Shown in pieces: positions 1 through 64,000 of a stretch of 64,000 nt of DNA; position 1 is the first letter of the stretch, and the number at the start of each line of letters is the position of its first letter. Source of the stretch: Candidatus Sumerlaeota bacterium (GTDB taxonomy: Bacteria > Sumerlaeota > Sumerlaeia > Sumerlaeales > Sumerlaeaceae); contig JAPLSQ010000012.1 in NCBI GenBank assembly GCA_026398535.1, positions 1 to 64,000 on the forward strand. The letters are read 5' to 3'. A model generated the notes under the pieces. That model worked only from the letters and a program-made list of their open reading frames with translations, did not search any database and was not told where the DNA came from. A program made the translations under genes and the position numbers.

Positions 1-839
1 CGGGCATTGCGGATCACGACCTCGCTGCCGGCGATGCGGTCGAGGTCAAAAGCATGAAGCGGATGTCCGAGTTCGATGAGAATGTCATTCGTCACATCGA
101 CGACATTATTGATTGCCCGCAGGCCGGCCGTTTCGATGGCGCGCTGCAGCCATAGCGGACTGGGCGCGATTGTGACGCCGCGGATCACCCTGCCCATGTA
201 ACGGGGGCAGTTGCCGGGCGCCTCGTTGCGCACGCGCGCAAATTCGCAGGCTGATTGAGCGGATTCGGCGACATCGTGGGCGGGGAATTTGGCGATGGGT
301 CTGTTATCCGCGGCAGCCACGTCGCGCGCGATGCCGCGGATCGACAGGCAATCGGCGCGGTTTGGCGTGACCTTCACATCGATGATGGCGTCGAATGACG
401 CGCCGATTTGATAGATCCAGTCCTGTGGTAAAAGGAGAAGGCCGGACGCGTCATCGTTGAGTCCCAGTTCCTTGGGGCTGCACATCATGCCCTCCGAAAC
501 CTCGCCGCGGATTTTTGACCGCTTGAGCGTCATTCCGTTGGGAAGATGGGCCCCGTCGAGCGCCACGGGAACCATGTCGCCCGCCTTCATGTTTTTTGCT
601 CCGCACACAATCCGCAAAGGCGCGGCGCCGTGTGTGTCAACCTGGCAAAGCACGAGATTGTCCGCGTTGGGGTGTTGCTTGATCTCGAGAATCTTGCCGA
701 CGACCACGCGTCCCGATCCGACGCCGAGATCAGTCACGGACTCGATTTCAAGCCCGTTCATGGTCATGCGTTCCAGCAACGCGCCCAGCGCTATGTCATA
801 ACCAAGCTCATGAAGCAACCAACGGTAACTTACGCGCAT
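1..839 (-). CDS. pheT: Phenylalanyl-tRNA synthetase beta subunit, N-terminal part (runs off window)
   Basis: Charges tRNA-Phe with phenylalanine as part of the cytoplasmic alpha2-beta2 enzyme. About 279 codons are visible; the C-terminal part lies beyond the window edge. The reading frame starts at an ATG (839) with GAGGAA eight bases upstream. The protein begins MRVSYRWLLHEL, then shows the EMAP-type tRNA-binding OB domain (residues about 40-150) with the HPNADNL motif typical of PheT, and enters the B3/B4 editing region with NRADCLSIRGIARD. No pheS lies upstream: the next gene on this strand is dacB, so pheS must be elsewhere or the usual pheS-pheT order is broken here. Identification is firm from the OB-domain and B3/B4 motifs. 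Confidence 0.93.
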   Translation of the reverse strand, partial: MRVSYRWLLHELGYDIALGALLERMTMNGLEIESVTDLGVGSGRVVVGKILEIKQHPNADNLVLCQVDTHGAAPLRIVCGAKNMKAGDMVPVALDGAHLPNGMTLKRSKIRGEVSEGMMCSPKELGLNDDASGLLLLPQDWIYQIGASFDAIIDVKVTPNRADCLSIRGIARDVAAADNRPIAKFPAHDVAESAQSACEFARVRNEAPGNCPRYMGRVIRGVTIAPSPLWLQRAIETAGLRAINNVVDVTNDILIELGHPLHAFDLDRIAGSEVVIRNA

Positions 840-863
840 ACAAACAGTTCCTCATAAAATAGT

Positions 864-885
864 CCGCGAGTTTATTGGCTCGCGG
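864..885 (-). terminator. Hairpin in the dacB-pheT gap, possible terminator
   Basis: A perfect 7-bp stem (CCGCGAG / CTCGCGG) with an 8-base loop, followed on the minus strand by ACTATTTTATG. It sits downstream of the dacB stop and about 25 bases before the pheT start, so it could end the dacB transcript or lie in the pheT leader. The T-run is short, so termination is not certain. Confidence 0.4.
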
Positions 886-997
886 CAGGATGATGTATTA
901 AGTAGTCTTTCGCGCGTATCGGATTCAACAGCAAAGAAGGAGGCGGGATCAGGGAGTGTTGAGGCGCTGGCGGGTTTGTTGCCTGCCAGGCGCGTGA

Positions 998-2491
998 TCA
1001 ATCGTCGCGCGAGCGCGCAAGGATCAGCGCCGCTGAGTCAATGAATTTCATGACAACCGACGCGTCCGATTTGAAATTGTTCACCACGATGGCATAATAC
1101 ATTTCGTGTCCGGAGTCGTTGCGGGCGATGCCGACAAGTGAACGAACTCCGCCGATCAATCCTGTTTTGCCCCATAAGCGTCCTGCGATGGCGCGTGTTT
1201 CAGTTGTTTCCTGGAACCGGGATTTCAGCGTTCCTCGCTGGCCTCCCACGGGCAGGCTTGCGCGCCACGTCTCGCGCAAGGAGCCTTGATCGATGAGCCG
1301 GATCACTTCGGCAAGCTCGCGCGCTGTTGTCCGGTTGCGGGCGGATAATCCCGATCCATCGTCAATTTTCTGGGTTGCGCACTCGAGCCCGTTGCGCCGG
1401 CAAAAATCGCGGATGACGGCACAGCCAGCCTTGAAACTGCCAGATCCGAGTTTTTCGCGTCCAAGCGTTTTCGCGAGCATGTCCGCGTAGAAATTCTGGC
1501 TGTTGAGGTTGACAACCTTGATGATCTCGCCGAGGGGGGGCGACTGCCGGGCGCCGAGTTTCAGGGCGCGATTCCGGTACGAGGCCGCGCGGCTGGGCGT
1601 GATGAGCGTGTCCTTGCCGTCCACGACAATGCCCGCGCTGGTCAGCACATCGCGGAAAACAGACAGATAGAAGAGCGGACAGTTGTGCACGGAGGCGCTG
1701 TCCTCCTTCGTGAAGTCCACGGCGATGGTGCCGGTGGCGAGGATGTCGTTGGATTTTTCCGTTCGGAGGTAATAACGCGAGCCGGTGCGCCCGCGGGCGA
1801 TGACCTTGACCGCGTTGGTTATCTTCGCGAAGGAGCCAGCGGGATTAAGTGTCATTCGGGCCTTGTCGCCGGGCAGCAGGTCGGCGCCCGACCACAAGAT
1901 GTCGACGCAGTTGTCATTAAAGGAGAGTCCCCAGATTTCCGCCTCATACCATTCGCCGCGCTCTTTCGGATACCAAGACGGGTGGAAATACTCGCGGTCG
2001 AAAATCGTATCGTCCGCGACGAGCCTGCCCGTGACACGCAAGATTCCGCGCGCGCGGAGCAGTTCGGCCCAATCGCGCATCTGGCGCGTGAGGTCGCGTT
2101 TGTCCGTTTCGAAACGCCCGGAAATGGAAGGATCGCCGCCGCCTCGGACGATGAGGTCGCCCCGCAGTTTGCCGTTGGCAATTTTGCCGTCCGCATACAG
2201 CTCTGTTGTGAACCGGTAATCAGGCCCCAGCAACGAGAGAGCCGCCGCCGTGGTGAAAAGTTTGTTGCATGAGGCCGGGGCCACGGGCGCGGTGGAGTTG
2301 ATGTCGGCAATCACAGCGCCATCGCGGACGTCGAGAACATAGACGCCCACGGTTGCGCCGCCAAGGCCGCTTGTGGAAAGCAACTCACGGATTGCTCCGC
2401 CAACTTGCGGCAGTGTTAATGTGGTTTGTGCATCCAGCGGGCCGGCAAGCGCGGCCAGGAGGCATATTGCCAGAAAGGCGGTTTTGCGCAT
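998..2491 (-). CDS. dacB: D-alanyl-D-alanine carboxypeptidase/endopeptidase (PBP4 family)
   Basis: Periplasmic class C penicillin-binding protein that trims or cleaves peptidoglycan cross-links. A signal peptide (MRKTAFLAICLLAALAGPLDA) is followed by the three active-site motifs of the S13 family: SxxK as SCNK (near residue 74), SxN as SQN (in NSQNFYADMLAK) and KTG as GKTGLIGG. The family signature DGSGLSxxN also appears. Length, about 497 residues, is normal. The frame extends to a TTG at 2503 that overlaps the stop of the upstream TPR gene (TTGA); I chose the ATG at 2491 because it begins the signal peptide. The overlap suggests translational coupling in a GH57-TPR-dacB operon. Confident in the family. 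Confidence 0.92.
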   Translation of the reverse strand: MRKTAFLAICLLAALAGPLDAQTTLTLPQVGGAIRELLSTSGLGGATVGVYVLDVRDGAVIADINSTAPVAPASCNKLFTTAAALSLLGPDYRFTTELYADGKIANGKLRGDLIVRGGGDPSISGRFETDKRDLTRQMRDWAELLRARGILRVTGRLVADDTIFDREYFHPSWYPKERGEWYEAEIWGLSFNDNCVDILWSGADLLPGDKARMTLNPAGSFAKITNAVKVIARGRTGSRYYLRTEKSNDILATGTIAVDFTKEDSASVHNCPLFYLSVFRDVLTSAGIVVDGKDTLITPSRAASYRNRALKLGARQSPPLGEIIKVVNLNSQNFYADMLAKTLGREKLGSGSFKAGCAVIRDFCRRNGLECATQKIDDGSGLSARNRTTARELAEVIRLIDQGSLRETWRASLPVGGQRGTLKSRFQETTETRAIAGRLWGKTGLIGGVRSLVGIARNDSGHEMYYAIVVNNFKSDASVVMKFIDSAALILARSRDD

Positions 2492-2499
2492 GGGAAGCG

Positions 2500-4365
2500 T
2501 CAAAGCGGTGTCGTGGTGGCTTCGGCGGACGCGCTTGTTGTGTTGTCGCCTCCGGGAGCGGTGGATGATCCGCCTCCGCCAGCTTCATCGATCAGTTTGT
2601 TGACGCCGGTCTTGTCCCTGCCGCCATATTTGATGTACTCATCGTATTCCTCCTTGGCCTTCTTGGGGTCGTTTCCGGCCTTCCGATAATAATCACCGAG
2701 CGCCAGATGCGTTTCCGGATCCTTTGGATTCAGTTCCTTGGCCCTGTTGAATTGCTCCAAGGCATTCCGCAACTTTTTCTCTTTTTCGGCTCCGCTTGCG
2801 GCCTCGCCTTGCGCTTGGAGAACTCTGCCCATTGCCAGGATGGCGGGAATGTAATTGGGCATGATTTTCAGAGCTTCCTGCGCCTTGGTTTCCGCTTGTG
2901 GCACAGTGTTTTGCTGAAGATCAGCTTCCGCCAGATAAATGTCGGCAAGCCCTTTCATGATCCGCGCTTTTGCGTTTGCCCTCGGTAGTTTGTCCAGGCT
3001 GTTGGAGACTGGTTCCAGCCATTTTTTCGCATCCTCGGGTTTCTTTTCCGCGAGGGCGATCTGCCCCATAAGAATGTGCGCCTCGACAAGCTGCGAGTCC
3101 CGTTTTCGTTTCTGGAGCTCTTTAAGTATTTTGACAGCCTGGGTGTTTTTATTGATCATAAAGTTGAGTTTTGCCTCAAGGTATTTTACGCGCGGATCAG
3201 TGGCGTTGACGCCAGCGTTGACGCCCTTTGCGAGCGTTAAATCTTCCAATGCCATCTTTATGTTGTTGAGCGCGATCAGCATTTCGGTACGGTCGGCAAT
3301 TGCATCGAAATTGTTTGGACTTCTGCCGATTTCCGCATCGAGGTTTTGCTTTGCCTTTTCGTATTCGCTGTTGTTAAAGTATGCCCGGGCCAGCGCGTAA
3401 TAAGCGCCGGCGTACTGGTCATCTTTGTTGATCAACTGCTTGAGGGTCTGAATGGCCTTGGTTGTTTCTCCGGAGTCCCTGTAAAGGTTGCCCAGCAGAT
3501 ACATGGCGTTTGTATTGGATGGGATTTTCTTGAGGCCGTCCTCCAGGATTTTGATCATTTCGGGTGTCAGCAGCGACAATTTGTACTCATGGAATTCCTT
3601 GAGCTTATCCAGAGTGAGTTTCGGAGCGTCGGAGTAGATTTGTATGTCGCCCTGCGCCGCGACGCATCGCGCGAAACTCATCGCCGCGTCCTCATATTTG
3701 CGCATATCGATTTGTTTCCTGGCGACAAGATAGGCGAACTTGGCTCTCTGGTCAGCGGCGACATTATCTTTGCCGAGTTCCAGCCCCTTTGTTATGGTTT
3801 CGATGGCGGTTGTTTCGCCGCCAGGGATTTTCAGAAGCATGTCGCCGTAGTCCAGGTAAGGGCGGTAATCCTGATCGTTGATTTCAATGGCGATCTTGAG
3901 CTCCCTTTCTTTATCCTTTGAGTTCTGGCGGTCGGAAGCTTGTTGTGCCCTCAAGTAATGAATGTTGGCGAGCATCTTCTTTGCGGCATCAGTGGGGTTG
4001 CTGCGTTGGATCTCTTCCAGCCGGGCCTGCGCTTCATCGAGGTTGCGCTGACCGATCAGATTTTCGGCGGCGCGCAATTCGTCATCCATGGCCGCGGCTT
4101 CGCGCGGCTGCACGGCCGTGGTTTCGGCCGGCGCGCCCTTTGACACGCTGAGAATTTCAGCGCGTTTCAGGCTCAACCGGCCAAGGCTTGTCTCTATCTC
4201 GACCATGCCGCTGGTCTCCGAGATGATTGTGCCGCTTAGTTTGTTGCCATTTGTCAGGCGCACCGTGTCGGTCGCGCGCGCGGACGGGATAAGTGCGAGG
4301 GACAGTGCGGCGACAGCGCCCGCGCACAGCATATTATTCACTACGCGATTAAAGTGAAATTTCAT
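2500..4365 (-). CDS. Exported tetratricopeptide-repeat protein
   Basis: A 621-residue protein with a signal peptide ending near ALIPSARA. A short beta-rich segment (residues about 33-75, RLTNGNKLSGTI onward) precedes a long array of TPR-like helical pairs covering most of residues 95-590, seen as recurring motifs such as AMYLLGNLYRDSGETTKA, AYYALARAYFNNSEYEKA and THLALGDYYRKAG. The tail is Gly/Ser/Thr-rich and probably flexible. TPR arrays bind partner proteins; the partner is unknown. The ATG at 4365 has GAGG six bases upstream. It lies 9 bases after GH57 and overlaps dacB by 4, so the three are probably co-transcribed. I cannot assign a specific role beyond a periplasmic scaffold. Confidence 0.85.
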   Translation of the reverse strand: MKFHFNRVVNNMLCAGAVAALSLALIPSARATDTVRLTNGNKLSGTIISETSGMVEIETSLGRLSLKRAEILSVSKGAPAETTAVQPREAAAMDDELRAAENLIGQRNLDEAQARLEEIQRSNPTDAAKKMLANIHYLRAQQASDRQNSKDKERELKIAIEINDQDYRPYLDYGDMLLKIPGGETTAIETITKGLELGKDNVAADQRAKFAYLVARKQIDMRKYEDAAMSFARCVAAQGDIQIYSDAPKLTLDKLKEFHEYKLSLLTPEMIKILEDGLKKIPSNTNAMYLLGNLYRDSGETTKAIQTLKQLINKDDQYAGAYYALARAYFNNSEYEKAKQNLDAEIGRSPNNFDAIADRTEMLIALNNIKMALEDLTLAKGVNAGVNATDPRVKYLEAKLNFMINKNTQAVKILKELQKRKRDSQLVEAHILMGQIALAEKKPEDAKKWLEPVSNSLDKLPRANAKARIMKGLADIYLAEADLQQNTVPQAETKAQEALKIMPNYIPAILAMGRVLQAQGEAASGAEKEKKLRNALEQFNRAKELNPKDPETHLALGDYYRKAGNDPKKAKEEYDEYIKYGGRDKTGVNKLIDEAGGGGSSTAPGGDNTTSASAEATTTPL

Positions 4366-4374
4366 ATTTATCCT

Positions 4375-6618
4375 CTAAACAACCCACATTTTGGTTTCGA
4401 AATTGTCATAAGGCGCTTTGAGACGCAAGGGCATTCGCGCAGGACAACGCTCGATCTCGCGCCCATTGACCTCAAGGGTCACGAAAAATTGGATCTCTTC
4501 CGTGTTTTCTATGTTCAATGTTGTGAAAGGCACGGCCAGTTCGACGACCTGTCCCACGGCAAAATTCGGCAGTTCACTGATAAGTTCAAAATCCATGTCA
4601 GTCTGGCGTCCCAGCAATGCCACGGGCTTTTCTGAGTCGGGCTGCGCGGTGTTGTGGCGGCCTTGCAGCGCCATGATGATCGTCCATGATTCGCGGGCGA
4701 TGAGCGACAGATTCAGCGTCACCCTGTCGCGCGGCACGGTCTTGATAATCTTGTGGTTGCAGTCGATGCGGAAATATAGATTGTCTTGGTCGAAGCCGTA
4801 GCACAGCCTGCGGATCAGATACTGTGCCTGGTGCATGGCGCCGCCGCCCATCGAGGGGTCATACTGGCCGGCCGCGAACCATTCGAAATAACTGGTATTG
4901 CGCCCGTCGATGACCGGTTTGATGAAGGCGCGCGGGTCGCGGGCGCAGCCGGTCAACCCCTGTGTCTTGATCGGTATGAAAAGGAACGACGGGGGCGGAA
5001 TGCCGAGGATGTCGCACGCCGACCTGAGATGGGCGCGGTACAACTGGTCAAATTCATCGTCGATGCCGCTTGAGTGGTCGTCGCCATACCACCAGTTCCA
5101 GTCGCTGCCCTCGGCGATCATGAGCTCCTTGCGAGCCGCCTCGACCTGGGCTGTGGTCAGCGTTGCGTGATATTTGCCGATGTGGCTCTCGACCATGTCG
5201 CGCACTTCATGGAGATAATCCCACGACTGGTTGTCCTCGCGGTGGCCGATCCAGATGCTGAAATCGCCGTTGATCCAGCTTCCGCTGAAGATCTGCGGCA
5301 GGATTTGCGCGGGCGGATAATGGTCGAGGTAGTCGCAAATGCGGATTGTCACGATGCGGCTCGATTCCGAGATCATCTGGTAAAACTTGCGCAGGAAGGG
5401 GAGTCCGTCATCGCGATAGTGTTCCCAGCAGTTTTCGCCGTCGAGGATGAGGGTGACGAGCGCGGGGCGATTCAACTCCCGTGTGTTGTCCGCGATTTTT
5501 TCAAGCCTCGCCAAAATGTCGGCTGCCGCTTCATCGGCGGGCAGCGACGGATACTGGAAACCGACAAGATCGCTGATGAACTGGTCGCGGAATATGACAG
5601 CCACCCGCGCGCCGTCGTGTTCAGCCATATAGGGCTGGTAAAGCATGCCGCTGTTGAGCACCGTGCCATCGGCTCCGCGCCGCACCGGCTGGCCGAGTGA
5701 ACGCGCCAGGATGGTTTCATCGGTGGCGATCCACTGGATGTTCTCGGAGGCGAACAGGGGGATGGTGGCGGGCGAGACGGCCCCCTCGGCAGGCCACATG
5801 CCGCGCGGACGCTGTCCGAACATTTGCTCATGGAATTGTGCGGCCCGGCGCACGTGGTCTCGGGCGTCGTCGGGGTGTGAGAAGCGCTTGCGCGGCAGCG
5901 TGATGTCGGGCCGCGCCACGAGCGCGCTGTCAGTGTCGATGATCAGTGGGAGGATTGGATGGTAGAAGGGCGTCGTTGAGATTTCGATCTGGCCGCGTTC
6001 CGCGCATTCCCTCCAGACGGGCACGATGCGCGCCATCATCTGGCGCTGCTTGAGGATGATCGTCTGTTTGTCGTGTTCGGTGAAGTCGCGCCCCTTGCGT
6101 ATCAGCGCCGCGAGCGCCTCATCGCGTTCGCGCTCAAGCGGATCGATCCATGCCAGGTTGTGCCATGCCTGCAGGTCACGGAAATCGTCATCGGTGAAAT
6201 ACTGCGCGACGCGCATCAGTTCGGCATCGCTTTTCGCCCAGCCGCGCTTTTCGTACAGTTCACGGTAGCGGGTGTAGGGCTTGATCATGTTGTCATAGTG
6301 TGCGAAGAAAAATTTCTCGAGGATGAAGAGTTTCTCGCTCGCGTTGAGGAGCTCCGCCGGACGCAATGTCAGGTCGAGGAAGAGGTCCGTGGCTTCACGC
6401 TCCACATAATCGGAAATTTGTTCGAGCAGCGACGGCGCCATGTTGAAATTGATCCGGATGCGCGGGAATTCGCTGAGGAGTTCGACCATGTCGAGGTAAT
6501 CTTTCGTGCCATGCAACCGCACCCACGGCATGATGTACTTGCCGCTGTTGATGTCCTTGTAATAAGGCTGATGCATGTGCCACAAAATGGCAAGATAGAG
6601 CGGATGGCTGTCGGTCAT
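4375..6618 (-). CDS. Glycoside hydrolase family 57 protein (alpha-glucan active)
   Basis: Probably hydrolyses or transfers alpha-glucans in the cytoplasm (no signal peptide). The N-terminus has the GH57 signature HPLYLAILWHMHQP. The region with the putative catalytic Glu is GMWPAEGAVSP, and the acid/base region is LILDGENCWEHY, fitting the retaining GH57 barrel. The C-terminal third (from about residue 560) is a beta-rich extension seen in the long COG1449-type members. I took the ATG at 6618 (MTDSHPLY) because the family normally begins there; the frame extends 30 codons upstream to a TTG at 6708 with no clear ribosome site. First gene of the GH57-TPR-dacB set. The substrate (glycogen, amylose or other) cannot be read from sequence. 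Confidence 0.88.
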   Translation of the reverse strand: MTDSHPLYLAILWHMHQPYYKDINSGKYIMPWVRLHGTKDYLDMVELLSEFPRIRINFNMAPSLLEQISDYVEREATDLFLDLTLRPAELLNASEKLFILEKFFFAHYDNMIKPYTRYRELYEKRGWAKSDAELMRVAQYFTDDDFRDLQAWHNLAWIDPLERERDEALAALIRKGRDFTEHDKQTIILKQRQMMARIVPVWRECAERGQIEISTTPFYHPILPLIIDTDSALVARPDITLPRKRFSHPDDARDHVRRAAQFHEQMFGQRPRGMWPAEGAVSPATIPLFASENIQWIATDETILARSLGQPVRRGADGTVLNSGMLYQPYMAEHDGARVAVIFRDQFISDLVGFQYPSLPADEAAADILARLEKIADNTRELNRPALVTLILDGENCWEHYRDDGLPFLRKFYQMISESSRIVTIRICDYLDHYPPAQILPQIFSGSWINGDFSIWIGHREDNQSWDYLHEVRDMVESHIGKYHATLTTAQVEAARKELMIAEGSDWNWWYGDDHSSGIDDEFDQLYRAHLRSACDILGIPPPSFLFIPIKTQGLTGCARDPRAFIKPVIDGRNTSYFEWFAAGQYDPSMGGGAMHQAQYLIRRLCYGFDQDNLYFRIDCNHKIIKTVPRDRVTLNLSLIARESWTIIMALQGRHNTAQPDSEKPVALLGRQTDMDFELISELPNFAVGQVVELAVPFTTLNIENTEEIQFFVTLEVNGREIERCPARMPLRLKAPYDNFETKMWVV

Positions 6619-6808
6619 TCTGGTTTGCCCGGCATAGGCATATGTGTCATTTGGTATGAATGAAGACCATTCTAATTGTTCAATTTCGGCGTTTTGCGCA
6701 ACGCTCAACCAATTTGATGACAGCAGTTTGTGGCATTGAGCGGGAATTGTAAAGCCGATTGTGGATAGGAATCATGTTGTATGGCGTGCAAAGGTGAGGT
6801 GCGAAGCC

Positions 6809-8272
6809 TTAGTTGTTTGTGGTGATTTGGAACACGCGGGCTTCGTTGAAACCATATCGCTCCATGAGTGTAACGCTTTCAGATGACTCAGCAGCCAAAC
6901 GGCTCAAGCGCTTCTGCTGGTCACGGTATTCAAATATCCAGGATTGTGTTTTCCCGGTCGCGCGCTCTCTGATCATGCGCAGCACGTCATCGTTGCTCGC
7001 TTTATAGGGGATCAGGCATATGTCGACCTGCGCCGCCCCATAATAATTGAGTATGAGCGGGAAGATTGTTGAATGCCGCATAAACACAGGATCACCAGGC
7101 GCGGCTTGCTCGCGCAGAAAGATTGCCGCTTCGCGCGCGCCCGATCCGCGATGATACCATTGGTTTCCCAGTCCTGTTGCCACAATCACCGCGATCAGGA
7201 ACGCCATCATATGACTGGTTCTGACAGGATATTGCGCAACTCCCCACAGGGCAAGAATCCACAAAGGCGCGCTTGCGGGCAGGAGATAGCGCCCGGGACC
7301 GATGATGTGCAGCGTGAAAATTCCAAAAACACACATGAGGCACAGTGGCACAATGCTGGCATAAAAACAGAACTTGAGGAAAACATACGGTCCAATTTGC
7401 CCGTCAATATCCGCTTGGGAGCGGCGTAATTTTCTCCACCCGATGATGCCGCCAATCGCACATACAAGCAGCATGATTTCGTCAACGCCGCGCATCCAGA
7501 AAGCATCAGGCGAACTCCCAAAAACCACAAGAGACGCCCGTCCCCACAGTATGGCTATCCGGGGAAGATGAAATCCGTCGAATTGCATTTCGCGATTAAT
7601 CGACACATAAACCGCGCCGCCAATAGCTCCCATTGTCAGGGCAACAGCCGCGCCCGCGAGAGCGGCGCGGCGATGACGCGGAAAGGCGCGGCCGGCAAAC
7701 ATGGCAAATGCCGCATGGCCCGCATAGAACGCCACCATGGCCGGTTGCAGTGACACGGCGATCAATAGCCAGAAGTAGTATGCCGTCCATGTCCGCCATC
7801 CGCCGCGCTCCATCGTGCGCAAATAAAAATAGTGTGACAGGGTTGCGGCCACGGTCAACATCGAGTACATCCGGGCTTCCTGTGAAGACCATACGGCCAT
7901 CCCGTTGAATGCGGCCATGGACATGAGCGCCAGCAGCAGACCGTTTGACACACTTTTGCGCGCGAAAAGCCACACGGCCGGAACCAGCATCGCGCCGGCG
8001 ACCGCCGAGGGGAAGCGCAAAGCCCACTCTGATGTTCCCGCGACAAGTGTCCACAGTTTCAGCAGGATGAAATAAGTGGGCAGATGACCCGCGTGCAGCC
8101 GGTCCATGATAAGGTCCGGCAACGGGCGCAGAATGGCATCAAGCGTGTGGAATTCGTCGGTCCAGAAGCCACGGTAATCCAGATGGAACAGCCGCGCCGC
8201 GAGCGCTGCGGCTGTCAGTCCCAGCATCGGCCAAAGCCCGGCGCGGCATGCCTGCTGTCGGGTATCCATCAT
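6809..8272 (-). CDS. Polytopic membrane glycosyltransferase, PMT/GT39 (ArnT-like) type
   Basis: A roughly 487-residue multi-spanning protein, probably using a polyprenyl-phosphate sugar to glycosylate lipid or protein on the outer face of the inner membrane. The first extracytoplasmic loop carries the acidic motif FWTDEFHTLD (Asp-Glu pair), and a later loop carries SSQEARMYSML, both typical of the PMT superfamily; about ten hydrophobic segments follow. The frame is open upstream to 8443, but the tandem ATGATG at 8272 overlaps the stop of the preceding gene (ATGA), so I placed the start there. It is part of a run of three related genes reading the same way. Donor and acceptor are unknown. Confidence 0.82.
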   Translation of the reverse strand: MMDTRQQACRAGLWPMLGLTAAALAARLFHLDYRGFWTDEFHTLDAILRPLPDLIMDRLHAGHLPTYFILLKLWTLVAGTSEWALRFPSAVAGAMLVPAVWLFARKSVSNGLLLALMSMAAFNGMAVWSSQEARMYSMLTVAATLSHYFYLRTMERGGWRTWTAYYFWLLIAVSLQPAMVAFYAGHAAFAMFAGRAFPRHRRAALAGAAVALTMGAIGGAVYVSINREMQFDGFHLPRIAILWGRASLVVFGSSPDAFWMRGVDEIMLLVCAIGGIIGWRKLRRSQADIDGQIGPYVFLKFCFYASIVPLCLMCVFGIFTLHIIGPGRYLLPASAPLWILALWGVAQYPVRTSHMMAFLIAVIVATGLGNQWYHRGSGAREAAIFLREQAAPGDPVFMRHSTIFPLILNYYGAAQVDICLIPYKASNDDVLRMIRERATGKTQSWIFEYRDQQKRLSRLAAESSESVTLMERYGFNEARVFQITTNN

Positions 8273-9964
8273 TGGCGGCCCCGCTCCGGACTTTTGTCCG
8301 CGATAGTGCCCGGCAGATGGGGATTGTTGCCCCAGGACGGGCCATGAACAGCAAGGTTGCTGATTTTCACATCCGAGCACATGTTTGAGGTGAAATCGAA
8401 GCGGATAAAGCGGGTCAACGCGGGCACATGGATGATGCGCCACGCCGTGCCGCCACGCTCCTGGAAGCTGTTCAGAGCGGCCTGGGCGGGCACAACAGTG
8501 TCGATTGTCGCGGGCATGGTGACCGTCGCGCTCGTTTCGTCGTCGTAGTTGATGGTGAAGTTGATTGTCATCCAGCGTTCGGCGGGTTCGAGCATTTTGA
8601 TCGAATAGTCGAAAGACACAAGCAAATCGCTTACCCGGGCGGGATTGACGGCGATGATTCCCACCGGTTCAGAAACCATATTGTCACGCGAAATGCCGGT
8701 AAAATGGCCCGTGTAGACGCCCCTGATCATTTGCTGGGCGGCTTCCCCGCGCCGCAACAGCGACTTTGTTTTCAGCAGGTTGGCGCCGCTGAATCTTGCC
8801 CATTGCAGCGTCATTCCCGCCAGCGCCCACCAGAATATTCCAAGCACGAGCAGGCGCGTGATCCGGCGGAATTGCGCGCGCGGAACGAGTCTGACAAACA
8901 CCGCCGATGCCATGATGATCAGGAGAGGATCGGAAGGGCTGCGGTATCGCACGTTGGGCACAAGCACAATGAAAGGAAGCACGGAACATATCCAGATGAG
9001 CGGTATGAAATGCGGCAGATGCCTGCCTCGATAAAACAATCCCGCCACGCCGAGTACGAGAACAGGGATGAAAGGCAGGAGCGGGAAATAAAAACGCGGG
9101 CCGAATGGATTCGTGGCGAAATGTCCCTTGGGTTGTCTGTCCTCCCATGGCCAGAAAACTTGGTTTTCAACAAATAGAAGCCTCAGTTTCGCGGGTATCA
9201 GGTAAAACAACTCTTGGGCGGGGTTGCTGGTCATGAATTGCAGCGCGTGTTGCTTCATGGCTTCATGCCATTGGGGCGCCGGCAGGTTATTCATTTTGCC
9301 GTACAGTCTTTCTGGCAGCCATTCGGGCGGCGTCCACCGTCCATCCGCCACCTCGTTGTTGCCCTGGATAAGGTTGTGCCCAAGATTGTCGCCCACGAAA
9401 CACGGGCGTCCGATGAGCAGCGAGTTGCGCAAGGACCACGGGGCCATCAGGCCAAACGCCGTCACGGCGATGAGCGCCGGAAGAGCAATTCTTCGCAAAA
9501 GACCGCCGTCTCGCCGCGCCGCGCCTGGGCGGACGCGGTTCATATCGTATAATAAACAAATGGGCAGTAGCAGCGTAAGCAAACGCGCTGACCACAGCAA
9601 CGCTGACCCCGTAAAAATAGCGCGCGACGCCCGCCAGCGCCAGAAGGCCACCCGCGCTCGCGAACACCTGAATATAGAGCGCCGGCTTGATGGTTTCTGC
9701 AATGGGGAATAGGAATGACACCAAGTGCAGATAAAACGGGTAGCCCGGGGGAAAAAGAATGGTGGAAAATGGATTGGCGTTTCCGTCATGAAACAGGGCA
9801 TACCAATAATTCAAATAGGTTGCCATGTCCGCCATCGGCGAATAATGCAGGGCATGAACATGGACCAATCTCAGGATCGACGCCAGCACACTGCACCCGG
9901 CCAGTTGCACATGGTATCGCCGGATCAGCGAACCATGGATAAGTCTGGCACTGGATTGACTCAT
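8269..9964 (-). pseudogene. Frameshifted PMT/GT39-type membrane glycosyltransferase
   Basis: Two frames carry the two halves of one membrane glycosyltransferase. The 5' half (from ATG 9964) has the first acidic loop region (MADMATYLNYWYALF), LFPPGYPFYLHLV and three membrane segments, then turns into Arg-rich nonsense after about AYAATAHLFII. The 3' half, in the other frame, becomes membrane-like near LLTLLLPICLLYDM and continues through FGLMAPWSLRNSL and GHNLIQGNNEV to a stop at 8269. The switch is near 9540-9580. The distance from start to the PW-x-x-RN motif looks about 100 residues shorter than usual, suggesting an out-of-frame internal deletion rather than a single-base slip. The C-terminal 150 residues form a soluble beta-rich domain. 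Either a real pseudogene or an assembly error. Confidence 0.72.
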
Positions 9965-10048
9965 TGAATTCGATAATCCGGTTGTGTTCCTTCTTGCATG
10001 ATCTGCTACCAAGACGCGGCGCGGGACGCAACCATGATCGGCGCTGTC

Positions 10049-11806
10049 TCAGTGTTTCGCATTGTCGAAAGGCGAAAAACCGCGTTTGAGCGCTGGAGCC
10101 CAAACGACGGCCATTGTGCGGGTGTCGGCGCTGTCGGCGGGCAGGAATTCGTGTTGTCCGCCGCGCAGAAAGAGCGCACCGTGGCAGGCCTTGCCATCGA
10201 GTGTGCCTGAAACAGGGCCGTCTTCACAAGCGATCTCATATTGCCCAGGAATTACAATGTCGAATCGAATTGGTTTGCCCGCAAGTTCCGGTTTGGGCGG
10301 TTGAAGAATACACCCCGCGACGCTGAACCGTCCAACGCTGATGTAAGTGTTCTTGATGAAATTCCTTGTCGCGGGTGGGAACCGTTCAAACCGGTTCGCC
10401 ACAACATATGTCCTTGTGGCGATGCAGTGTTCAGCGACGTGGTTGTTGATCAAGTCGCGCGCGAACCGGTCGATGGTGAATGTTTCAAACACGTGATAGA
10501 TCGGCCGCGGACGGAATATGGTTTCGCCTTTTGGATCGAGCAGATAGTCGCCCTTGCATGTCAATTTGAGTGCGGCGGCAAGAAATTTTGTCGAGTGGTA
10601 TGTGCCATCGCGCCAGATTCGGGAGTAGGTGACAAGCCATGCCGTCTCCGCCGCGACGATCAGCAACGGGATGATCATGAGGGCGCGGCTGTTTGGAGCG
10701 CCGGTGCGAGGGGCGGTTTGCGGGCAGGGCTGGCATAACGCCAAGGGCAGGAGCGCCATGGACATGACAAACATGGGGTAGTATGGGATCATCGTCTGAA
10801 TTTCGCGCACGGGCCACAACGTGCGCGTGGCCGTGTAATAAAATCCTGTTACGAGCAGCAAAAATGCGATGCGCATGCAGCGGCTGTGACCGGCAAAGTT
10901 GGCGGCGAGTCTGCGCACGCCCAGCCCGATCAGCAACAGGAACAATGCCAGCACAACATGGTTGGCGCAGAAGTGAAGGCGCCAGCTTCTGCCCGGCACG
11001 ATATTGTGTTTGGCGACACAGTACACGAACGAGTCCCACACGTCCAGCTTGACGATCATCCATGATATCAGCAGGGGCAGGATGCAAAAGCCGAGTAGCA
11101 TGGCGCACAGGCGCGGCAGAGCTGTGTTCCAACGGAGCGCGGTCTTGCGGAAATCGCGCGAACAGGCGCACAGAACCAGAAATGCCGTCGCAAGGGAAAG
11201 CGCCATGATGATCGTTTTCAAAGAAACGGTGAATGCCGCGCCGAGAAAGAAACCCGCCGCGAAGAAGGCGCCCGCGCCGATATGTCCGCCCACCAGCGCG
11301 GCGAGTGCGATCATCCAGAACGCGCCCCACAAGTCATCGGTTCGGAACTCGACGGTTGCCAGGAAATACGGGAAGAATCCGAGCATGACGGCGGTCCACA
11401 GTCCGAATCGTCTCCCTGCCAGTTCACGGATGATGTCATATGCCGCCCACAACATGACGATGAACAACGGCAGCATGGCGAAACGCATCAGGATGATGAT
11501 ATCGGATCGTTCGCCCAGCGCGGCCAGGATCGGAGCGTTGAGCATGTGGAAGAGCGGAGCGTGATTGTCGAAGATGTCGCGGTATTGCGCCAGTCCCTGT
11601 GTCCAACCCCACACCACATGGAGGTGTTGCGGTTCGTCGCTGTCGATCTGATACCGGAAAACAAGCACGATGCGCAGGACGGCCATGGCCGCGAACAATG
11701 CCGCGAAGACAAGACGTTCGGAGCGGCTCAACGGCTCATTTTGGGCGTTGCATATCGCTGCTTTCAGTTGGAGCCGGAGACCGGATATTCCATCCGCTGC
11801 ATTCAT
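10049..11806 (-). CDS. Polytopic membrane glycosyltransferase-like protein, PMT superfamily
   Basis: About 585 residues with roughly ten membrane spans, resembling PMT/ArnT-type transferases. The first loop has DSDEPQHLHVVWGW, with the expected acidic residues, followed by YRDIFDNHAPLFHML; a second acidic site is EFRTDDLWGAFW. The C-terminal 180 residues are soluble and beta-rich. The ATG at 11806 is preceded by GGGGGA at good spacing, so I prefer it to the upstream ATG at 11818 and to the longer open frame that would overlap pyrC. It lies 28 bases after pyrC and is followed by the broken paralogue. The sugar transferred and the acceptor are unknown. Confidence 0.8.
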   Translation of the reverse strand: MNAADGISGLRLQLKAAICNAQNEPLSRSERLVFAALFAAMAVLRIVLVFRYQIDSDEPQHLHVVWGWTQGLAQYRDIFDNHAPLFHMLNAPILAALGERSDIIILMRFAMLPLFIVMLWAAYDIIRELAGRRFGLWTAVMLGFFPYFLATVEFRTDDLWGAFWMIALAALVGGHIGAGAFFAAGFFLGAAFTVSLKTIIMALSLATAFLVLCACSRDFRKTALRWNTALPRLCAMLLGFCILPLLISWMIVKLDVWDSFVYCVAKHNIVPGRSWRLHFCANHVVLALFLLLIGLGVRRLAANFAGHSRCMRIAFLLLVTGFYYTATRTLWPVREIQTMIPYYPMFVMSMALLPLALCQPCPQTAPRTGAPNSRALMIIPLLIVAAETAWLVTYSRIWRDGTYHSTKFLAAALKLTCKGDYLLDPKGETIFRPRPIYHVFETFTIDRFARDLINNHVAEHCIATRTYVVANRFERFPPATRNFIKNTYISVGRFSVAGCILQPPKPELAGKPIRFDIVIPGQYEIACEDGPVSGTLDGKACHGALFLRGGQHEFLPADSADTRTMAVVWAPALKRGFSPFDNAKH

Positions 11807-11834
11807 GGAATCCCCCATGGATGGGGTGTTGTTC

Positions 11835-13127
11835 TCATGCGAAAACGCGGTTGTGCATGACCACTTTGCCACCGACGATAGTGGTTTCTATTCTGCCGCA
11901 CAGTTTTTCCCCGATGAGCGGTGAATTCGCGCTTTTTGAGAAGAAGGGTTCGGCTCCCACGGTGAATTCCTTGTCGAGGTTGATGAGCACGATGTCGGCG
12001 GGGGCGCCCTCGGTGAGTGTTCCGCGCGGTTCGAGATGGATGACTCCTGCCGGGCCGCGCGTCAGTTTATCCACGAGGGATTGAAGGCTGATATGTCCCG
12101 TGAGCACAAGCCTGGTGTAGAGCAGCGGAAAAGCTGTTTCGAGACCGATCATTCCGAAGGGCGCGTCGCAGATAGGCTGGTCCTTTTCAATGTCGGTATG
12201 GGGGGCGTGATCCGTGGCGATGCAGTTGATCGTGCCGTCGGCCAGCGCCGACACGAGCGCGTCGCGGTCATTGGCGGTTCCCAGCGGGGGGTTGACCTTT
12301 GCGGCTGTGCTGAAATTGTATAATGCCTCATCGGTGAGCGTCAGGTGGTGCGGCGTTGCCTCGCATGTGATGCGCACGCCGCGCGCTTTGGCGCGGCGGA
12401 TATGCTCAATCGATTGCGCGGTGGAGATATGCATGATATGGACGTGTCCGCCGGTGTATTCCGCGAGATCAGCGTCGCGCGCCACCTGCATGCTCTCGGC
12501 CAGGGGCGGGATGCCCTTGAGCCCGAGCTTCGTTGACACGAATCCCTCGCGCATGATTCCGCCGTCGCTCAGCAGGAGGTCCTCGCAATGGTCAAGGATG
12601 GGCACATCGAACATGGCGGAATACTCGAGGGCGCGGCGCATGATTTCGGTGTTCATGACGGGGTGGCCGTCATCGGTGAATCCTTTTGCGCCGTAGTACA
12701 CAAGATCGCCAAACTCGACGATTTCTTCGCCGCACTGGCCGCGCGTCACGGACGCCAACGGCACCACGTTTACGCACGCATCCGTCTCGGCGCGCGAGAT
12801 GATGAACCGCAGTCCTGTCTGCGAGTCGATGACGGGATTCGTGTTTGGAATGGCGCAGACCGAAGTGAAGCCGCCGGCGGCGGCGGCGCGCGTGCCGGTC
12901 GCGATGGTTTCCTTGTCCTCGCGGCCGGGTTCGCGCAGGTGGGTGTGAAGGTCGATGAAGCCTGGGCAGACAAGCAACCCCGTGGCGTCGATGATCTGCT
13001 CGCGCAGACTCTCGCGGCTTCCTGAAATGCGTTTGATGACGCCGTCCCCGATGAGGATCGTTGCCACCTCATCGAGCCCTGACGCTGGATCCAGGACGCG
13101 CCCGTTTTTAACGATAAGCGAAGTCAT
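11835..13127 (-). CDS. pyrC: Dihydroorotase (class I)
   Basis: Third step of pyrimidine synthesis: reversible cyclisation of carbamoyl-aspartate to dihydroorotate, in the cytoplasm. The 430-residue protein has the metal site GFIDLHTHLREPG near residue 55, the long class I signature KETIATGTRAAAAGGFT, the acidic GFTDDGHPV loop, DHCEDLL, and the late ATDHAPH motif. Length and motif order fit bacterial class I enzymes. The ATG at 13127 starts MTSLIVKNGRVLDP as expected. No other pyrimidine gene adjoins it; the downstream neighbours are membrane glycosyltransferases. Assignment is firm. Confidence 0.95.
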   Translation of the reverse strand: MTSLIVKNGRVLDPASGLDEVATILIGDGVIKRISGSRESLREQIIDATGLLVCPGFIDLHTHLREPGREDKETIATGTRAAAAGGFTSVCAIPNTNPVIDSQTGLRFIISRAETDACVNVVPLASVTRGQCGEEIVEFGDLVYYGAKGFTDDGHPVMNTEIMRRALEYSAMFDVPILDHCEDLLLSDGGIMREGFVSTKLGLKGIPPLAESMQVARDADLAEYTGGHVHIMHISTAQSIEHIRRAKARGVRITCEATPHHLTLTDEALYNFSTAAKVNPPLGTANDRDALVSALADGTINCIATDHAPHTDIEKDQPICDAPFGMIGLETAFPLLYTRLVLTGHISLQSLVDKLTRGPAGVIHLEPRGTLTEGAPADIVLINLDKEFTVGAEPFFSKSANSPLIGEKLCGRIETTIVGGKVVMHNRVFA

Positions 13128-13273
13128 GACGGGTCACGAATGCAGAAAACGCGCATGTTTGCGCAACTAAAAAACGAAAGATATCGCGGCGCCTTTGATC
13201 CGCGGGGTTCGGCAATGTTACGAGGGACGATGCGATGTTGTCGTGGCACGCGGGCGGATGGTTTGGGGGTGTT

Positions 13274-13741
13274 TCAGGCGTTGGCGGCCTTGAGTTCGTC
13301 GAGCACCTCGTCGGCATGGCACTCCACTTTGGCCCTGCGCCATATTTTACGGACAATTCCTTTGGGATCGATGAGGAAGGTTGATCGCTCGATGCCCATG
13401 ACGATTTTGCCGTACATGTTCTTTGCCTTCCAGACGCCGTACTTCATGGCGGCGGTGTGCTCCTCGTCGGCCAGCAGAATGAAGCGCAGGTCATATTTTG
13501 ATATGAACTTGTCGTGCACTTTCAGCCCGTCAGGACTGACGCCGACCACGATCGCGTTCTGAGATTCGATGCGTTTGATGTTGTCGCGGAATCCGCAGGC
13601 CTCGCGCGTGCATCCGGGCGTGTCGTCCTTGGGGTAAAAATACAGGACGACCCACTTGCCGCGCAAATCGCTCAGCTTGAGGGGCTTGCCCGTTGAGGCA
13701 GGCAGGTGTATTTCAAAAGCGGCTTTGCCTTCTTCGACCAT
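13274..13741 (-). CDS. bcp: Thiol peroxidase, Bcp/PrxQ-type peroxiredoxin
   Basis: Thioredoxin-dependent reduction of hydrogen and organic peroxides in the cytoplasm. The thioredoxin-fold core has WVVLYFYPKDDTPGCT followed by REACGF: the peroxidatic Cys and the resolving Cys lie five residues apart, as in E. coli Bcp. With the ATG at 13741 the product is 155 residues, the normal Bcp size; GGAGAG lies nine bases upstream. The open frame runs on to 13879, overlapping the preceding gene, and those extra residues look non-coding. It lies 46 bases downstream of the DUF4912 gene and may share its transcript. Confidence 0.93.
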   Translation of the reverse strand: MVEEGKAAFEIHLPASTGKPLKLSDLRGKWVVLYFYPKDDTPGCTREACGFRDNIKRIESQNAIVVGVSPDGLKVHDKFISKYDLRFILLADEEHTAAMKYGVWKAKNMYGKIVMGIERSTFLIDPKGIVRKIWRRAKVECHADEVLDELKAANA

Positions 13742-13787
13742 GATGGTCATCTCTCCATAAGGATTGAGCAGGAAAACATCATGGGCG

Positions 13788-14876
13788 TCATTTTGTCGAT
13801 TTGTCAACAACCGGAATGATGCAGTGTTCCATGGTTCCATCGTTGCTGGTTGCGCGCACATCAAGCACCTGCTGGCCATCGGGCAGGGCGAAGCGCAGGC
13901 TGAAGCTGCCGTCCGGGTGGAGTTTCACGGGGCGGCCCTGAACGGTCACCGTGGCGTCGGGTTCGGTGGCGCCGTACAGGATCAATTCCGTGTGCACTTG
14001 GAGCCAGAAATCATTTGCGGCGGCCGCCCGCGACGGCGCGTCGGCCCAGCTTCCGCTGAAGATGCCGCCGCTGGTTGGCGACTCGCCGCTTAATATGGGA
14101 TGAATTTGTTTTTGCAGATGGCGCAGCAACTCCTCACTGCCGCGCAATTCCTTGAGCGTGAATCCGCCGCTCAGACCGTAGAGTTTCTGGTAAGTCTGCT
14201 CGATCTCCATCCAGTCGGTGTCGGTTTCGGTGCTCATGCTGTCGCGCGGGGTGTGGACGATGTTCGAGCGGACGATGCAGACGTAATTGCCGTCTTTGTC
14301 GTACATGCCCAATTCGGCGCACCATTGGCTGTCGGGTTCCGGAACCCGGATGTACCAGTTGTTGGTGTGGGAGCCGACCTCGATGTCGTAAAAGTAATGT
14401 GCCGCCTCCTCGGGCCAGTTGCGGCCGTCGATCTTATACATTCTCACGATGATGCGCTTGTCGTGGCCGGAGCGCGGAATGCCGTGTTCATTCCGGATCG
14501 TGTCGGCGATTTCCCAATACGCGAAAACCCACTCGGTGTCGCGCACGAGCAAAACAATGCGCGTGTCGCCATATTCATGCGGGATGTCAACCTCCCCGGG
14601 GGCGGGAGCGGCGGCGCGGTGCTCATGGAAAAAATGTTCGCGGACATCCGTGGGCGCCTTGGCGGCGATATCGTCTTCGGATTTGATGAGGCGCTCTTCA
14701 GCGGGCGGGACGGCGGTTTTTTTAGCCGTGGTTTTCGCCTGCGGCTTTGCCGCCGCTTTCACAGTTTTTGCGGATTTTGTCGTTGCGGAGGCTGTTTTGC
14801 TTTTCTTGGGCGCCACGCCTTTTGCAACCGGTTTCGTCTTTTTCCCCCCGGTGACAGATGATTTTTTCGTTGGCAT
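13788..14876 (-). CDS. DUF4912 protein with lysine/alanine-rich N-terminus
   Basis: A 362-residue protein of unknown function. The first 75 residues are Lys/Ala/Thr-rich and histone-tail-like (MPTKKSSVTGGKK onward), followed by a DUF4912-type domain (about residues 95-230) with VLLVRDTEWVFAYWEI and later NNWYIRVPEPDSQW. The C-terminal 90 residues include a short beta module (ILYGATEPDATVTVQGRPV) like Gmad/bacterial-Ig sugar-binding modules. There is no signal peptide. The ATG at 14876 has GGAG six bases upstream, which decides it against the longer frame to 14933. The basic tail suggests binding to DNA or polyanions, but that is inference. It is divergent from the M16 protease gene. Confidence 0.8.
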   Translation of the reverse strand: MPTKKSSVTGGKKTKPVAKGVAPKKSKTASATTKSAKTVKAAAKPQAKTTAKKTAVPPAEERLIKSEDDIAAKAPTDVREHFFHEHRAAAPAPGEVDIPHEYGDTRIVLLVRDTEWVFAYWEIADTIRNEHGIPRSGHDKRIIVRMYKIDGRNWPEEAAHYFYDIEVGSHTNNWYIRVPEPDSQWCAELGMYDKDGNYVCIVRSNIVHTPRDSMSTETDTDWMEIEQTYQKLYGLSGGFTLKELRGSEELLRHLQKQIHPILSGESPTSGGIFSGSWADAPSRAAAANDFWLQVHTELILYGATEPDATVTVQGRPVKLHPDGSFSLRFALPDGQQVLDVRATSNDGTMEHCIIPVVDKSTK

Positions 14877-14942
14877 TATTGACTCCTTCGTTCTTTTGGG
14901 GTCGTCAGGCACGCAGACCTTGGATCGACTCATTATTCCATA

Positions 14943-16250
14943 ATGAATCTGAATCTTTTTACCTGTGGCGGCAATTATTCTTTTAAATTACACAAATTCG
15001 TCACGAACGGGAGTTTCAATCACTTGATTACGCAGCGATTTGAGAGCGGCCTCACAGTCATTGCCCGTCATGTTCCCAACAGGGTGGTGACCTTGGACGC
15101 CTGGGTGAATGCCGGTTCCGCGAACGAAGACGATGAGCTCAACGGAGTGTCGCACTTTCTTGAACACATGCTCTTCAAAGGCACCGCGAAGTATGGCGTT
15201 GGCGAGTTGGACAAGGCGGTGACGGGCGTGGGCGGTGTCTGGAACGCGGGGACATCCAAAGATTACACGCATTATTATGTCACTGTGGCGGCGCCTTTTG
15301 TGGATACGGCTCTCGATGCGATCAGCGACATGCTGCAGAATCCGCTCATTGATTCTGGCGAGTTCGATTCGGAAAAGCGGGTCATTCTGGAGGAATACCG
15401 GCTCAAGCAGGATAATCCCTGGGGCGCGCTTTTTGATGAGCTTTATGAGGCCAGCTTCGTCCGCGGCCCTTACCGCCGGAGCGTGATCGGCACGTTCGAA
15501 TCGGTGTCCGGCCTTACCCGCGGCGCCATGGTTGACTATTTCGAGCGCTACTATGCCCCGGCAAACATGACATTTATTGTTGTCGGCGACATCGAACCGG
15601 AGCTGGCTGTCGCCAAAACGCGCGCCGCGTTTCAAGGTTTCAACCGTCCCCATCGCCCTCTGGCGGCGCGTAATGATACGGCTGAATATGCCAGCGGTGT
15701 CGCGCGCGTCATTCCAAGGGATGTTCAGGAAACTTATGCCGCGATTGCGTTTCCAGCGCCGGCCATCAGGGAATTTGACGACATGCTGGCGCTCGATGTG
15801 GCCGCCACGATTCTTGGCGAGGGCCGCAGTTCGCGCCTGTACCGCGCGCTCAAGGAGGATATGCGGCTTGTGAACTTGGTTGCGGCTGGTTTTCCCACCC
15901 ACAGGCAAGAAAGCATTTTTTATGTCGGCATGACCCTCGAGCGCGGCAAGCTTGACGCCGCGCGAACGGAGACCCTGCGCCTTGTCAGGAACATGGCGGG
16001 CAACGCGCCGCCCACTGAGGCTGAGCTGGCAAAAGCCAAGCGCATCATCCGAAACAGCTACTGTTTCGCCACCGAAACCAACACGGGACAGTCGGGCGTG
16101 CTGGGATACTACCAGACGCTCATGGGTTCCGCGGATTTTGTGGACAAATACCTGCAAAGCCTCGATGCGGTGACGCGCGACAACACAATGGCGGTTGTGC
16201 GCCGTTATCTGAGCCGCGAGCCCAACATGGTTGTGGTGGAACCCAAGTGA
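14943..16250 (+). CDS. M16-family zinc metallopeptidase (active subunit)
   Basis: Pitrilysin/MPP-like processing protease of about 435 residues. It contains the inverted zinc motif HxxEH as HFLEHMLFKGT (near residue 68) and the downstream zinc-binding Glu in VILEEYRLKQD about 75 residues later, so the active site looks complete. The C-terminal domain has the RSSRLYRALKED motif of the family. The first 20 residues after the ATG at 14943 look atypical, and there is a GGGAG ten bases before a TTG at 15025 (LITQRFESGL), so translation may start there. It is followed 44 bases later by an inactive paralogue, as in bacterial PqqF-like and MPP beta/alpha pairs. The substrate is unknown. Confidence 0.9.
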   Translation: MNLNLFTCGGNYSFKLHKFVTNGSFNHLITQRFESGLTVIARHVPNRVVTLDAWVNAGSANEDDELNGVSHFLEHMLFKGTAKYGVGELDKAVTGVGGVWNAGTSKDYTHYYVTVAAPFVDTALDAISDMLQNPLIDSGEFDSEKRVILEEYRLKQDNPWGALFDELYEASFVRGPYRRSVIGTFESVSGLTRGAMVDYFERYYAPANMTFIVVGDIEPELAVAKTRAAFQGFNRPHRPLAARNDTAEYASGVARVIPRDVQETYAAIAFPAPAIREFDDMLALDVAATILGEGRSSRLYRALKEDMRLVNLVAAGFPTHRQESIFYVGMTLERGKLDAARTETLRLVRNMAGNAPPTEAELAKAKRIIRNSYCFATETNTGQSGVLGYYQTLMGSADFVDKYLQSLDAVTRDNTMAVVRRYLSREPNMVVVEPK

Positions 16251-16294
16251 AACGGGGAAAGCTTTGCAAACGATGATTAATCGAGAGGATGATA

Positions 16295-17572
16295 ATGCCT
16301 GATAATGCGTTCGCAGCGGATGCCGCGATGAAGATTGAAACACTTGCGGGGGGCATGCGGGCGCTTATGGCGCCCTCTGACATGAACAACATCGTGGCGC
16401 TGTCGTGTTACATTCCCCTGCCCGGCGCCATTGAGCGCCCCGGCGAGGCAGGGCTTGTCAGCTTTACCCACCGGATGCTCATGCGCGGGACTTCCTCGCT
16501 GGGCCCGGCGGAACTGGCCACAGCCATCGCCAGCCTGGGAGCGTCGGTGGGATGCGATGCCGAACAGGATTTTTCGTGCGCCCACATGGTTTGCACCAGT
16601 GACACATTCGCCGAGACTCTGCGCCTGCTGGCGGATATTTTGCAGAATCCCTCGTTTGAACCCGAGGAAATTGAGAAGGAGCGTCAGAGCACCATCGCCG
16701 CCATCCGCCGATGCGATGACGACAAACCGGCATTTGCCATAAAGCGGTTCATGCGGGAGCTTTACGGCGGCCATTCATATGGTCTGCCGCGCATGGGGGT
16801 GAAGGAAACCGTGAGCGAGTTTCGTCGTGACCAGGCCGCGGGCATCCATGAGGAGTTTTTTGATCCGGCGCGTTTCCTTGTCGTGTGCGCGGGCAATTTT
16901 CATCCGGGTGAAGCGCGCGCGATGCTCGAAAGCCTTTTCCTGCCGCGTCAGACGCGGTATGAGCCGGTTGAGATCCCCGCCCCAGCGTATGCTCAGCCCT
17001 ATGCGGTGCAACTGCGGCGCGAGTGCGAACAGGCTTTCCTTGTCGCGGGATACCCCGCCTGTTCCATCCAATCTTTCGATTATCCGGCTGTGCGGGTTTT
17101 GCGGGGCGTACTCGGCGAGAGCATGAGTTCGCGCTTTTTTGTCGAGTTGCGGGACAAGCGCGGGCTTGCCTATGCGACTGGATGCTCAGGGGGCGCTTAT
17201 CTGCACGGCGGGCATCTGGCCGGTTATATTGGCACCAAGCCGGAGTCGCTGGCGGAAGCGCGCGAGGGAATGATGGCCGAGTTCGACCGCATCAGGCGGG
17301 AACCTCCCGCCGCTGACGAGCTCGATCGCGCGAGAAACCACATCATCGGCAAATTTCTTATCGATCACCAGACAAACGCCCAGCGGACGGGCTACCTTGG
17401 CGATTATGAGATGCTGGGACTGGGTTTTGCCTACGATGAAAAATATCCCGCTTTGATTGGCGGCGTCAGCGCGGGGGATGTTCTTGACGCGGCACGGAAA
17501 TATATCACCGAACCGGTGATGGTGGAGCTTGTTCCTGGGAAGGAAGCTTCAGACGACGCGATGATGGAGTGA
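16295..17572 (+). CDS. M16-family peptidase homologue lacking the zinc motif (partner subunit)
   Basis: About 425 residues and the same two-domain M16 fold as the preceding gene (LADILQNPSFEPEEIEKER; SMSSRFFVELRDKRGLAYATG). At the place of HxxEH it has SFTHRMLMRGT, so all zinc and catalytic residues are missing and it cannot be an active protease. By analogy with alpha/beta processing peptidases, it probably forms the substrate-binding half of a heterodimer with the upstream gene. The ATG at 16295 has AGAGG at seven bases; an in-frame ATG six bases earlier sits too close to that site. Family assignment is firm; the pairing is inferred from adjacency. Confidence 0.88.
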   Translation: MPDNAFAADAAMKIETLAGGMRALMAPSDMNNIVALSCYIPLPGAIERPGEAGLVSFTHRMLMRGTSSLGPAELATAIASLGASVGCDAEQDFSCAHMVCTSDTFAETLRLLADILQNPSFEPEEIEKERQSTIAAIRRCDDDKPAFAIKRFMRELYGGHSYGLPRMGVKETVSEFRRDQAAGIHEEFFDPARFLVVCAGNFHPGEARAMLESLFLPRQTRYEPVEIPAPAYAQPYAVQLRRECEQAFLVAGYPACSIQSFDYPAVRVLRGVLGESMSSRFFVELRDKRGLAYATGCSGGAYLHGGHLAGYIGTKPESLAEAREGMMAEFDRIRREPPAADELDRARNHIIGKFLIDHQTNAQRTGYLGDYEMLGLGFAYDEKYPALIGGVSAGDVLDAARKYITEPVMVELVPGKEASDDAMME

Positions 17573-17590
17573 CTGGACAAACTGGACGAT

Positions 17591-17608
17591 GTGGGCGGGA
17601 TGGCCCAC
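17591..17608. terminator. Small hairpin between M16 gene and rnpB
   Basis: GTGGGC / GCCCAC, a 6-bp stem with a 6-base loop, lies between the convergent M16 gene and the RNase P RNA. It may help end either transcript, but no T-run follows on either strand, so this is a weak call. Confidence 0.25.
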
Positions 17609-17626
17609 CACCTATTAAACGCAAAC

Positions 17627-18078
17627 ACCGCTGAAAGGCGGTGGTAAGCCGAATTCTGTTCCGCGAAGCCCTTTAGGGACTCTGCGGTGTGGCCATTCTT
17701 CTGGGTCCCGGCTCACGCCGGGACTCAAGCGGCCTACCCGGTCCTGTGCGCCCGCAGAAGCGGGCACGGGAAGCGGGCCGCTTCCCCGCGGATTGTCTCC
17801 GCATCGGACCCTATTTGGCCTTGCACCGGATGGGGTTTGCCGAGCCGACCGGTTGCCCGGCCGCTGGTGCGCTCTTGCCGCACCTTTTCACCCTTGCCTT
17901 GCTCGCGGGCTTGCGCCACGCGCACGGAAGGCGGTATTCTTTCTGTTGCACTTTCCGTCCCTTGCGGGCCCTGGCGTTACCAGGCATCCTGCCCTGCGGT
18001 GTTCGGACTTTCCTCCGCGCAACGAGCGCCTTTCAGACGCCACTCGCGCGGCGGCCACATCACCATCCTTTCAGCGGT
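17627..18078 (-). ncRNA. rnpB: RNase P RNA, bacterial class A
   Basis: Catalytic RNA that removes 5' leaders from tRNA precursors. Read on the minus strand, it carries the universally conserved blocks: GAGGAAAGTCC (18015-18005), GGCAGGATGCCTGGTAACGC, AGTGCAACAGAAAG, AAGGGTGAAAAGGTGCGGC, GGCCAAATAGG, and the 3' block ACAGAATTCGGCTTA (17659-17645). The ends are set by a perfect 12-bp P1 helix: 18078-18067 pairs with 17638-17627. At about 452 nt it is slightly longer than E. coli M1 RNA, with extended stems between the CAAATAGG block and the 3' end. No real protein gene lies in this interval. Confidence 0.95.
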
Positions 18079-18173
18079 CTGTATTCATCTACACACCGTC
18101 GCGGGCTTTGTTGGCGCAAAATCGTGAAAGGAGCCTTGAAATGTGATTTCTCCGGCATGTAGATGAATTGGTG

Positions 18174-19280
18174 ATGCAGGATTTTCCCTCTGAAGCCTGG
18201 CGCGGCAATCTTGGCGGTTGCTTCTGTACGGATGCGACCATGCCATCTATCATGGAGCGCATCATGACGACGGCGGCGCGGCGCGGCGTGCCGGCCGAGC
18301 TTGTGGCGGCGGGTGAATCAAGGCAGGGCCGGCGATTGCATGGGTTGCGTGTCGGGTGCGGCCCGCGCAATGTGAGTCTGACAGCGGGGGCGCACTCGGA
18401 CGAGCCTGCCGGCCCGATGGCGGCGCTGGCGCTGGCCGAATGGCTTGCGGATTCGCCCGCGGCGCGCCACTTGATTGAACGGTTTCGTTTTCATATCTGC
18501 CCGAATGTGAATCCCGACGGCGCGGAGGCGAACCGCGCATGGTTTGCCGATCCTCAAGACCCGCTTGAATATCTTCGCCTGGCGGTGCGCGAACTGCCCG
18601 GTGATGACGTTGAGTTTGGTTATCCTGATCCCCGCGATGGTATTTCGGCGGACGGCATACGCCCGGAAAATCGCGCCATTGCCGATTTTCTGAGCGGCGG
18701 CGCGCCGTATGTTTTTCATGCGTCGCTCCACAGCATGGCCTTTGCCGAGGGGGCCTGGTTTCTGATTGGCAGGGAATGGGTGGCGCGCACGAAGAATCTG
18801 CGCCGCAGGCTTGCGGAGGCCGCGACCGCGGCAGGTTTGCCGCTTCATGATGTTGACCGGCATGGTGAAAAGGGTTTCACCCGCATCGAAAAGGGATTCT
18901 GCACCACGCCAACTTCAGCGGGCATGAAGGCTTTTTTCCTGATCAAAGGGGATGAATCCATGGCCGCCAGATTCAACTTGAGTTCCATGGAATTGGCGCA
19001 AGCCCTGGGAGGCGACCCGCTTGTCATGGTCAGCGAAATCCCCCTCTTCGTAATTGGGAATGAGGAAACGCTTCGCGCACGCGGCGATCCGCCGCGTGAA
19101 GACACACTGTTCCGGCGGTTTCAGCCGCGTCTGCCCCGGTTGCGGGCGTTGGCGTGCGGGGGCGGGGAGAACGAGGCGCGTGCCATGCTGCGTCAGTTCT
19201 CATGCTGGTCCGTGCCGTTTGCCGTCCAGTTGCGCCTGATTGCGAACATGGTGATTATGGGGATTGACGCCTGTGGCTGA
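18174..19280 (+). CDS. M14-family zinc carboxypeptidase-like protein
   Basis: Probable metallocarboxypeptidase or amidase of about 368 residues. Zinc ligands fit M14: HxxE as HSDE (residues 74-77, in TAGAHSDEPAG) and a later His in FHASLHSMAF; between them is CPNVNPDGAEANRAW, the NPDG-x-NR signature. There is no signal peptide, so it probably acts in the cytoplasm. The start is uncertain: TTG 18168, ATG 18174 and ATG 18240 are all in frame, none with a good ribosome site. It is divergent from rnpB and overlaps the following glycosyltransferase gene by a few bases. The substrate is unknown. Confidence 0.8.
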   Translation: MQDFPSEAWRGNLGGCFCTDATMPSIMERIMTTAARRGVPAELVAAGESRQGRRLHGLRVGCGPRNVSLTAGAHSDEPAGPMAALALAEWLADSPAARHLIERFRFHICPNVNPDGAEANRAWFADPQDPLEYLRLAVRELPGDDVEFGYPDPRDGISADGIRPENRAIADFLSGGAPYVFHASLHSMAFAEGAWFLIGREWVARTKNLRRRLAEAATAAGLPLHDVDRHGEKGFTRIEKGFCTTPTSAGMKAFFLIKGDESMAARFNLSSMELAQALGGDPLVMVSEIPLFVIGNEETLRARGDPPREDTLFRRFQPRLPRLRALACGGGENEARAMLRQFSCWSVPFAVQLRLIANMVIMGIDACG

Positions 19281-20931
19281 CAAGTGTTCCCGCCGCCGTT
19301 TCTGGCTGTCATTCAGCCTGATCCTTGCGGGGGCGGCGGCGCTGCGTTTTATCCAGATCGGGCGTCTGGAAATGTGGCTCGACGAATGCTGCTCGGTCCT
19401 CACGGCCTTTTCGCCCGAAGGCATCATCAAGGCGCTGCGTTATGATAACAGCCCTCCATTATACTTTTTCATGCTGAAAACATGGATGGCCGCATTCGGG
19501 GCGGGGGCGGTGGGCGTTCGCGCCCTGTCGGCTGTGGCTGGAGTTCTGACAGTGGCGGTGTTGGGGCTGTGGCTGCGCGATTTTGGCATGCCCCGGCGCG
19601 TGTGCCTGTGGGCAATGCTCCTGATGACGCTGGCTCCGCTGCAAATTCATTATTCGCAGGAAACGCGCATGTATGCGCCCGCCACCCTTTTTGTGGTGTG
19701 CGCTTGCTGGGGGCTGACGCGCGCGCTGCGCGTTGCGAGATCGGGCGGTGTGTCTGTTTCGTCGATGATGACGCCATGGTGCGCGCATGGAGCATTCGTG
19801 CTGGCGTCGCTGCTGACCCATGATCTTGGGCTGGTGTTCATCCCGGCATACTGGCTTGCGGCGCGGATCATGCGCCCGCCGCGCGGGGCGTTTGGCGCGC
19901 TTTTGGCGGCACATGCCGTTGCGGCGGCGCTTTACCTGCCGTGGCTTGCTCATGTCATTCAACAGCCCAAAACCGACGCGCTGGCGTGGGCGGCGCCGGC
20001 GTGGCGCGCCACTTCTTCCTGGCTGTTCATTCCGCTGTCGCTGGAGGCGCTTGGCGTCGGCGGATGGCTGCCCCCGTATATCAGAATTCCGTCGCCTGCG
20101 CCGGCTGTCTGTGCGGCATCGTCGGCGTGGTTCATCCTGCTTGGCGTGTGCGCGGCGGCGCAATGGTGGAGGAAGCGCGGATACTCGCGCCAGATTGCCG
20201 TGTTTGGCATTCTTGGCGCGGCGCCGCTTGTTTTTCTTTTCGTTTACTCGGTTTTATGGAAGCCTGTGTATGTTGTGGGGCGTTATGATGTTCTGTCGCA
20301 GCCATTCTATTTATCAATCATGGCTGTTGGAGCGCATGTGCTCCAGTTGCGGCTTGCGCTGCGTAGCAGGTTGCTGGCGGTCGCGGCGCTTTGGGGTGTG
20401 ACGGCAGCGCTGGCTCTTGCGGCGCTGGCTCCGCGTTACGCGGCTGCGCCGCCGGGACTGGCGACGCATCCCCAAGGCGCCCGCGGAGAATATCTTGCCC
20501 GTCATGCGGAGCCGGATGATCTGGTGGTCTGCCTTGATCTTGAGGGCGCAAAAATCGCTTATCAAATGCTGTTGCGCGGCATCCGCGCCGGCTTGGTGAC
20601 GTTCCCTTTTGAAACAAGACGTCACTTCGGCTGGGCAGACGCGGAAGGCAGTCTTAAGGGCGACGGACCGGATAAACTGCGTGCCGAGGCGCAGTCCCTT
20701 ATGAACTTGTTCAAACCGCCCGCGGCACGCCACAAGCGCCTGTGGATTTTCCAACCGCCCGCGTCGCGGCTTGCCGATGACGCGGGACCAGGCGGGATCC
20801 GCCGCGGCGGACGGGCGCGCATTGCGGATATCCTGTTGTCCACAGCCAAGGACAATGGAATGATACCCGCGAAATTGTCTCCTGATAATCTCGGCATCCT
20901 TGTGATGATTCCCGGTGAAATCCAGCGTTGA
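19273..20931 (+). CDS. Polytopic membrane glycosyltransferase, GT39/PMT type
   Basis: About 552 residues with some ten membrane spans. It carries the family motifs LEMWLDECCSVL (first acidic loop), DNSPPLYFFMLKTW and HYSQETRMYAP. The C-terminal soluble part (about 150 residues) contains EPDDLVVCLDLEGAKI. It probably transfers a sugar from a polyprenyl-phosphate donor at the outer face of the inner membrane. The start is taken as GTG 19273 (GGGG ten bases upstream); a TTG at 19264 is also possible. The gene overlaps the 3' end of the M14 gene, suggesting coupled translation. It belongs to the same superfamily as the minus-strand cluster at 6.8-11.8 kb. Confidence 0.82.
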   Translation: MADKCSRRRFWLSFSLILAGAAALRFIQIGRLEMWLDECCSVLTAFSPEGIIKALRYDNSPPLYFFMLKTWMAAFGAGAVGVRALSAVAGVLTVAVLGLWLRDFGMPRRVCLWAMLLMTLAPLQIHYSQETRMYAPATLFVVCACWGLTRALRVARSGGVSVSSMMTPWCAHGAFVLASLLTHDLGLVFIPAYWLAARIMRPPRGAFGALLAAHAVAAALYLPWLAHVIQQPKTDALAWAAPAWRATSSWLFIPLSLEALGVGGWLPPYIRIPSPAPAVCAASSAWFILLGVCAAAQWWRKRGYSRQIAVFGILGAAPLVFLFVYSVLWKPVYVVGRYDVLSQPFYLSIMAVGAHVLQLRLALRSRLLAVAALWGVTAALALAALAPRYAAAPPGLATHPQGARGEYLARHAEPDDLVVCLDLEGAKIAYQMLLRGIRAGLVTFPFETRRHFGWADAEGSLKGDGPDKLRAEAQSLMNLFKPPAARHKRLWIFQPPASRLADDAGPGGIRRGGRARIADILLSTAKDNGMIPAKLSPDNLGILVMIPGEIQR

Positions 20932-20973
20932 TACAAACTTTTTGGTGAAAGATATTATTGTCGATGGAGGCGC

Positions 20974-23349
20974 ATGATGCTCATTGCACAAGTTGAACAT
21001 GAAAACGGTATACCATTGATCAGGCTTTCCGGCCGTTTTGACGGGCTTGGGGCCACGGTGTTCGAGAGTGAAACGGCGGCGCTGGCGGATGAAAGCGCGG
21101 TGTGCTGGGTGATCGATTGCGCAAATGTTGATTATCTGTCGAGTGCGGGGATCAGGGTGATTATTGCCGCGGAAAAACGGCTCCGGGCGCGAGGCGGAAA
21201 ACTGATCATGTGCGGACTGGCGTCGGGCGTGGCGCTTGTTCTTGAAATGACGGGTTTGTTCAAACAATTCAACGTGGCGGACGGAGTTGCCAGCGCGCTC
21301 GCCAGCGCGCACGGCGGCCAGACATCGTCTTTGAACCGTGTTCACAAGATCATTGGCGGGGTGGACTATGATTTGTGCCGCCTTGCGTCCACGCAGCCCT
21401 GCGTCCTTGATTTGTGGGGATCGTTTCAACTGTCCGGGCGATTGCCGTTGCCCGATGATCTGATCCCGGCTCAGCTCGGCGATCTGGGAATAGCCGTGGG
21501 GTGGGGGGGAATGGGGGCTGACAGGGTGCAAGCCGCCGAGGCCGCGGGCGATCTTTTCACTGGCGTGAACTTTGCCGCCGTGCGGCCGGCGGATGGCTAT
21601 TGCCAGCCTGATTACATCGTGACGTCGCATCCGCAGGAACAGACTGTCCATGTCCTGTCCGCAGTGGGATTGTCCGGATCGCCGTCCTTTCGGCTCGAGG
21701 CTCATTCCTCCCCGCCGTTCACGCTTCGCACACTGGCCGGGGACATCTGCGCGATGTGCGCCGATAAGGCGGGCAACGGGCCGGTTATTGCGGGGATTGT
21801 GCTTTCGGGACAAGCCTCGCTGATAAGCGGTTCATATTTTGCGGATGCCCAAAGCATGAGCCGCAATGTCCGGACGCGGGAGACGATCGCCGGGGGCGGC
21901 AACATTCTGCTGGCCGGCCTTGTGATTCGAAGCGACAATCCCGATGAGCTGGCTGACGCCCGGATTGCCGCTGTGCGCGCCGCGATGGGACAGGCGGACG
22001 CGCCGCCGGAGCAGTTGATCATCAATGCGCGCGGCCTGACACTCAAGGAATCGAATGATTCCGCGGTGTCTGATGATCCGCGGGACATGATGCTGGAAAT
22101 GGTCACCGCTGAGAATCTGCTGAATGTGATGTGTGTTGAGCCGGACACGGAATTGACAGGCGCGCGGGTGTGGATCTATCTCCCCGCTTCCACGCGTTCG
22201 GCTCAGGAAAAACTCCTGCAAATAGATGGACTGGACAAGGCCATGTTGCGCGAGGAGTGGGAAGTCATCATCCGCCGCGTTTACAGTGACGCGGGGCGCG
22301 TTTTGCTCACTCCGTTGCAGGGGGGGTTCAGCGCGTCAACCTTCCATGTGACGGGTTATGACCGTGACGGCAAGCGGCTCTTGCCCACCGTTCTGAAAAT
22401 CAGCTCGCCGGAAAATATACGGCGCGAGGAGGAAGCGTGCCGGCATTATGTTCAGAAGTATATCCTGAATAACAGCGCGCAAATACTGGGGACGGCGCGG
22501 CAGGGGAGCTGGGCGGGGCTGTGTTACAATTTCGTGGGCATCTCGGGGCCGGAATGCCGCCTGAACTGGCTGCGCGACCATTACATGCGCCGGCCTGTCA
22601 GCGAACTCCTTCCCCTCTTCGACCGGATTTTCACGGATATTCTCAAGCCGTGGTATGGCCAGCCGCGTTGGGAAATGCTGACGCCGTATGCTGATCACGT
22701 GCCCAGCCGCGTGTTTTTCCCGCGGCTTGTGGAGGACGCCGAGAAGGCGTTTGGCATTTCGGCAGATGAGCCGATGATCGGGTGCCCCGAACTGGGCTTG
22801 GAACTGCCAAATCCATATCATGGCCTTAAGCATGTTTATCCGGCGCGGCGCGAACGGGCCAGGATGTGGTACACGGCGGTCTGCCATGGCGATCTCAATA
22901 TGCAGAATATTCTGCTCGACGAGCGCGAGAACATCTACGTCATTGATTTTTCTGAGACCAGGCCGCGCAACGTCGTTTCTGATTTCGCGCGGCTCGAACC
23001 GATCTTCATCCTGGAAACAGCGCGTGTCGACAACGGCGACGATGTCCGAAATCTGCTGGAGTTTGTTGAGGGATTGTCGCGGGCCGAATCGCTTGCCGCG
23101 CCCGCCCCTTTCACCTATAAGGGGAGTGATCCCATGGTCGGGAAGGCTTACCACATGATCTGCCGTCTGCGCAGATACGCGAAGACCGTCACGTTGTTCG
23201 AAACGAGCATGCTGCCCTATTGGCTGGCGGTGCTGGAGTGGACGCTTCCCGTGGTGTCATATATTAGCGTCAATACGGCGGTCAAACGTCTCGCGCTTTA
23301 TGTTTCAGCAATCTTGTGGCGCAACGTTCTGGCGGAGGAGCCGGAGTGA
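20974..23349 (+). CDS. STAS-domain / kinase-like fusion protein
   Basis: 791 residues in three parts. Residues 1-110 are a STAS domain like SpoIIAA/RsbV, with DYLSSAGIRVIIAAEKRL carrying the serine that partner-switching kinases phosphorylate. Residues about 120-400 form an alpha/beta region I do not recognise. Residues about 440-790 resemble an aminoglycoside-phosphotransferase-type kinase: LQGGFSAST (glycine loop), VLKISS (lysine), VCHGDLNMQNILLD (catalytic HGDxxxxN) and VIDFSE (metal-binding DF). The ATG at 20974/20977 follows GGAGG. It probably combines anti-sigma-antagonist-like signalling with small-molecule or protein phosphorylation, but target and pathway are unknown. No adjacent RsbW or sigma-factor gene is seen. 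Confidence 0.78.
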   Translation: MMLIAQVEHENGIPLIRLSGRFDGLGATVFESETAALADESAVCWVIDCANVDYLSSAGIRVIIAAEKRLRARGGKLIMCGLASGVALVLEMTGLFKQFNVADGVASALASAHGGQTSSLNRVHKIIGGVDYDLCRLASTQPCVLDLWGSFQLSGRLPLPDDLIPAQLGDLGIAVGWGGMGADRVQAAEAAGDLFTGVNFAAVRPADGYCQPDYIVTSHPQEQTVHVLSAVGLSGSPSFRLEAHSSPPFTLRTLAGDICAMCADKAGNGPVIAGIVLSGQASLISGSYFADAQSMSRNVRTRETIAGGGNILLAGLVIRSDNPDELADARIAAVRAAMGQADAPPEQLIINARGLTLKESNDSAVSDDPRDMMLEMVTAENLLNVMCVEPDTELTGARVWIYLPASTRSAQEKLLQIDGLDKAMLREEWEVIIRRVYSDAGRVLLTPLQGGFSASTFHVTGYDRDGKRLLPTVLKISSPENIRREEEACRHYVQKYILNNSAQILGTARQGSWAGLCYNFVGISGPECRLNWLRDHYMRRPVSELLPLFDRIFTDILKPWYGQPRWEMLTPYADHVPSRVFFPRLVEDAEKAFGISADEPMIGCPELGLELPNPYHGLKHVYPARRERARMWYTAVCHGDLNMQNILLDERENIYVIDFSETRPRNVVSDFARLEPIFILETARVDNGDDVRNLLEFVEGLSRAESLAAPAPFTYKGSDPMVGKAYHMICRLRRYAKTVTLFETSMLPYWLAVLEWTLPVVSYISVNTAVKRLALYVSAILWRNVLAEEPE

Positions 23350-23375
23350 TGGCGCGAGATTGTTGGGAACGGGCA

Positions 23376-24737
23376 TCAGGCGTCTGAATCGTTTTTCTTG
23401 CGCGCCTCATTGCGCAGCTTCTCCCACCATTGCATGCGCTTGATGATCTCGCGCTCGAAGCCTATGTTGGGCGGCTCATAGAACAGGCGCGTTTTCACCT
23501 GATCGGGCAGAAATGTCTGCGCGGAGAAACGCTTCTCCGCATCATGGTCATACTGATACCCCTTGCCGTAACCGGCTTCCTTCATGAGTTGTGTGGGGGC
23601 GTTGCGTATGTGCAGCGGAACGGGCAGCGCGCCGGTTTTTTCAATCTCGGCTTTGACGCGTAATTCGGCGGTATAGGCAGCGTTGCTTTTTGGGGCGGCG
23701 GCGAGGTAAATGGCGCACTGGATGAGCGCCAGTTCACCTTCAGGTGAACCGAGCGCGGCATAAGCCTCGCGCGCCGCGAGCGCGACAATGAGCGCCTGCG
23801 GATCGGCGTTGCCGACATCCTCGCTGGCGAAGCGCACCATTCGGCGCGCCAGGAACAGCGGGTCCTCGCCCGAGGCCAGCATTCGCCCGATCCAGTAGAC
23901 GGCCGCCTGCGCGTCGCTGCCGCGCATGGCTTTGTGGAGCGCGCTGATCGTGTTGTAGTGCTCCTCGCCGGTCTTATCATAGATCAGGTGCTGCCGCTGC
24001 AGCGCCTGCTTGATGATTTCGCCATCGATGCGTTTGCCCGCCTCATCTGGTTGCGTGATTTCCGCCGCGAATTCGATCAGATTGAGCGCGCGCCGCGCGT
24101 CCCCGTCGCACACTGAGGCAATCTGTTCCAGCGCCCGCTCGGCAACTGTCAGTCCGGCCGCTCCCAGCCCGCGCGTCTTGTCGGCCAGCGCCGCGCGCAA
24201 GATCATCAGAAGGTTTTCCTCTGTGAGCGCTTTTAGGATGAAGACTTGGCATCGCGACAGAAGGGCCGAGATCACCGAGAATGAGGGGTTTTCTGTTGTC
24301 GCTCCGATAAGAATGATTGAGCCGTCCTCGACGAATGGCAGAAAGGCGTCCTGCTGCGCCTTGTTGAACCGGTGGATTTCGTCGATGAAAAGGATGGTGC
24401 GTTTGCCGCTGCGGCTGAGGGTGGAGCGCGCGTGTTCCATGACCGCCTTTGCGTCCTTGATGGACGCCGCGACCGCGCTCATCGACATGAAATCGGATTT
24501 CGTGTGTCGTGCGATGATGGCCGCAAGCGTGGTCTTGCCGCTTCCGGGCGGTCCCCAGAAGATCATGGAGCGCAATTTGTCGCCGCTGATGAGCGCGTGC
24601 AGGGGAGCTCCTTCGCCGACGACCTCGCTCTGCCCCACAAACTCGTCGAGCGTTCGCGGGCGCATGCGGTCGGCAAGCGGGGCGCTCTCTCTCGCGGCTT
24701 TCTGGCCGCGGGCCTCTATCGAGTCAAAAAATTCCAT
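23376..24737 (-). CDS. rarA: Replication-associated recombination protein A (AAA+ ATPase)
   Basis: A clamp-loader-like ATPase (MgsA/RarA, related to eukaryotic WRNIP1) acting at stalled replication forks. In 453 residues: RPRTLDEFVGQSEVVGEG, Walker A GPPGSGKTTLA (near residue 65), Walker B LFIDEIHRFNKAQQD, sensor 1 GATTENPSF, and the C-terminal helical tetramerisation region with QYDHDAEKRFSAQTFLP. Length and motif order are standard. It starts 32 bases after a small possible DNA-binding gene and converges on the STAS-kinase gene. Assignment is firm. Confidence 0.95.
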   Translation of the reverse strand: MEFFDSIEARGQKAARESAPLADRMRPRTLDEFVGQSEVVGEGAPLHALISGDKLRSMIFWGPPGSGKTTLAAIIARHTKSDFMSMSAVAASIKDAKAVMEHARSTLSRSGKRTILFIDEIHRFNKAQQDAFLPFVEDGSIILIGATTENPSFSVISALLSRCQVFILKALTEENLLMILRAALADKTRGLGAAGLTVAERALEQIASVCDGDARRALNLIEFAAEITQPDEAGKRIDGEIIKQALQRQHLIYDKTGEEHYNTISALHKAMRGSDAQAAVYWIGRMLASGEDPLFLARRMVRFASEDVGNADPQALIVALAAREAYAALGSPEGELALIQCAIYLAAAPKSNAAYTAELRVKAEIEKTGALPVPLHIRNAPTQLMKEAGYGKGYQYDHDAEKRFSAQTFLPDQVKTRLFYEPPNIGFEREIIKRMQWWEKLRNEARKKNDSDA

Positions 24738-24769
24738 GGTCCGCCGCCACAGTCCGGCCGCCGCGGCGC

Positions 24770-25120
24770 TTATTCATCGATGGCGTATCTGCTGCTGCGG
24801 TTGGGCAGCAGGTCGTCGATGTCATAATTCACTCCATAGACCTGCTTGAGATTTAATATCCGCTGGCGGGTTTCGGGCGAGACGCGCCCATTCTTGTCGG
24901 CGAAATTGCTCTCTCCATCCATCGCCGACATCACAATCTCTTCGATGAACTGGCCCAGCGTGTAATCCTTCAGCTCCGCCAGCCCTTTCATCACCTTGAC
25001 AAGGCGCAGCTCAATTCTAACCCCCACCAGTATGCGCTCGATACCCGGCGCGTTTCTCACGGTCTTACGCGAACGCCGGGGTTTCTTCCCCGAGACATCA
25101 TGTGCTGGCGTGTTTTTCAT
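24770..25120 (-). CDS. Small hypothetical protein, possible ribbon-helix-helix fold
   Basis: 116 residues. The first 25 are basic (KKPRRSRKTVR). The middle, VGVRIELRLVKVMKGLAELK followed by DYTLGQFIEEIVMSAM, has the strand-helix-helix pattern of ribbon-helix-helix DNA-binding proteins. The tail, with RQRILNLKQVYGVNYDIDDL, does not match a domain I know. It reads into rarA with a 32-base gap, so the two are probably co-transcribed, and it is divergent from the EutN/CcmL gene. The RHH call is a shape judgement only. Confidence 0.6.
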   Translation of the reverse strand: MKNTPAHDVSGKKPRRSRKTVRNAPGIERILVGVRIELRLVKVMKGLAELKDYTLGQFIEEIVMSAMDGESNFADKNGRVSPETRQRILNLKQVYGVNYDIDDLLPNRSSRYAIDE

Positions 25121-25260
25121 TGGAGAAAAATTTCCTTTACGGCAAAATGATTTTCATAAAGTATTAATTTGATAGTGTGAAAGCCCGCCAGCAAGAGAAA
25201 CATTGCCTTTCTTTCCTGATGGCGGAAGACAACAAACATTCAAATGGATCGGATTGTCTG

Positions 25261-25545
25261 ATGTTTTTGGCAAAAGTTGTCGGGAAAGTGATCTCCACTG
25301 AAAAGTACGAGGTTTATGCAAGCAAAAAGCTTCTTGTTGTTCAAAAGCTCAGCCTGGACCGCAAGCCCTCGGGTCTGCCCACGATCGCGATCGATTATGT
25401 CGGCGCGGGCGAAGGAAATCTTGTGCTCGTGGGGGCGGCGCCCGGGCTGGCCTCGGTGGTTTTCAATTTCCCCAAAGCGCCGATACGCGAGCTGATCATG
25501 GGCATCGTCGACACCGTGGAGATCAGCCAGAAGAGCAATTCCTGA
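25261..25545 (+). CDS. Bacterial microcompartment vertex protein, EutN/CcmL family
   Basis: A 94-residue protein that forms pentamers capping the vertices of bacterial microcompartment shells. From the ATG at 25261 it reads [20 protein letters not shown], then [29 protein letters not shown] and [10 protein letters not shown], matching the EutN/CcmL beta-barrel (start, GAGxGDxVLV loop, final GIVDxVE strand). The frame extends 28 codons upstream, but those residues do not fit the family. No BMC hexamer (BMC-H) or trimer gene adjoins it, so it is an orphan here; the tagged PduL at 39.5 kb is the only other likely compartment protein in the window. Confidence 0.85.
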
Positions 25546-25837
25546 AGCGAGCCGGTTCAAGTCCGCTGTCCGATCATCTTTGGGGCAAGGGCACATTAGC
25601 AATGTCCGCCGATTCATCCCATGTTCTCCGCCGTCACGGATGTGCCCGCGCGCAGTTCCCCATGCGCATAAAATTCACGCCTGTCTGTTCTGGTTTTATT
25701 CAGAGCATTTCCGGATAACGGCGCGGATGCCGCATCGGCGCGCAACCGGTCGTGAACAAGTCGTGTCCACGGACAACAGACTTGGGGATGAGGCATATCA
25801 TTATCCGGATGATTTAGAACCAAGGAGTTCACCCTTA

Positions 25838-27295
25838 ATGGGCAAGGTTACCGGCTTCCTGGAAATCAGGCGTCAGATTGTGGAAGGCCGTCCGGCTGAA
25901 GAGCGCGTGCGCGATTACAAGCAGGTGTGCGCCGAAGCGCCGGTTGAACTCGTGCGCGAGCAGGGCGCTCGATGCATGGATTGCGGCATTCCTTTCTGCC
26001 ATACCGGTTGCCCGCTGGGCAACATCATCCCCGATTGGAACGACTTTGCCTACCGCAACCTCTGGCACGAAGCCATCGACCGCCTGCATGCGACCAACAA
26101 TTTCCCGGAATTTACAGGCTGGGTGTGCCCGGCTCCTTGCGAGTCGGCCTGCGTTCTGGGCATCAATGACGATCCCGTGACCATCAAGCAGATCGAACTG
26201 GCTATCATCGACCGCGCGTTCAAGGCTGGCTGGGTCAAGCCCATCATCCCAAAGGCGCGCACCGGTAAAAAAGTTGCCATTATCGGGTCCGGCCCGTCGG
26301 GTCTTGCCTGCGCGCAACAGCTCAACCGCGCGGGGCACGCCGTCACGGTCTTTGAGCGCGCCGACCGCATCGGGGGGCTGCTGGTCTATGGCATACCCGA
26401 TTTCAAGATGGAAAAGTGGATCGTCGAGCGCCGCGTCAATCTTATGATGGAGGAGGGCGTGATCTTCAGGACCAACGCGAACGCCGGTGTCAATGTGTCT
26501 CTTACTGAGCTGCGGCGCGAATTCGACGCCATCGTGCTGTGCTGCGGCGCGACGCGCCCGCGCGACCTTGCCGTGCCTGGACGCGATCTCGATGGCATCG
26601 TCTTCGCGATGGATTTTCTTCCCCAGCAGAACCGCCGGATCGCGGGCGGGAAATTCATCGCCGACAAGGAAATTCTTGCGACAGACAAACACGTCATTGT
26701 CATCGGCGGCGGCGACACGGGCAGCGACTGCGTGGGCGTCTCGCTGCGCCAGGGATGCGCCTCCATCCGGCAGTTCGAGCTTTTCCCCATGCCGCCGGAA
26801 ACGCGCACACCCGAAATGCCATGGCCCACATATCCCATGATTCTGCGATCCTCTTCGTCGCATGAGGAGGGGTTCGCGACGAACAGACTCACGCGCGAAT
26901 GGAGCATCAACACAAAAGCCTTCACGGGCGGCAACGGCCGGGTGAACAAACTGCACGGAGTGCGCCTTGAATGGGAGGCGCCGCCCGGCGGCAGCGGGCG
27001 CACGCAAATGAGGGACATCCCCGGCAGCGAATTCACGATTGATGCCGATCTCGTCATCCTTGCCATGGGATTCCTCGGACCTGAAACCGCGGGCGCCATC
27101 GAACACTTCAATCTCCAGTTGGACGCCCGCGGCAATGTGAAGTGCGGTCATGATTACATGTCGAGCCAGCCTGGCATCTTCGCGGCTGGCGACATGCGCC
27201 GCGGCCAGTCGCTCGTCGTCTGGGCCATCATGGAAGGGCGCCAGGCCGCCAAAGACGTGGACCGGCGCCTCATGGGTGAGACGCATCTGCCTTGA
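25838..27295 (+). CDS. gltD: Glutamate synthase small (beta) subunit, NADPH-dependent
   Basis: Flavoprotein passing NADPH electrons to the large subunit for glutamate synthesis from glutamine and 2-oxoglutarate. In 485 residues: N-terminal Fe-S cysteines [17 protein letters not shown] and CPAPCESAC, the FAD-binding [26 protein letters not shown], the NAD(P)H-binding GGGDTGSDC, and the C-terminal FAD motif [25 protein letters not shown] lies ten bases before the ATG at 25838, which sets the start against an open frame reaching back to 25580. The gltB partner is not next to it in this window. A related role in another reductase complex is possible, but length and motifs fit GltD. Confidence 0.94.
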
Positions 27296-27362
27296 TATTC
27301 CAAATTTCCGCGGTTCAATGGGTTTGAAACTGTATGATCGGATGGCATAAGAAGGAGCGGCG

Positions 27363-27869
27363 ATGACTATGAAGCACGGCAACAGACTCACTTGCGGACG
27401 CCCCGCGGCGGCGGGATGGATTCTTCCGGTGATTGCCGGATTCATTTTATTGTTGCCGGCGCTGTCCCCGGCGGTTGTCGAGGTGGGATCCGCCGTTGTC
27501 GTCTCCCCCCGGGCCTCAGCGACAATTGCCGCCCCGGCTGGAACAATTGAACTCAAGGAAGCTGACAGAGGCCGGACGATCGTTATCCGGCGCGGTCAGC
27601 GTCTTCGCCTGAGTCTTCCAGCAAATCCTTCAACCGGATATCAGTGGGAAATCGCCGCGATCAACCGTAACGTTTTGCGCCCGGAAGGACATTCCTTCCA
27701 AAGGTCTTCGCGCCTGCCTGGATCAGTCGGAGCCGACAGCTTTTTCTTCCGCGCGGCCAGACCGGGGCGAACCGAGTTGCGGCTTTATTACGTGCGCCCA
27801 TTCTCCGGCGGCATCGGTCCCGCCAACATCTGGCGGGCCAATATTATCGTGGATAACTGGCTTTACTAA
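27363..27869 (+). CDS. Exported chagasin-like (I42) cysteine-protease inhibitor
   Basis: 168 residues. A signal or membrane segment ([21 protein letters not shown]) is followed by a single I42 domain: [15 protein letters not shown] (the NPTTGY loop), then [20 protein letters not shown] and YVRPF, which correspond to the three inhibitory loops. Such proteins block papain-family cysteine proteases in the periplasm or outside the cell. The ATG at 27363 has GGAG five bases upstream. It ends IIVDNWLY, which superficially resembles the [DE]WxLY tail described below but has the Trp one position nearer the end; I treat it as the last beta strand, not that signal. Confidence 0.85.
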
Positions 27870-27916
27870 CCGTTTCCGGCGGAATGCGCTGTTGCGAGCC
27901 TCGCGCATGATGGGGA

Positions 27917-28951
27917 TTAAAAATGGTCTTCGGACAGGGAGCGAAGCGTTTCCGCCGCCAGTTCGGGCGTGATGTCGCGTTGCGGCATCGCGAGCATTTC
28001 GAATCCGACCATGAATTTCTGGATTGCCGCTGAACGCAACAATGGAGGATAGAAATGGGCGTGAATGCGCCAGTGGGGATGGGCGCGCCCGCCGACCGGC
28101 GCCTGATGAAAGCCCATAGTGTAAGGGAATGACACACGGAAAAGGTTGTCGTAGCGCGTGGTCAGGCGCTTGAGGATGTTGGCCAGGCCCGTTTTGTCCC
28201 CAGGGCCGAAATCATTCATGTCGGCCAGCGGACGCGCCGGCAGGAGCATGGTTTCATAGGGCCATTTGGCCCAGAACGGCACGAGCGCCGCCCACGCGTC
28301 ATTGCGGCACACGACGCGTTCGGCGCGCCGGAGTTCTTCATCCTGATAATCGTCCAGAAGGGCGCGCCCGTCGTGAGTTTCAAAATAGCGCCGTTGTGAT
28401 TCATCTTCTTTGGCGGGTTCGGTTGGAATGTTTTCGGTTGCCCAGATTTGCCCGTGCGGGTGGGGATTGCTGCATCCCATGATGGCGCCCTTGTTCTCGA
28501 AAATCTGGACATTGCGGATATGCTCCAGCGCGCCAAGCTCTCTGAATTGCTCCATCCATGCGTCGATGACACAGGCGATGGCATCCTCGCTCATCTGCGC
28601 GAGCGTCAGGGAATGGTCGGGTGAGAAGCAAATGACACGGCACGTTCCCCGCTCTCTTCTTGCCGCGAACAGAGGATTGGCATCGGCCTGTGACGCCGGC
28701 GCGTCGGGCAGCAACGCGGCGAAATCGTTTTCGAACACGAAAGTCCCCTGATAATCCGGATTTCGCGCGCCGCCAGCCCTCTCGTTTCCGGGGCAAAGGT
28801 AGCATTTCGGGTCGTATGTTGGGCGCGTTTCGGGGGGCGTTTGTTCAACCTTGCCCTGCCATGGGCGCTTGAGGCGGTGGGGGCTTACAAGCAGCCATTC
28901 GCCGGTGAGCGGATTCAACCGGCTGTGCGGATTTGAAAAGATCGTCTCCAT
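27917..28951 (-). CDS. galT: Galactose-1-phosphate uridylyltransferase
   Basis: Leloir pathway enzyme: UDP-glucose plus galactose-1-phosphate gives glucose-1-phosphate plus UDP-galactose. In 344 residues: [21 protein letters not shown], the zinc Cys pair [17 protein letters not shown], and the active-site triad HPHGQIW with the nucleophilic His. The late motif [20 protein letters not shown] also matches. I took ATG 28951 ([14 protein letters not shown]) because the family starts there; the frame continues upstream to 28999. It converges on the chagasin-like gene and lies downstream of the LacI regulator on the same strand, so sugar control is possible. Assignment is firm. Confidence 0.94.
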
Positions 28952-29037
28952 GATTAAAGGCCATGCAACTATGCCGGCGGGCATGGCGTCAACAAACAAG
29001 ACGCGGATATGGTTTCATGATGCGCTTCGCCGGGAGC

Positions 29038-29056
29038 GCGAGCGTCCCCCGCTCGC
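29038..29056. other. Perfect 7-bp hairpin between galT and the LacI gene
   Basis: GCGAGCG / CGCTCGC with a 5-base loop. It sits between the LacI-type regulator stop and the galT start, both on the minus strand, so it could attenuate or end read-through. There is no T-run. Confidence 0.35.
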
Positions 29057-29062
29057 ATATTC

Positions 29063-29097
29063 ACACAAAGCCGCAAAGAAAACAGCGCGAAGAGCTT
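29063..29097 (-). repeat. Dispersed CTTTGCG-type intergenic repeat, diverged copy
   Basis: Read on the minus strand, this begins CTTCGCGCTGTTTTC, then TTTGCGGCTTTGTGTGA. It resembles the copies near 35.3 kb and 60.9-61.0 kb (core CTTCGCGTTCTTTGCG, TCTTTGCGCGAGA). It follows the stop codon of the LacI-type regulator directly. Confidence 0.45.
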
Positions 29098-30159
29098 TCA
29101 GTCTGATTCAGGGCGCGCGGGGCGCGATGCGCTCTCGCGGATCACGAGAATGGGGGTGAGGATCGTCCCGCCCGCAGGTTTGCCCTCGAGCATATCGATC
29201 ATCTTCAGCGCCGCGAGCTTTCCCATGTCTTTCTTGGGTTGGGCAATGGTCGTCAAAGGCGGCGTCACCAGGCTTGCGGTCTCGATATCATCATACCCAA
29301 CGATGGAAAAATCATAAGGTATTCGCACTCCCCGCTCCAGCAGCATGCGTATGAGCTGGAAGGATATCATATCCGAGTAAACGAAAATGGCTGTCGGGCG
29401 CGGCCTGATGGACAGAATTTGACCGATCGTATGGCCGGTGACAATCGAATTGGCGGCTTCGGCAACAAAACACCGTTCCGCCAGGTCATGCTCACGCAGA
29501 ACTTGGTGGAACCCTTCGAAGCGTTCAATGTTTTCGGATTTGTGGGTGCTCTTATGATGCCGCAATTCGTCCTGGCCGCAGGTGAGGTAGACGAAATCGC
29601 GGTGTCCCAGATCGATCAGATACTTGGCGGCCAGCTGGCCGCCAAGCACGTTGTCCACCTTGACGAATGGCGCCTTCACGCCGGCTTTGGGATTTCCGAT
29701 CATGACAAGCGGCATGCCCAGATTCTGTGCCTCGCGGTATGCCTGGCGGTTGACCGCCCCGGCGGATATGGGGGTGATGATAATGCCCTCGGCCAGTTTG
29801 TCGGCCAGGATTTTCAGGTGGCGTTTTTCGTCGATCGGATCAAGGCTGGAATTGCCAAGGATGATGCTGTAGCCTCTCGGTTCGAGTTCCTCCTGGACGC
29901 CGGCGATGATATCCACATAGAATGAATGCTGGATGTCGCGCAGCACGAGGCCGATCATGCTGTTGCCGCGGCTCACGAGCGCGCGCGCCATGATGTTCGG
30001 GCGGTATTTGAGTTTGCGCGCCTGCTGCTGAACTTTCCTGATAGTTTTCTCGTTGAAAAGCGGGTCGCCACGCAGTATGCGCGAGACGGACGTGAAGGAC
30101 ATGCCCACTTCCCGTGCGATGTCCTTGAGTGTGGTGCGGCGGGTTCCGGGATTTTTCAC
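29098..30159 (-). CDS. LacI/GalR-family transcriptional regulator
   Basis: 353 residues. The N-terminal helix-turn-helix and hinge helix read TTLKDIAREVGMSFTSVSRILRG and continue to YRPNIMARALVSRG, followed by a periplasmic-binding-protein-like sugar domain (SMIGLVLRDIQHSFYVDI to TTIAQPKKDMGKLA). Such proteins repress sugar operons until a ligand binds. The GTG at 30159 is the likely start. It is divergent from the operon at 30488, whose leader holds two AAAACGTTTT palindromes of LacI type, so it is the obvious candidate regulator. A weaker look-alike (TTTAAAAGCATTTCA, about 30240) lies in front of its own gene. The ligand is unknown. Confidence 0.92.
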   Translation of the reverse strand: MKNPGTRRTTLKDIAREVGMSFTSVSRILRGDPLFNEKTIRKVQQQARKLKYRPNIMARALVSRGNSMIGLVLRDIQHSFYVDIIAGVQEELEPRGYSIILGNSSLDPIDEKRHLKILADKLAEGIIITPISAGAVNRQAYREAQNLGMPLVMIGNPKAGVKAPFVKVDNVLGGQLAAKYLIDLGHRDFVYLTCGQDELRHHKSTHKSENIERFEGFHQVLREHDLAERCFVAEAANSIVTGHTIGQILSIRPRPTAIFVYSDMISFQLIRMLLERGVRIPYDFSIVGYDDIETASLVTPPLTTIAQPKKDMGKLAALKMIDMLEGKPAGGTILTPILVIRESASRPARPESD

Positions 30160-30433
30160 ACGAATTTGCCTGTGCTTTGGGAAAATGCTTATCTGCCGCG
30201 TAAAAGTGATGCTGAATGCGCGGTGAATCGTTGAGTGAATTTAAAAGCATTTCATAAAACATCCGGTCAATCGGCATTATTACGGTTTTTGAATGGCATG
30301 CGGCGATTGCGCTTGCATCGTTGTTTGACGCGCAATGACTTGCGCGGGCGTGACGCCTGGCGTTTTTCTGTCATGCCTCAGCCTGATGAAAAAATGACCG
30401 GGAGGTGATTTTATTCTTGACCGGGAAGGAATT

Positions 30434-30443
30434 AAAACGTTTT
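30434..30443. promoter_or_regulatory. LacI-type operator 1 (AAAACGTTTT)
   Basis: A perfect 10-bp palindrome centred on CG, as in LacI-family operators. It lies 45-55 bases before the ATG at 30488 and just downstream of a TTGACC (30417-30422) that could be a -35 element. An identical copy follows 27 bp downstream, about 2.5 helical turns. Confidence 0.7.
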
Positions 30444-30460
30444 CATAGACGCATGAATTT

Positions 30461-30470
30461 AAAACGTTTT
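30461..30470. promoter_or_regulatory. LacI-type operator 2 (AAAACGTTTT)
   Basis: Second identical palindrome. The similarity extends beyond the core (GAATT[T]AAAACGTTTTCA in both). It ends 17 bases before the start codon and just upstream of the AGGAG ribosome site, a place where a bound repressor would block transcription or early elongation. Confidence 0.7.
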
Positions 30471-30487
30471 CAAAAAGGAGCAGCGCC

Positions 30488-31573
30488 ATGCAAAGATCCT
30501 GGCTGTTATCAGCCTGTCTCGCCGTCGTCATAGCCGCCGCCGCGGCATCCGCGTTTGCCCAGAATTACGCGCTGGGCAAAAGCGTGACAGTCACCCCCGA
30601 ATTTCCCGCCGGCTACTGGGTCAATGGCGGAACTACTGAAATTCCGCATCTCCGCATGACCGACGGTCTGACATCAACCGGGGGGGATGATTGGAGCGTC
30701 ATGGGCGCCTGGGATAACACTCTTATGGATCCCGTGGAAATCATCATCGACTTGGACACGGTGAAAACGGACATCGGCGCCGCGCAGGTCGATAATGCTG
30801 TCAATCCATGGGGCATGAAGGCATGCAATGCCATCTCGATTTACGGCAGCATGGATGGAACAGCCTTCACCAAGTGGGGCAACCTGACAACCACCAACAC
30901 CGCGACCAACGCCAATTACGAATGGCGTTGTAGCGGCGTTGCGCGCTCCGCGCGCTATGTGAAATTTATTCTGAACTGGCCATACCCGGGCGCCGGGGCC
31001 GAAGGCATTTACGAGATCGCCGTCCATGGAGGCGGAACTCCCGGCCCTTATACGGACAATTACGCATGGGACATGACTGTTCAGGCAATCCCCGAATTCC
31101 CCGGCGATTACTGGGTCAACAGTTCGGTCGAGGCAGCCCACATGCGCATGACTGACGGCGCCACGGCTTCAACAGGGGAAGACTGGACAAAAATGGCAGC
31201 TTATGACGCCGCGAATGCTGTTACACCCACGTATATCATCGTTGACATGCAAAGTGTGAAAACGGATATCGCATCCGTGAGGGTCGACAATCCGGTCAAA
31301 CCCAGTTCCGGCCCGAAACCCTGTGATAGCATCACTGTATCGGGAAGCACTAACAACACGGATTACATGCCATGGGGCAGCTTGACAACAACAGGCACGG
31401 GCAGCAATGACATGTATCCATGGATATGGAGCGGTGGCCCCGTGGAGGCAAGGTATGTGAAATTTGAATTCAACTGGCCCAATCCCGGTTCCGGGTCCCA
31501 GGCGTTTTACGAGGTTTATGTTTTCAGCACACAGAGAAATCCTTCGGGCGTGCCTGAATGGGGCTTATACTGA
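30488..31573 (+). CDS. Secreted two-repeat discoidin-like protein with C-terminal EWGLY
   Basis: 361 residues. The signal peptide ends near ASAFAQ. The rest is two copies of a roughly 165-residue F5/8C (discoidin)-like beta module: repeat 1 begins VTPEFPAGYWVNGG and repeat 2 VQAIPEFPGDYWVNSS; each has LRMTDG or MRMTDG, a VKTDI strand and an ARYVKF end strand. These modules usually bind sugars or surfaces. After a short linker the protein ends in EWGLY. AGGAG lies seven bases before the ATG. First gene of the operator-controlled operon; the pseudopilin starts 15 bases after its stop. The exact ligand is unknown. Confidence 0.8.
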   Translation: MQRSWLLSACLAVVIAAAAASAFAQNYALGKSVTVTPEFPAGYWVNGGTTEIPHLRMTDGLTSTGGDDWSVMGAWDNTLMDPVEIIIDLDTVKTDIGAAQVDNAVNPWGMKACNAISIYGSMDGTAFTKWGNLTTTNTATNANYEWRCSGVARSARYVKFILNWPYPGAGAEGIYEIAVHGGGTPGPYTDNYAWDMTVQAIPEFPGDYWVNSSVEAAHMRMTDGATASTGEDWTKMAAYDAANAVTPTYIIVDMQSVKTDIASVRVDNPVKPSSGPKPCDSITVSGSTNNTDYMPWGSLTTTGTGSNDMYPWIWSGGPVEARYVKFEFNWPNPGSGSQAFYEVYVFSTQRNPSGVPEWGLY

Positions 31574-31588
31574 TCAAGGCTGGAACAC

Positions 31589-32122
31589 ATGAAAAGTATA
31601 CGGACAGGATTCACTCTCATCGAACTGCTCATTGTGGTGGCCATCATTGCCATACTGGCGGCCATCGCGGTGCCGAATTTCCTCGAGGCTCAAACAAGGT
31701 CCAAGGTGTCAAGGGTCAAGGCAGACATGAAGGCGCTTGCCACCTCCATCGAATCCTACCGCATCGACACCAACAAGTACCCGTGGCCGATTCATGATTA
31801 TTGGGGTGTGCCGCCAGTGAGCCTCACCACCCCGATTGCGTACATGTCGTCGATCCCGAACGACCAGTTCGGATCGGACCTGTCCACTTTCCTCGGGCCA
31901 AACTACATGATGGTCACAAAAGTCTACAAACGGTTCTATTTTGGCCCGCAAGGATGGCCTCGCTGGGCATTGAATTATGAATGGTATGTGGAATCCAAGG
32001 GGCCAGATTGCGACCTGTGGTGCGAGCCTTTGCGAGACCTTGAATATGACGACATCATCACCCAGTACGATCCCACGAACGGTACGATCAGCGATGGCAA
32101 CATCTGGCGCACGGGACCCTGA
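31589..32122 (+). CDS. Prepilin-type pseudopilin-like protein
   Basis: 177 residues with a class III signal: short basic leader, cleavage after Gly in RTG|FTLIELLIVVAII, Glu at +5, and one hydrophobic helix. This fits processing by a PilD-type peptidase and assembly into a type IV pilus or type II secretion pseudopilus. The globular part (SKVSRVKADMKALATSIESY onward) is of GspG/DUF1559-neighbour style. The tail YDPTNGTISDG to a final GP is shared with the second pseudopilin at 45.3 kb. It lies between the EWGLY protein and a DUF4434 gene, with almost no spacing. No other pilus gene is nearby, so it must use apparatus encoded elsewhere. Confidence 0.88.
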   Translation: MKSIRTGFTLIELLIVVAIIAILAAIAVPNFLEAQTRSKVSRVKADMKALATSIESYRIDTNKYPWPIHDYWGVPPVSLTTPIAYMSSIPNDQFGSDLSTFLGPNYMMVTKVYKRFYFGPQGWPRWALNYEWYVESKGPDCDLWCEPLRDLEYDDIITQYDPTNGTISDGNIWRTGP

Positions 32123-32123
32123 C

Positions 32124-34091
32124 TTGCCTCTATTGTCGCTGACATTCCTGTTCCGTTTTTGGCTTGTTCAATGCCTGATCATGTGCGCGGCAGCTGGTTT
32201 CGGCCGGCTGCCCGCTGGTCAGGCGGACTCCGGCGTGTCGCCGGCGTCCCCGGCCGGGAACAAGCGTGTTCTGACAAATTCTTCTCCCGCCGCGTTAAAC
32301 GGGTGCTTCTACCAAATTTCCGGACGCGACTCTTGGAGCGCGGAACGTCTGGCAAGGGAATTGGGCTGGATGCGCGAGTTTGGCATAAACACGATCATCC
32401 TCACTTCGATCGTTGTCGAGTCGACAGCATATTACCCTTCAATGCTTTCCGATCTTCAGTCAACCGGCTCTGATCCGCTTCGCAAGATTCTCTCCGAAGC
32501 GGACGCGCATGGCATGGACATCCATGTCATGGTCTATGACACCCAACACTGGACGACCACCTCGGTTGAATTCCATGACATGCTCACATCGAAGGTATGC
32601 GCAATTGCCACCGACCTTTATGATCAATATGGCCGTCATCCGTCGCTCAAGGGTTTCTATCTGATTCCTGAATTCTGGCATCCGGCTCCCGAATCGCTCC
32701 GCCGTGTCTGGGTTGAACACTACCTTCGCACGGTCACGCGCCACATAAAATCGCTTGATGAGCGCCTGATGATCAGTTGCGCGCCATTTGCGGGCGTGGA
32801 ATCGCGATATGACGCGGAGGCATTCGAGCAATTTTGGACGAGCCTGTTGCGCGATGCGCCCGGACTCGACACGCTCATTTTTCAGGATGGCATTGGCGCC
32901 AATGAATACATCGACACCGACACAAAAGGCCGGTCCTTCGCCTATATTCATGATCTTTACGTCAGGATGCGCCGCGCCTGCGAGGCAACGAGCCGCACGC
33001 TGTGGGCCGACGTGGAGGCCTTTGAAGCGGTGGGATGCGGTTATCCGCCGCACATCAGCAGAATGGCGGACCAGCTTGCGGTGGTTGCGCCCCTCGCCGC
33101 GCGCAACATCGCTTTCGAATGGGCTTACCTCTCGCCCGGCAGCAGCACGGCCGCCGTGGAATTCCTTGCCAACTACAGGCGATATCTGGCCGGCCGGCCT
33201 CTTATTGAAAACGTTGCCAAAAACCGGCCGTATGCTTTTTCGTCTCCCCCCATGCCCGCTTATCCGGATGCCGGCATGAAACTGACCGACGGAGGGCGTG
33301 AAGGCGCGGAGCAGAAAAATTATGTTGGATGGGAGAACCAAAGCCGTGTTGAGGTGACAATTGAGCTTGGCAGAACCCGCCGCGGCCTTTGCGGTTTTGC
33401 CGCGTCGTTTCTTAATTCCGCCGCAATAAATTGCGCTGGCCCGGCCAGCCTCAGCGTTTCCATTTCCACTGATGGTTCGCGCTTTATTCCCATCGGCCGG
33501 TTTCCGCCGCCTTTTTCTTGTGATGAGGGCGGCCCAAATGTGTATGAGATGAAAACCACCGCGCCCGCTGAAGCGCGGTATGTAAGATTCGAAGCGGAGG
33601 CGCGCCCGGGCGGCAGCCGGTTGCTGGCCGGTGAGATGGCTGTGTTTTCGGCAGTGCCCGAACATGTGTCGCGCGGCAAACGCTATGCATATTCATGTGA
33701 GCCGTCCAGCCAGCATCCCGATGAGACATTCAAGCTGACCAACGGGGATGAATCTCCCCGCTGGTATGCGCAGGCGGGTTGGCAGGATTTGGCCGGCGAT
33801 CTTGTGGTCACCATTGATCTCGAATCTGTTCACAAATTGACAACAGCACGCGCATCTTTTTTGAACAATGAAAGTCAGGGAGTCAAATTGCCCGATGCCG
33901 TAAAAGTGCAAACATCAATGGATGCGCACGCGTTTTCGCCGCTTGTGCAATTGGTGAACGAGTCAAGGCGTGACAACGCATGCAACGCATACTCGGCAAC
34001 GGCCGGCGCAAAGGCGCGATATGTCCGTTTTGTCATCAAGCCGTCCGCGGGTTGGCTGATGCTTAACGAGCTTACGGTGATCGCAGAATGA
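32124..34091 (+). CDS. Exported DUF4434-like TIM-barrel protein with two F5/8C modules
   Basis: About 655 residues. I placed the start at a TTG one base after the pilin stop, because a signal segment follows directly (LSLTFLFRFWLVQCLIMCAAAGF); the open frame runs back to 31977 inside the pilin gene. Residues about 55-370 resemble a DUF4434 glycoside-hydrolase-like barrel: INTIILTSIVVESTAYYP, YGRHPSLKGFYLIPEFW, LIFQDGIGAN and LWADVEAFE. Two discoidin-like modules follow, each with ARYVRF. It probably binds and acts on an extracellular polysaccharide; the reaction is unproven. Third gene of the operator-controlled operon. Confidence 0.78.
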   Translation: MPLLSLTFLFRFWLVQCLIMCAAAGFGRLPAGQADSGVSPASPAGNKRVLTNSSPAALNGCFYQISGRDSWSAERLARELGWMREFGINTIILTSIVVESTAYYPSMLSDLQSTGSDPLRKILSEADAHGMDIHVMVYDTQHWTTTSVEFHDMLTSKVCAIATDLYDQYGRHPSLKGFYLIPEFWHPAPESLRRVWVEHYLRTVTRHIKSLDERLMISCAPFAGVESRYDAEAFEQFWTSLLRDAPGLDTLIFQDGIGANEYIDTDTKGRSFAYIHDLYVRMRRACEATSRTLWADVEAFEAVGCGYPPHISRMADQLAVVAPLAARNIAFEWAYLSPGSSTAAVEFLANYRRYLAGRPLIENVAKNRPYAFSSPPMPAYPDAGMKLTDGGREGAEQKNYVGWENQSRVEVTIELGRTRRGLCGFAASFLNSAAINCAGPASLSVSISTDGSRFIPIGRFPPPFSCDEGGPNVYEMKTTAPAEARYVRFEAEARPGGSRLLAGEMAVFSAVPEHVSRGKRYAYSCEPSSQHPDETFKLTNGDESPRWYAQAGWQDLAGDLVVTIDLESVHKLTTARASFLNNESQGVKLPDAVKVQTSMDAHAFSPLVQLVNESRRDNACNAYSATAGAKARYVRFVIKPSAGWLMLNELTVIAE

Positions 34092-34116
34092 CAATAATGA
34101 AAGGTGCTGATCTTAT

Positions 34117-35121
34117 ATGCTGAAACCAATCGAGGGAAGCTGGTTTGAATTCCAGCACACGGATGCCGAAGGGAAATATTACATTGCAGCGCTTGCTGGT
34201 TTCACCGCGCAACAATGGGAGACCAAAGTGCGGGAGGCGGCGGAAATCGGCATGCGCCATCTTGTCCTGATGAACGTGGCTATGCTGTTCAAATCGTTTT
34301 ACGACACTCCGCTGCTGCCCAGGTTCGGCATTGCTTGCGATGATCCCATCGAGGCGGTTCTCTCGGCGGCGGACCGGTATGGCATCAAGTTCTACATGCC
34401 CAACGACTACTTTGACGATTGCACAAATCATGGCCGGAACATCCTTGACGCTGACACACAGCGCAAACGGGCCCAATGCATGGAGGAGCTGGTTGCGCGT
34501 TACGGCCATCACCCCAGCTTTCACGGATGGTATTGGCCCATAGAGGCTTACCTGAAATCCGGTTATTCGGATGTTGTCCTGACTTATGTGAACCAGTGCA
34601 GCCGCATCGCGCGCTCATTGACACCGGACGCCCCGATTCTTATCGCGCCCTATGGAACCGGCGTTGTTGTCGCCGATGACCATTATGTCGCCCAACTGGA
34701 CAGGCTGGATGTCGACATCATTGCCTATCAGGATGAAATCGGTTGTCTGCGGCATGGCGTCGAGGACCTGCCGCGGTTTTACGAAGGCCTGCGGATCGCC
34801 CATGACAAGGCGCAGAGGGCGGCATTCTGGAGCGACATCGAAATATTCACCTTCGAGGGCAATGTGGGTGTGAGCGCGCTGTTGCCCGCGCCTTTCGACA
34901 GAGTGCGCAGGCAGATAGAGATCGCGTCGGATTATGCGGATGTCATCCTGATTTACCAGTTTCAGGGCATGATGAACAAACCGGGCTCACAGGCGTTTGC
35001 CGGGCATCCCGACTCAGAGATTCTTTATACAGACTATGAAAAGTGGCTCGATAAGCATTTCCCAAACCTGCCAACGGCTGAATCATGCGCTGATGCCGTC
35101 ACCAACCTTGCGGCATTTTAG
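34117..35121 (+). CDS. DUF4434-like TIM-barrel protein (cytoplasmic paralogue)
   Basis: 334 residues without a signal peptide, covering one DUF4434-like barrel: GTP-free, no other domains. Shared with its paralogues at 32.1 and 50.9 kb are SAADRYGIKFYMP, RYGHHPSFHGWYWPIEAY, ILIAPYGTG, DIIAYQDEIG, FWSDIEIF and IYQFQGMMN, consistent with catalytic acidic residues at strand ends. Its lack of a signal peptide suggests it may act on imported oligosaccharides, whereas the paralogue just upstream appears exported. The gap to that gene is 25 bases. Last gene before a 413-base gap. No reaction is known to me. Confidence 0.78.
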   Translation: MLKPIEGSWFEFQHTDAEGKYYIAALAGFTAQQWETKVREAAEIGMRHLVLMNVAMLFKSFYDTPLLPRFGIACDDPIEAVLSAADRYGIKFYMPNDYFDDCTNHGRNILDADTQRKRAQCMEELVARYGHHPSFHGWYWPIEAYLKSGYSDVVLTYVNQCSRIARSLTPDAPILIAPYGTGVVVADDHYVAQLDRLDVDIIAYQDEIGCLRHGVEDLPRFYEGLRIAHDKAQRAAFWSDIEIFTFEGNVGVSALLPAPFDRVRRQIEIASDYADVILIYQFQGMMNKPGSQAFAGHPDSEILYTDYEKWLDKHFPNLPTAESCADAVTNLAAF

Positions 35122-35534
35122 CCTTTCCGGGCGGATTGCTCTGGCAAGTTCTGCTATTCCCCTGCGACGGCTACCATTTCCTGGGTTTCCGCGCGGCCAT
35201 AGTTCCGGCGGCGGGTCAGTGAGCGCTGGCCGGTTCATCCTGAACCGTTATAGCGTCATTTCAGGGTGCGCTCTGCCGGATGACATGAAAGCGGTCGGGT
35301 GTTGTTCTTTGCGTTCTTTGCGTCTTTGCGCGAGGTTATCTTTAATATGGCTTTTTCTCTCTATTGAAGGTAATGGGTGGAGGATCCGCTTATCCATGCT
35401 TCAGCCTTGGCCAAGTGAGCCATGCTCGCGGCCCAAGCCCCCCGCCGCGCCGCGCAGGCTCCTGGTATGTTCGCGCGAGACGGATATGATCGGGCACGCT
35501 TTATTTTCTTGATCATGCGGATTGAATTCAAAGA
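35122..35534. other. 413-base gap between DUF4434 gene and pta
   Basis: No credible gene: short frames here lack family features. It holds one copy of the dispersed CTTTGCG repeat (35288-35358); the remainder is GC-rich with no clear hairpin or promoter I can defend. Confidence 0.5.
35288..35358 (+). repeat. Dispersed intergenic repeat, copy A
   Basis: About 70 bases starting AAGCGGTCGGGTGT, then TTTGCGTTCTTTGCG, TCTTTGCGCGAGGT and TTTAATATGGCTTTTTC. It matches the copy at 60861-60932 over nearly its whole length and is found only between genes. Confidence 0.75.
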
Positions 35535-36569
35535 ATGCCACCTATGAGCCAGGCAACCGATTTTATCCAACAACGCATTTTTAGTTTAGCTTCACAAAAG
35601 AAGTGCCGCATTGTTCTTCCCGAAGCGGGCGGCGATGCGCGCATGCTTCATGCGGCCGCGGCAGTCAAAGCAAAGGGATTCGTCGTGCCGGTTTTCGTTG
35701 GCGTCAAAGCCGCCATCGAAGCTTTTGCCGTGAAGGAAAAAGCCGATATTGGCGGGATCGAGATTATCGAACCCGGCGCCGATGACGCGCTTCTCGGCGC
35801 GATCGCCGATGAGTACCGGGCGCGGCGCGCCAAGGAGAATCTGACGCCAGAGCAGGCCCGAGCGCAGATGATGGACACGCAGTATTTTGCCGCGATGCTC
35901 GTCGCGCGCGGCGATGCCGACGGCATGACTTCCGGCGCCATCACGACCACGGGCGAGGTTCTGCGCGCAAGCATCAAGTGCATCGGCACACAATCCGGCA
36001 TCAAGACGGTGTCGAGCCATTTTCTAATGGCCGTCCCAGACTGCCCGATGGGCGAGAACGGCGTGCTGGTTTTCGCCGACTGCGCTGTCATGCCCGATCC
36101 GACAGCGGAGCAGCTCGCTGACATTGCGATTTCGACAGCGGATGTGGCCGGCAAGCTGCTGGGGATCGAACCGCGCGTGGCCATGCTCTCGTTTTCGACC
36201 AAGGGCAGCGCCCAGCATGCCCACGTCAGCAAGGTTGTCGAGGCCACGGAGTTCGTCAAGAAGAGGCGTCCTGAACTGCGGATCGACGGCGAGCTTCAGG
36301 CCGACGCGGCCTTGGTTGAGGCCATAGGGAAGCGCAAGTGCCCCGGGTCACCCATCGCGGGCCGGGCCAACATGCTGATCTTCCCCGACCTCGATGCCGG
36401 CAACATTGGCTACAAGCTTGTCCAGCGGCTGGCCAGGGCCGATGCCATCGGCCCGATCCTGCAGGGTCTGGCGAAGTCGGTCAACGACCTGTCGCGGGGC
36501 TGTTCGGTGAAGGATATCGAGGATGTCATCGCCGTCACCGCGGCCAAGGCCAACCTTTTGCGCGCCTGA
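35535..36569 (+). CDS. pta: Phosphate acetyltransferase
   Basis: Interconverts acetyl-CoA and acetyl-phosphate in the cytoplasm. The 344-residue protein matches the catalytic PTA_PTB domain throughout: [113 protein letters not shown] and [17 protein letters not shown]. It lacks the long N-terminal regulatory domain of E. coli Pta and is like the short Bacillus type. No ackA is next to it. A second, unrelated phosphotransacylase (pduL) lies 3 kb downstream. Confidence 0.95.
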
Positions 36570-36605
36570 TCTGACGCGGTCATCGCACGCCGGGGCACGG
36601 ATGGG

Positions 36606-36634
36606 GGAGCGGCGCATCCGTTGCGTTCCGCTCC
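36606..36634. terminator. Hairpin between convergent pta and GHL10 genes
   Basis: GGAGCGG / CCGCTCC, a 7-bp stem with a 15-base loop, in the 107-base convergent gap. It could serve both strands, but no T-run follows. Confidence 0.3.
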
Positions 36635-36676
36635 ATTCCGGATCCGGGAAAATTTATGCGGGGGAATCTGTATCAA

Positions 36677-38143
36677 TCAGCGCCCGTTTTGCAGAGTCAG
36701 GGGCGCCTCGGTCACGCCGCCCGCGGTAACAGTCACGGCGGCGGCGGTTGCGCCTGAACTATCCGAGGCTCGAAGAGTCCGTTCGCCGGGTTTCATCCGG
36801 GCAAAGGCGTAGAAGCCTGTTCCGTCGGTGAGTGTTGATTGTCCTTCGAGTTCCACGCGCGCGCCGTCAACCCGTTTGCCGCGGCGGGTGACGATCCCCT
36901 TGATGATCCCCTCGGATGGGCGCGTGAGCCATGGCGCATCAGGCGGCTTTGCGGCGCCGCTGAATAGGGATGAGCGGATGGCTTGGAAAAACTGCATATC
37001 GGGCGCTTGCGGCGCTCCGCGGCGCGTCTCGGCGTAACAATAGGTTGACAGGCCGGCCAGACCGCGCATGCCGCTTGTTGCTTTTGCCTGCGCAAGAATG
37101 CCATCGAGCGAATTGAGTCCTTCGCCGTCGATGACATTGACGCCAAAACGTCCCGACTCGATCGCAGTCGCGGCGAGGAACCGCGCCCATTCGCGGTGGG
37201 CGCGCGACTCGCCCGCCACATGCTCGCGCTTGTAGTTCATGGGCAGCATGATGTCCATAAAACCAGCCTGGGCGATCGCGGGCCAGTCCTGCATCACTGA
37301 GGCATAGGCGTCGGAGCGCTCAAACCCCTTGCTGATTTCGCCCCATGTGATGAGCGCCGCGGAAACCTTTATCTGCGGGCGCCACAAGCGCGCGTGGGCG
37401 CAGACTTTGCGCATGAGATTGGCAACCTGGCGGCGGCGGAAATCGCACCATTGCGGATCGCCCGGATCGGGCTTGCCCGCGCGCCCATAAAGCGCGTTGA
37501 AGCGCGCCACAGCCGCGGGATTATATCCCCACTGATTGCCCGGTCCCTTGCTTTCAGGATAACGGAAATAATCAAAGACGATGCCGTCGAGGTCATAATG
37601 CGAAAGCATGTCGCGGACAACATCAACTGTGTAGTCAATGACGGCCGGCACGCCGGGATCGAGGTAGAATCGTCCCGCGCTCTCGCCGCGGTCCTCCTTT
37701 GAGCCGTCGAACTTCTGGCTCAGCCACTCCGGATGGCGCTGAGAGACATGACGCGGGTTGCGCCATGTGTCGTCGTTGGGCATGCGGCATCGATACGCCA
37801 CAAGCCATGCGTGCACCTCGAGCGGCTGCTGGCCGGCCGATGCGCCGTGCGCGCGCCTGAGCAGATAGTCGAGCGGGTCGAATGACGGATCGAGCGACGC
37901 GTTCTTTGGCTCGACGCCCGAATTGTAAAACGCGTCGCATGCCTTGCGCATCTGGACGATGATGGCGTTGTAATTTCCCGTCCGCGCGGCGGCGAGCATC
38001 GTGTCAATTTCCGCCGGACTGCGCAGCCCCGGATGGAACACATCCACCCATAACATCCGGTATTCCGCGCGCCCCTGCGCCGAATCACACATCGGCCAGG
38101 CGATCAGCAAAACAGCCAACAACAGGTGCTTTGACATCTGCAT
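36677..38143 (-). CDS. Exported GHL10 (DUF187/YngK-like) glycoside hydrolase family protein
   Basis: 488 residues with a signal peptide (MQMSKHLLLAVLLIAWPMCDSA). The main domain (about 25-390) is the GHL10 barrel: EYRMLWVDVFHPGLRSPAEI, NYNAIIVQMRKACDAFY, LEVHAWLVAYRC, HPEWLSQ, FYLDPGVPAVIDY, YDLDGIVFDYFRYPE (probable catalytic Asp) and IMLPMNYK. The C-terminal 75 residues form a carboxypeptidase-regulatory-like beta module (IVTRRGKRVDGARVELEGQ). It probably acts on a glycan in the periplasm or outside; substrates of this family are poorly known. It is divergent from the GH5-like gene with 178 bases between, suggesting shared control. Confidence 0.88.
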   Translation of the reverse strand: MQMSKHLLLAVLLIAWPMCDSAQGRAEYRMLWVDVFHPGLRSPAEIDTMLAAARTGNYNAIIVQMRKACDAFYNSGVEPKNASLDPSFDPLDYLLRRAHGASAGQQPLEVHAWLVAYRCRMPNDDTWRNPRHVSQRHPEWLSQKFDGSKEDRGESAGRFYLDPGVPAVIDYTVDVVRDMLSHYDLDGIVFDYFRYPESKGPGNQWGYNPAAVARFNALYGRAGKPDPGDPQWCDFRRRQVANLMRKVCAHARLWRPQIKVSAALITWGEISKGFERSDAYASVMQDWPAIAQAGFMDIMLPMNYKREHVAGESRAHREWARFLAATAIESGRFGVNVIDGEGLNSLDGILAQAKATSGMRGLAGLSTYCYAETRRGAPQAPDMQFFQAIRSSLFSGAAKPPDAPWLTRPSEGIIKGIVTRRGKRVDGARVELEGQSTLTDGTGFYAFARMKPGERTLRASDSSGATAAAVTVTAGGVTEAPLTLQNGR

Positions 38144-38321
38144 GTCTCCAATATTTCATCAGTCCGCGTTTATCAATCAGCGGGATGAACCCTGACGGCT
38201 CGGAAAAGGAATCGCAATCAGAACCTGTTTGGGCAAATCAGGGGGCGTTTTTCCCGGGGAGCATTCAGATGGCGCTTGCCGTCCGGTCTTGTTTCATGGT
38301 CTTGTTAACGCGACAAATATC

Positions 38322-39437
38322 ATGATAAAATGGTTGATGATGCGTTTATCGAAGATTGTGTTGGCTGTGCTGATAGTGGTTAATCTTTCGGTTGCCGCGA
38401 GCGGGATGGAGGATGTGCGTGTGGCGCCGGATGGGCGGGGATTTGTTCTTGCTGAATCGGGAGCTGCGTTCGTGCCGTATGGGAACAATTTCAGCGTTGT
38501 CGGCCCGCTGCTCGATGATGACTGGAACACGACATGGCCGGAAGTGGAGGCCGGCTTCCGCGACATGAAGGATCTTGGCGCCAACGTGGCGCGGGCGCAC
38601 TTGCAGTTTGGCAAATTCATGAGCGCCGCCGGCACGCCGAATACCGCGGCGCTCGAGTGGCTGGGGCATCTGCTGGGAACGGCGGAAAAAGCGGGCATGT
38701 ATCTGGATATCACGGGTCTGGGCTGTTACCGGCCCGCTGATGTTCCCCCCTGGTATGACAGCCTCGATGAGGCGGCGCGATGGAAGACACAGGCGCGGTT
38801 CTGGGAGGCGGTCGCCTCGCGGTGCGCCGCCAGCCCCGCCGTGTTCTGCTATGATCTGATGAATGAGCCGGTGTCGCCCGGCGGCAAGAGGAAGCCGCGC
38901 GCGTGGTATTCCGGCGAATTGCTTGGCGGTTTTGATTTTGTGCAGTACATATCCCTTGACCAGGCGGGACGGCCCCGCGACGAGATCGCGCGCGCGTGGA
39001 TTCGCCAGCTTGTTTCGGCCATACGCAGGCACGATCAGCGGCATCTGATCACCGTCGGGCTGCTGCCTTCCATGCCGGTCCACTGTCACATGTCGGGATT
39101 TACGCCGTCCACAATCGCACCTGAACTGGATTTTATCAGCGTGCACATCTATCCTGAAAGGGGAAAAGTGGACGAAGCGATCACGGTGTTGAAAGATTTC
39201 GTGACAAGCAAACCTCTGGTGATTGAGGAAACCTTTCCGATGAGCTGCGAGGCCGATGAGTTGGAGCAATTTATGATCCGGTCGCGCGGCATCGCGGCGG
39301 GTTGGATGGGGCACTATTGGGGTAAAACGATCGCGGATCTGGAACGGATGCGCGCAACGGGCAAACTGACGATACCGGATGCCCTCATGCTGGATTGGCT
39401 GCGGTTGTTCAAGCGGTTCAAGGCATCGCACATGTAA
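38322..39437 (+). CDS. Exported GH5-like glycoside hydrolase
   Basis: About 371 residues with a signal peptide (LSKIVLAVLIVVNLSVAAS). The clan-A barrel shows ANVARAHLQF, YLDITGL, the acid/base Glu in CYDLMNEPV, DFISVHIYPE (strand 6/7) and the nucleophile Glu in LVIEETFPM, so both catalytic residues are present. This order fits GH5 and related cellulase-superfamily proteins; the specificity (beta-mannan, beta-glucan, other) cannot be told. Several ATGs are possible (38322, 38337, 38340); none has a clear ribosome site. It runs into pduL with an 80-base gap. Confidence 0.82.
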   Translation: MIKWLMMRLSKIVLAVLIVVNLSVAASGMEDVRVAPDGRGFVLAESGAAFVPYGNNFSVVGPLLDDDWNTTWPEVEAGFRDMKDLGANVARAHLQFGKFMSAAGTPNTAALEWLGHLLGTAEKAGMYLDITGLGCYRPADVPPWYDSLDEAARWKTQARFWEAVASRCAASPAVFCYDLMNEPVSPGGKRKPRAWYSGELLGGFDFVQYISLDQAGRPRDEIARAWIRQLVSAIRRHDQRHLITVGLLPSMPVHCHMSGFTPSTIAPELDFISVHIYPERGKVDEAITVLKDFVTSKPLVIEETFPMSCEADELEQFMIRSRGIAAGWMGHYWGKTIADLERMRATGKLTIPDALMLDWLRLFKRFKASHM

Positions 39438-39517
39438 TATATAATCATCGGACGATGTCCCGTGACGCTTTCGGTTTTATCTTGCCTTTCGGGGGCGATG
39501 CATCTGAATTCGCGGCA

Positions 39518-40216
39518 ATGGATGAGAAACTTATAGAAACAATCGTGGAACAGGTCATGAGCCGGCTGACCGCCGCGCGGGGAAGCGTTGCCGATGCTCC
39601 GTCCGAGACAGATCTTGTGACCGAGGACATCCGCGGCGGGCGCGTGCTCATCGGGGTGTCGAATCGCCACGCGCACCTTGCTCCCGAACATGTGGAAATC
39701 CTGTTCGGCAGGGGAGCGAAACTGACGGAGATGCGCCCGCTTCTGCAACCCGGGGAATATGCCTGCGATCAGACAATGACAATTGTCAGCCCGGCGGGCC
39801 GATGCCTTGGTCCCGTGCGCATTCTCGGCCCGGCGCGCAAGGTCTCGCAGGTCGAACTTTCGCTCAGCGACTGCTATTCGCTTGGATATAGAAAAATGCC
39901 GCCCGTTCGTTCCTCCGGCGACCATAGCGGCTCTTTCGGCATCACGCTTGTCGGTCCTGCCGGATCGGTTTCGCTTTCAAGCGGTGTCATCCGCGCGAAC
40001 CGTCATATCCATCTGCACACAAGCCAGGCCGCGGCCATGGGACTCAAGGAGAACGGCAGCGCGGATGTGCGCATCAACGGCGACCGGCCGCTGATCCTGC
40101 TCGGATTTCAGGTGCGCACCAGCCCGAAGTTCCGCGCGGAAATTCATCTTGATACGGATGACGCGAACGCAGCCGGCGTGAGGTCTGGCGATTACGCGCA
40201 AATCCTGCTGCGTTAA
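39518..40216 (+). CDS. pduL: PduL-type phosphotransacylase with encapsulation-peptide-like N-terminus
   Basis: Converts an acyl-CoA to an acyl-phosphate, usually propionyl- or acetyl-CoA inside a bacterial microcompartment. In 232 residues: the zinc-binding GVSNRHAHLAPEHV and IRANRHIHLH motifs and the paired beta-barrels (RPLLQPGEYACDQT; VRILGPARKVSQVELS). The first 20 residues, MDEKLIETIVEQVMSRL, form an amphipathic helix followed by a variable linker, which is what encapsulation peptides that target enzymes into BMC shells look like. An earlier ATG (39455) would add 21 residues before it. It follows the GH5-like gene on the same strand. Family firm; encapsulation inferred. Confidence 0.9.
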   Translation: MDEKLIETIVEQVMSRLTAARGSVADAPSETDLVTEDIRGGRVLIGVSNRHAHLAPEHVEILFGRGAKLTEMRPLLQPGEYACDQTMTIVSPAGRCLGPVRILGPARKVSQVELSLSDCYSLGYRKMPPVRSSGDHSGSFGITLVGPAGSVSLSSGVIRANRHIHLHTSQAAAMGLKENGSADVRINGDRPLILLGFQVRTSPKFRAEIHLDTDDANAAGVRSGDYAQILLR

Positions 40217-40376
40217 GTTGCAATAGACACACTCAGCAAGAAGCGAAACACCATGGGCGTTCTGTTGATTGCAGAAGGAACACAAAGGGGCACGGAGAAC
40301 CACGGGGAATCGCGGACATCGTGCCATATTGCCATTTGTTAAGACATGCACACCGTGGCTTTGTCGGTGAGTTGAT

Positions 40377-42050
40377 TCACTTGTTGATGAGGACAATTTC
40401 GGCCCAGTAGGCCTCATCCTTGCCTGTGCTGCCGGGACCTTGGGCGATTTCCAGCATGGTGTTTTTTCCCGCAAAGCGGTCAAGTGCGATGGTGATTTCC
40501 TTCCAGCCCGTGGGACACGTTGAGTTGTCGATGTTCGTAACGAGGAGCGCCCCGCCATTGGCTTTGATGCTCAACGGCCAACCGCCGGACATATTGCGGC
40601 TGACCACGAGCCTGAGGCTCGGTCTGGTGTGGCGGGCAAAACGAACCTGCCGCCGCCAGATGGCGGATGTGACGGAATCGGCGGGATACGTGCGGAAAGC
40701 CTTGCGTCCTTCCCAGTCTTTAAGTTCAGCGAATTGATCGAAATGATAGCGTGTGAGCTCCCAGCCGGGCGCGATGGATTTGAGCGCGTTGCTGATTTCA
40801 GAGGCAAAAGGCGGACAGCAGATGCGCGCGCGTTCGCGGGCGGAATACCGGCTGCGGGCAGCCGGGCCGGGCGCCCATGAGCGCTCCGCTCGGCCGGGTT
40901 CTGGCTTGGAGACGGGGATCACGAGAATCTTTTCTCCTGACGCGTCCTTTTCGATCCATCCGCCTGCGCGGCGCACGGATTGGCAGGCAAGTTTCTCGCA
41001 AACGGACACAAGCGATTCAAAATTGTATGCGGTGAAGGCGAAGGTGGTCTTGGTGTCAAGGGCGGAGGCAAACCTGGATGGCAGGGCGGAAAACCCCATG
41101 CTTGTGAACAGCACGCCCGCCGCGTTCGACGGGTTGCAGTCGCTGTCGCGCCCGCAACGGATGGCGATGGTGATTGTCCGGTCGGGATCGCCTTTGCCAT
41201 AAAGCAGTCCCATGATCACATAGGCGCCGTTGATTTTCACGTCGATGTCCGAACCATGATGGCAGGCATAACGGTTGTAGTTGGGATCCCTGGCGTACTT
41301 TGCCTCAACATGTTCCCATGTCTTGCGCCAGTCTTCGGGATTTTCGCGATGCCAGCGCAGGACGTCCCGCGCCATTTCGGCGTATTGGCTGCGGGCAGGG
41401 ATGCATTTGAGTCCGGCTTCAACGATCTTCCCGGGATCTTTTTCAAAGAATGCCCCGGCAATCATTCCTCCGATGAAAACGCCGCCGTAGACCCCGTCGC
41501 CGTAGTTCATGATGCGCCCGAACTTGTTTCCGAGTTCAATGACCTGGTTGGACAGTCCGGGCGAGATAAGGCCGGCGAAGTCGGCCTCGATCTGGTAGTC
41601 GATGTCGTCGGAATGGCGCGTGAATTTCGGATGGCCGGAATCTGGCGGCGCGATGCCCGACCGCAGGTTGTCGCGCCCGTAACGGTTGGCGTGCCACAAT
41701 CCGTAGCTGCTGTTGGCGAAATCAATCCCCGCCCGGCGGCTTGAGACGTCCAGTCCATCGCGTTCGAGCGTGCGCAGAAATGTCATCTCGACATAGACAT
41801 CGTCCTGCCTGAACTGGTTGACCATGTCCGGTTTCCACGCGGGCAGTTTGTCTTCAGGCATGATGGCCTTGCTGGTTCCAAATTCCGTTGGCGCGCCCCA
41901 CCCGACGCCCGCCATCTGCCCGATCCATCCGCCTTTCATCTTGTCGGCATATTCGCGCAAGGGAAGCCGGCGAACCTTCGCGCCGGCGGAGAGGGGCAGG
42001 ACGCAGAGCAACACGCAGACCGCGACGATATTGCGGGATGTTTGAATCAT
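40377..42050 (-). CDS. Exported ADP-ribosylglycohydrolase-family protein with C-terminal beta domain
   Basis: About 557 residues. From ATG 42050 there is a signal peptide (MIQTSRNIVAVCVLLCVLPLSAGA). Residues about 30-390 are the ARH fold: REYADKMKGGWIGQMAGVGWG, the metal site QDDVYVEMTFL, GVYGGVFIGGMIAGAFFE, and the second metal motif RCGRDSDCNPSNAAG. The last 150 residues are a beta-sandwich-like region ending in AYWAEIVLINK. Such ARH-like enzymes recur in sugar-use loci, where the substrate is more likely an N- or O-glycoside than ADP-ribose; that is inference. It is the last gene after the ABC transporter, 59 bases from the binding-protein gene. Confidence 0.85.
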   Translation of the reverse strand: MIQTSRNIVAVCVLLCVLPLSAGAKVRRLPLREYADKMKGGWIGQMAGVGWGAPTEFGTSKAIMPEDKLPAWKPDMVNQFRQDDVYVEMTFLRTLERDGLDVSSRRAGIDFANSSYGLWHANRYGRDNLRSGIAPPDSGHPKFTRHSDDIDYQIEADFAGLISPGLSNQVIELGNKFGRIMNYGDGVYGGVFIGGMIAGAFFEKDPGKIVEAGLKCIPARSQYAEMARDVLRWHRENPEDWRKTWEHVEAKYARDPNYNRYACHHGSDIDVKINGAYVIMGLLYGKGDPDRTITIAIRCGRDSDCNPSNAAGVLFTSMGFSALPSRFASALDTKTTFAFTAYNFESLVSVCEKLACQSVRRAGGWIEKDASGEKILVIPVSKPEPGRAERSWAPGPAARSRYSARERARICCPPFASEISNALKSIAPGWELTRYHFDQFAELKDWEGRKAFRTYPADSVTSAIWRRQVRFARHTRPSLRLVVSRNMSGGWPLSIKANGGALLVTNIDNSTCPTGWKEITIALDRFAGKNTMLEIAQGPGSTGKDEAYWAEIVLINK

Positions 42051-42109
42051 GTCAGTTCGGCGTTTCACAAATGACTCTGACGGCAAAGATTTGGCGTATT
42101 TGTGCCGCC

Positions 42110-43462
42110 TTATTTCCTCAGCACTTCGGCGACGGCTTCCGTGTAGGCATCCCTGGCTTCTTTCAAGGCTTGAGCTGGCGGGAGGGCGCCGCTGAGCGTC
42201 TGATCCTCGATCCGGTTGAGCAGGAACAGAAACTTGTTGTAGAGCGGGGTCTTGATTGAAATGGCATTGGGGCCGGATGCGAGCTCTTTGACGAAGTTCC
42301 AGTATGGCGTCTGGAAAAGGGGATCGGCCTGAACGGTTTTCGTGGCGGCGAGAGCGGAGGGTTCTTTGCCTGTTTTGAAACCGAGTTGTCCCACGGGCGA
42401 AGTGATATACTCGATGAAGTCCCATGCCTCGCGCTTATGGCGGCAGGCGCTTGGGATGACAAACATGCTGGCGTCGAGCAGCGTGCTGGAGGTGCGTCCG
42501 TCGGGCGGGGCGGGGATCGGGAACCATCCCCACTCAAAGCCGGGCGGCGCATAGATTTTGATGATTTCCGTGTACCAGTCGCCGACGATGGCCATGGCGA
42601 TTTTGCCTGATATGAACGGATTGTTTGGTGAAAGAAGGTTGCCGAAAGTCGATGCGAAGGAGCGCTGCGCCTGGAATCCGTATTTGTCGACGTTGGATTT
42701 CATCCAGTTGACGCATTCGATCATGCGGGGGCTGTCGATGCCGGTTTGGCGTGTCTGCTGGTTCCAGAACTCAACATTGAACGCGTTGGCCCAATAAATG
42801 AGTCCGCCATAGGGGAATCCGAGCCGTTCGATGCCGTCCTCGCGGCGGCCGTTGCGGAACCTGGTGCAGGCCTCAGCCGCGCGGTCGAATTCCTCAAGAG
42901 TGCGCGGCGGGCGCTCGGGGTCCAGCCCCGATTCCCTGAAAACCTGTTTGTTGTAGGCGACGAAAATGGCGCTCACGGACATGCTTAAGGCGTATGTTTT
43001 GCCATTGTACCGGTAGCATTCCTGAATGGGCGGGGGATAGTCATCGAGGCGGCGGGTGGAACTTGCGATGAAATCGTCGAGGGGTGTGAGCGCGCCCCGC
43101 TCGGCATAATCGGGGATGTCCTCCACCCAGACCGACGAGCAGACGTCGGGCGTGTCGCCGCCGGCGAAGGCGATGCGCATTTTTTGATAACCCGCGCCCA
43201 CATAAGTCGGTTTCACGAAAACGTTGGAATGAGCGCGGTTGTACTCATCGATGATTTTCTGGAGGGGTTTGAATTCCTTGCCCGCCCAGCCATGCCAGTA
43301 GACGATCTCCGTGCGGCCATTCACCTGGTCTGAGCGCGGACCGGCCAGGAGATAAATGACGACGGCGGCAAGACAGAATGCGCCCAGCAACGCCGCGTTT
43401 GCCCGCGCGCGTGAGCGCGTCTCGGGCTGTCTCCGGTCGCTGTTGTCAGGCGGTTGTGTCAT
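42110..43462 (-). CDS. ABC sugar importer, extracellular solute-binding protein (family 1)
   Basis: 450 residues. The N-terminus has a charged region and one hydrophobic segment (LLGAFCLAAVVIYLLAG) without a proper lipobox, so it may be membrane-anchored rather than lipidated. The rest fits MalE/UgpB-like binding proteins: EIVYWHGWAGKEFKPLQKIIDEYN, FAGGDTPDVCSSVWVEDIP, YALSMSVSAIFVAYNKQVF, ISGKIAMAIVGDWY and AWDFIEYITSPVGQ. It captures an oligosaccharide for the two permeases upstream. Its ATG overlaps the stop of the permease gene (ATGA). The sugar is unknown. Confidence 0.92.
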   Translation of the reverse strand: MTQPPDNSDRRQPETRSRARANAALLGAFCLAAVVIYLLAGPRSDQVNGRTEIVYWHGWAGKEFKPLQKIIDEYNRAHSNVFVKPTYVGAGYQKMRIAFAGGDTPDVCSSVWVEDIPDYAERGALTPLDDFIASSTRRLDDYPPPIQECYRYNGKTYALSMSVSAIFVAYNKQVFRESGLDPERPPRTLEEFDRAAEACTRFRNGRREDGIERLGFPYGGLIYWANAFNVEFWNQQTRQTGIDSPRMIECVNWMKSNVDKYGFQAQRSFASTFGNLLSPNNPFISGKIAMAIVGDWYTEIIKIYAPPGFEWGWFPIPAPPDGRTSSTLLDASMFVIPSACRHKREAWDFIEYITSPVGQLGFKTGKEPSALAATKTVQADPLFQTPYWNFVKELASGPNAISIKTPLYNKFLFLLNRIEDQTLSGALPPAQALKEARDAYTEAVAEVLRK

Positions 43463-44304
43463 GCCTTGAGCCCCGTCAGGCTGATGCCCTCGATGAAGGT
43501 GCGCTGAAGGAAGAAGAACAGGGCGACGATGGGCAGTATCATGAGCGTGGAGCCAGCCATCAGCAGATGCCATTCGGCCGAGTGCTGCGCCATGAACTGC
43601 TGCAGACCGAGCGACAGGGTATACATCCGGTCGTCGTTGAGATACATGAGGGGGCCCATGAAATCGTTCCAGCCGCCGGTGAAGCTGAAAAACATGACCA
43701 CGGCGAGGGCGGGTTTGGACAGGCGCAACATGATGCGCCAGAAGATGTCGAGGTGTGAGCAGCCGTCGATGCGCGCGGCGTCCACAAGGTCGCGAGGAAT
43801 CGTGCGAAAAAATTGCATCAGCAGGAACACAAAGAACACGTTGGCAAAGAACGCCGGGATGACGAGAGGGCGGTAGCTGCCGATCCAGCCAAGTTGCTTG
43901 AAGATTATGAAAACCGGGATGGCGGTGACCTGGCCGGGCAGCATGATGGTCGAGAGCATGACAAGGAAGAAAAGGTTCGACCACCGCCAGCGCACCACGG
44001 CGAATCCGTAAGCCACGAGCGCGCTTGAGGCGACGGTGGCGAATGTTCCCGAAAGCGTCACGAACAGCGTGTTGATGGTGTAATCAATGAAGGGGAAGGC
44101 CTGTATGGCCTCCCTGTAGTTTGACCATTGGATCGGGTCGGGAATCCATCGCGGGGGAAACTCGAATATCTGCCGGGGCGGTTTGAGCGATGTGATAACG
44201 AGCCAGATGAAGGGAAGCGCGAACGCGGCGCTGAGCGCGAGCAGCACGGCGTGCGCGGCCAGCGAGCGTGTCAGTGAGATGGCGTTTGCCTTGGTCATGA
44301 TCAT
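43459..44304 (-). CDS. ABC sugar importer permease, MalG-like
   Basis: 281 residues with six membrane spans. The EAA loop that contacts the ATPase reads ARIDGCSHLDIFWRIMLRL, as in MalG/CUT1 permeases; family features include FIWLVITSLKPPRQIF at the N-terminus and STIMLPGQVTAIPVF. The start at 44304 overlaps the previous stop codon (ATGA) and is preferred to the longer open frame to 44385. It pairs with the MalF-like permease. No ATP-binding gene is present in the cluster, so a shared MsmK-type ATPase encoded elsewhere probably energises it. Confidence 0.93.
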   Translation of the reverse strand: MIMTKANAISLTRSLAAHAVLLALSAAFALPFIWLVITSLKPPRQIFEFPPRWIPDPIQWSNYREAIQAFPFIDYTINTLFVTLSGTFATVASSALVAYGFAVVRWRWSNLFFLVMLSTIMLPGQVTAIPVFIIFKQLGWIGSYRPLVIPAFFANVFFVFLLMQFFRTIPRDLVDAARIDGCSHLDIFWRIMLRLSKPALAVVMFFSFTGGWNDFMGPLMYLNDDRMYTLSLGLQQFMAQHSAEWHLLMAGSTLMILPIVALFFFLQRTFIEGISLTGLKA

Positions 44305-45233
44305 GCTCCGTGGTAGTAGACCCTGCGGGCGCTGATGCGGAAGACGACGAGCGTCATGCCGAGGGTGATGAAGAAGAGTATCCATGCCTGCGCCGAGGCG
44401 TATCCCATCCTCCAGTGCGGGAAGGCGTTGTTGAACAGGCTGAGCGCGTAGAACAGCGTGGAGTCGTTCGGATTTCCGCTGCCGTCGGTCATGACATAAA
44501 CCTGCGTGAAGTATTGAAATCCGCCGATGAAACCCATGACGGCGTTATAGAAAATGACAGGGCTGAGCATGGGCAGGGTCACATGGCGCTGTTTCTGCCA
44601 CCAGTTTGCGCCGTCAATGTCCGCGGCTTCGAAGAGCGTGCGGGGCACATCCTGCAGCGACGCAAGGAAGATCAGCATCGTTCCGCCCACGCACCACAAT
44701 CCCATGATGATCAGGGCTGGCTTGGCCCACAGCGGATCATTCATCCATCCCGGCACGGGCAGACGCAGCAGGCCAAGACCCGCCGATTGCAGCAGATCGT
44801 TGAAGCGCATGATAAACAGGTTCAGCAGACCGTGCTCGGGATTGAATATCCACAGCCAGAGAACGGACATCGCCACGACGGGAGTCAGGCACGGCATATA
44901 GATGAGCGTCCTGTAGGCGGAGATTCCGCGGCGTTTCTGGTTGAGCAGCATGGCCAGCGCAAGACTGAACACAAGGCTTAACGGAACGCCGAGAAAGATG
45001 ATATACAGAGTGTTCCACAGGCTTTTGTAAAACTGCCTGTCGCGGAAAATGCTGGCATAGTTTGCCAGCCCGATGAATTCAGGTGGCCTCATGCCGTCAT
45101 AGACGCAGAGACTCAGGTAGACGGAGCAACCAATGGGATAGGCGACAAAGATAAGAAATCCGGCCAGCCATGGAAGGATGAAGGCCATGCCGGTCAGGTA
45201 TTCGTTGTCGATGCCTTGTCTGATGAGACGCAT
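44301..45233 (-). CDS. ABC sugar importer permease, MalF-like
   Basis: 310 residues with six membrane spans; LTGMAFILPWLAGFLIFVAY opens the first. The EAA loop reads EAADIDGANWWQKQRHVTLP, and other CUT1 features are NTLYIIFLGVPLSLVFSLAL and YMPCLTPVVAMSVLWLW. It forms a heterodimeric channel with the MalG-like permease, which overlaps it by four bases. The pseudopilin gene lies only 35 bases upstream on the same strand, so importer and pilin are probably co-transcribed. Confidence 0.93.
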   Translation of the reverse strand: MRLIRQGIDNEYLTGMAFILPWLAGFLIFVAYPIGCSVYLSLCVYDGMRPPEFIGLANYASIFRDRQFYKSLWNTLYIIFLGVPLSLVFSLALAMLLNQKRRGISAYRTLIYMPCLTPVVAMSVLWLWIFNPEHGLLNLFIMRFNDLLQSAGLGLLRLPVPGWMNDPLWAKPALIIMGLWCVGGTMLIFLASLQDVPRTLFEAADIDGANWWQKQRHVTLPMLSPVIFYNAVMGFIGGFQYFTQVYVMTDGSGNPNDSTLFYALSLFNNAFPHWRMGYASAQAWILFFITLGMTLVVFRISARRVYYHGA

Positions 45234-45268
45234 TGTTGATCAGAATCGGGCAGGATTATCTGGCATCA

Positions 45269-45802
45269 TCACGGACCGAAAGTAAAAACCTCCCCGCGGC
45301 TGATGGTGCCGTTGGTCGGGTCATAGGATGGATAATCGTAGTAGTCATAGAGCAGATTGGGTCCGGGCGTCCAGAGCATCCACTTGATCTGCTTCTGATA
45401 ATGCGCGTTAACGGGATTGGCCCAGCCGGCGAAATAACTGGCCCAGTCGCCCTCGAATTTGTCGGGCAGGCGTGCCCAGTCATATTGAATGCCGTATATG
45501 AAGTAATCTTTTTTCGATGCCTTATAGATGTCGGGCGGAATGTTGCTGATGTAGGCTATGGGGGTTGAGATCACCCAATATCCGTAATACATGTTTGAAA
45601 CCACGGATGCGGGGGGATACTTGCCGTTGTCTGAGCAGTACGCTTCCACGGCGACCCGTATGCTGCGCATGTCAGCCTTGCCCCGCGAGATTTTGGCACG
45701 CGTTTGCGCCTCAAGAAAATTGGGCACGGCGATTGCCGCGAGGATGGCGATGATTGCCACAACGATCAGCAATTCGATCAGGGTGAAGGCGGTTCGTTTC
45801 AT
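45269..45802 (-). CDS. Prepilin-type pseudopilin-like protein
   Basis: 177 residues, the same length as the pseudopilin at 31.6 kb and almost identical to it over the first 40 residues (FTLIELLIVVAIIAILAAIA, then VPNFLEAQTRAKISR). The residue before the cleavage site is Ala, not the usual Gly (RTA|FTLIE), which may slow PilD processing. The body differs, but the tail YDPTNGTISRG to a final GP is shared. AGGAG lies seven bases before the ATG. Upstream on the same strand is the EWSVY-tailed secreted protein, separated by a strong terminator; downstream are the sugar permeases. Confidence 0.88.
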   Translation of the reverse strand: MKRTAFTLIELLIVVAIIAILAAIAVPNFLEAQTRAKISRGKADMRSIRVAVEAYCSDNGKYPPASVVSNMYYGYWVISTPIAYISNIPPDIYKASKKDYFIYGIQYDWARLPDKFEGDWASYFAGWANPVNAHYQKQIKWMLWTPGPNLLYDYYDYPSYDPTNGTISRGEVFTFGP

Positions 45803-45866
45803 TAAGATGCTCCTGTTGATTTGATGCGTGAGCGGCCCTTCGGATTTGCCGGCGGGCCCATAGTGG

Positions 45867-45907
45867 AAAAAATGGCGGGGAGCCGCCCGGTTGATGCGGC
45901 GGCTCCC
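45867..45907 (-). terminator. Strong rho-independent terminator
   Basis: Perfect 10-bp stem, GGGAGCCGCC / GGCGGCTCCC, with a 10-base loop, followed on the minus strand by CGCCATTTTTT. It begins 10 bases after the stop of the EWSVY-tailed gene and lies before the pseudopilin gene, so it should end or strongly reduce transcription between the two. Confidence 0.88.
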
Positions 45908-45917
45908 TGCCTGTGAA

Positions 45918-47105
45918 TTAATAAACGCTCCATTCAGAGACGGTCAGCCATGGCTTGACCCAGTTGCCGACAACCTGTCCGGCGCCCTGCTCGAGGTCAG
46001 CAAGGGTGTCCGGTCCGGTCAGTGTGAAACTGCCCGTGTTGATAGTTCCATTGGTCAGCGCCAGCTTGTGCACTGTCAGGTCCTTTTCCATGTTGAGCGC
46101 TCCGCCGGACTTGTCGAGTGCCAGCTTGTAGGCCGGCGAGACCATGAGCGGCCCCAGCGCCTGTGTCAGCGAGCCAAAGTACTTGGCGATTGTGGAAGGA
46201 TCGGCTGTCAGGGGCAGAGTGCCAAGTCCCTGTTTCCAGCCGGACGCAAAGCCTTCGACCGCGGAGACACCAAGAGTGGAATTGGCTTCGGTCGTGATGC
46301 CGCCAACGCCCCAGAGGAACATGGGCGACTCGATAAGCGCTTCGCCGCCGGTCTTGACGAGCAGGTTCTTGCCGATGTCGGTAATCAGGTCCTTGCCGAT
46401 GTAGATGCCCTCGCCGGCTGAGCGGAAAGTCGCCTTTTTGCCATTGGGCACGATCACGTCGGCGAACTCGACGGTTGTGAGCACCGTGACATTGAGCACG
46501 CTTGCGCCCGTGCCGGTGAATTCAAGATTGGTCATGTCGTAGAGCGTGCCGCCATAGTTCAGCGGGTAGATGGGGAAGCCGCGCGAAGAGCTGATCGTGA
46601 AATCGCCGCCGACTTTCAGGTTAGGAATTGTCTGCTCTTCCTTGGTGCCCGCGGCGAAACGCGCGCAGTAGAAGCCCGCATCGCCGAGCATGCTCATGTT
46701 GCCCGACACATCATAAGTCACCGAACCCTGCGTGCGGCCTTCCACCAGTTCCAGCGATCCGTTGGGCCATACGGCTGTGGTGCCGTCGAGGGTGAATGTG
46801 ACCCATTTGTGGACGATGTTGATCGGGGCTGTCATCGGATACACCGATCCGCATGCCTCGCCCTTGATCAGCACGGTCGTGAGCGTGGTGCTCTGGTCGA
46901 ACCAGAGCTTGAAGCTGGCGGGCACCTCGATGTTGTCTCCGGAATTGGGAATGCCGAGTCCCGACGGATCGGAACCGCTAACGAGTTCCCATGTTGATGA
47001 GGTTGAAAAGTTGCCCGTGGCCTTGACTCTCCAGTCGGCGGCCTGGGCGCTGGTCCCAACCAGCACGATGGCGCACAGCGCGATTGCGAAAAAGCGGGTT
47101 TTCAT
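45918..47105 (-). CDS. Secreted beta-rich protein with C-terminal EWSVY
   Basis: 395 residues. The signal peptide is MKTRFFAIALCAIVLVGTSAQA. The mature part is almost all short beta strands with Thr, Gly, Asn and Val, suggesting a beta-helix (ADWRVKATGNFSTSSTWE; NIEVPASFKLWFDQSTTLTT; KLALTNGTINTGSFTLTG), like G8/autotransporter-style passengers, though no catalytic motif is visible and there is no C-terminal barrel. It ends WLTVSEWSVY. AAGGAG lies six bases before the ATG. The strong terminator just after it suggests it is expressed at a higher level than the downstream pilin and transporter. Function unknown; surface glycan binding is a guess. Confidence 0.72.
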   Translation of the reverse strand: MKTRFFAIALCAIVLVGTSAQAADWRVKATGNFSTSSTWELVSGSDPSGLGIPNSGDNIEVPASFKLWFDQSTTLTTVLIKGEACGSVYPMTAPINIVHKWVTFTLDGTTAVWPNGSLELVEGRTQGSVTYDVSGNMSMLGDAGFYCARFAAGTKEEQTIPNLKVGGDFTISSSRGFPIYPLNYGGTLYDMTNLEFTGTGASVLNVTVLTTVEFADVIVPNGKKATFRSAGEGIYIGKDLITDIGKNLLVKTGGEALIESPMFLWGVGGITTEANSTLGVSAVEGFASGWKQGLGTLPLTADPSTIAKYFGSLTQALGPLMVSPAYKLALDKSGGALNMEKDLTVHKLALTNGTINTGSFTLTGPDTLADLEQGAGQVVGNWVKPWLTVSEWSVY

Positions 47106-47189
47106 GTGAATCTCCTTTTTACCAGTTTATTCGCGGTTTGAGAACCGGGAATTTTGTTTTTTGGAATGCCGTTCGATGCTTTTGGAAAA

Positions 47190-47203
47190 CCGGCCAGTGC
47201 CGG
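47190..47203 (-). terminator. Hairpin with T-run upstream of the EWSVY gene
   Basis: CCGGC / GCCGG, 5-bp stem and 4-base loop, followed on the minus strand by TTTTCC. It lies in the 175-base gap between the toroid enzyme gene and the EWSVY gene and may separate their transcripts. Confidence 0.4.
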
Positions 47204-47280
47204 CAAAGCGGCCGTAAAAACCGGTCACCGTTGATGTTATCGGGTCTTTTTGGAACCTCCTTTCGTTGATGTGATCGGAA

Positions 47281-49518
47281 TCATTTGCCGCCCTGCCCTT
47301 CCGCCCGTCCATCGGGGGTGTACAGCACTTCGACACGGTTGTCTGAGGCGGTTGTGTCAATCACGATACAGGACAAGTCCATGTATTGTTTCGGCTCAGC
47401 GGCCTGCTCAGTTCCGTCGAGCTTGACCTTGACGGCGTATCCCTTCCAAGCGGGAATGATGAGCGTCGCAGGTGTTCCCGCCACGGGCGAGACCAGCCGG
47501 AAACGGGCGGTGCAGGCGTCCTTGAAAGGCTCGGTGCGGTTGGATGCCAGCGGATAGGGGATTTCGTTTCCGGATGCGTTGAAGAAACGGGGGTCCTCGA
47601 TGTGGGGCAGAACAGGCAGTTTGTCGGGATACTTGAAATTCCGCGCGTCCGCCCCGGCATCATGCGGGATTTCGCCGGAGACATTGCGGGCGTATTCCAT
47701 GATGTTGCGGATGAGAGGCGGATGAGGCTGCGCGCCGGCGGCGTCGATGGTTGTGGCGCAAATCCAACCTTTCCCGTGGCGGCGGTGCATGAGCAGAGAC
47801 GCCTGATCAGAGGAACGCACGACCACTGATTCCCAGCCGGGCCCGGTATTGGCGAATGCATATTCCGCCGATTTTCCCCAATCTTGCAGTGTGCCGCTTG
47901 TCAGCTTGTTGGGGCGGTTGAGCAACGGGTGGGTGGTCATGCCTTGAGCCGCGTCGGGATCGCGAATCGGACGATTGCCGGATCCTTTGTCTAATTTCAC
48001 TGATCCCGGCAACCATGCGAGACACTCGCTGTTTGTGCCCGTGTTGAGCAAGACGAGACTTCCGCCGCGCTCAACCCAGTCAAGGAGCTTTCCTGAGACT
48101 CCCGCCAGCTCGTTGCCGGCGTGGCGATTGGCGATGATGATCACGCGGTAGTTGTCCAGATCAACCCGCTCGAAAGCCTCCATGGCCTTTTTGGGGTTCA
48201 GGGCGGAATAATGGATGATGTCGTGGTGTTTGATGGCCGCGTCATGGAAGGCGCCGGGATTCACCGTTGCCTCCGGTCCGCCGCCGGTCGCGGCAAGAAC
48301 GAGCACGTCGCCAAGGTGCGTGTCCTTGCCGATGGGGAAGCGGAACTTTGGCGTCACATAAAAGAAATAGTGCGCGAAATCCGCCATCGGGATGAGGTTG
48401 CTGACCTCGTACCCTTTGCCGGCCTGCGGCGGCCAGCCCCGGAAATCGAAATAGTTGTTGTAGAGCGTGACGCCCTTGTTCAGCACGAAGGCATCGTGCA
48501 TGAAGCGCAGCAGATACCATGAAACCCAGTTGCCCACTTCGCCTGGTTTTGCATACTTGGTGAAGTTGAGCCAGTCGGGCAGCGATGGGAGGTTGGCGTC
48601 AAGCGAGCGCATGGCTTTCAGGATGCGCGCGTGCAGAGTCTCATCGAGAAGCCAACTGTCGTAATAAATGTTGGGCGAACTCGTGTAGGCATACTCCCAA
48701 TAGGCCCAGAAGGGATCGGGTTTCGGCGTGTCGGCCATGTAAAAAGGCATAAGGTAGGCGTTTAGTTTGAGGCGCTCGAGGTTCCAGTCGTATTCGATGT
48801 ATGGCCACTGGGAGAAGAGCCCCTGCGCCTCGTACCATCCGTAATCGAAGGACTCGCGCCACAAGCGGATGGTTTTTTCATATTTTGCGGCGCGCTGAGT
48901 GTCGCCCGCCATTTGCATCATGGCGCGGGCCATGACGAGACCCTTCCAGTAGAGCAGGCGCTCGTGGTTGTATGTGTTGGTCTGGAAGGGGAACTGCTCG
49001 ATGTGGTGGTCGTAGGCGTCGGCGATCATCTTGTGGCTCTGTTCGATGATTTTATGATCGCCGGTGAGCATGTAATACCACGCCACGGGGATGGAGAATG
49101 CCTGCGCCCAGCAGCCGTAGGCATCCATGCCGGCGAAAGTTTCTTTGCCGTTTGTCCCCCCGTAATACTGCCCGCGTTTCGGTTCGGCGAATGTCAGGAA
49201 GTCGATCGCCTTGCGCATGATGTCCAGGCAGTTCTTGTCGCCCGTGTAGAGGTAGCACCGCGCGACATTTTCCGCCATCTGGGCGGGATGGTCGACGAAA
49301 CCCCGGACGTCCTTGTCGGGCGGCTCGGGTTTGAACGTGATGTTTCCGTCGGGCCACTGGCACTGCCGTGTGTAATCGGCTGTTGTTTTCAGCACGTCGA
49401 TGGTGTTGTTTGGCGGTTTCTGCGCAACGACGGGAGCGGGCGTGAGCGCCTGAAGGCACAAAGCCGCCACCAGTGTCCGCATCATCGCTGTCATGACGCC
49501 TGGCATTCCCGTCATCAT
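47281..49518 (-). CDS. Exported alpha/alpha-toroid glycan-enzyme-like protein
   Basis: About 745 residues. The start ATG 49518 overlaps the stop of the oxidoreductase gene (ATGA); a signal peptide follows (MRTLVAALCLQALTPAPVVA). Residues about 40-400 look like an (alpha/alpha)6 toroid of the polysaccharide lyase or unsaturated-hydrolase type (MAENVARCYLYTGDKNCLDI; CWAQAFSIPVAWYYML; RLLYWKGLVMARAMMQMA). Residues about 430-660 contain a Rossmann/glutaminase-like region (YRVIIIANRHAG; LLDWVERGGSLVLLNTG). The last 100 residues are beta-rich. It has no WxLY tail. I do not recognise a precise family or reaction. Confidence 0.7.
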   Translation of the reverse strand: MMTGMPGVMTAMMRTLVAALCLQALTPAPVVAQKPPNNTIDVLKTTADYTRQCQWPDGNITFKPEPPDKDVRGFVDHPAQMAENVARCYLYTGDKNCLDIMRKAIDFLTFAEPKRGQYYGGTNGKETFAGMDAYGCWAQAFSIPVAWYYMLTGDHKIIEQSHKMIADAYDHHIEQFPFQTNTYNHERLLYWKGLVMARAMMQMAGDTQRAAKYEKTIRLWRESFDYGWYEAQGLFSQWPYIEYDWNLERLKLNAYLMPFYMADTPKPDPFWAYWEYAYTSSPNIYYDSWLLDETLHARILKAMRSLDANLPSLPDWLNFTKYAKPGEVGNWVSWYLLRFMHDAFVLNKGVTLYNNYFDFRGWPPQAGKGYEVSNLIPMADFAHYFFYVTPKFRFPIGKDTHLGDVLVLAATGGGPEATVNPGAFHDAAIKHHDIIHYSALNPKKAMEAFERVDLDNYRVIIIANRHAGNELAGVSGKLLDWVERGGSLVLLNTGTNSECLAWLPGSVKLDKGSGNRPIRDPDAAQGMTTHPLLNRPNKLTSGTLQDWGKSAEYAFANTGPGWESVVVRSSDQASLLMHRRHGKGWICATTIDAAGAQPHPPLIRNIMEYARNVSGEIPHDAGADARNFKYPDKLPVLPHIEDPRFFNASGNEIPYPLASNRTEPFKDACTARFRLVSPVAGTPATLIIPAWKGYAVKVKLDGTEQAAEPKQYMDLSCIVIDTTASDNRVEVLYTPDGRAEGQGGK

Positions 49519-50525
49519 GCCTTTGATCCCGCCGGGGCCGTTTTGATGGCCGCGGTCATGCACTCTTCGGCGACCCGCATGGACTCGACCGCGTCGCGCT
49601 CCGAGATGACAGGCGCGGCGGCGCGCCCGCGAACAAGGCCGGCGAAGTGCCGCAACTGGTTTGTGAAGCGCTCGGATGCGCTGGGGATGCTGATATGCTC
49701 CTCACCCATGCCGGAGCGCCGCCAGACGAGGATATCGGGTATGTTGTAGTCGAAAAACAATGTTCCTTTGCTTCCCATGATTTCTATGCGCGCGCAACCG
49801 GAAGGGGTTGCCCAACTGCCGAACAGATCGCCGATGACGCCGTCCGGCGATTTCAGGTTCACGAGCGCCGTGTCCTCGACATCGAGGCCAAGGATGCCGC
49901 ATGTTGCGGTGCAATGAACCTCGACAGCGTAACCGGCAAGGTAATGAAACAGGTCGATGGAGTGAACGAGCGTATCCATGATCACGCCGCCGCCAGAGAG
50001 CGCGCGATTGGAGAACCAGCGGCCCGCCAAGCCGGAACCGTCGCCGCAGAAAAGAATATTCACGAGCGCCGGCGAGCCGATGCTGTCTTGAAGGATCATA
50101 TCACGCATTTTCGCCGAGGATGCGGCAAACCTGTGGCAGAAGGCGGGGATGAGCCTGACACCATTTTTTTGCGCCGCGGCGGCCATGGTTTGGGCTTGCG
50201 CAAGATTGATGGCGACGGGTTTTTCGCACAAGACATGAATTCCGCGATCGAGAACCTTGCAGGCGATGTCGGCGTGAAAGGCGGGCGGCGTGCTGACAAT
50301 AAGGCAATCCAGCGGCACGCAGTCCAGCATCTTGTCCAGATCGTCAAAGGCGGGGCATCCGGCTTGCGCTGCCATTTGCTGTGCTGCGGCGATGTCGGCG
50401 TCAAGGCAGGCGGCGGGTTCGATATCCGGAATGTTCTTCATTGCGTCGAGATGGACTCTTGCGATTCCGCCGCATCCCGCGATGGCGCATTTCAAAGGGG
50501 CGTCTGGTGAATGTGTGTCAGTCAT
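49515..50525 (-). CDS. Gfo/Idh/MocA-family NAD(P)-dependent oxidoreductase
   Basis: 336 residues. The N-terminal Rossmann domain has CAIAGCGGIARVHLDAM and VSTPPAFHADIACKVLDRG, with the family signature HVLCEKPVAINLAQA. The C-terminal half is the open beta-sheet domain (GGGVIMDTLVHSIDLFHYLAG). These enzymes oxidise or reduce sugars, inositols or sugar derivatives in the cytoplasm. First gene of the minus-strand run and coupled by ATGA to the toroid enzyme gene. It is divergent from the DUF4434 gene at 50899; the shared gap contains three operator-like sites. The substrate is unknown. Confidence 0.92.
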   Translation of the reverse strand: MTDTHSPDAPLKCAIAGCGGIARVHLDAMKNIPDIEPAACLDADIAAAQQMAAQAGCPAFDDLDKMLDCVPLDCLIVSTPPAFHADIACKVLDRGIHVLCEKPVAINLAQAQTMAAAAQKNGVRLIPAFCHRFAASSAKMRDMILQDSIGSPALVNILFCGDGSGLAGRWFSNRALSGGGVIMDTLVHSIDLFHYLAGYAVEVHCTATCGILGLDVEDTALVNLKSPDGVIGDLFGSWATPSGCARIEIMGSKGTLFFDYNIPDILVWRRSGMGEEHISIPSASERFTNQLRHFAGLVRGRAAAPVISERDAVESMRVAEECMTAAIKTAPAGSKA

Positions 50526-50551
50526 TGATCAATTTAATTCTTATGGATTAT

Positions 50552-50567
50552 GAGACAACGATTGCCC
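50552..50567. promoter_or_regulatory. LacI-type operator-like site 1 (GAGACAACGATTGCCC)
   Basis: Matches site 3 (50804-50819) at 12 of 16 positions and site 2 at 11, with the CGATT core intact. It lies 27 bases before the start of the minus-strand oxidoreductase, where a repressor could block that transcript. Confidence 0.5.
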
Positions 50568-50772
50568 ACAATTTTTCAATTAAAGTATGGCTGTCAAGAA
50601 AGAAATGAAGAAAATAATATGTTTGTCGGGTGGTGTGATCACCGGCTGTTCCATCCGCTTCTTCCTTAGTTGGACAGGGGGGTCGGGGATAAATTGACTG
50701 GAGCATGGAAGCGCCCGCAAGACGCGAGGCGCGGGTTGAAAATCAAGAAGATGATGCTGTTGGGGAATTCAT

Positions 50773-50802
50773 TTGAGCATTCGATTGCTCTTGACATATA
50801 TT
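50773..50802 (+). promoter_or_regulatory. Possible sigma-70-type promoter for the DUF4434 gene
   Basis: TTGAGC (50773-50778) and TATATT (50797-50802) with an 18-base spacer. Operator site 2 overlaps the -35 and spacer, and site 3 follows just after the -10. An alternative -35, TTGACA, is at 50791-50796, without a good -10 at normal distance. Confidence 0.4.
50775..50790. promoter_or_regulatory. LacI-type operator site 2 (GAGCATTCGATTGCTC)
   Basis: A 16-base inverted repeat, GAGCA-N6-TGCTC, with a central TCGA. It is 29 bases (start to start) from the closely similar site 3. Confidence 0.6.
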
Positions 50803-50803
50803 T

Positions 50804-50819
50804 GAGCAAACGATTACTC
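50804..50819. promoter_or_regulatory. LacI-type operator site 3 (GAGCAAACGATTACTC)
   Basis: Shares 13 of 16 bases with site 2, including GAGCA, CGATT and CTC. The half-site order AAACGATT is typical of LacI-family operators. It lies 80 bases before the DUF4434 start codon. Confidence 0.6.
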
Positions 50820-50898
50820 GCTTACATTCAATTTATATGATTGTCTAAAATTCCGCGGATTCCATGAGGGCTTTGCCCTGCGTTGCGGGCGTCGCGGA

Positions 50899-52296
50899 AT
50901 GAGCGTGACTAAGGAGCTTGCAGAATTGGTTAAGAACGCCGAGATTAGGCTTGGCATGACCCTGATTCCCCCCAAGGCGGCGTCTTCACGCGCCAGCGTG
51001 GAGATTCGCGCCGGTGTTCAGGTTGCGCCGGGTTTCTCTGACGGTTGCGAGACAGCTTTTTTTCTCGGCAAGGAATCGCCCGACAGGCTGCTTCACAAAA
51101 CTGACGTGAAACTCACGCCCACGGGCCAGGCATGCGCCGCATTCAAGTGGACCCCGGCCGGATTGAGCGGCAAACACGATATTGTGGCCGTGAGCCGGGC
51201 GGACGGCAGGACATGGCGGGCATCGCAGGAATTGACCATACTGCCGGCGGACTCCATCTCCACGGGATTGATCGGCGGGGCGTTCTGGGGGTTTCTGCAC
51301 TGGAGCGAACGCGAAGGGAGGTTATGGAACCGCGACCTGCAGCGCTTTACCCATGACGACTGGCAGCAACTCGTTCAGGCCCAGCATGAGCTGGGGATGG
51401 ATATCATCGTTCCCCAGGAAGCTTTCCGAAACCAGGAATATGCCGGCAAGCACCGGATTGAACGCGATGGTTACAAGGGGCTGGCGTTTTATGCGTCGGA
51501 TTTGTATCCGGGAAGGATGTCCATCGGATGCGCTGATCCGCTGGAGGCTGTTTTTTCTGCGGCCGACCGGCTGGGTATGCATGTGTTCGCGCCGACGGGT
51601 TTGTACGCGTGGTTTGATTTCTCGCCCGCTTCGCTTGAATGGCACAAACGCGTGGCTGAAGAGCTGTGGAACCGCTACGGACACCATCCGTCCTTTTATG
51701 GATGGTATGTTTCGGAGGAGGTTGGCGGCAATCTTGGCGATTCCGCGCCGCGCCGCGAGGAGATCGTGGCGTTCTTCCGCGAATTCCAGCCATGGTGCCG
51801 GGCCATGGCGCCGGACAAACCGGTCATGCTGGCGTCAAATTGCCATGACGTGCCCTCGGCGCTCAAGTATTACCCTGAACTGCTTGCCCATCTCGACATC
51901 CTGTGCCCGTTTGCGTTTCAGCGCATGCCTGAGGGGGATTTGACCGGCAGGGAAGCCGCGCAACTGCTTCAGGGATTGTGCGATGAGGCCGGCTCCCATC
52001 TGTGGATGGACATGGAGGCTTTTGGGTTTTGCCCCGACATGGCGCTTTATCCGCGCGCCATGAGCGAGATCGCGGAGGAGATTGAGACTTTTTCATATTT
52101 TGAGAAAGTGATATGTTATCAATTTCCCGGAATTTTCAATCCGCCGTCGGGACGCATCAAACCAGGCGGCAATGCCACGGTGGAGCTTTATCAGCAATAC
52201 AGGGAATTTTATCGCAACAAGCTGGCCGGATTGACAGATAATATGACTGGCACAAAGGATGCCGGCGCCTTGGCCTGCGAACCGGTCAGGGCATAA
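50899..52296 (+). CDS. DUF4434-like TIM-barrel protein with N-terminal beta domain
   Basis: 465 residues with no signal peptide. Residues about 20-115 form an Ig-like beta domain; residues 120-440 are a DUF4434-like barrel sharing with its paralogues VFSAADRLGMHVFAP, RYGHHPSFYGWYVSEEV (likely catalytic Glu), VMLASNCHDVP, LDILCPFAFQRM, LWMDMEAFGF and ICYQFPGIFNPP. The ATG at 50899 follows GCGGA. It probably acts on a glycan taken up by the nearby importer. It leads a plus-strand run with two toroid-type exported enzymes and is controlled from the operator-rich divergent region. Reaction unproven. Confidence 0.8.
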   Translation: MSVTKELAELVKNAEIRLGMTLIPPKAASSRASVEIRAGVQVAPGFSDGCETAFFLGKESPDRLLHKTDVKLTPTGQACAAFKWTPAGLSGKHDIVAVSRADGRTWRASQELTILPADSISTGLIGGAFWGFLHWSEREGRLWNRDLQRFTHDDWQQLVQAQHELGMDIIVPQEAFRNQEYAGKHRIERDGYKGLAFYASDLYPGRMSIGCADPLEAVFSAADRLGMHVFAPTGLYAWFDFSPASLEWHKRVAEELWNRYGHHPSFYGWYVSEEVGGNLGDSAPRREEIVAFFREFQPWCRAMAPDKPVMLASNCHDVPSALKYYPELLAHLDILCPFAFQRMPEGDLTGREAAQLLQGLCDEAGSHLWMDMEAFGFCPDMALYPRAMSEIAEEIETFSYFEKVICYQFPGIFNPPSGRIKPGGNATVELYQQYREFYRNKLAGLTDNMTGTKDAGALACEPVRA

Positions 52297-52310
52297 GCAA
52301 CGATCATATA

Positions 52311-54428
52311 ATGAACACAGCCGAAAATCCATGCAAATGGTCGAATGCCATCGCATGCGCATGTTGTGCGGCATGGCTGTGTCTATGCGTGAATGGGCAG
52401 CCGGCATCGTCTCCGGCCTCACTGGCCGCGGCCTCGCAAGCCGGTCTTGAAAGCTCCTGTTCGGTCACTCTCATTTATAGTCTGGCGCTCGACGCCTCAA
52501 CGGCCGGGAACACATCGAACTACCGGTTCACGCCCGCGAGAAGCATCATCCGAGCGATGCTTGACGCGGATTCGCCCAATATCGTGCGGCTTGATCTCGC
52601 CGCTTCCAACCCGCTGGCCACCGGCACAAATTACCGCGTGGAGACGCTGGGCGGGCGCGATTCAGCGGGCCGGTCCCTTGTGCCCGCGCTGACAAGCGGA
52701 AGCCTTGCGGGACACAGCCTGCCGGGCGAAATTGCCGCGATCCTCAACGCCCAGTTGTCCGACGGCATGATCACGATGCGCGGACCAGGCCGGGCGTGGC
52801 GCAACGGCGATCCCATCTGGACGGTGCCATACTTTTCGTGTTATGCCGCCCAAGGACTGATCAGCGCATACACGATGACGCGCGACGCGAGTTTGCTTGA
52901 TCCCGTGCGCCGCTGCCTCGACTGGCACGCAAACCACCTGAAAGCCGACGGGACGATCACCGATTACACGGGGAATTACCCGAATTACAGCTCCACGGGC
53001 GATGCTGATTCAGAGGACTCGTATGCCGCGATGTTCGCGTGGACGCTTTGGGAATATTACAAGGAAACGCTCGACAGCGGCTATGTTGCGGCGAAGATGC
53101 CGGCTGTGCGCAAGGTTGCCGCTGTAATGGACGGTTTGATTCAACCGGACGGTCTGACGTGGGCCAAGTCATCATATCTGATGAAATACACGATGGACAA
53201 CGCTGAGGTGTTTCAGGGGTATTACGCGGCGGCTCAACTCGCCGATGTTGCCGGTGATGACGCCGCTCATTCGGCATGGCTGGCGCAGGCGGATCGCGTG
53301 CGCAACGCGGTGATGTCATGGCTGTATGTCTCCGGCGCGTCTGGCGAGCGGTATGCTGTCGCGCTGGATGGCGCGGGCAGCGTCTACAAGCCCTGGGGCA
53401 ATTATTATCCCGATGCGATGGCCAACGAGTTCGGGATTTATTTTCTCCACAATCCCGCCGAGGCGCGGTTCCGCAACGCGTGGAGCGCGGAGAAATCGGT
53501 GTTTTTTCCGGGCAATATTCCGCCGGAAGGCGTGTCCTGGACGGCCGCGCTTGCCGCGGCGCGTCTTGGCGACCGCCCCGCTTTCACCGCCGCTTTCGCC
53601 GGCGCCATGCGAAACCACGAGATCACACCATGGGCGCACGACTCGGGATGGCTCATTCACACGCATCTTGTTTCCTCCCCGGTCACGGCTTTTGTCCCGG
53701 CTCTTGGCGCGTCCGAAACCATCACGGTTGACGGGCGGCTTGACGAGCCGGCGTGGAAACGGGCCGCCAAACTGCGGTTTAACCGCCGCGGCTTGTATGC
53801 CGGATGCCAGAACCGCGCGGTTTATGATTATCCGGGCAATACCATCGATCCCGACGGGCTTGCAACAGTGCTGCTCATCAACAAGGGCATGAAACTTTAT
53901 GCGGGGCTTGACATGCGCGATGCCTATCTCACAAGCGCGGGCGCGCGCGGCGATTCAGACGGCATTTCGTTTCTTGCCATCCGCGATGCTGTCACAACCA
54001 GCCTGGTTCGCACGCTCGGATACACATTTTATCCCGGCAACGGCGTCGCGACTGTTCCCACGGCAACGCCTGGCGGGATGCTCGATGATCCCTCCGCCGC
54101 ATCGGCGGCGTGGTCATTCAAATCCGGCAACAATACCGTGAACAATCCCGCTGACACCGACACCGGCTTTCAGATAGAATTATTAATCGATCTTCGCCGT
54201 CCCGCGGCAGGCTCCTATCCGGAAGGATCATCAGAAATCGTGATGGGTCTCAGGATTGCCGACATGGATGGAACCTCTGACAAACCCTGGCCGTGGCAGG
54301 GCGGCGCCTATGGCACGATGTGCCAGCTTTCGGACGGTTTATATCCGGCGGATTATACGGTGGATGTCATAAGATTGCTTGATCCCGCCAGCCATGAGTC
54401 GATGGCGCGGGATTGGGCATTATACTGA
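52311..54428 (+). CDS. Exported toroid enzyme-like protein with CBM9-like domain and C-terminal DWALY
   Basis: 705 residues. After a Cys-rich signal region (ACACCAAWLCLCVNG) comes an SbsA/Big5-like Ig domain (VTLIYSLALDASTAGNTSNY), then an (alpha/alpha)6 toroid-like domain (about 130-460; WTVPYFSCYAAQGLISAYTM, DSEDSYAAMFAWTLWEYY, NYYPDAMANEFGIYF), then a CBM9-like domain (ITVDGRLDEPAWKRAAKLRF to the end). It finishes ESMARDWALY. The toroid part is paralogous to the next gene, 21 bases downstream. It probably degrades or binds a polysaccharide outside the cytoplasm; the enzyme class is not clear from sequence. Confidence 0.78.
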   Translation: MNTAENPCKWSNAIACACCAAWLCLCVNGQPASSPASLAAASQAGLESSCSVTLIYSLALDASTAGNTSNYRFTPARSIIRAMLDADSPNIVRLDLAASNPLATGTNYRVETLGGRDSAGRSLVPALTSGSLAGHSLPGEIAAILNAQLSDGMITMRGPGRAWRNGDPIWTVPYFSCYAAQGLISAYTMTRDASLLDPVRRCLDWHANHLKADGTITDYTGNYPNYSSTGDADSEDSYAAMFAWTLWEYYKETLDSGYVAAKMPAVRKVAAVMDGLIQPDGLTWAKSSYLMKYTMDNAEVFQGYYAAAQLADVAGDDAAHSAWLAQADRVRNAVMSWLYVSGASGERYAVALDGAGSVYKPWGNYYPDAMANEFGIYFLHNPAEARFRNAWSAEKSVFFPGNIPPEGVSWTAALAAARLGDRPAFTAAFAGAMRNHEITPWAHDSGWLIHTHLVSSPVTAFVPALGASETITVDGRLDEPAWKRAAKLRFNRRGLYAGCQNRAVYDYPGNTIDPDGLATVLLINKGMKLYAGLDMRDAYLTSAGARGDSDGISFLAIRDAVTTSLVRTLGYTFYPGNGVATVPTATPGGMLDDPSAASAAWSFKSGNNTVNNPADTDTGFQIELLIDLRRPAAGSYPEGSSEIVMGLRIADMDGTSDKPWPWQGGAYGTMCQLSDGLYPADYTVDVIRLLDPASHESMARDWALY

Positions 54429-54449
54429 AAACAGCCATGGTGACAGGTT

Positions 54450-56063
54450 ATGAGGCATATCAGAAAAAATGTTGTGTGCGCATTGTTGCTGGGCATCGTG
54501 AGCGCCATGATGGCCGGCAGATCATATTCCACGGAGACAATGCCATTGGCTTTTGAAAACGCCGCGAAGCTTTATGAATATCAGCGTCCCGATGGGGCGC
54601 TGATGCTTTACCCGACTGCCACGGGGCAGGGCCGCCTTGTGCCGTATTTTTCCAATATTGCGGCTCTCGCATGGACAGAATCGGCGCGCGTGACAACCGA
54701 CACGGCGGCGCGCGGCAAGATGCTCGACGCGTGCGGAAAGTGGCTTGACTGGTATGCCTTTCATATGAATGCCGACGGCGCCATCTATGATTTTGAGTGC
54801 GATAAGCAAACCTGCAAGCCGACAGGCACTTATGACTCGACGGACAGTTATGCGGCGACGTTCTGTCTTCTTTTGCTGCGCCATCATGACGCGGCGGGCA
54901 ATGCGGCACAAGTGCGCAAGCTTGAGAAGGCAGTCCGGGGCGCGCACAAGGCCATCGAACTTACAATGGATCGGGACGGCCTGACCTATGCGCATCCGTT
55001 TTATCCGGCCAGGTACCTGATGGACAATTGCGAGGTTGCGGCCGGTCTGGCCTCCCTGAAGCGGTTGTATGCCATTCTCGGCGACAGCGCCGGCCAGGCG
55101 CGCGCCGCCGGGCAACTCGACCGGCTGCTTGCGCAGATCGGGCGCTACTACCAGCGCAAAGCGGGCGTGTTTGGTTATACAATGAGTTCTTTTGGGACCA
55201 TCAGCGGCGACTTCTCCAAAGCCTATCCCGACGCGCTGGCGAACCTGATGGTTCTGGGATGGCTGTCGGCGGGCGACGCGCCCGCCAAGGCTCTGCTTGG
55301 CAAGCTGAAAAGCAAATTCTGGGATTCGGAGAACAAAAATCCGGCGTTCCCCAACTGGTGGATCATGGCGGCGCTGGCCTGCGGCGATGGCGATTTGAAA
55401 GGCAAGGCGCTGGAAGCGGCCGGGCGTCACTGCCGCAAGCGCGATGTGAATGCTCCCGATCTTGGCATGGCGGCCGCGCTTTGCGCCACGGGCATTGAAG
55501 CCTTTTCGTTCCCCGAATTGAGGCTGGCGTGGGACAAGCTGACCACGGCGCCCCCGCAAGCCAAAAGCAATGTGAGCGCAACAGAGGCGATTCCCCCTGG
55601 AGCAAGAGTTGTGCTCACAGGACACAAAGCCAAGGGCGGAATGCTTCCAAACGGGCAGTGGAAAATGGAGAAGGTTAAATTCCCGTTGCGTGTGGATTAC
55701 CGGCTTGATGGCGCTGAATCATATCTGCAAATCAACCTGGTTTTTCCGGGCATTGTGTCGTGGGACAAGTTGCGCGCGATCAAGGTTGATATGCCCGACG
55801 GAGCGGTCATCGTGGCCAGCCAGCTTCAAATTGCCCTCATGGAAGCGGATGGCGACGTGTGGGATTTCAAGCTGCCGCCGGCGGAGCGCACGGGCAAGCC
55901 GGTTGAGTTGGATGTCAGCAAACTGGCCATCAACCGCTGGGGGCGCGATGGCGATGGAAAATGCGATCTGAGCCAGACGGCCGGTCTGCGCTTTCAGATC
56001 GACGGCAACGGACGCTTGAACGGCGAGTTTCGCATCGAGGCAATTTCCGCGGTTCCGAAGTAA
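54450..56063 (+). CDS. Exported toroid enzyme-like protein, paralogue without the tail
   Basis: 537 residues with a signal peptide (VVCALLLGIVSAMMAG). Residues about 35-370 are an (alpha/alpha)6 toroid related to the preceding gene: TYDSTDSYAATFCLLLLRHH against DSEDSYAAMFAWTL, RYLMDNCEVAAGL against KYTMDNAEVFQGY, and KAYPDALANLM against NYYPDAMANEF. The last 150 residues form a beta domain (FPLRVDYRLDGAESYLQINL). It ends ISAVPK and lacks the WxLY tail of its neighbour, so the two may be sorted differently. It converges on the GH38 gene with a one-base gap. Confidence 0.75.
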   Translation: MRHIRKNVVCALLLGIVSAMMAGRSYSTETMPLAFENAAKLYEYQRPDGALMLYPTATGQGRLVPYFSNIAALAWTESARVTTDTAARGKMLDACGKWLDWYAFHMNADGAIYDFECDKQTCKPTGTYDSTDSYAATFCLLLLRHHDAAGNAAQVRKLEKAVRGAHKAIELTMDRDGLTYAHPFYPARYLMDNCEVAAGLASLKRLYAILGDSAGQARAAGQLDRLLAQIGRYYQRKAGVFGYTMSSFGTISGDFSKAYPDALANLMVLGWLSAGDAPAKALLGKLKSKFWDSENKNPAFPNWWIMAALACGDGDLKGKALEAAGRHCRKRDVNAPDLGMAAALCATGIEAFSFPELRLAWDKLTTAPPQAKSNVSATEAIPPGARVVLTGHKAKGGMLPNGQWKMEKVKFPLRVDYRLDGAESYLQINLVFPGIVSWDKLRAIKVDMPDGAVIVASQLQIALMEADGDVWDFKLPPAERTGKPVELDVSKLAINRWGRDGDGKCDLSQTAGLRFQIDGNGRLNGEFRIEAISAVPK

Positions 56064-56064
56064 A

Positions 56065-58827
56065 TCAGTATAATGTCCAATCCGTGATTTCTGTTGGCGG
56101 ATAGGGTGCGCCGTATTCGATGCGAAGTGTTTTGATTTCGGAAGCTTTCATTGTGAAGGCGGCGTCGTCCTGGGGCGCGCCCGCCGCGGCGGATTGATCG
56201 AAGATAACCTGGATGTCCTGTTCGAGCGGGGTGGTTTCCGTGACGCGGTTGAATGGGAACACTTGCGACTGTATGACCACGTTCGTCAGAGGCTCGCCCG
56301 AGACTTCGCGCAGTTTGACAATCTGTCCAAGGCCGAAATTGGCCTGTTTGATGCCGCAGATCATGATGTTGGGCTGATCCACAGAGAGGAAGCTCATGGC
56401 TTGGGCGGGCAACATGGCTCCGGATGCGGCGGCGACCACGCGCGGCTGAATTGGCGTGCAGACTTCCATGCCGAAGCGGGTGTCGGCCACGGTGTCGAAT
56501 GGGCGGGCATGGGGCCGGAGGGCGAACAGGATGTCCCAGCGCGCGGGCGCGCCCGGTTCGGCGATCACGCTTCCCATGCTTCCGCCCTTCAGTTTGCACT
56601 GGTCGCCATAACGGATGAATTTGGAATAGAGGGTGGGCGGGGTTGATGGGCTGAAAGTGGCGGTTTGAAGATTGCCGAACGAATAGGCGTAGACATCGGG
56701 CGTCGCGAAGGTGACGCCGTAATTTGTTTCGGACAGATCGATGCAGTGTTCGGGCGTGTGAGAACCGGTGTAGGAACCCTGCAGTGTGTCGGATGACAAC
56801 GGCGGGTTAAGCCATCCGGCGGGCGTGTCGATGCGTCCGACGCATGCGCTGAGATTGAAGGGAAATGCCATCGCGTAGTAGCGCGAGTTCATGTCGTAGG
56901 GGGCAAAAAGCATTTGCGAGCGGTCGGGCGTGTCAATGATGTCGATGCGGTCAAGCTCCTCATAGAGCATGATTTCGGTTGCGGCGATGGGATGCGCGGC
57001 GTTGGTGATGCGCAGGCTTGCCGCCACAGGACCGTTTTTCCCGGCGCTGATGATGGTGAAAGCGCTGCTGGGGACGGGAGTGCCGAAGCCGTAGAAATAT
57101 TCAAGATTGGTGGCCGTGACGGAACAGTTGAATTGGACGGGGGCGTTCTGTTTGACGAGTTCCCTCGCGGCGCCCTTGTCGTAGATGCTGGAGATGTAAC
57201 CGTTGGCATTGACGACAATGCGGCAGCGGGTGTTTTCGATGGAATTGGCGCCCACGACGAGCGAATGCGGAGCGGGGGAGGGCGTTCCATCGGCGATGAG
57301 GAAGCGTTTGTAGCCGATCGACGGGACATCGGGCGCGACGAACAGGAGCATGGCCGCGCTGGCGTCTTTCTGGCAGGGGATTTCGGTGTCCGTCACGGAG
57401 TCGATGAGGCGGAACTGGCGGTTAAGCAGAGCGGTGTCGGCTGGGACACGGACAAGGTCTGTGCGGGGCCACGACAACGGATTGAACACGATGATGGAGT
57501 CCTGTGCGGGCGACGCCGCGGCGCCGAGAAGGTATTGTCTGGCGGTCTCAAGGGTGTCGCTGGTGTAGGTCTGCGCGCTCAGGGTGAAGTTCCTGAACTC
57601 CTGGTTGTTCTGGTCCACTTGCGCCTGCGTCCAGTAGCCGTCCCAGCAACCGCCCGCGCCGCTGTGTTCGTCGAGGGTGAGGATCATGTCCCATGCGCTG
57701 TTGAATTGCGAGAAAGGATAACTTTTGATTCCGAGCGTTGTCGCGAATGACCACATTTTTTCGGCAGAGGGAACAAGGTCGTGGGCATTTTTGATGATTT
57801 TGTCGCCTTGCGGCTCAATCTGCTGGCATGTGTCCCATATGGTTGTCCAGTTGCCGGTTTGGACGGCAATCTGTCCGGAATATTTCTGTTCGAGATATTG
57901 AAAAAAGTCCTCCGGCGTGGCCATGATGAATTTCGGATTGGCATAGGCGGCGTTCCAGTTGCGGATGGCGGAGTAAAGGGCGGTGCTGTATGCGTTGTCG
58001 AAGGCATATTGGATCATGAGCGCGTCGTAAGGATAACCGGCCCGGGTCAGTTCCAGGAGCGATGATGTCAGGCGGTCCTTGTTCACGGCGCCGGTTGTGA
58101 AGAAGGGAAGTCCGTAACCGGCGCTGTCATCAAACGCCTCGCCATAGCCTTTGCGTGTTGACCATGTGAGGAGGCGCGTGCCGTCGGGCGCCTGCCAGTA
58201 GAACGGATATGACGCCCAGGGCTGGGTGAATCCGCCGCCGATGAAAAGGTTTTCGCCGCAGATCAGGTGCTTGATTCCCGATTTGGCAAGAATCTGGGGA
58301 TACGTCCATGCCACGCCGGGCACGTCGTCGTGCAACACCGTCTGGATGGCGATGCCGTATTTGTCGCGGTAACGCGCGGCGTTCCAGAGAAAGCGCGGCA
58401 TTTCTTCGAAAGAAGCTTTGCCGCTGTGGAGCGTGTTGTGTCCGCCGCCGACACTGACGCGGCCTGCTTTGATGAGCTGCATAAGCTGGTTTACGAGGGC
58501 GGTGTCGCTGGTGCGAAGGAGCCATTGCTCAAGCGCCCATGTTTCCTCGATATTCCACTTGTAATCGGAACGGGTCAGGCAATAGCTGATCTGTGCGTCG
58601 ATCATGGTTTTGTATTTTGCGGCGACGACCGATGGCACATCGGTGAAGCCGATGTCGAGGTGGGCATGCGGAATGACATAGATCGTCTTTATGGCGCTGT
58701 CGATGCCCGGTGATATGAGCGGGGCGGCAGAACTGGCGTCGGTGTTTTCAGCGCTTTGGGCGGGCAATGATGATAGTGTCAGCATAATCCCCGTCAGCAC
58801 GAAAAACAGGGTGCGATTGAACGGCAT
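56065..58827 (-). CDS. Exported GH38-like alpha-mannosidase with C-terminal DWTLY
   Basis: 920 residues. The signal peptide is followed by the GH38 catalytic domain: IKTIYVIPHAHLDIGFTD (zinc-binding HxHxDxG), WNIEETWALEQWLL, QTVLHDDVPGVAWTYPQIL with the probable nucleophile Asp, and a middle helical region; the C-terminal two thirds are beta-sandwich domains as in other GH38 proteins. It is expected to remove alpha-linked mannose, though related members act on other sugars. It ends PTEITDWTLY. GGGAGA lies about nine bases before the ATG. It is transcribed alone, divergent from the serine hydrolase; a 15-base perfect palindrome lies in the shared gap. Confidence 0.88.
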   Translation of the reverse strand: MPFNRTLFFVLTGIMLTLSSLPAQSAENTDASSAAPLISPGIDSAIKTIYVIPHAHLDIGFTDVPSVVAAKYKTMIDAQISYCLTRSDYKWNIEETWALEQWLLRTSDTALVNQLMQLIKAGRVSVGGGHNTLHSGKASFEEMPRFLWNAARYRDKYGIAIQTVLHDDVPGVAWTYPQILAKSGIKHLICGENLFIGGGFTQPWASYPFYWQAPDGTRLLTWSTRKGYGEAFDDSAGYGLPFFTTGAVNKDRLTSSLLELTRAGYPYDALMIQYAFDNAYSTALYSAIRNWNAAYANPKFIMATPEDFFQYLEQKYSGQIAVQTGNWTTIWDTCQQIEPQGDKIIKNAHDLVPSAEKMWSFATTLGIKSYPFSQFNSAWDMILTLDEHSGAGGCWDGYWTQAQVDQNNQEFRNFTLSAQTYTSDTLETARQYLLGAAASPAQDSIIVFNPLSWPRTDLVRVPADTALLNRQFRLIDSVTDTEIPCQKDASAAMLLFVAPDVPSIGYKRFLIADGTPSPAPHSLVVGANSIENTRCRIVVNANGYISSIYDKGAARELVKQNAPVQFNCSVTATNLEYFYGFGTPVPSSAFTIISAGKNGPVAASLRITNAAHPIAATEIMLYEELDRIDIIDTPDRSQMLFAPYDMNSRYYAMAFPFNLSACVGRIDTPAGWLNPPLSSDTLQGSYTGSHTPEHCIDLSETNYGVTFATPDVYAYSFGNLQTATFSPSTPPTLYSKFIRYGDQCKLKGGSMGSVIAEPGAPARWDILFALRPHARPFDTVADTRFGMEVCTPIQPRVVAAASGAMLPAQAMSFLSVDQPNIMICGIKQANFGLGQIVKLREVSGEPLTNVVIQSQVFPFNRVTETTPLEQDIQVIFDQSAAAGAPQDDAAFTMKASEIKTLRIEYGAPYPPTEITDWTLY

Positions 58828-58939
58828 GGACGACTTGTCTCCCGGGAGCGGTCTTGTATATTTATATTACTGTTTTCGCTCAAATTAGTTCCTGTTGACA
58901 TACGGTCAATGAAAATCCTGCGATGTTAAATACGCATGG

Positions 58940-58954
58940 CATTTCATTGAAATG
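58940..58954. promoter_or_regulatory. Perfect palindrome upstream of GH38 and serine hydrolase genes
   Basis: CATTTCA-T-TGAAATG, two 7-base arms around one base, in the divergent gap. A second small inverted repeat, TTGAC-N5-GTCAA, lies at 58895-58909. Either could bind a regulator; the owner is unknown. Confidence 0.45.
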
Positions 58955-59025
58955 ATTGTAAAGATGAGTTTGTTTTTGTTGGCGGGCATCGCGCGGCCGG
59001 TTCACAGACCACATGAGGGGCGCTT

Positions 59026-60858
59026 ATGTGCATGCATATCAAATTTAAGAAAGCGGCGCCTTGTATGACCATGGACTCACTTCGCCGCGCGGCGTCTCTC
59101 TCGCGTGCTCACAAGCGAAAACAACAGTATTTCCCGATGCTCCGGACGTTTGGATGCCGTTTTATCATCATCTTGCCGCTCTTGTGTGGCGCGGGAATCG
59201 TGACCGGGCAAACCACATCGGTCACAGAGGCGGGCACGGAGCAAAAGCGTCTGCAAGAGGAGCGACGCCGGTTTCAGTCGCAGGAACTTGCCACCGCGAA
59301 GCCCTTCAGCTTCATTTTCAATCCGGGGGCGCCGCCCGGAATTGTCTGGAGGGATGCCGATGAGGCGCGGCGGCTCGGATGTGTTCAGCCTTTGCGCGTC
59401 AGATGGTTTGACGCCGACCTTAACGAAGTGACCACACCGACGCGGCCGGGCCGGACAGGGGCATACATCGAGACCACGGCGCCCAATGGAACGCCGTTCA
59501 GACGGGCGATGACATTCTTCTGCCGTCCTCCTTTCTTCCTTGTGTATATGTTCCCCGGTCTCAGGCTGCCGGTGGCCTATCAGCCCGGCCCCATCCCTGA
59601 AGCCGTATGGAATGAACACAAAGGGGAGATTTCGCGGACATCGCGCGATCTTTTCCTCCGGTCGTTCAATGACAGCGAAGCGGGAGCGATCCTGATGGCA
59701 GGCTTGAGCGGGACAAAGGCGCTGGGGCGCCCCGCCGCGCCTGTCGATTCCGCGGAGGTTCTTAATGAAGACTACCAGCTTGCCCTGAAACTCAAGCTGC
59801 AGGGACTGAAGGACAAGGCGCGCCCCTTGAAACCGCCGCGCAAACGAAGCGCGGGGCCTGCGCCCATTCTCCACAAAGGCGCGATGGCAGAGGCCGGCAT
59901 GCGGCCGGATGCCAGGGCGAAAATTGACGCGGTCTGCCAGGCATGGGCGAAGGACACAAGCGAGCCTTTTACGGTGCTCGTGGCGCGCCGGGGCGTCATT
60001 GTCATTCACAAGGCGTATGGGCGCGACACCGACAGACGGCGCATCGGGCTTGATTACAGGTGCGATGTGGCTTCGATCACCAAGTTTGTGACATCGGTTC
60101 TCTTCACCCTGTTTCTTGACCAGGGGTTGATCGGACTCGACGATCCTGTTGGAACTATTCTCCCTGACTTTCCGGCAACCGGGCCCTACGCCATGACGTT
60201 CCGGCAGTGTTTCACGCATACCAGCGGATTGAGCGGACACGGGGACTGGGGCGGCATGCGGAATCCGCAATTTGAAAATGTGATTCTGAACGGGATCGAT
60301 GCCTTGGAGCCGGGGAAGTCCTATAACTACAGCGGTCTGGGTCTTGAACTGGCTGCCAAGGCGATGGAAGCCGCTTCAGGCAAAAGCGCGATGAGACTGT
60401 ACGAGGAGGACCTGTTCCGTCCGCTCGGTATAGGGGGCATTCCGATGGGAAGCGCATCAGCGGGCGCGTGCCTTACGGCATGGGATCTTGGCGTCCTTGC
60501 GCAGTGGCTGGCAAACCGGGGCAGTTATGGTGAAATGGAGTTTGTTTCACCACAAACATGCGGCAAGATGCTGCCTGTGCGGCTGGACACGCTTTACCCC
60601 GGGATCACGCAGGAGGAGGGACTCGGCCAGGGCTGGCAGCGCGATCTCAAGCCGGGAAGCGACGGGAATTCCACGCGCACGAAGGATTTGATTTTCAGTC
60701 CGCGAACGCTTGGCCATGGCTCCTTGTCCGGTTGCATTCTGCGCGTGGACCTCGATCGCGAGCTTGTCGTCGTGCAAATTCGAAAACAGCATGGCGAACG
60801 ATATGCCAACTGGGCCACGAAGCTTTTCCTGACGGTTACAGATTGTGTGAGGGAATGA
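59026..60858 (+). CDS. Exported beta-lactamase-fold serine hydrolase (class C/EstB-like)
   Basis: 610 residues. GAGGGG at good spacing supports the ATG at 59026, giving a long charged n-region before the hydrophobic segment (FIIILPLLCGAGIVTG). Residues 60-290 are unassigned, with some beta structure and a basic stretch; residues about 300-600 are the beta-lactamase-type domain: SxxK as SITK (in CDVASITKFVTSVLF), the YxN position as YSG (KSYNYSGLGLEL, Asn replaced by Gly), and HxG as GHGSLSG. It may be an esterase, a peptidase or a D-amino-acid enzyme rather than a beta-lactamase. It stands alone, followed by repeat copies. Confidence 0.83.
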   Translation: MCMHIKFKKAAPCMTMDSLRRAASLSRAHKRKQQYFPMLRTFGCRFIIILPLLCGAGIVTGQTTSVTEAGTEQKRLQEERRRFQSQELATAKPFSFIFNPGAPPGIVWRDADEARRLGCVQPLRVRWFDADLNEVTTPTRPGRTGAYIETTAPNGTPFRRAMTFFCRPPFFLVYMFPGLRLPVAYQPGPIPEAVWNEHKGEISRTSRDLFLRSFNDSEAGAILMAGLSGTKALGRPAAPVDSAEVLNEDYQLALKLKLQGLKDKARPLKPPRKRSAGPAPILHKGAMAEAGMRPDARAKIDAVCQAWAKDTSEPFTVLVARRGVIVIHKAYGRDTDRRRIGLDYRCDVASITKFVTSVLFTLFLDQGLIGLDDPVGTILPDFPATGPYAMTFRQCFTHTSGLSGHGDWGGMRNPQFENVILNGIDALEPGKSYNYSGLGLELAAKAMEAASGKSAMRLYEEDLFRPLGIGGIPMGSASAGACLTAWDLGVLAQWLANRGSYGEMEFVSPQTCGKMLPVRLDTLYPGITQEEGLGQGWQRDLKPGSDGNSTRTKDLIFSPRTLGHGSLSGCILRVDLDRELVVVQIRKQHGERYANWATKLFLTVTDCVRE

Positions 60859-60860
60859 GC

Positions 60861-60932
60861 GGAAGCGGTCGGGTGTGTTCTTCGCGTTCTTTGCATCTTT
60901 GCGCGAGATTGTCTTTAATATGGTTTTTTCTT
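60861..60932 (+). repeat. Dispersed intergenic repeat, copy B
   Basis: Starts GAAGCGGTCGGGTGTG, then TTCGCGTTCTTTGCATC, TTTGCGCGAGATTG and TTTAATATGGTTTTTTC; close to copy A at 35288-35358. It begins two bases after the serine hydrolase stop. The 366-base gap 60859-61224 holds only this, copy C and an AAGTCGCCAAGGTCGCCAAGG short tandem (60941-60961). Confidence 0.75.
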
Positions 60933-60984
60933 TTTCACGCAAAGTCGCCAAGGTCGCCAAGGAAATCAGGATTGAAGGCATGGT

Positions 60985-61026
60985 GATCTTCGCGTTCTTT
61001 GCGTCTTTGCGCGAGATCATCTTTAA
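60985..61026 (+). repeat. Dispersed intergenic repeat, copy C (short)
   Basis: GATCTTCGCGTTCTTTGCG, then TCTTTGCGCGAGATCATCTTTAA: the core of copies A and B without the flanks. It lies about 55 bases after copy B. Confidence 0.7.
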
Positions 61027-61224
61027 GCGGTGTGATAAGCGAAGAGTCATCCAATAAGGATGAGCAGGATCATCATGAGGACGCTTCAAAATCCAGAATA
61101 TCCTTGTTAATTAAGGGAGTTTTCATGCTCGCGCATGCGGCATCATGTAGTCAAATTTGGGCTGTTGCTTCAAGGCTGGCAACTGAGCGGGCGCCGCGAT
61201 TCTATAATAAGCCCCGGCGTGGCA

Positions 61225-62016
61225 TCATTTGTTTACGAAACGCACCTCAAAGATCGCGGGCCAGAGTTTGCCTGTGATGAAGAATGTGCCGCGTGACGGG
61301 TCGCAGGCGATGCCATTGAGCACGTCAGCTTGAGTGCGCTCGTTCGGTTGCAGCAATCCGCTCGCGTCGATTTCGGCTGTCACGGCGCCGCTGAGCGGGT
61401 CGATCCGGACAATGCGATCATCGCCCCAGATATTCGCGTAAAGGCAATTCCCCGCATACTCGAGTTCGTTGAGTCCGGATAGCGGCGTTCCGCGCAGTGT
61501 GGCGGTCAGCGTGCCTGTCACGTCAAAGGTCTGTGTGTCGCGGAACTGCAGAACCGCGCTGCCGTCTGACATGATGAAGCGTTTGCCGTCGTGGCAAAGC
61601 CCCCAGCCTTCGCCTTTGTAGTGATGCCGCGCTGTTTCGCGCAGTGTGGCGATGTCGTAGACGATGGCGGTTCCTTCGCGCCATGTGAGCTGCACAAGAC
61701 GGTTGCCGGCCGCGGCCAGTCCCTCACCGAAAAGATCGGGTTGCAGAGAGACCTGGTTGATCACCCCGCCAGTATTTGGATCCACTTGGCGCACGGTTGA
61801 TCTCCCGTATAATCCCGTGCTTTCAAACATGGCGCCATCCTGAATGACCAGCCCCTGGGTGAACGCCTGCCGGTCGTGAGGGTGCTTGCCGATGACCTGC
61901 ACGGTCATGCGCAATGGTTCTGTAGCGTATGACATACCGCATAGGCAAAGCAGGACCCCCGGGAGATGCCATCGGCTTCTGGCGGGGTGTCGCGGTGGCG
62001 GACGCATGTTTGTCAT
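61225..62016 (-). CDS. Exported glutaminyl-peptide cyclotransferase (glutamine cyclotransferase)
   Basis: Forms N-terminal pyroglutamate from glutaminyl peptides. About 263 residues: signal segment (WHLPGVLLCLCGMSYA), then the five-bladed propeller of plant-type QC: HDRQAFTQGLVIQDGAMFESTG, GLYGRSTVRQVD, FGEGLAAAGNRLVQLTW, GEGWGLCHDGKRFIMSDGS, LNELEYAGNCLYANIWGDD and VLNGIACDPSRGTFFITGK. These match the family closely. The start was taken as ATG 62016; ATG 62007 is equally possible and the open frame runs to 62142. Divergent from the AmpG-like transporter. Confidence 0.92.
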   Translation of the reverse strand: MTNMRPPPRHPARSRWHLPGVLLCLCGMSYATEPLRMTVQVIGKHPHDRQAFTQGLVIQDGAMFESTGLYGRSTVRQVDPNTGGVINQVSLQPDLFGEGLAAAGNRLVQLTWREGTAIVYDIATLRETARHHYKGEGWGLCHDGKRFIMSDGSAVLQFRDTQTFDVTGTLTATLRGTPLSGLNELEYAGNCLYANIWGDDRIVRIDPLSGAVTAEIDASGLLQPNERTQADVLNGIACDPSRGTFFITGKLWPAIFEVRFVNK

Positions 62017-62122
62017 TAGGTGTTGAAATATGGAAATCACACGAAACTTGCCTTGACGCGGGAGAATTATTCTTTTCAGCCTCAAAGGGAATTGCGAACC
62101 ATGTGATTTTGAGATAAACGCT

Positions 62123-64000
62123 TTGGCACACGATACACACAATGGCGCGTCCCCGGCCCGCTCACCTTGGTGGTGGGTGCCCAGCGCTTACTTTGCCGAG
62201 GGAATTCCCTATGTGCTTGTCATGACGGTTTCCGTCATCATGTACAAGCGTTTCGGTGTGGGCAACAAAAACATCGCGCTTTACACCAGCCTGTTGTATC
62301 TTCCGTGGGTGGTCAAGCCGCTGTGGGGGCCGCTGGTTGACCTGTACTGGACCAAGCGCAATTGGATTGTGTGGCTTCAGTTGCTGCTGGCGGTGATCTT
62401 CGGGGCGATGGCCTTCATTATAAACACGCCATTCTGGTGGTGGGGCAGTCTTGCCGTGTTCACCTTGGTCGCGTTCACGTCGGCCACGCACGATATTGCG
62501 GCGGATGGCTTCTACATGCTCGGGCTCGACCAGCACAGCCAGACTCTGTTCGTCGGAATCCGCAACACTTTCTACCGTTTGGCCATGATTGTCGGCCAGG
62601 GCTTTCTGGTCATTCTTGTGGGAATCGTTGAATCGCATTCGGGCCCACCGCCTGTTTATATCACCTTGTCATCGGCAAAACCCGGCTTGGAGGCTGATGC
62701 GCCCAAAATGCCGGATTTTCCTGTTCAGGGCAGCGTCATCGAAGTTGTCCCGTCAACCTTGCAGATTGCGCCGGGAACAACCACGCCCATGAGCGTGCGT
62801 TATAACAAAGAACCAGCCGACGGATCCCCCGTTGTCGTGTCCATCAGCCGCCGGCCTTCCAAGTGGTACGGCAATTTTTTCCCTGTTGGAAGCGAGCAGT
62901 TGATCACACTCACGGGCGGCGACAGACTGGAATTCACAAAAGATAATTGGAACAAGGCGCGCACCGTCATCGCGCAAGCCGACGCGAAGGCTGGCAGGGA
63001 ATCGGCGCCCGCCGTCGCGGTGTTCAAGGCAACGGCCGGCAATATCCAGTTGAGTTGGACGTTGTGTTTCGCGGCGATGAGCGCGATCTTTGTCATTCTA
63101 TTTTCATACCATGCCACGATGCTGCCCCGTCCCGCACTGGACGGAATCGCGGGAACGGACACGCGTCCGCCATTTTCTCAGGCGGCGGGCTGGCTGTTGT
63201 TCGCCGTGCTTGTGCCGGCCGCCGTGGTCGTCTGCCTGTTTTACCTCATCAAACCCGGTCTGATTTATGCCGCGCATATGGTGTCGCCCGCGCTGGACAA
63301 ATATCCGGATTTATTCACGTTTGTCACGCATGCGGTCATTGTTCTCGTGGTGTGCCTGGCATACAGGTCGCGTGAATTGCGCAGGGTGTCGCTGGATGCG
63401 TTTCGTGGCGCGGCCCGCCACAGCGGCATTCCATTCGATCATGTTTTCATATCGTTTTTCAGCAAGCCGGCCATTGGGCGGATGGTCGCTTTCCTGCTGG
63501 TGTACCGGCTCGGTGAATCGATGATCGTCAAGATGGCCTCGCCGTTCCTTCTGGACACGCGGGAAAACGGCGGGCTGAATTTGTCCACCGCGCAGGTTGG
63601 CGGCGCCTACGGCACGGCCGGCGTGATCGCGCTGATGCTGGGCGGCATCATCGGGGGCATTTGCGCCGCAAAGGACGGATTCCGCAAATGGCTGCTCCCC
63701 ATGTGCCTGGCGATCAACCTGCCCCACCTGCTCTATGTTTATCTCGCTTACGGCAAGCCTGAAAATTTCATGATCATTCTGGGATGCGTGGCTGGGGAAC
63801 AGTTCTGTTATGGTTTTGGTTTCACCGCCTATACGCTGGTCATGCTCTGCATCGCCGGCGAGGGCGAATACAAGACATCTCACTATGCCATCACGACGGG
63901 ATTCATGGCCTTGAGCATGATGCTTCCGGGCATGTTCTCGGGCGCGTTGCAGCAGGCGGTGGGCTACCCGATTTTCTTCGTCATTGTCTGCGCAACGATG
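62123..64000 (+). CDS. AmpG-like major facilitator transporter with large inserted domain (3' end outside window)
   Basis: A membrane transporter of which about 626 codons are visible. The frame is open from before 62123; I take the TTG there as start (AHDTHNGASPARSPWWWVP). The N-terminal half matches AmpG/PAT-family MFS proteins: WVPSAYFAEGIPYVLVMTV, LYTSLLYLPWVVKPLWGPLVD and SATHDIAADGFYM. After the NTFYRLAMIVGQGFL helix an insert of about 110 residues without membrane spans (PPPVYITLSSAKPGLEAD to GDRLEFTKDNWNKA) looks like an Ig-type beta domain facing the periplasm. Membrane helices then resume (GGAYGTAGVIALMLGGIIGG). AmpG takes up anhydro-muropeptides; the substrate here is unknown. Confidence 0.82.
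   Translation, partial: MAHDTHNGASPARSPWWWVPSAYFAEGIPYVLVMTVSVIMYKRFGVGNKNIALYTSLLYLPWVVKPLWGPLVDLYWTKRNWIVWLQLLLAVIFGAMAFIINTPFWWWGSLAVFTLVAFTSATHDIAADGFYMLGLDQHSQTLFVGIRNTFYRLAMIVGQGFLVILVGIVESHSGPPPVYITLSSAKPGLEADAPKMPDFPVQGSVIEVVPSTLQIAPGTTTPMSVRYNKEPADGSPVVVSISRRPSKWYGNFFPVGSEQLITLTGGDRLEFTKDNWNKARTVIAQADAKAGRESAPAVAVFKATAGNIQLSWTLCFAAMSAIFVILFSYHATMLPRPALDGIAGTDTRPPFSQAAGWLLFAVLVPAAVVVCLFYLIKPGLIYAAHMVSPALDKYPDLFTFVTHAVIVLVVCLAYRSRELRRVSLDAFRGAARHSGIPFDHVFISFFSKPAIGRMVAFLLVYRLGESMIVKMASPFLLDTRENGGLNLSTAQVGGAYGTAGVIALMLGGIIGGICAAKDGFRKWLLPMCLAINLPHLLYVYLAYGKPENFMIILGCVAGEQFCYGFGFTAYTLVMLCIAGEGEYKTSHYAITTGFMALSMMLPGMFSGALQQAVGYPIFFVIVCATM

Follow-up and report, generated by a model that had tools for sequence, protein, structure and literature searches.

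A recurrent bacterial protein architecture joining a STAS domain, a predicted acetolactate decarboxylase-like fold and an APH-type kinase

In the window, by which is meant the whole 64 kb stretch of DNA analysed here, positions 20974–23349 of the + strand encode one chain in which a SpoIIAA-like STAS domain is followed by a domain predicted to have the fold of alpha-acetolactate decarboxylase (ALDC) and then by a kinase of the APH superfamily. This combination looks like a conserved and recurrent architecture, of which no description was found in the literature searched (subscription journals and preprints lay outside its coverage). The protein is tentatively read below as a signalling kinase.

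Results

Open reading frame and STAS domain

The 791 codons at 20974–23349 are open without interruption and specify a product of 791 residues, or 790 if translation starts at 20977. A likely ribosome-binding site, GGAGG at 20966–20970 (+ strand), stands 3 bases from the ATG at 20974 and 6 bases from the second ATG at 20977, and favours the latter; because of the position of this site, and because the orthologue in G019 ('candidate division BRC1 bacterium ADurb.Bin183', of the same class as G000, the genome of the window, which accordingly belongs to the BRC1 phylum, Sumerlaeota) aligns its N-terminus with the second Met, the start is probably 20977. That orthologue is the best found (46% identity over residues 2–787), and its full length, together with that of four homologues from other phyla, shows that the frame did not arise by chance. 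Upstream, a gene for a PMT-like glycosyltransferase ends at 20931, and downstream a RarA/MgsA gene is convergent with the fused gene. A gene of the EutN/CcmL microcompartment vertex type is found at 25177–25545 (+ strand), with no further shell gene in the 16 neighbours scanned.

Residues 1–110 (20974–21303, + strand) form the SpoIIAA-like STAS domain that the preliminary description of this DNA had recognized at the N-terminus, along with its LSSAG segment. PF01740 matches residues 6–108 (E 1e-14, 54.6 bits against a cut-off of 22.6), the STAS anti-anti-sigma profile TIGR00377 scores 62.4 bits against a cut-off of 53.45, and in the full-length model the domain superimposes on SpoIIAA (PDB 1thn) with Z 19.4 and rmsd 1.5 over 113 residues. 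Ser56–Ser57 of LSSAG are encoded at 21139–21144 (+ strand), and the second of them, Ser57, is presumably the counterpart of the Ser that is phosphorylated in SpoIIAA. The motif, as SSAG or SSGG, is present in all nine STAS copies that cover the site, the window included; two further copies that are cut by contig ends are left out of this count.

Kinase domain

Residues 425–788 (22246–23337, + strand) belong to the family TCAD9 (PF19974; 159.6 bits against a cut-off of 40, E 1.9e-46 in Pfam), which the preliminary description missed, while its call of an APH-like kinase with intact glycine loop, Lys, HGDxxxxN and DF motifs is borne out. These are the glycine-loop motif GGFSA (residues 450–454, 22321–22335), the ATP-anchoring Lys475 (22396–22398), the catalytic loop HGDLNMQN (residues 638–645, 22885–22908) and the metal-binding motif IDFSE (residues 657–661, 22942–22956), all on the + strand. 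In six of the six fusions described below the TCAD9 score exceeds the gathering cut-off and Lys475, Glu485, the catalytic loop in the form HGD(L/M)Nx(Q/R/K)N and IDFSE are kept; the glycine loop is also kept, with small changes (GGSFSG in G348). Fold matches, searched within the full-length model and not with the kinase as a separate domain, span about residues 425–789 and are led by LxmK (Z 17.3, rmsd 3.7 over 288 residues), with PsiK (Z 15.9), MTR kinase (15.4) and APH(3')-Ia (15.4) behind it; the solved matches also include glucosamine kinase and maltokinase. The C-terminal region thus models as an APH-superfamily kinase, where failure to do so would, by the preliminary description, have refuted the proposal, and is placed in that superfamily by its fold together with the Lys, HGDxxxxN and DF motifs. 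Judged by these intact motifs, the kinase is apparently active.

The fold leaves two kinds of substrate to be weighed. Small molecules are the substrates of most APH-fold enzymes, and the solved matches to PsiK, MTR kinase, glucosamine kinase, maltokinase and APH would suit a kinase that acts on a sugar or an imported metabolite and is gated, through the STAS and ALDC-like domains, by uptake or by a metabolite. LxmK, in contrast, is taken here to be an APH-fold kinase acting on Ser/Thr of a peptide, and STAS domains with a switch serine point to protein phosphorylation. A third view, which makes the domain a pseudokinase and the whole protein no more than a scaffold for its partners, would fit the statement in an excerpt of Kaur et al. 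(PMC7159879) that the S/T/Y kinase domains of conflict systems are mostly disrupted; it is very improbable here, as every one of the six fusions has retained Lys, Glu, HGD, Asn and IDFSE.

Middle domain

Between the STAS and kinase domains lie about 280 residues that the preliminary description could not assign; they indeed have no convincing Pfam match, but their fold is recognizable from predicted structure. The middle domain (residues 121–412, 21334–22209, + strand) has the ALDC/PTD012 fold, an assignment that comes mainly from structural models. AlphaFold2, given 11 homologues, returned the full chain with mean pLDDT 83.3 and pTM 0.62 and the middle domain alone with pLDDT 85.8 and pTM 0.87. 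The first 14 Foldseek matches to the middle domain are ALDC chains (E 1.8e-7 to 4.6e-6), followed by PTD012 (3.5e-5), 3hwu (1.1e-3) and AF0104 (5.3e-3). In VIA-align the best ten PDB entries are likewise ALDC or PTD012: nine ALDC entries give Z 15.7–16.5 over 197–202 residues (rmsd 2.7–2.9) and PTD012 gives Z 15.2 over 231 residues, after which come six smaller entries at Z 8.9–10.9, including AF0104 and a PPC protein (the other four presumably being relatives of these two), and then a fall to 4.6. The ALDC match was reproduced in the full-length model. Identity to ALDC and PTD012 in the structural alignments is 8–11%.

Support for ALDC homology from sequence alone is partial. Of the two approaches that the preliminary description had suggested for this region, structure prediction gave the fold, whereas profile searches gave weak Pfam matches only: four, each to a single copy, among 11 middle-domain copies searched at E up to 10 (best E 0.02), with none of the 11 matching the ALDC family, in a search where the HMMER filters discard most matches above 0.1. 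A PDB profile search with the middle-domain alignment returned no ALDC and two weak unrelated matches (best E 0.17). Alignment of profiles against three ALDCs with hhalign gave P 0.015 (probability 2.9%) for five kinase-less ("lone") copies and P 0.23 (probability 0.3%) for all 11 copies. With BLASTP the L092 lone copy matches AlsD at E 1.4e-4, in a database of three sequences. Among 33 Smith-Waterman pairs, one beats all 200 shuffles (L092 with 5xne, score 75 against a shuffle maximum of 53, z 8.2), L057 with 5xne comes near the shuffle maximum (51 against 53), and the remaining 31 lie below. A degenerate PP2C/SpoIIE domain was also considered for this region and rejected: set against the six SpoIIE domains of G000 by profile, it gave a probability of 0.1%, and the fold search led to ALDC.

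The metal ligands of ALDC are assumed here to be an HxH motif and a third His, plus a Glu, the corresponding columns having been matched by alignment and by ALDC chemistry. HxH is kept in all five lone copies and in two of six fused copies, and is absent from those of the window, which reads NAR, and of G019; the Glu is kept in the four lone copies that cover its column and in two of six fusions, the window having Asp (GD). Asp193 and Asn351/Arg353 thus stand at the lost metal-site positions of the window protein. A His near the third metal position is found in one of the seven copies that keep HxH. Because the window copy is without the ALDC-type Glu and HxH positions, its middle domain is probably a pseudo-enzyme, and the loss of HxH in the window and G019 copies, set against its retention in all five lone copies, argues for a non-catalytic role here. 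Two of the six fusions, those of G348 and G308, keep both HxH and Glu, and an ALDC-like site may therefore be active in some copies.

Distribution and conservation of the fusion

In searches of 386 genomes, with at most about five candidates scored per genome, the middle-domain profile (4 rows) matched six genomes and TCAD9, at E 1e-12, matched nine, all above cut-off. All six middle-domain genomes are among the nine, and each of them carries the STAS domain, the middle domain and TCAD9 in a single open frame of 766–855 codons. They spread over four phyla, represented by 2 of 40 genomes for that of the window, 1 of 2 for that of G308, 1 of 1 for that of G117, and 2 of 17 for that of G348 and G212. 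The survey of STAS–APH fusions proposed earlier thus shows the fusion to be real and not a one-off, since it recurs in six of 386 genomes and has kinase-less paralogues. The other three TCAD9 genomes gave no middle-domain match. In two of these three, TPR repeats stand ahead of TCAD9 (L098, 2063–4213; L099, 9737–11551), a different TCAD9 architecture.

The three domains have diverged to different degrees. Identities between the window protein and its homologues, for kinase, STAS and middle domain respectively, are 60, 45 and 31% (G019), 52, 30 and 24% (G308), 47, 31 and 17% (G117), 32, 39 and 15% (G348), and 31, 41 and 15% (G212). The middle domain is therefore the most divergent in all five comparisons, with the kinase best conserved in three and the STAS domain in two.

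Further searches covered other kinds of record. Of two scans of genome contigs, the first gave no match and the second the known orthologue only; nine plasmid records had STAS-only matches, none covering 80% of the query; a PHROGs search gave zero matches; and PADLOC gave only weak matches over the HGD loop (best E 0.014). The last result bears on the reading that the name TCAD9 (ternary complex associated domain 9) implies, namely that the protein serves a conflict (defence) system as effector or accessory. A figure legend of PMC10910872 ties the name to vWA-MoxR-VMAP ternary systems, and an excerpt of Kaur et al. (PMC7159879) mentions that a few of the VMAP effectors are active APH-like kinases. 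That reading is hardly credible for the present protein, given the PADLOC result and given that vWA, MoxR and VMAP are all missing among the 16 window genes scanned near the fused gene (elsewhere in the 64 kb, ORF translations alone were viewed).

Kinase-less paralogues and gene neighbourhoods

STAS-ALDC genes that lack the kinase were found in G000 (two), G308 (two, both cut by contig ends) and G117 (one, cut), and in these three genomes the fused and lone genes are on separate contigs; in G348 and G212 the fused gene only was seen. A tree of the middle domain recovers a fused A group (window, G019, G308 and G117; support 98/98), a group of the ABC-associated lone copies of G000 and G308 (99/98), and a group that joins the second lone type to the fused copies of G348 and G212 (99/99), and leaves the placement of G117_C148 unsettled. 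The tree allows either history of the kinase fusion, which may be ancestral or may have arisen twice. G000 and G308 each hold one fused-A, one ABC-associated lone and one second lone copy, in three separate tree groups.

At all three ABC-associated lone loci the gene that follows immediately, in the same orientation, encodes a BPD_transp_2 permease; genes for an ABC ATPase, ABC_sub_bind, NMT1 and Cache-HAMP each occur at two of the three. A SpoIIE domain is seen at the G000 locus only; in G117 the gene is incomplete, and the contig of G308 starts inside the STAS-ALDC gene. The cluster of NMT1, Cache-HAMP(-SpoIIE), ABC_sub_bind, STAS-ALDC, BPD_transp_2 and ABC ATPase genes occurs in three phyla, not with all pieces at each locus (L057, 962–8507; L092, 2–2931; L095, 1–8132; the latter two are cut by contig ends). 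Within L095, positions 4122–7046 (− strand) hold a 974-aa ORF that joins an ABC permease and two ABC_sub_bind domains in a single chain. The second kinase-less STAS-ALDC gene, at L056 (1247–2572, − strand), lies between apparent EF-G and trpD genes, and its counterpart is at L093 6633–7322.

These loci invite the view that the lone STAS-ALDC proteins act on an ABC transporter, by binding or by modification, and that the fused protein is the hub of this control, its kinase setting their phosphorylation, as would suit both the recurrence of the permease and its companions at the three loci and the joint presence in G000 and G308 of all three tree groups. We nevertheless consider this unlikely, because no linkage was seen, the fused and lone genes being on different contigs in G000, G308 and G117, and because G348 and G212 show the fused gene only.

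Transport genes also adjoin some fused copies. The G348 fusion is the next gene, on the same strand, after an SBP_bac_1 solute-binding protein and two BPD_transp_1 permeases; that of G212 is preceded by a cation-efflux gene, beyond which lie a BPD_transp_2 permease, an ATPase (recognized by eye) and a Peripla_BP_4 protein; and that of G019 is preceded by two BPD_transp_1 permeases. Divergent from these two permease genes is a gene (L058, 12900–14375, + strand) for a 491-aa protein with an N-terminal HATPase_c_2 (RsbW-like) domain. The gene adjoining the fused kinase gene in G117 (L096, 10686–12428, + strand) fuses a GNAT-like acetyltransferase to a histone-deacetylase-family domain. No ABC genes were seen by eye beside the G117 copy or the G308 copy, the contig of the latter being only 6.2 kb, and none lies beside the window copy among the 16 genes scanned. 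A small-molecule substrate gains further weight from the ABC genes next to the fusions of G348, G212 and G019; such genes adjoin only three of six fusions, however, and are common anyway. A small-molecule kinase, the main rival reading, is doubtful in our estimate, and at the same time nearly as defensible as the signalling kinase preferred here.

Components of ordinary partner switches are distributed as follows. The scan of 16 window genes near the fused gene found none that encodes SpoIIE, another PP2C phosphatase or a GHKL kinase, and the neighbourhood is thus not that of a partner switch. Elsewhere in G000 there are six SpoIIE domains and seven more matches to STAS, and contigs C145 and C41 carry two clusters in which SpoIIE, STAS and HATPase_c_2 stand side by side, from which it follows that ordinary partner switches do not need the fused kinase. 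HATPase_c_2 matches at E 0.001 (with those above cut-off in parentheses) number 10 (5) in G000, 9 (6) in G019, 15 (9) in G117, 13 (7) in G308 and 1 (1) in G212. G348, which is 89% complete, has no such match, yet its fusion keeps the STAS serine.

Discussion

The reading that we favour, tentatively and at somewhat less than an even chance, is that the protein is a cytoplasmic signalling kinase in which the ALDC-fold domain would set kinase activity, the kinase would phosphorylate the STAS serine, SpoIIE would reverse this, and transport would be tuned as a result. In the copy studied here the ALDC-fold domain would most likely be a ligand-sensing or docking pseudo-enzyme. The target of the kinase would most likely be a protein serine, and above all the conserved serine of a STAS domain, whether in its own chain or in the lone STAS-ALDC paralogues encoded by the same genome, and phosphate would be removed by SpoIIE-type PP2C phosphatases. 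Such a system would amount to a partner switch with an APH-fold kinase in the usual place of the RsbW/SpoIIAB-type (GHKL) kinase, and its output would probably be the tuning of transport or uptake functions. Of the two possibilities raised in the preliminary description, a self-contained partner switch and an enzyme gated by STAS phosphorylation, either may apply.

This explanation, the most likely of those considered, is supported at the level of sequence by the conserved kinase motifs (six of six), the STAS serine (nine of nine), the greater conservation of the kinase against G019, G308 and G117, and the G348 fusion, which has the STAS serine in a genome without an HATPase_c_2 match. It is also consistent with LxmK being the best solved match of the modelled kinase, and STAS-ALDC paralogues lie near Cache-HAMP-SpoIIE, substrate-binding and ABC permease genes. 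Counting against it are the better conservation of STAS than of kinase against G348 and G212, the matches to sugar and MTR kinases, the presence of HATPase_c_2 above cut-off in five of the six carriers, and the lack of SpoIIE in the scanned neighbours. A broader proposal, which we regard as rather doubtful, is that these proteins form a new class of signal switch, in which a retired ALDC-like domain would sense a metabolite, the APH/lanthipeptide-type kinase of the same chain would respond by setting the phosphorylation of its own and partner STAS domains in place of a GHKL kinase, and extracellular solute sensing (by Cache-HAMP-SpoIIE and binding proteins) would be tied to ABC transport.

If the signalling kinase is real, an APH-type kinase becomes part of STAS-based switching and shares one chain with its target, and the fold of a metabolic enzyme has been recruited as a signalling domain beside STAS. 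A domain that has no Pfam model gains a predicted fold, and the defence-named TCAD9 family gains a context outside defence.

Comparison with known systems shows what is shared and what differs. With SpoIIAA/RsbV (TIGR00377, PF01740) the window protein has in common the fold, a profile score above cut-off and the switch serine in an SSAG context, but its STAS domain shares a 791-aa chain with a kinase, and no GHKL kinase is encoded among the 16 scanned neighbours. It resembles TCAD9 proteins (PF19974) in score and in APH-type catalytic motifs, and differs in its STAS and ALDC-like domains and in having no vWA, MoxR or VMAP in the scanned neighbours. Residues 121–412 are alike in fold to ALDC (BudA/AlsD; Z 16.5) and to PTD012/C11orf54 (Z 15.2), whereas the family signature is missing from the window copy, which has no Pfam ALDC match, Glu or HxH. 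The kinase fold is like those of LxmK, of the lexapeptide dehydratase complex LxmKY, and APH(3') (Z 17.3 and 15.4), although no lanthipeptide or resistance context was noticed. Among single-chain regulators, Rv1364c of M. tuberculosis is described in an excerpt of PMC12143880 as combining PAS, phosphatase, anti-sigma and anti-anti-sigma domains. The window protein is likewise a single-chain regulator, and differs in its APH-type kinase and in having no phosphatase domain. The kinase of Rv1364c is of the RsbW/GHKL type. PknD, also of M. tuberculosis, is a Hanks-type kinase and a separate protein from its STAS target; Greenstein et al., cited in PMC2877116, are said to have reported in 2007 that it phosphorylates an anti-anti-sigma homologue. 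Going by the title of that paper, PknD offers a precedent for an enzyme of kinase fold, not GHKL, acting on a STAS protein.
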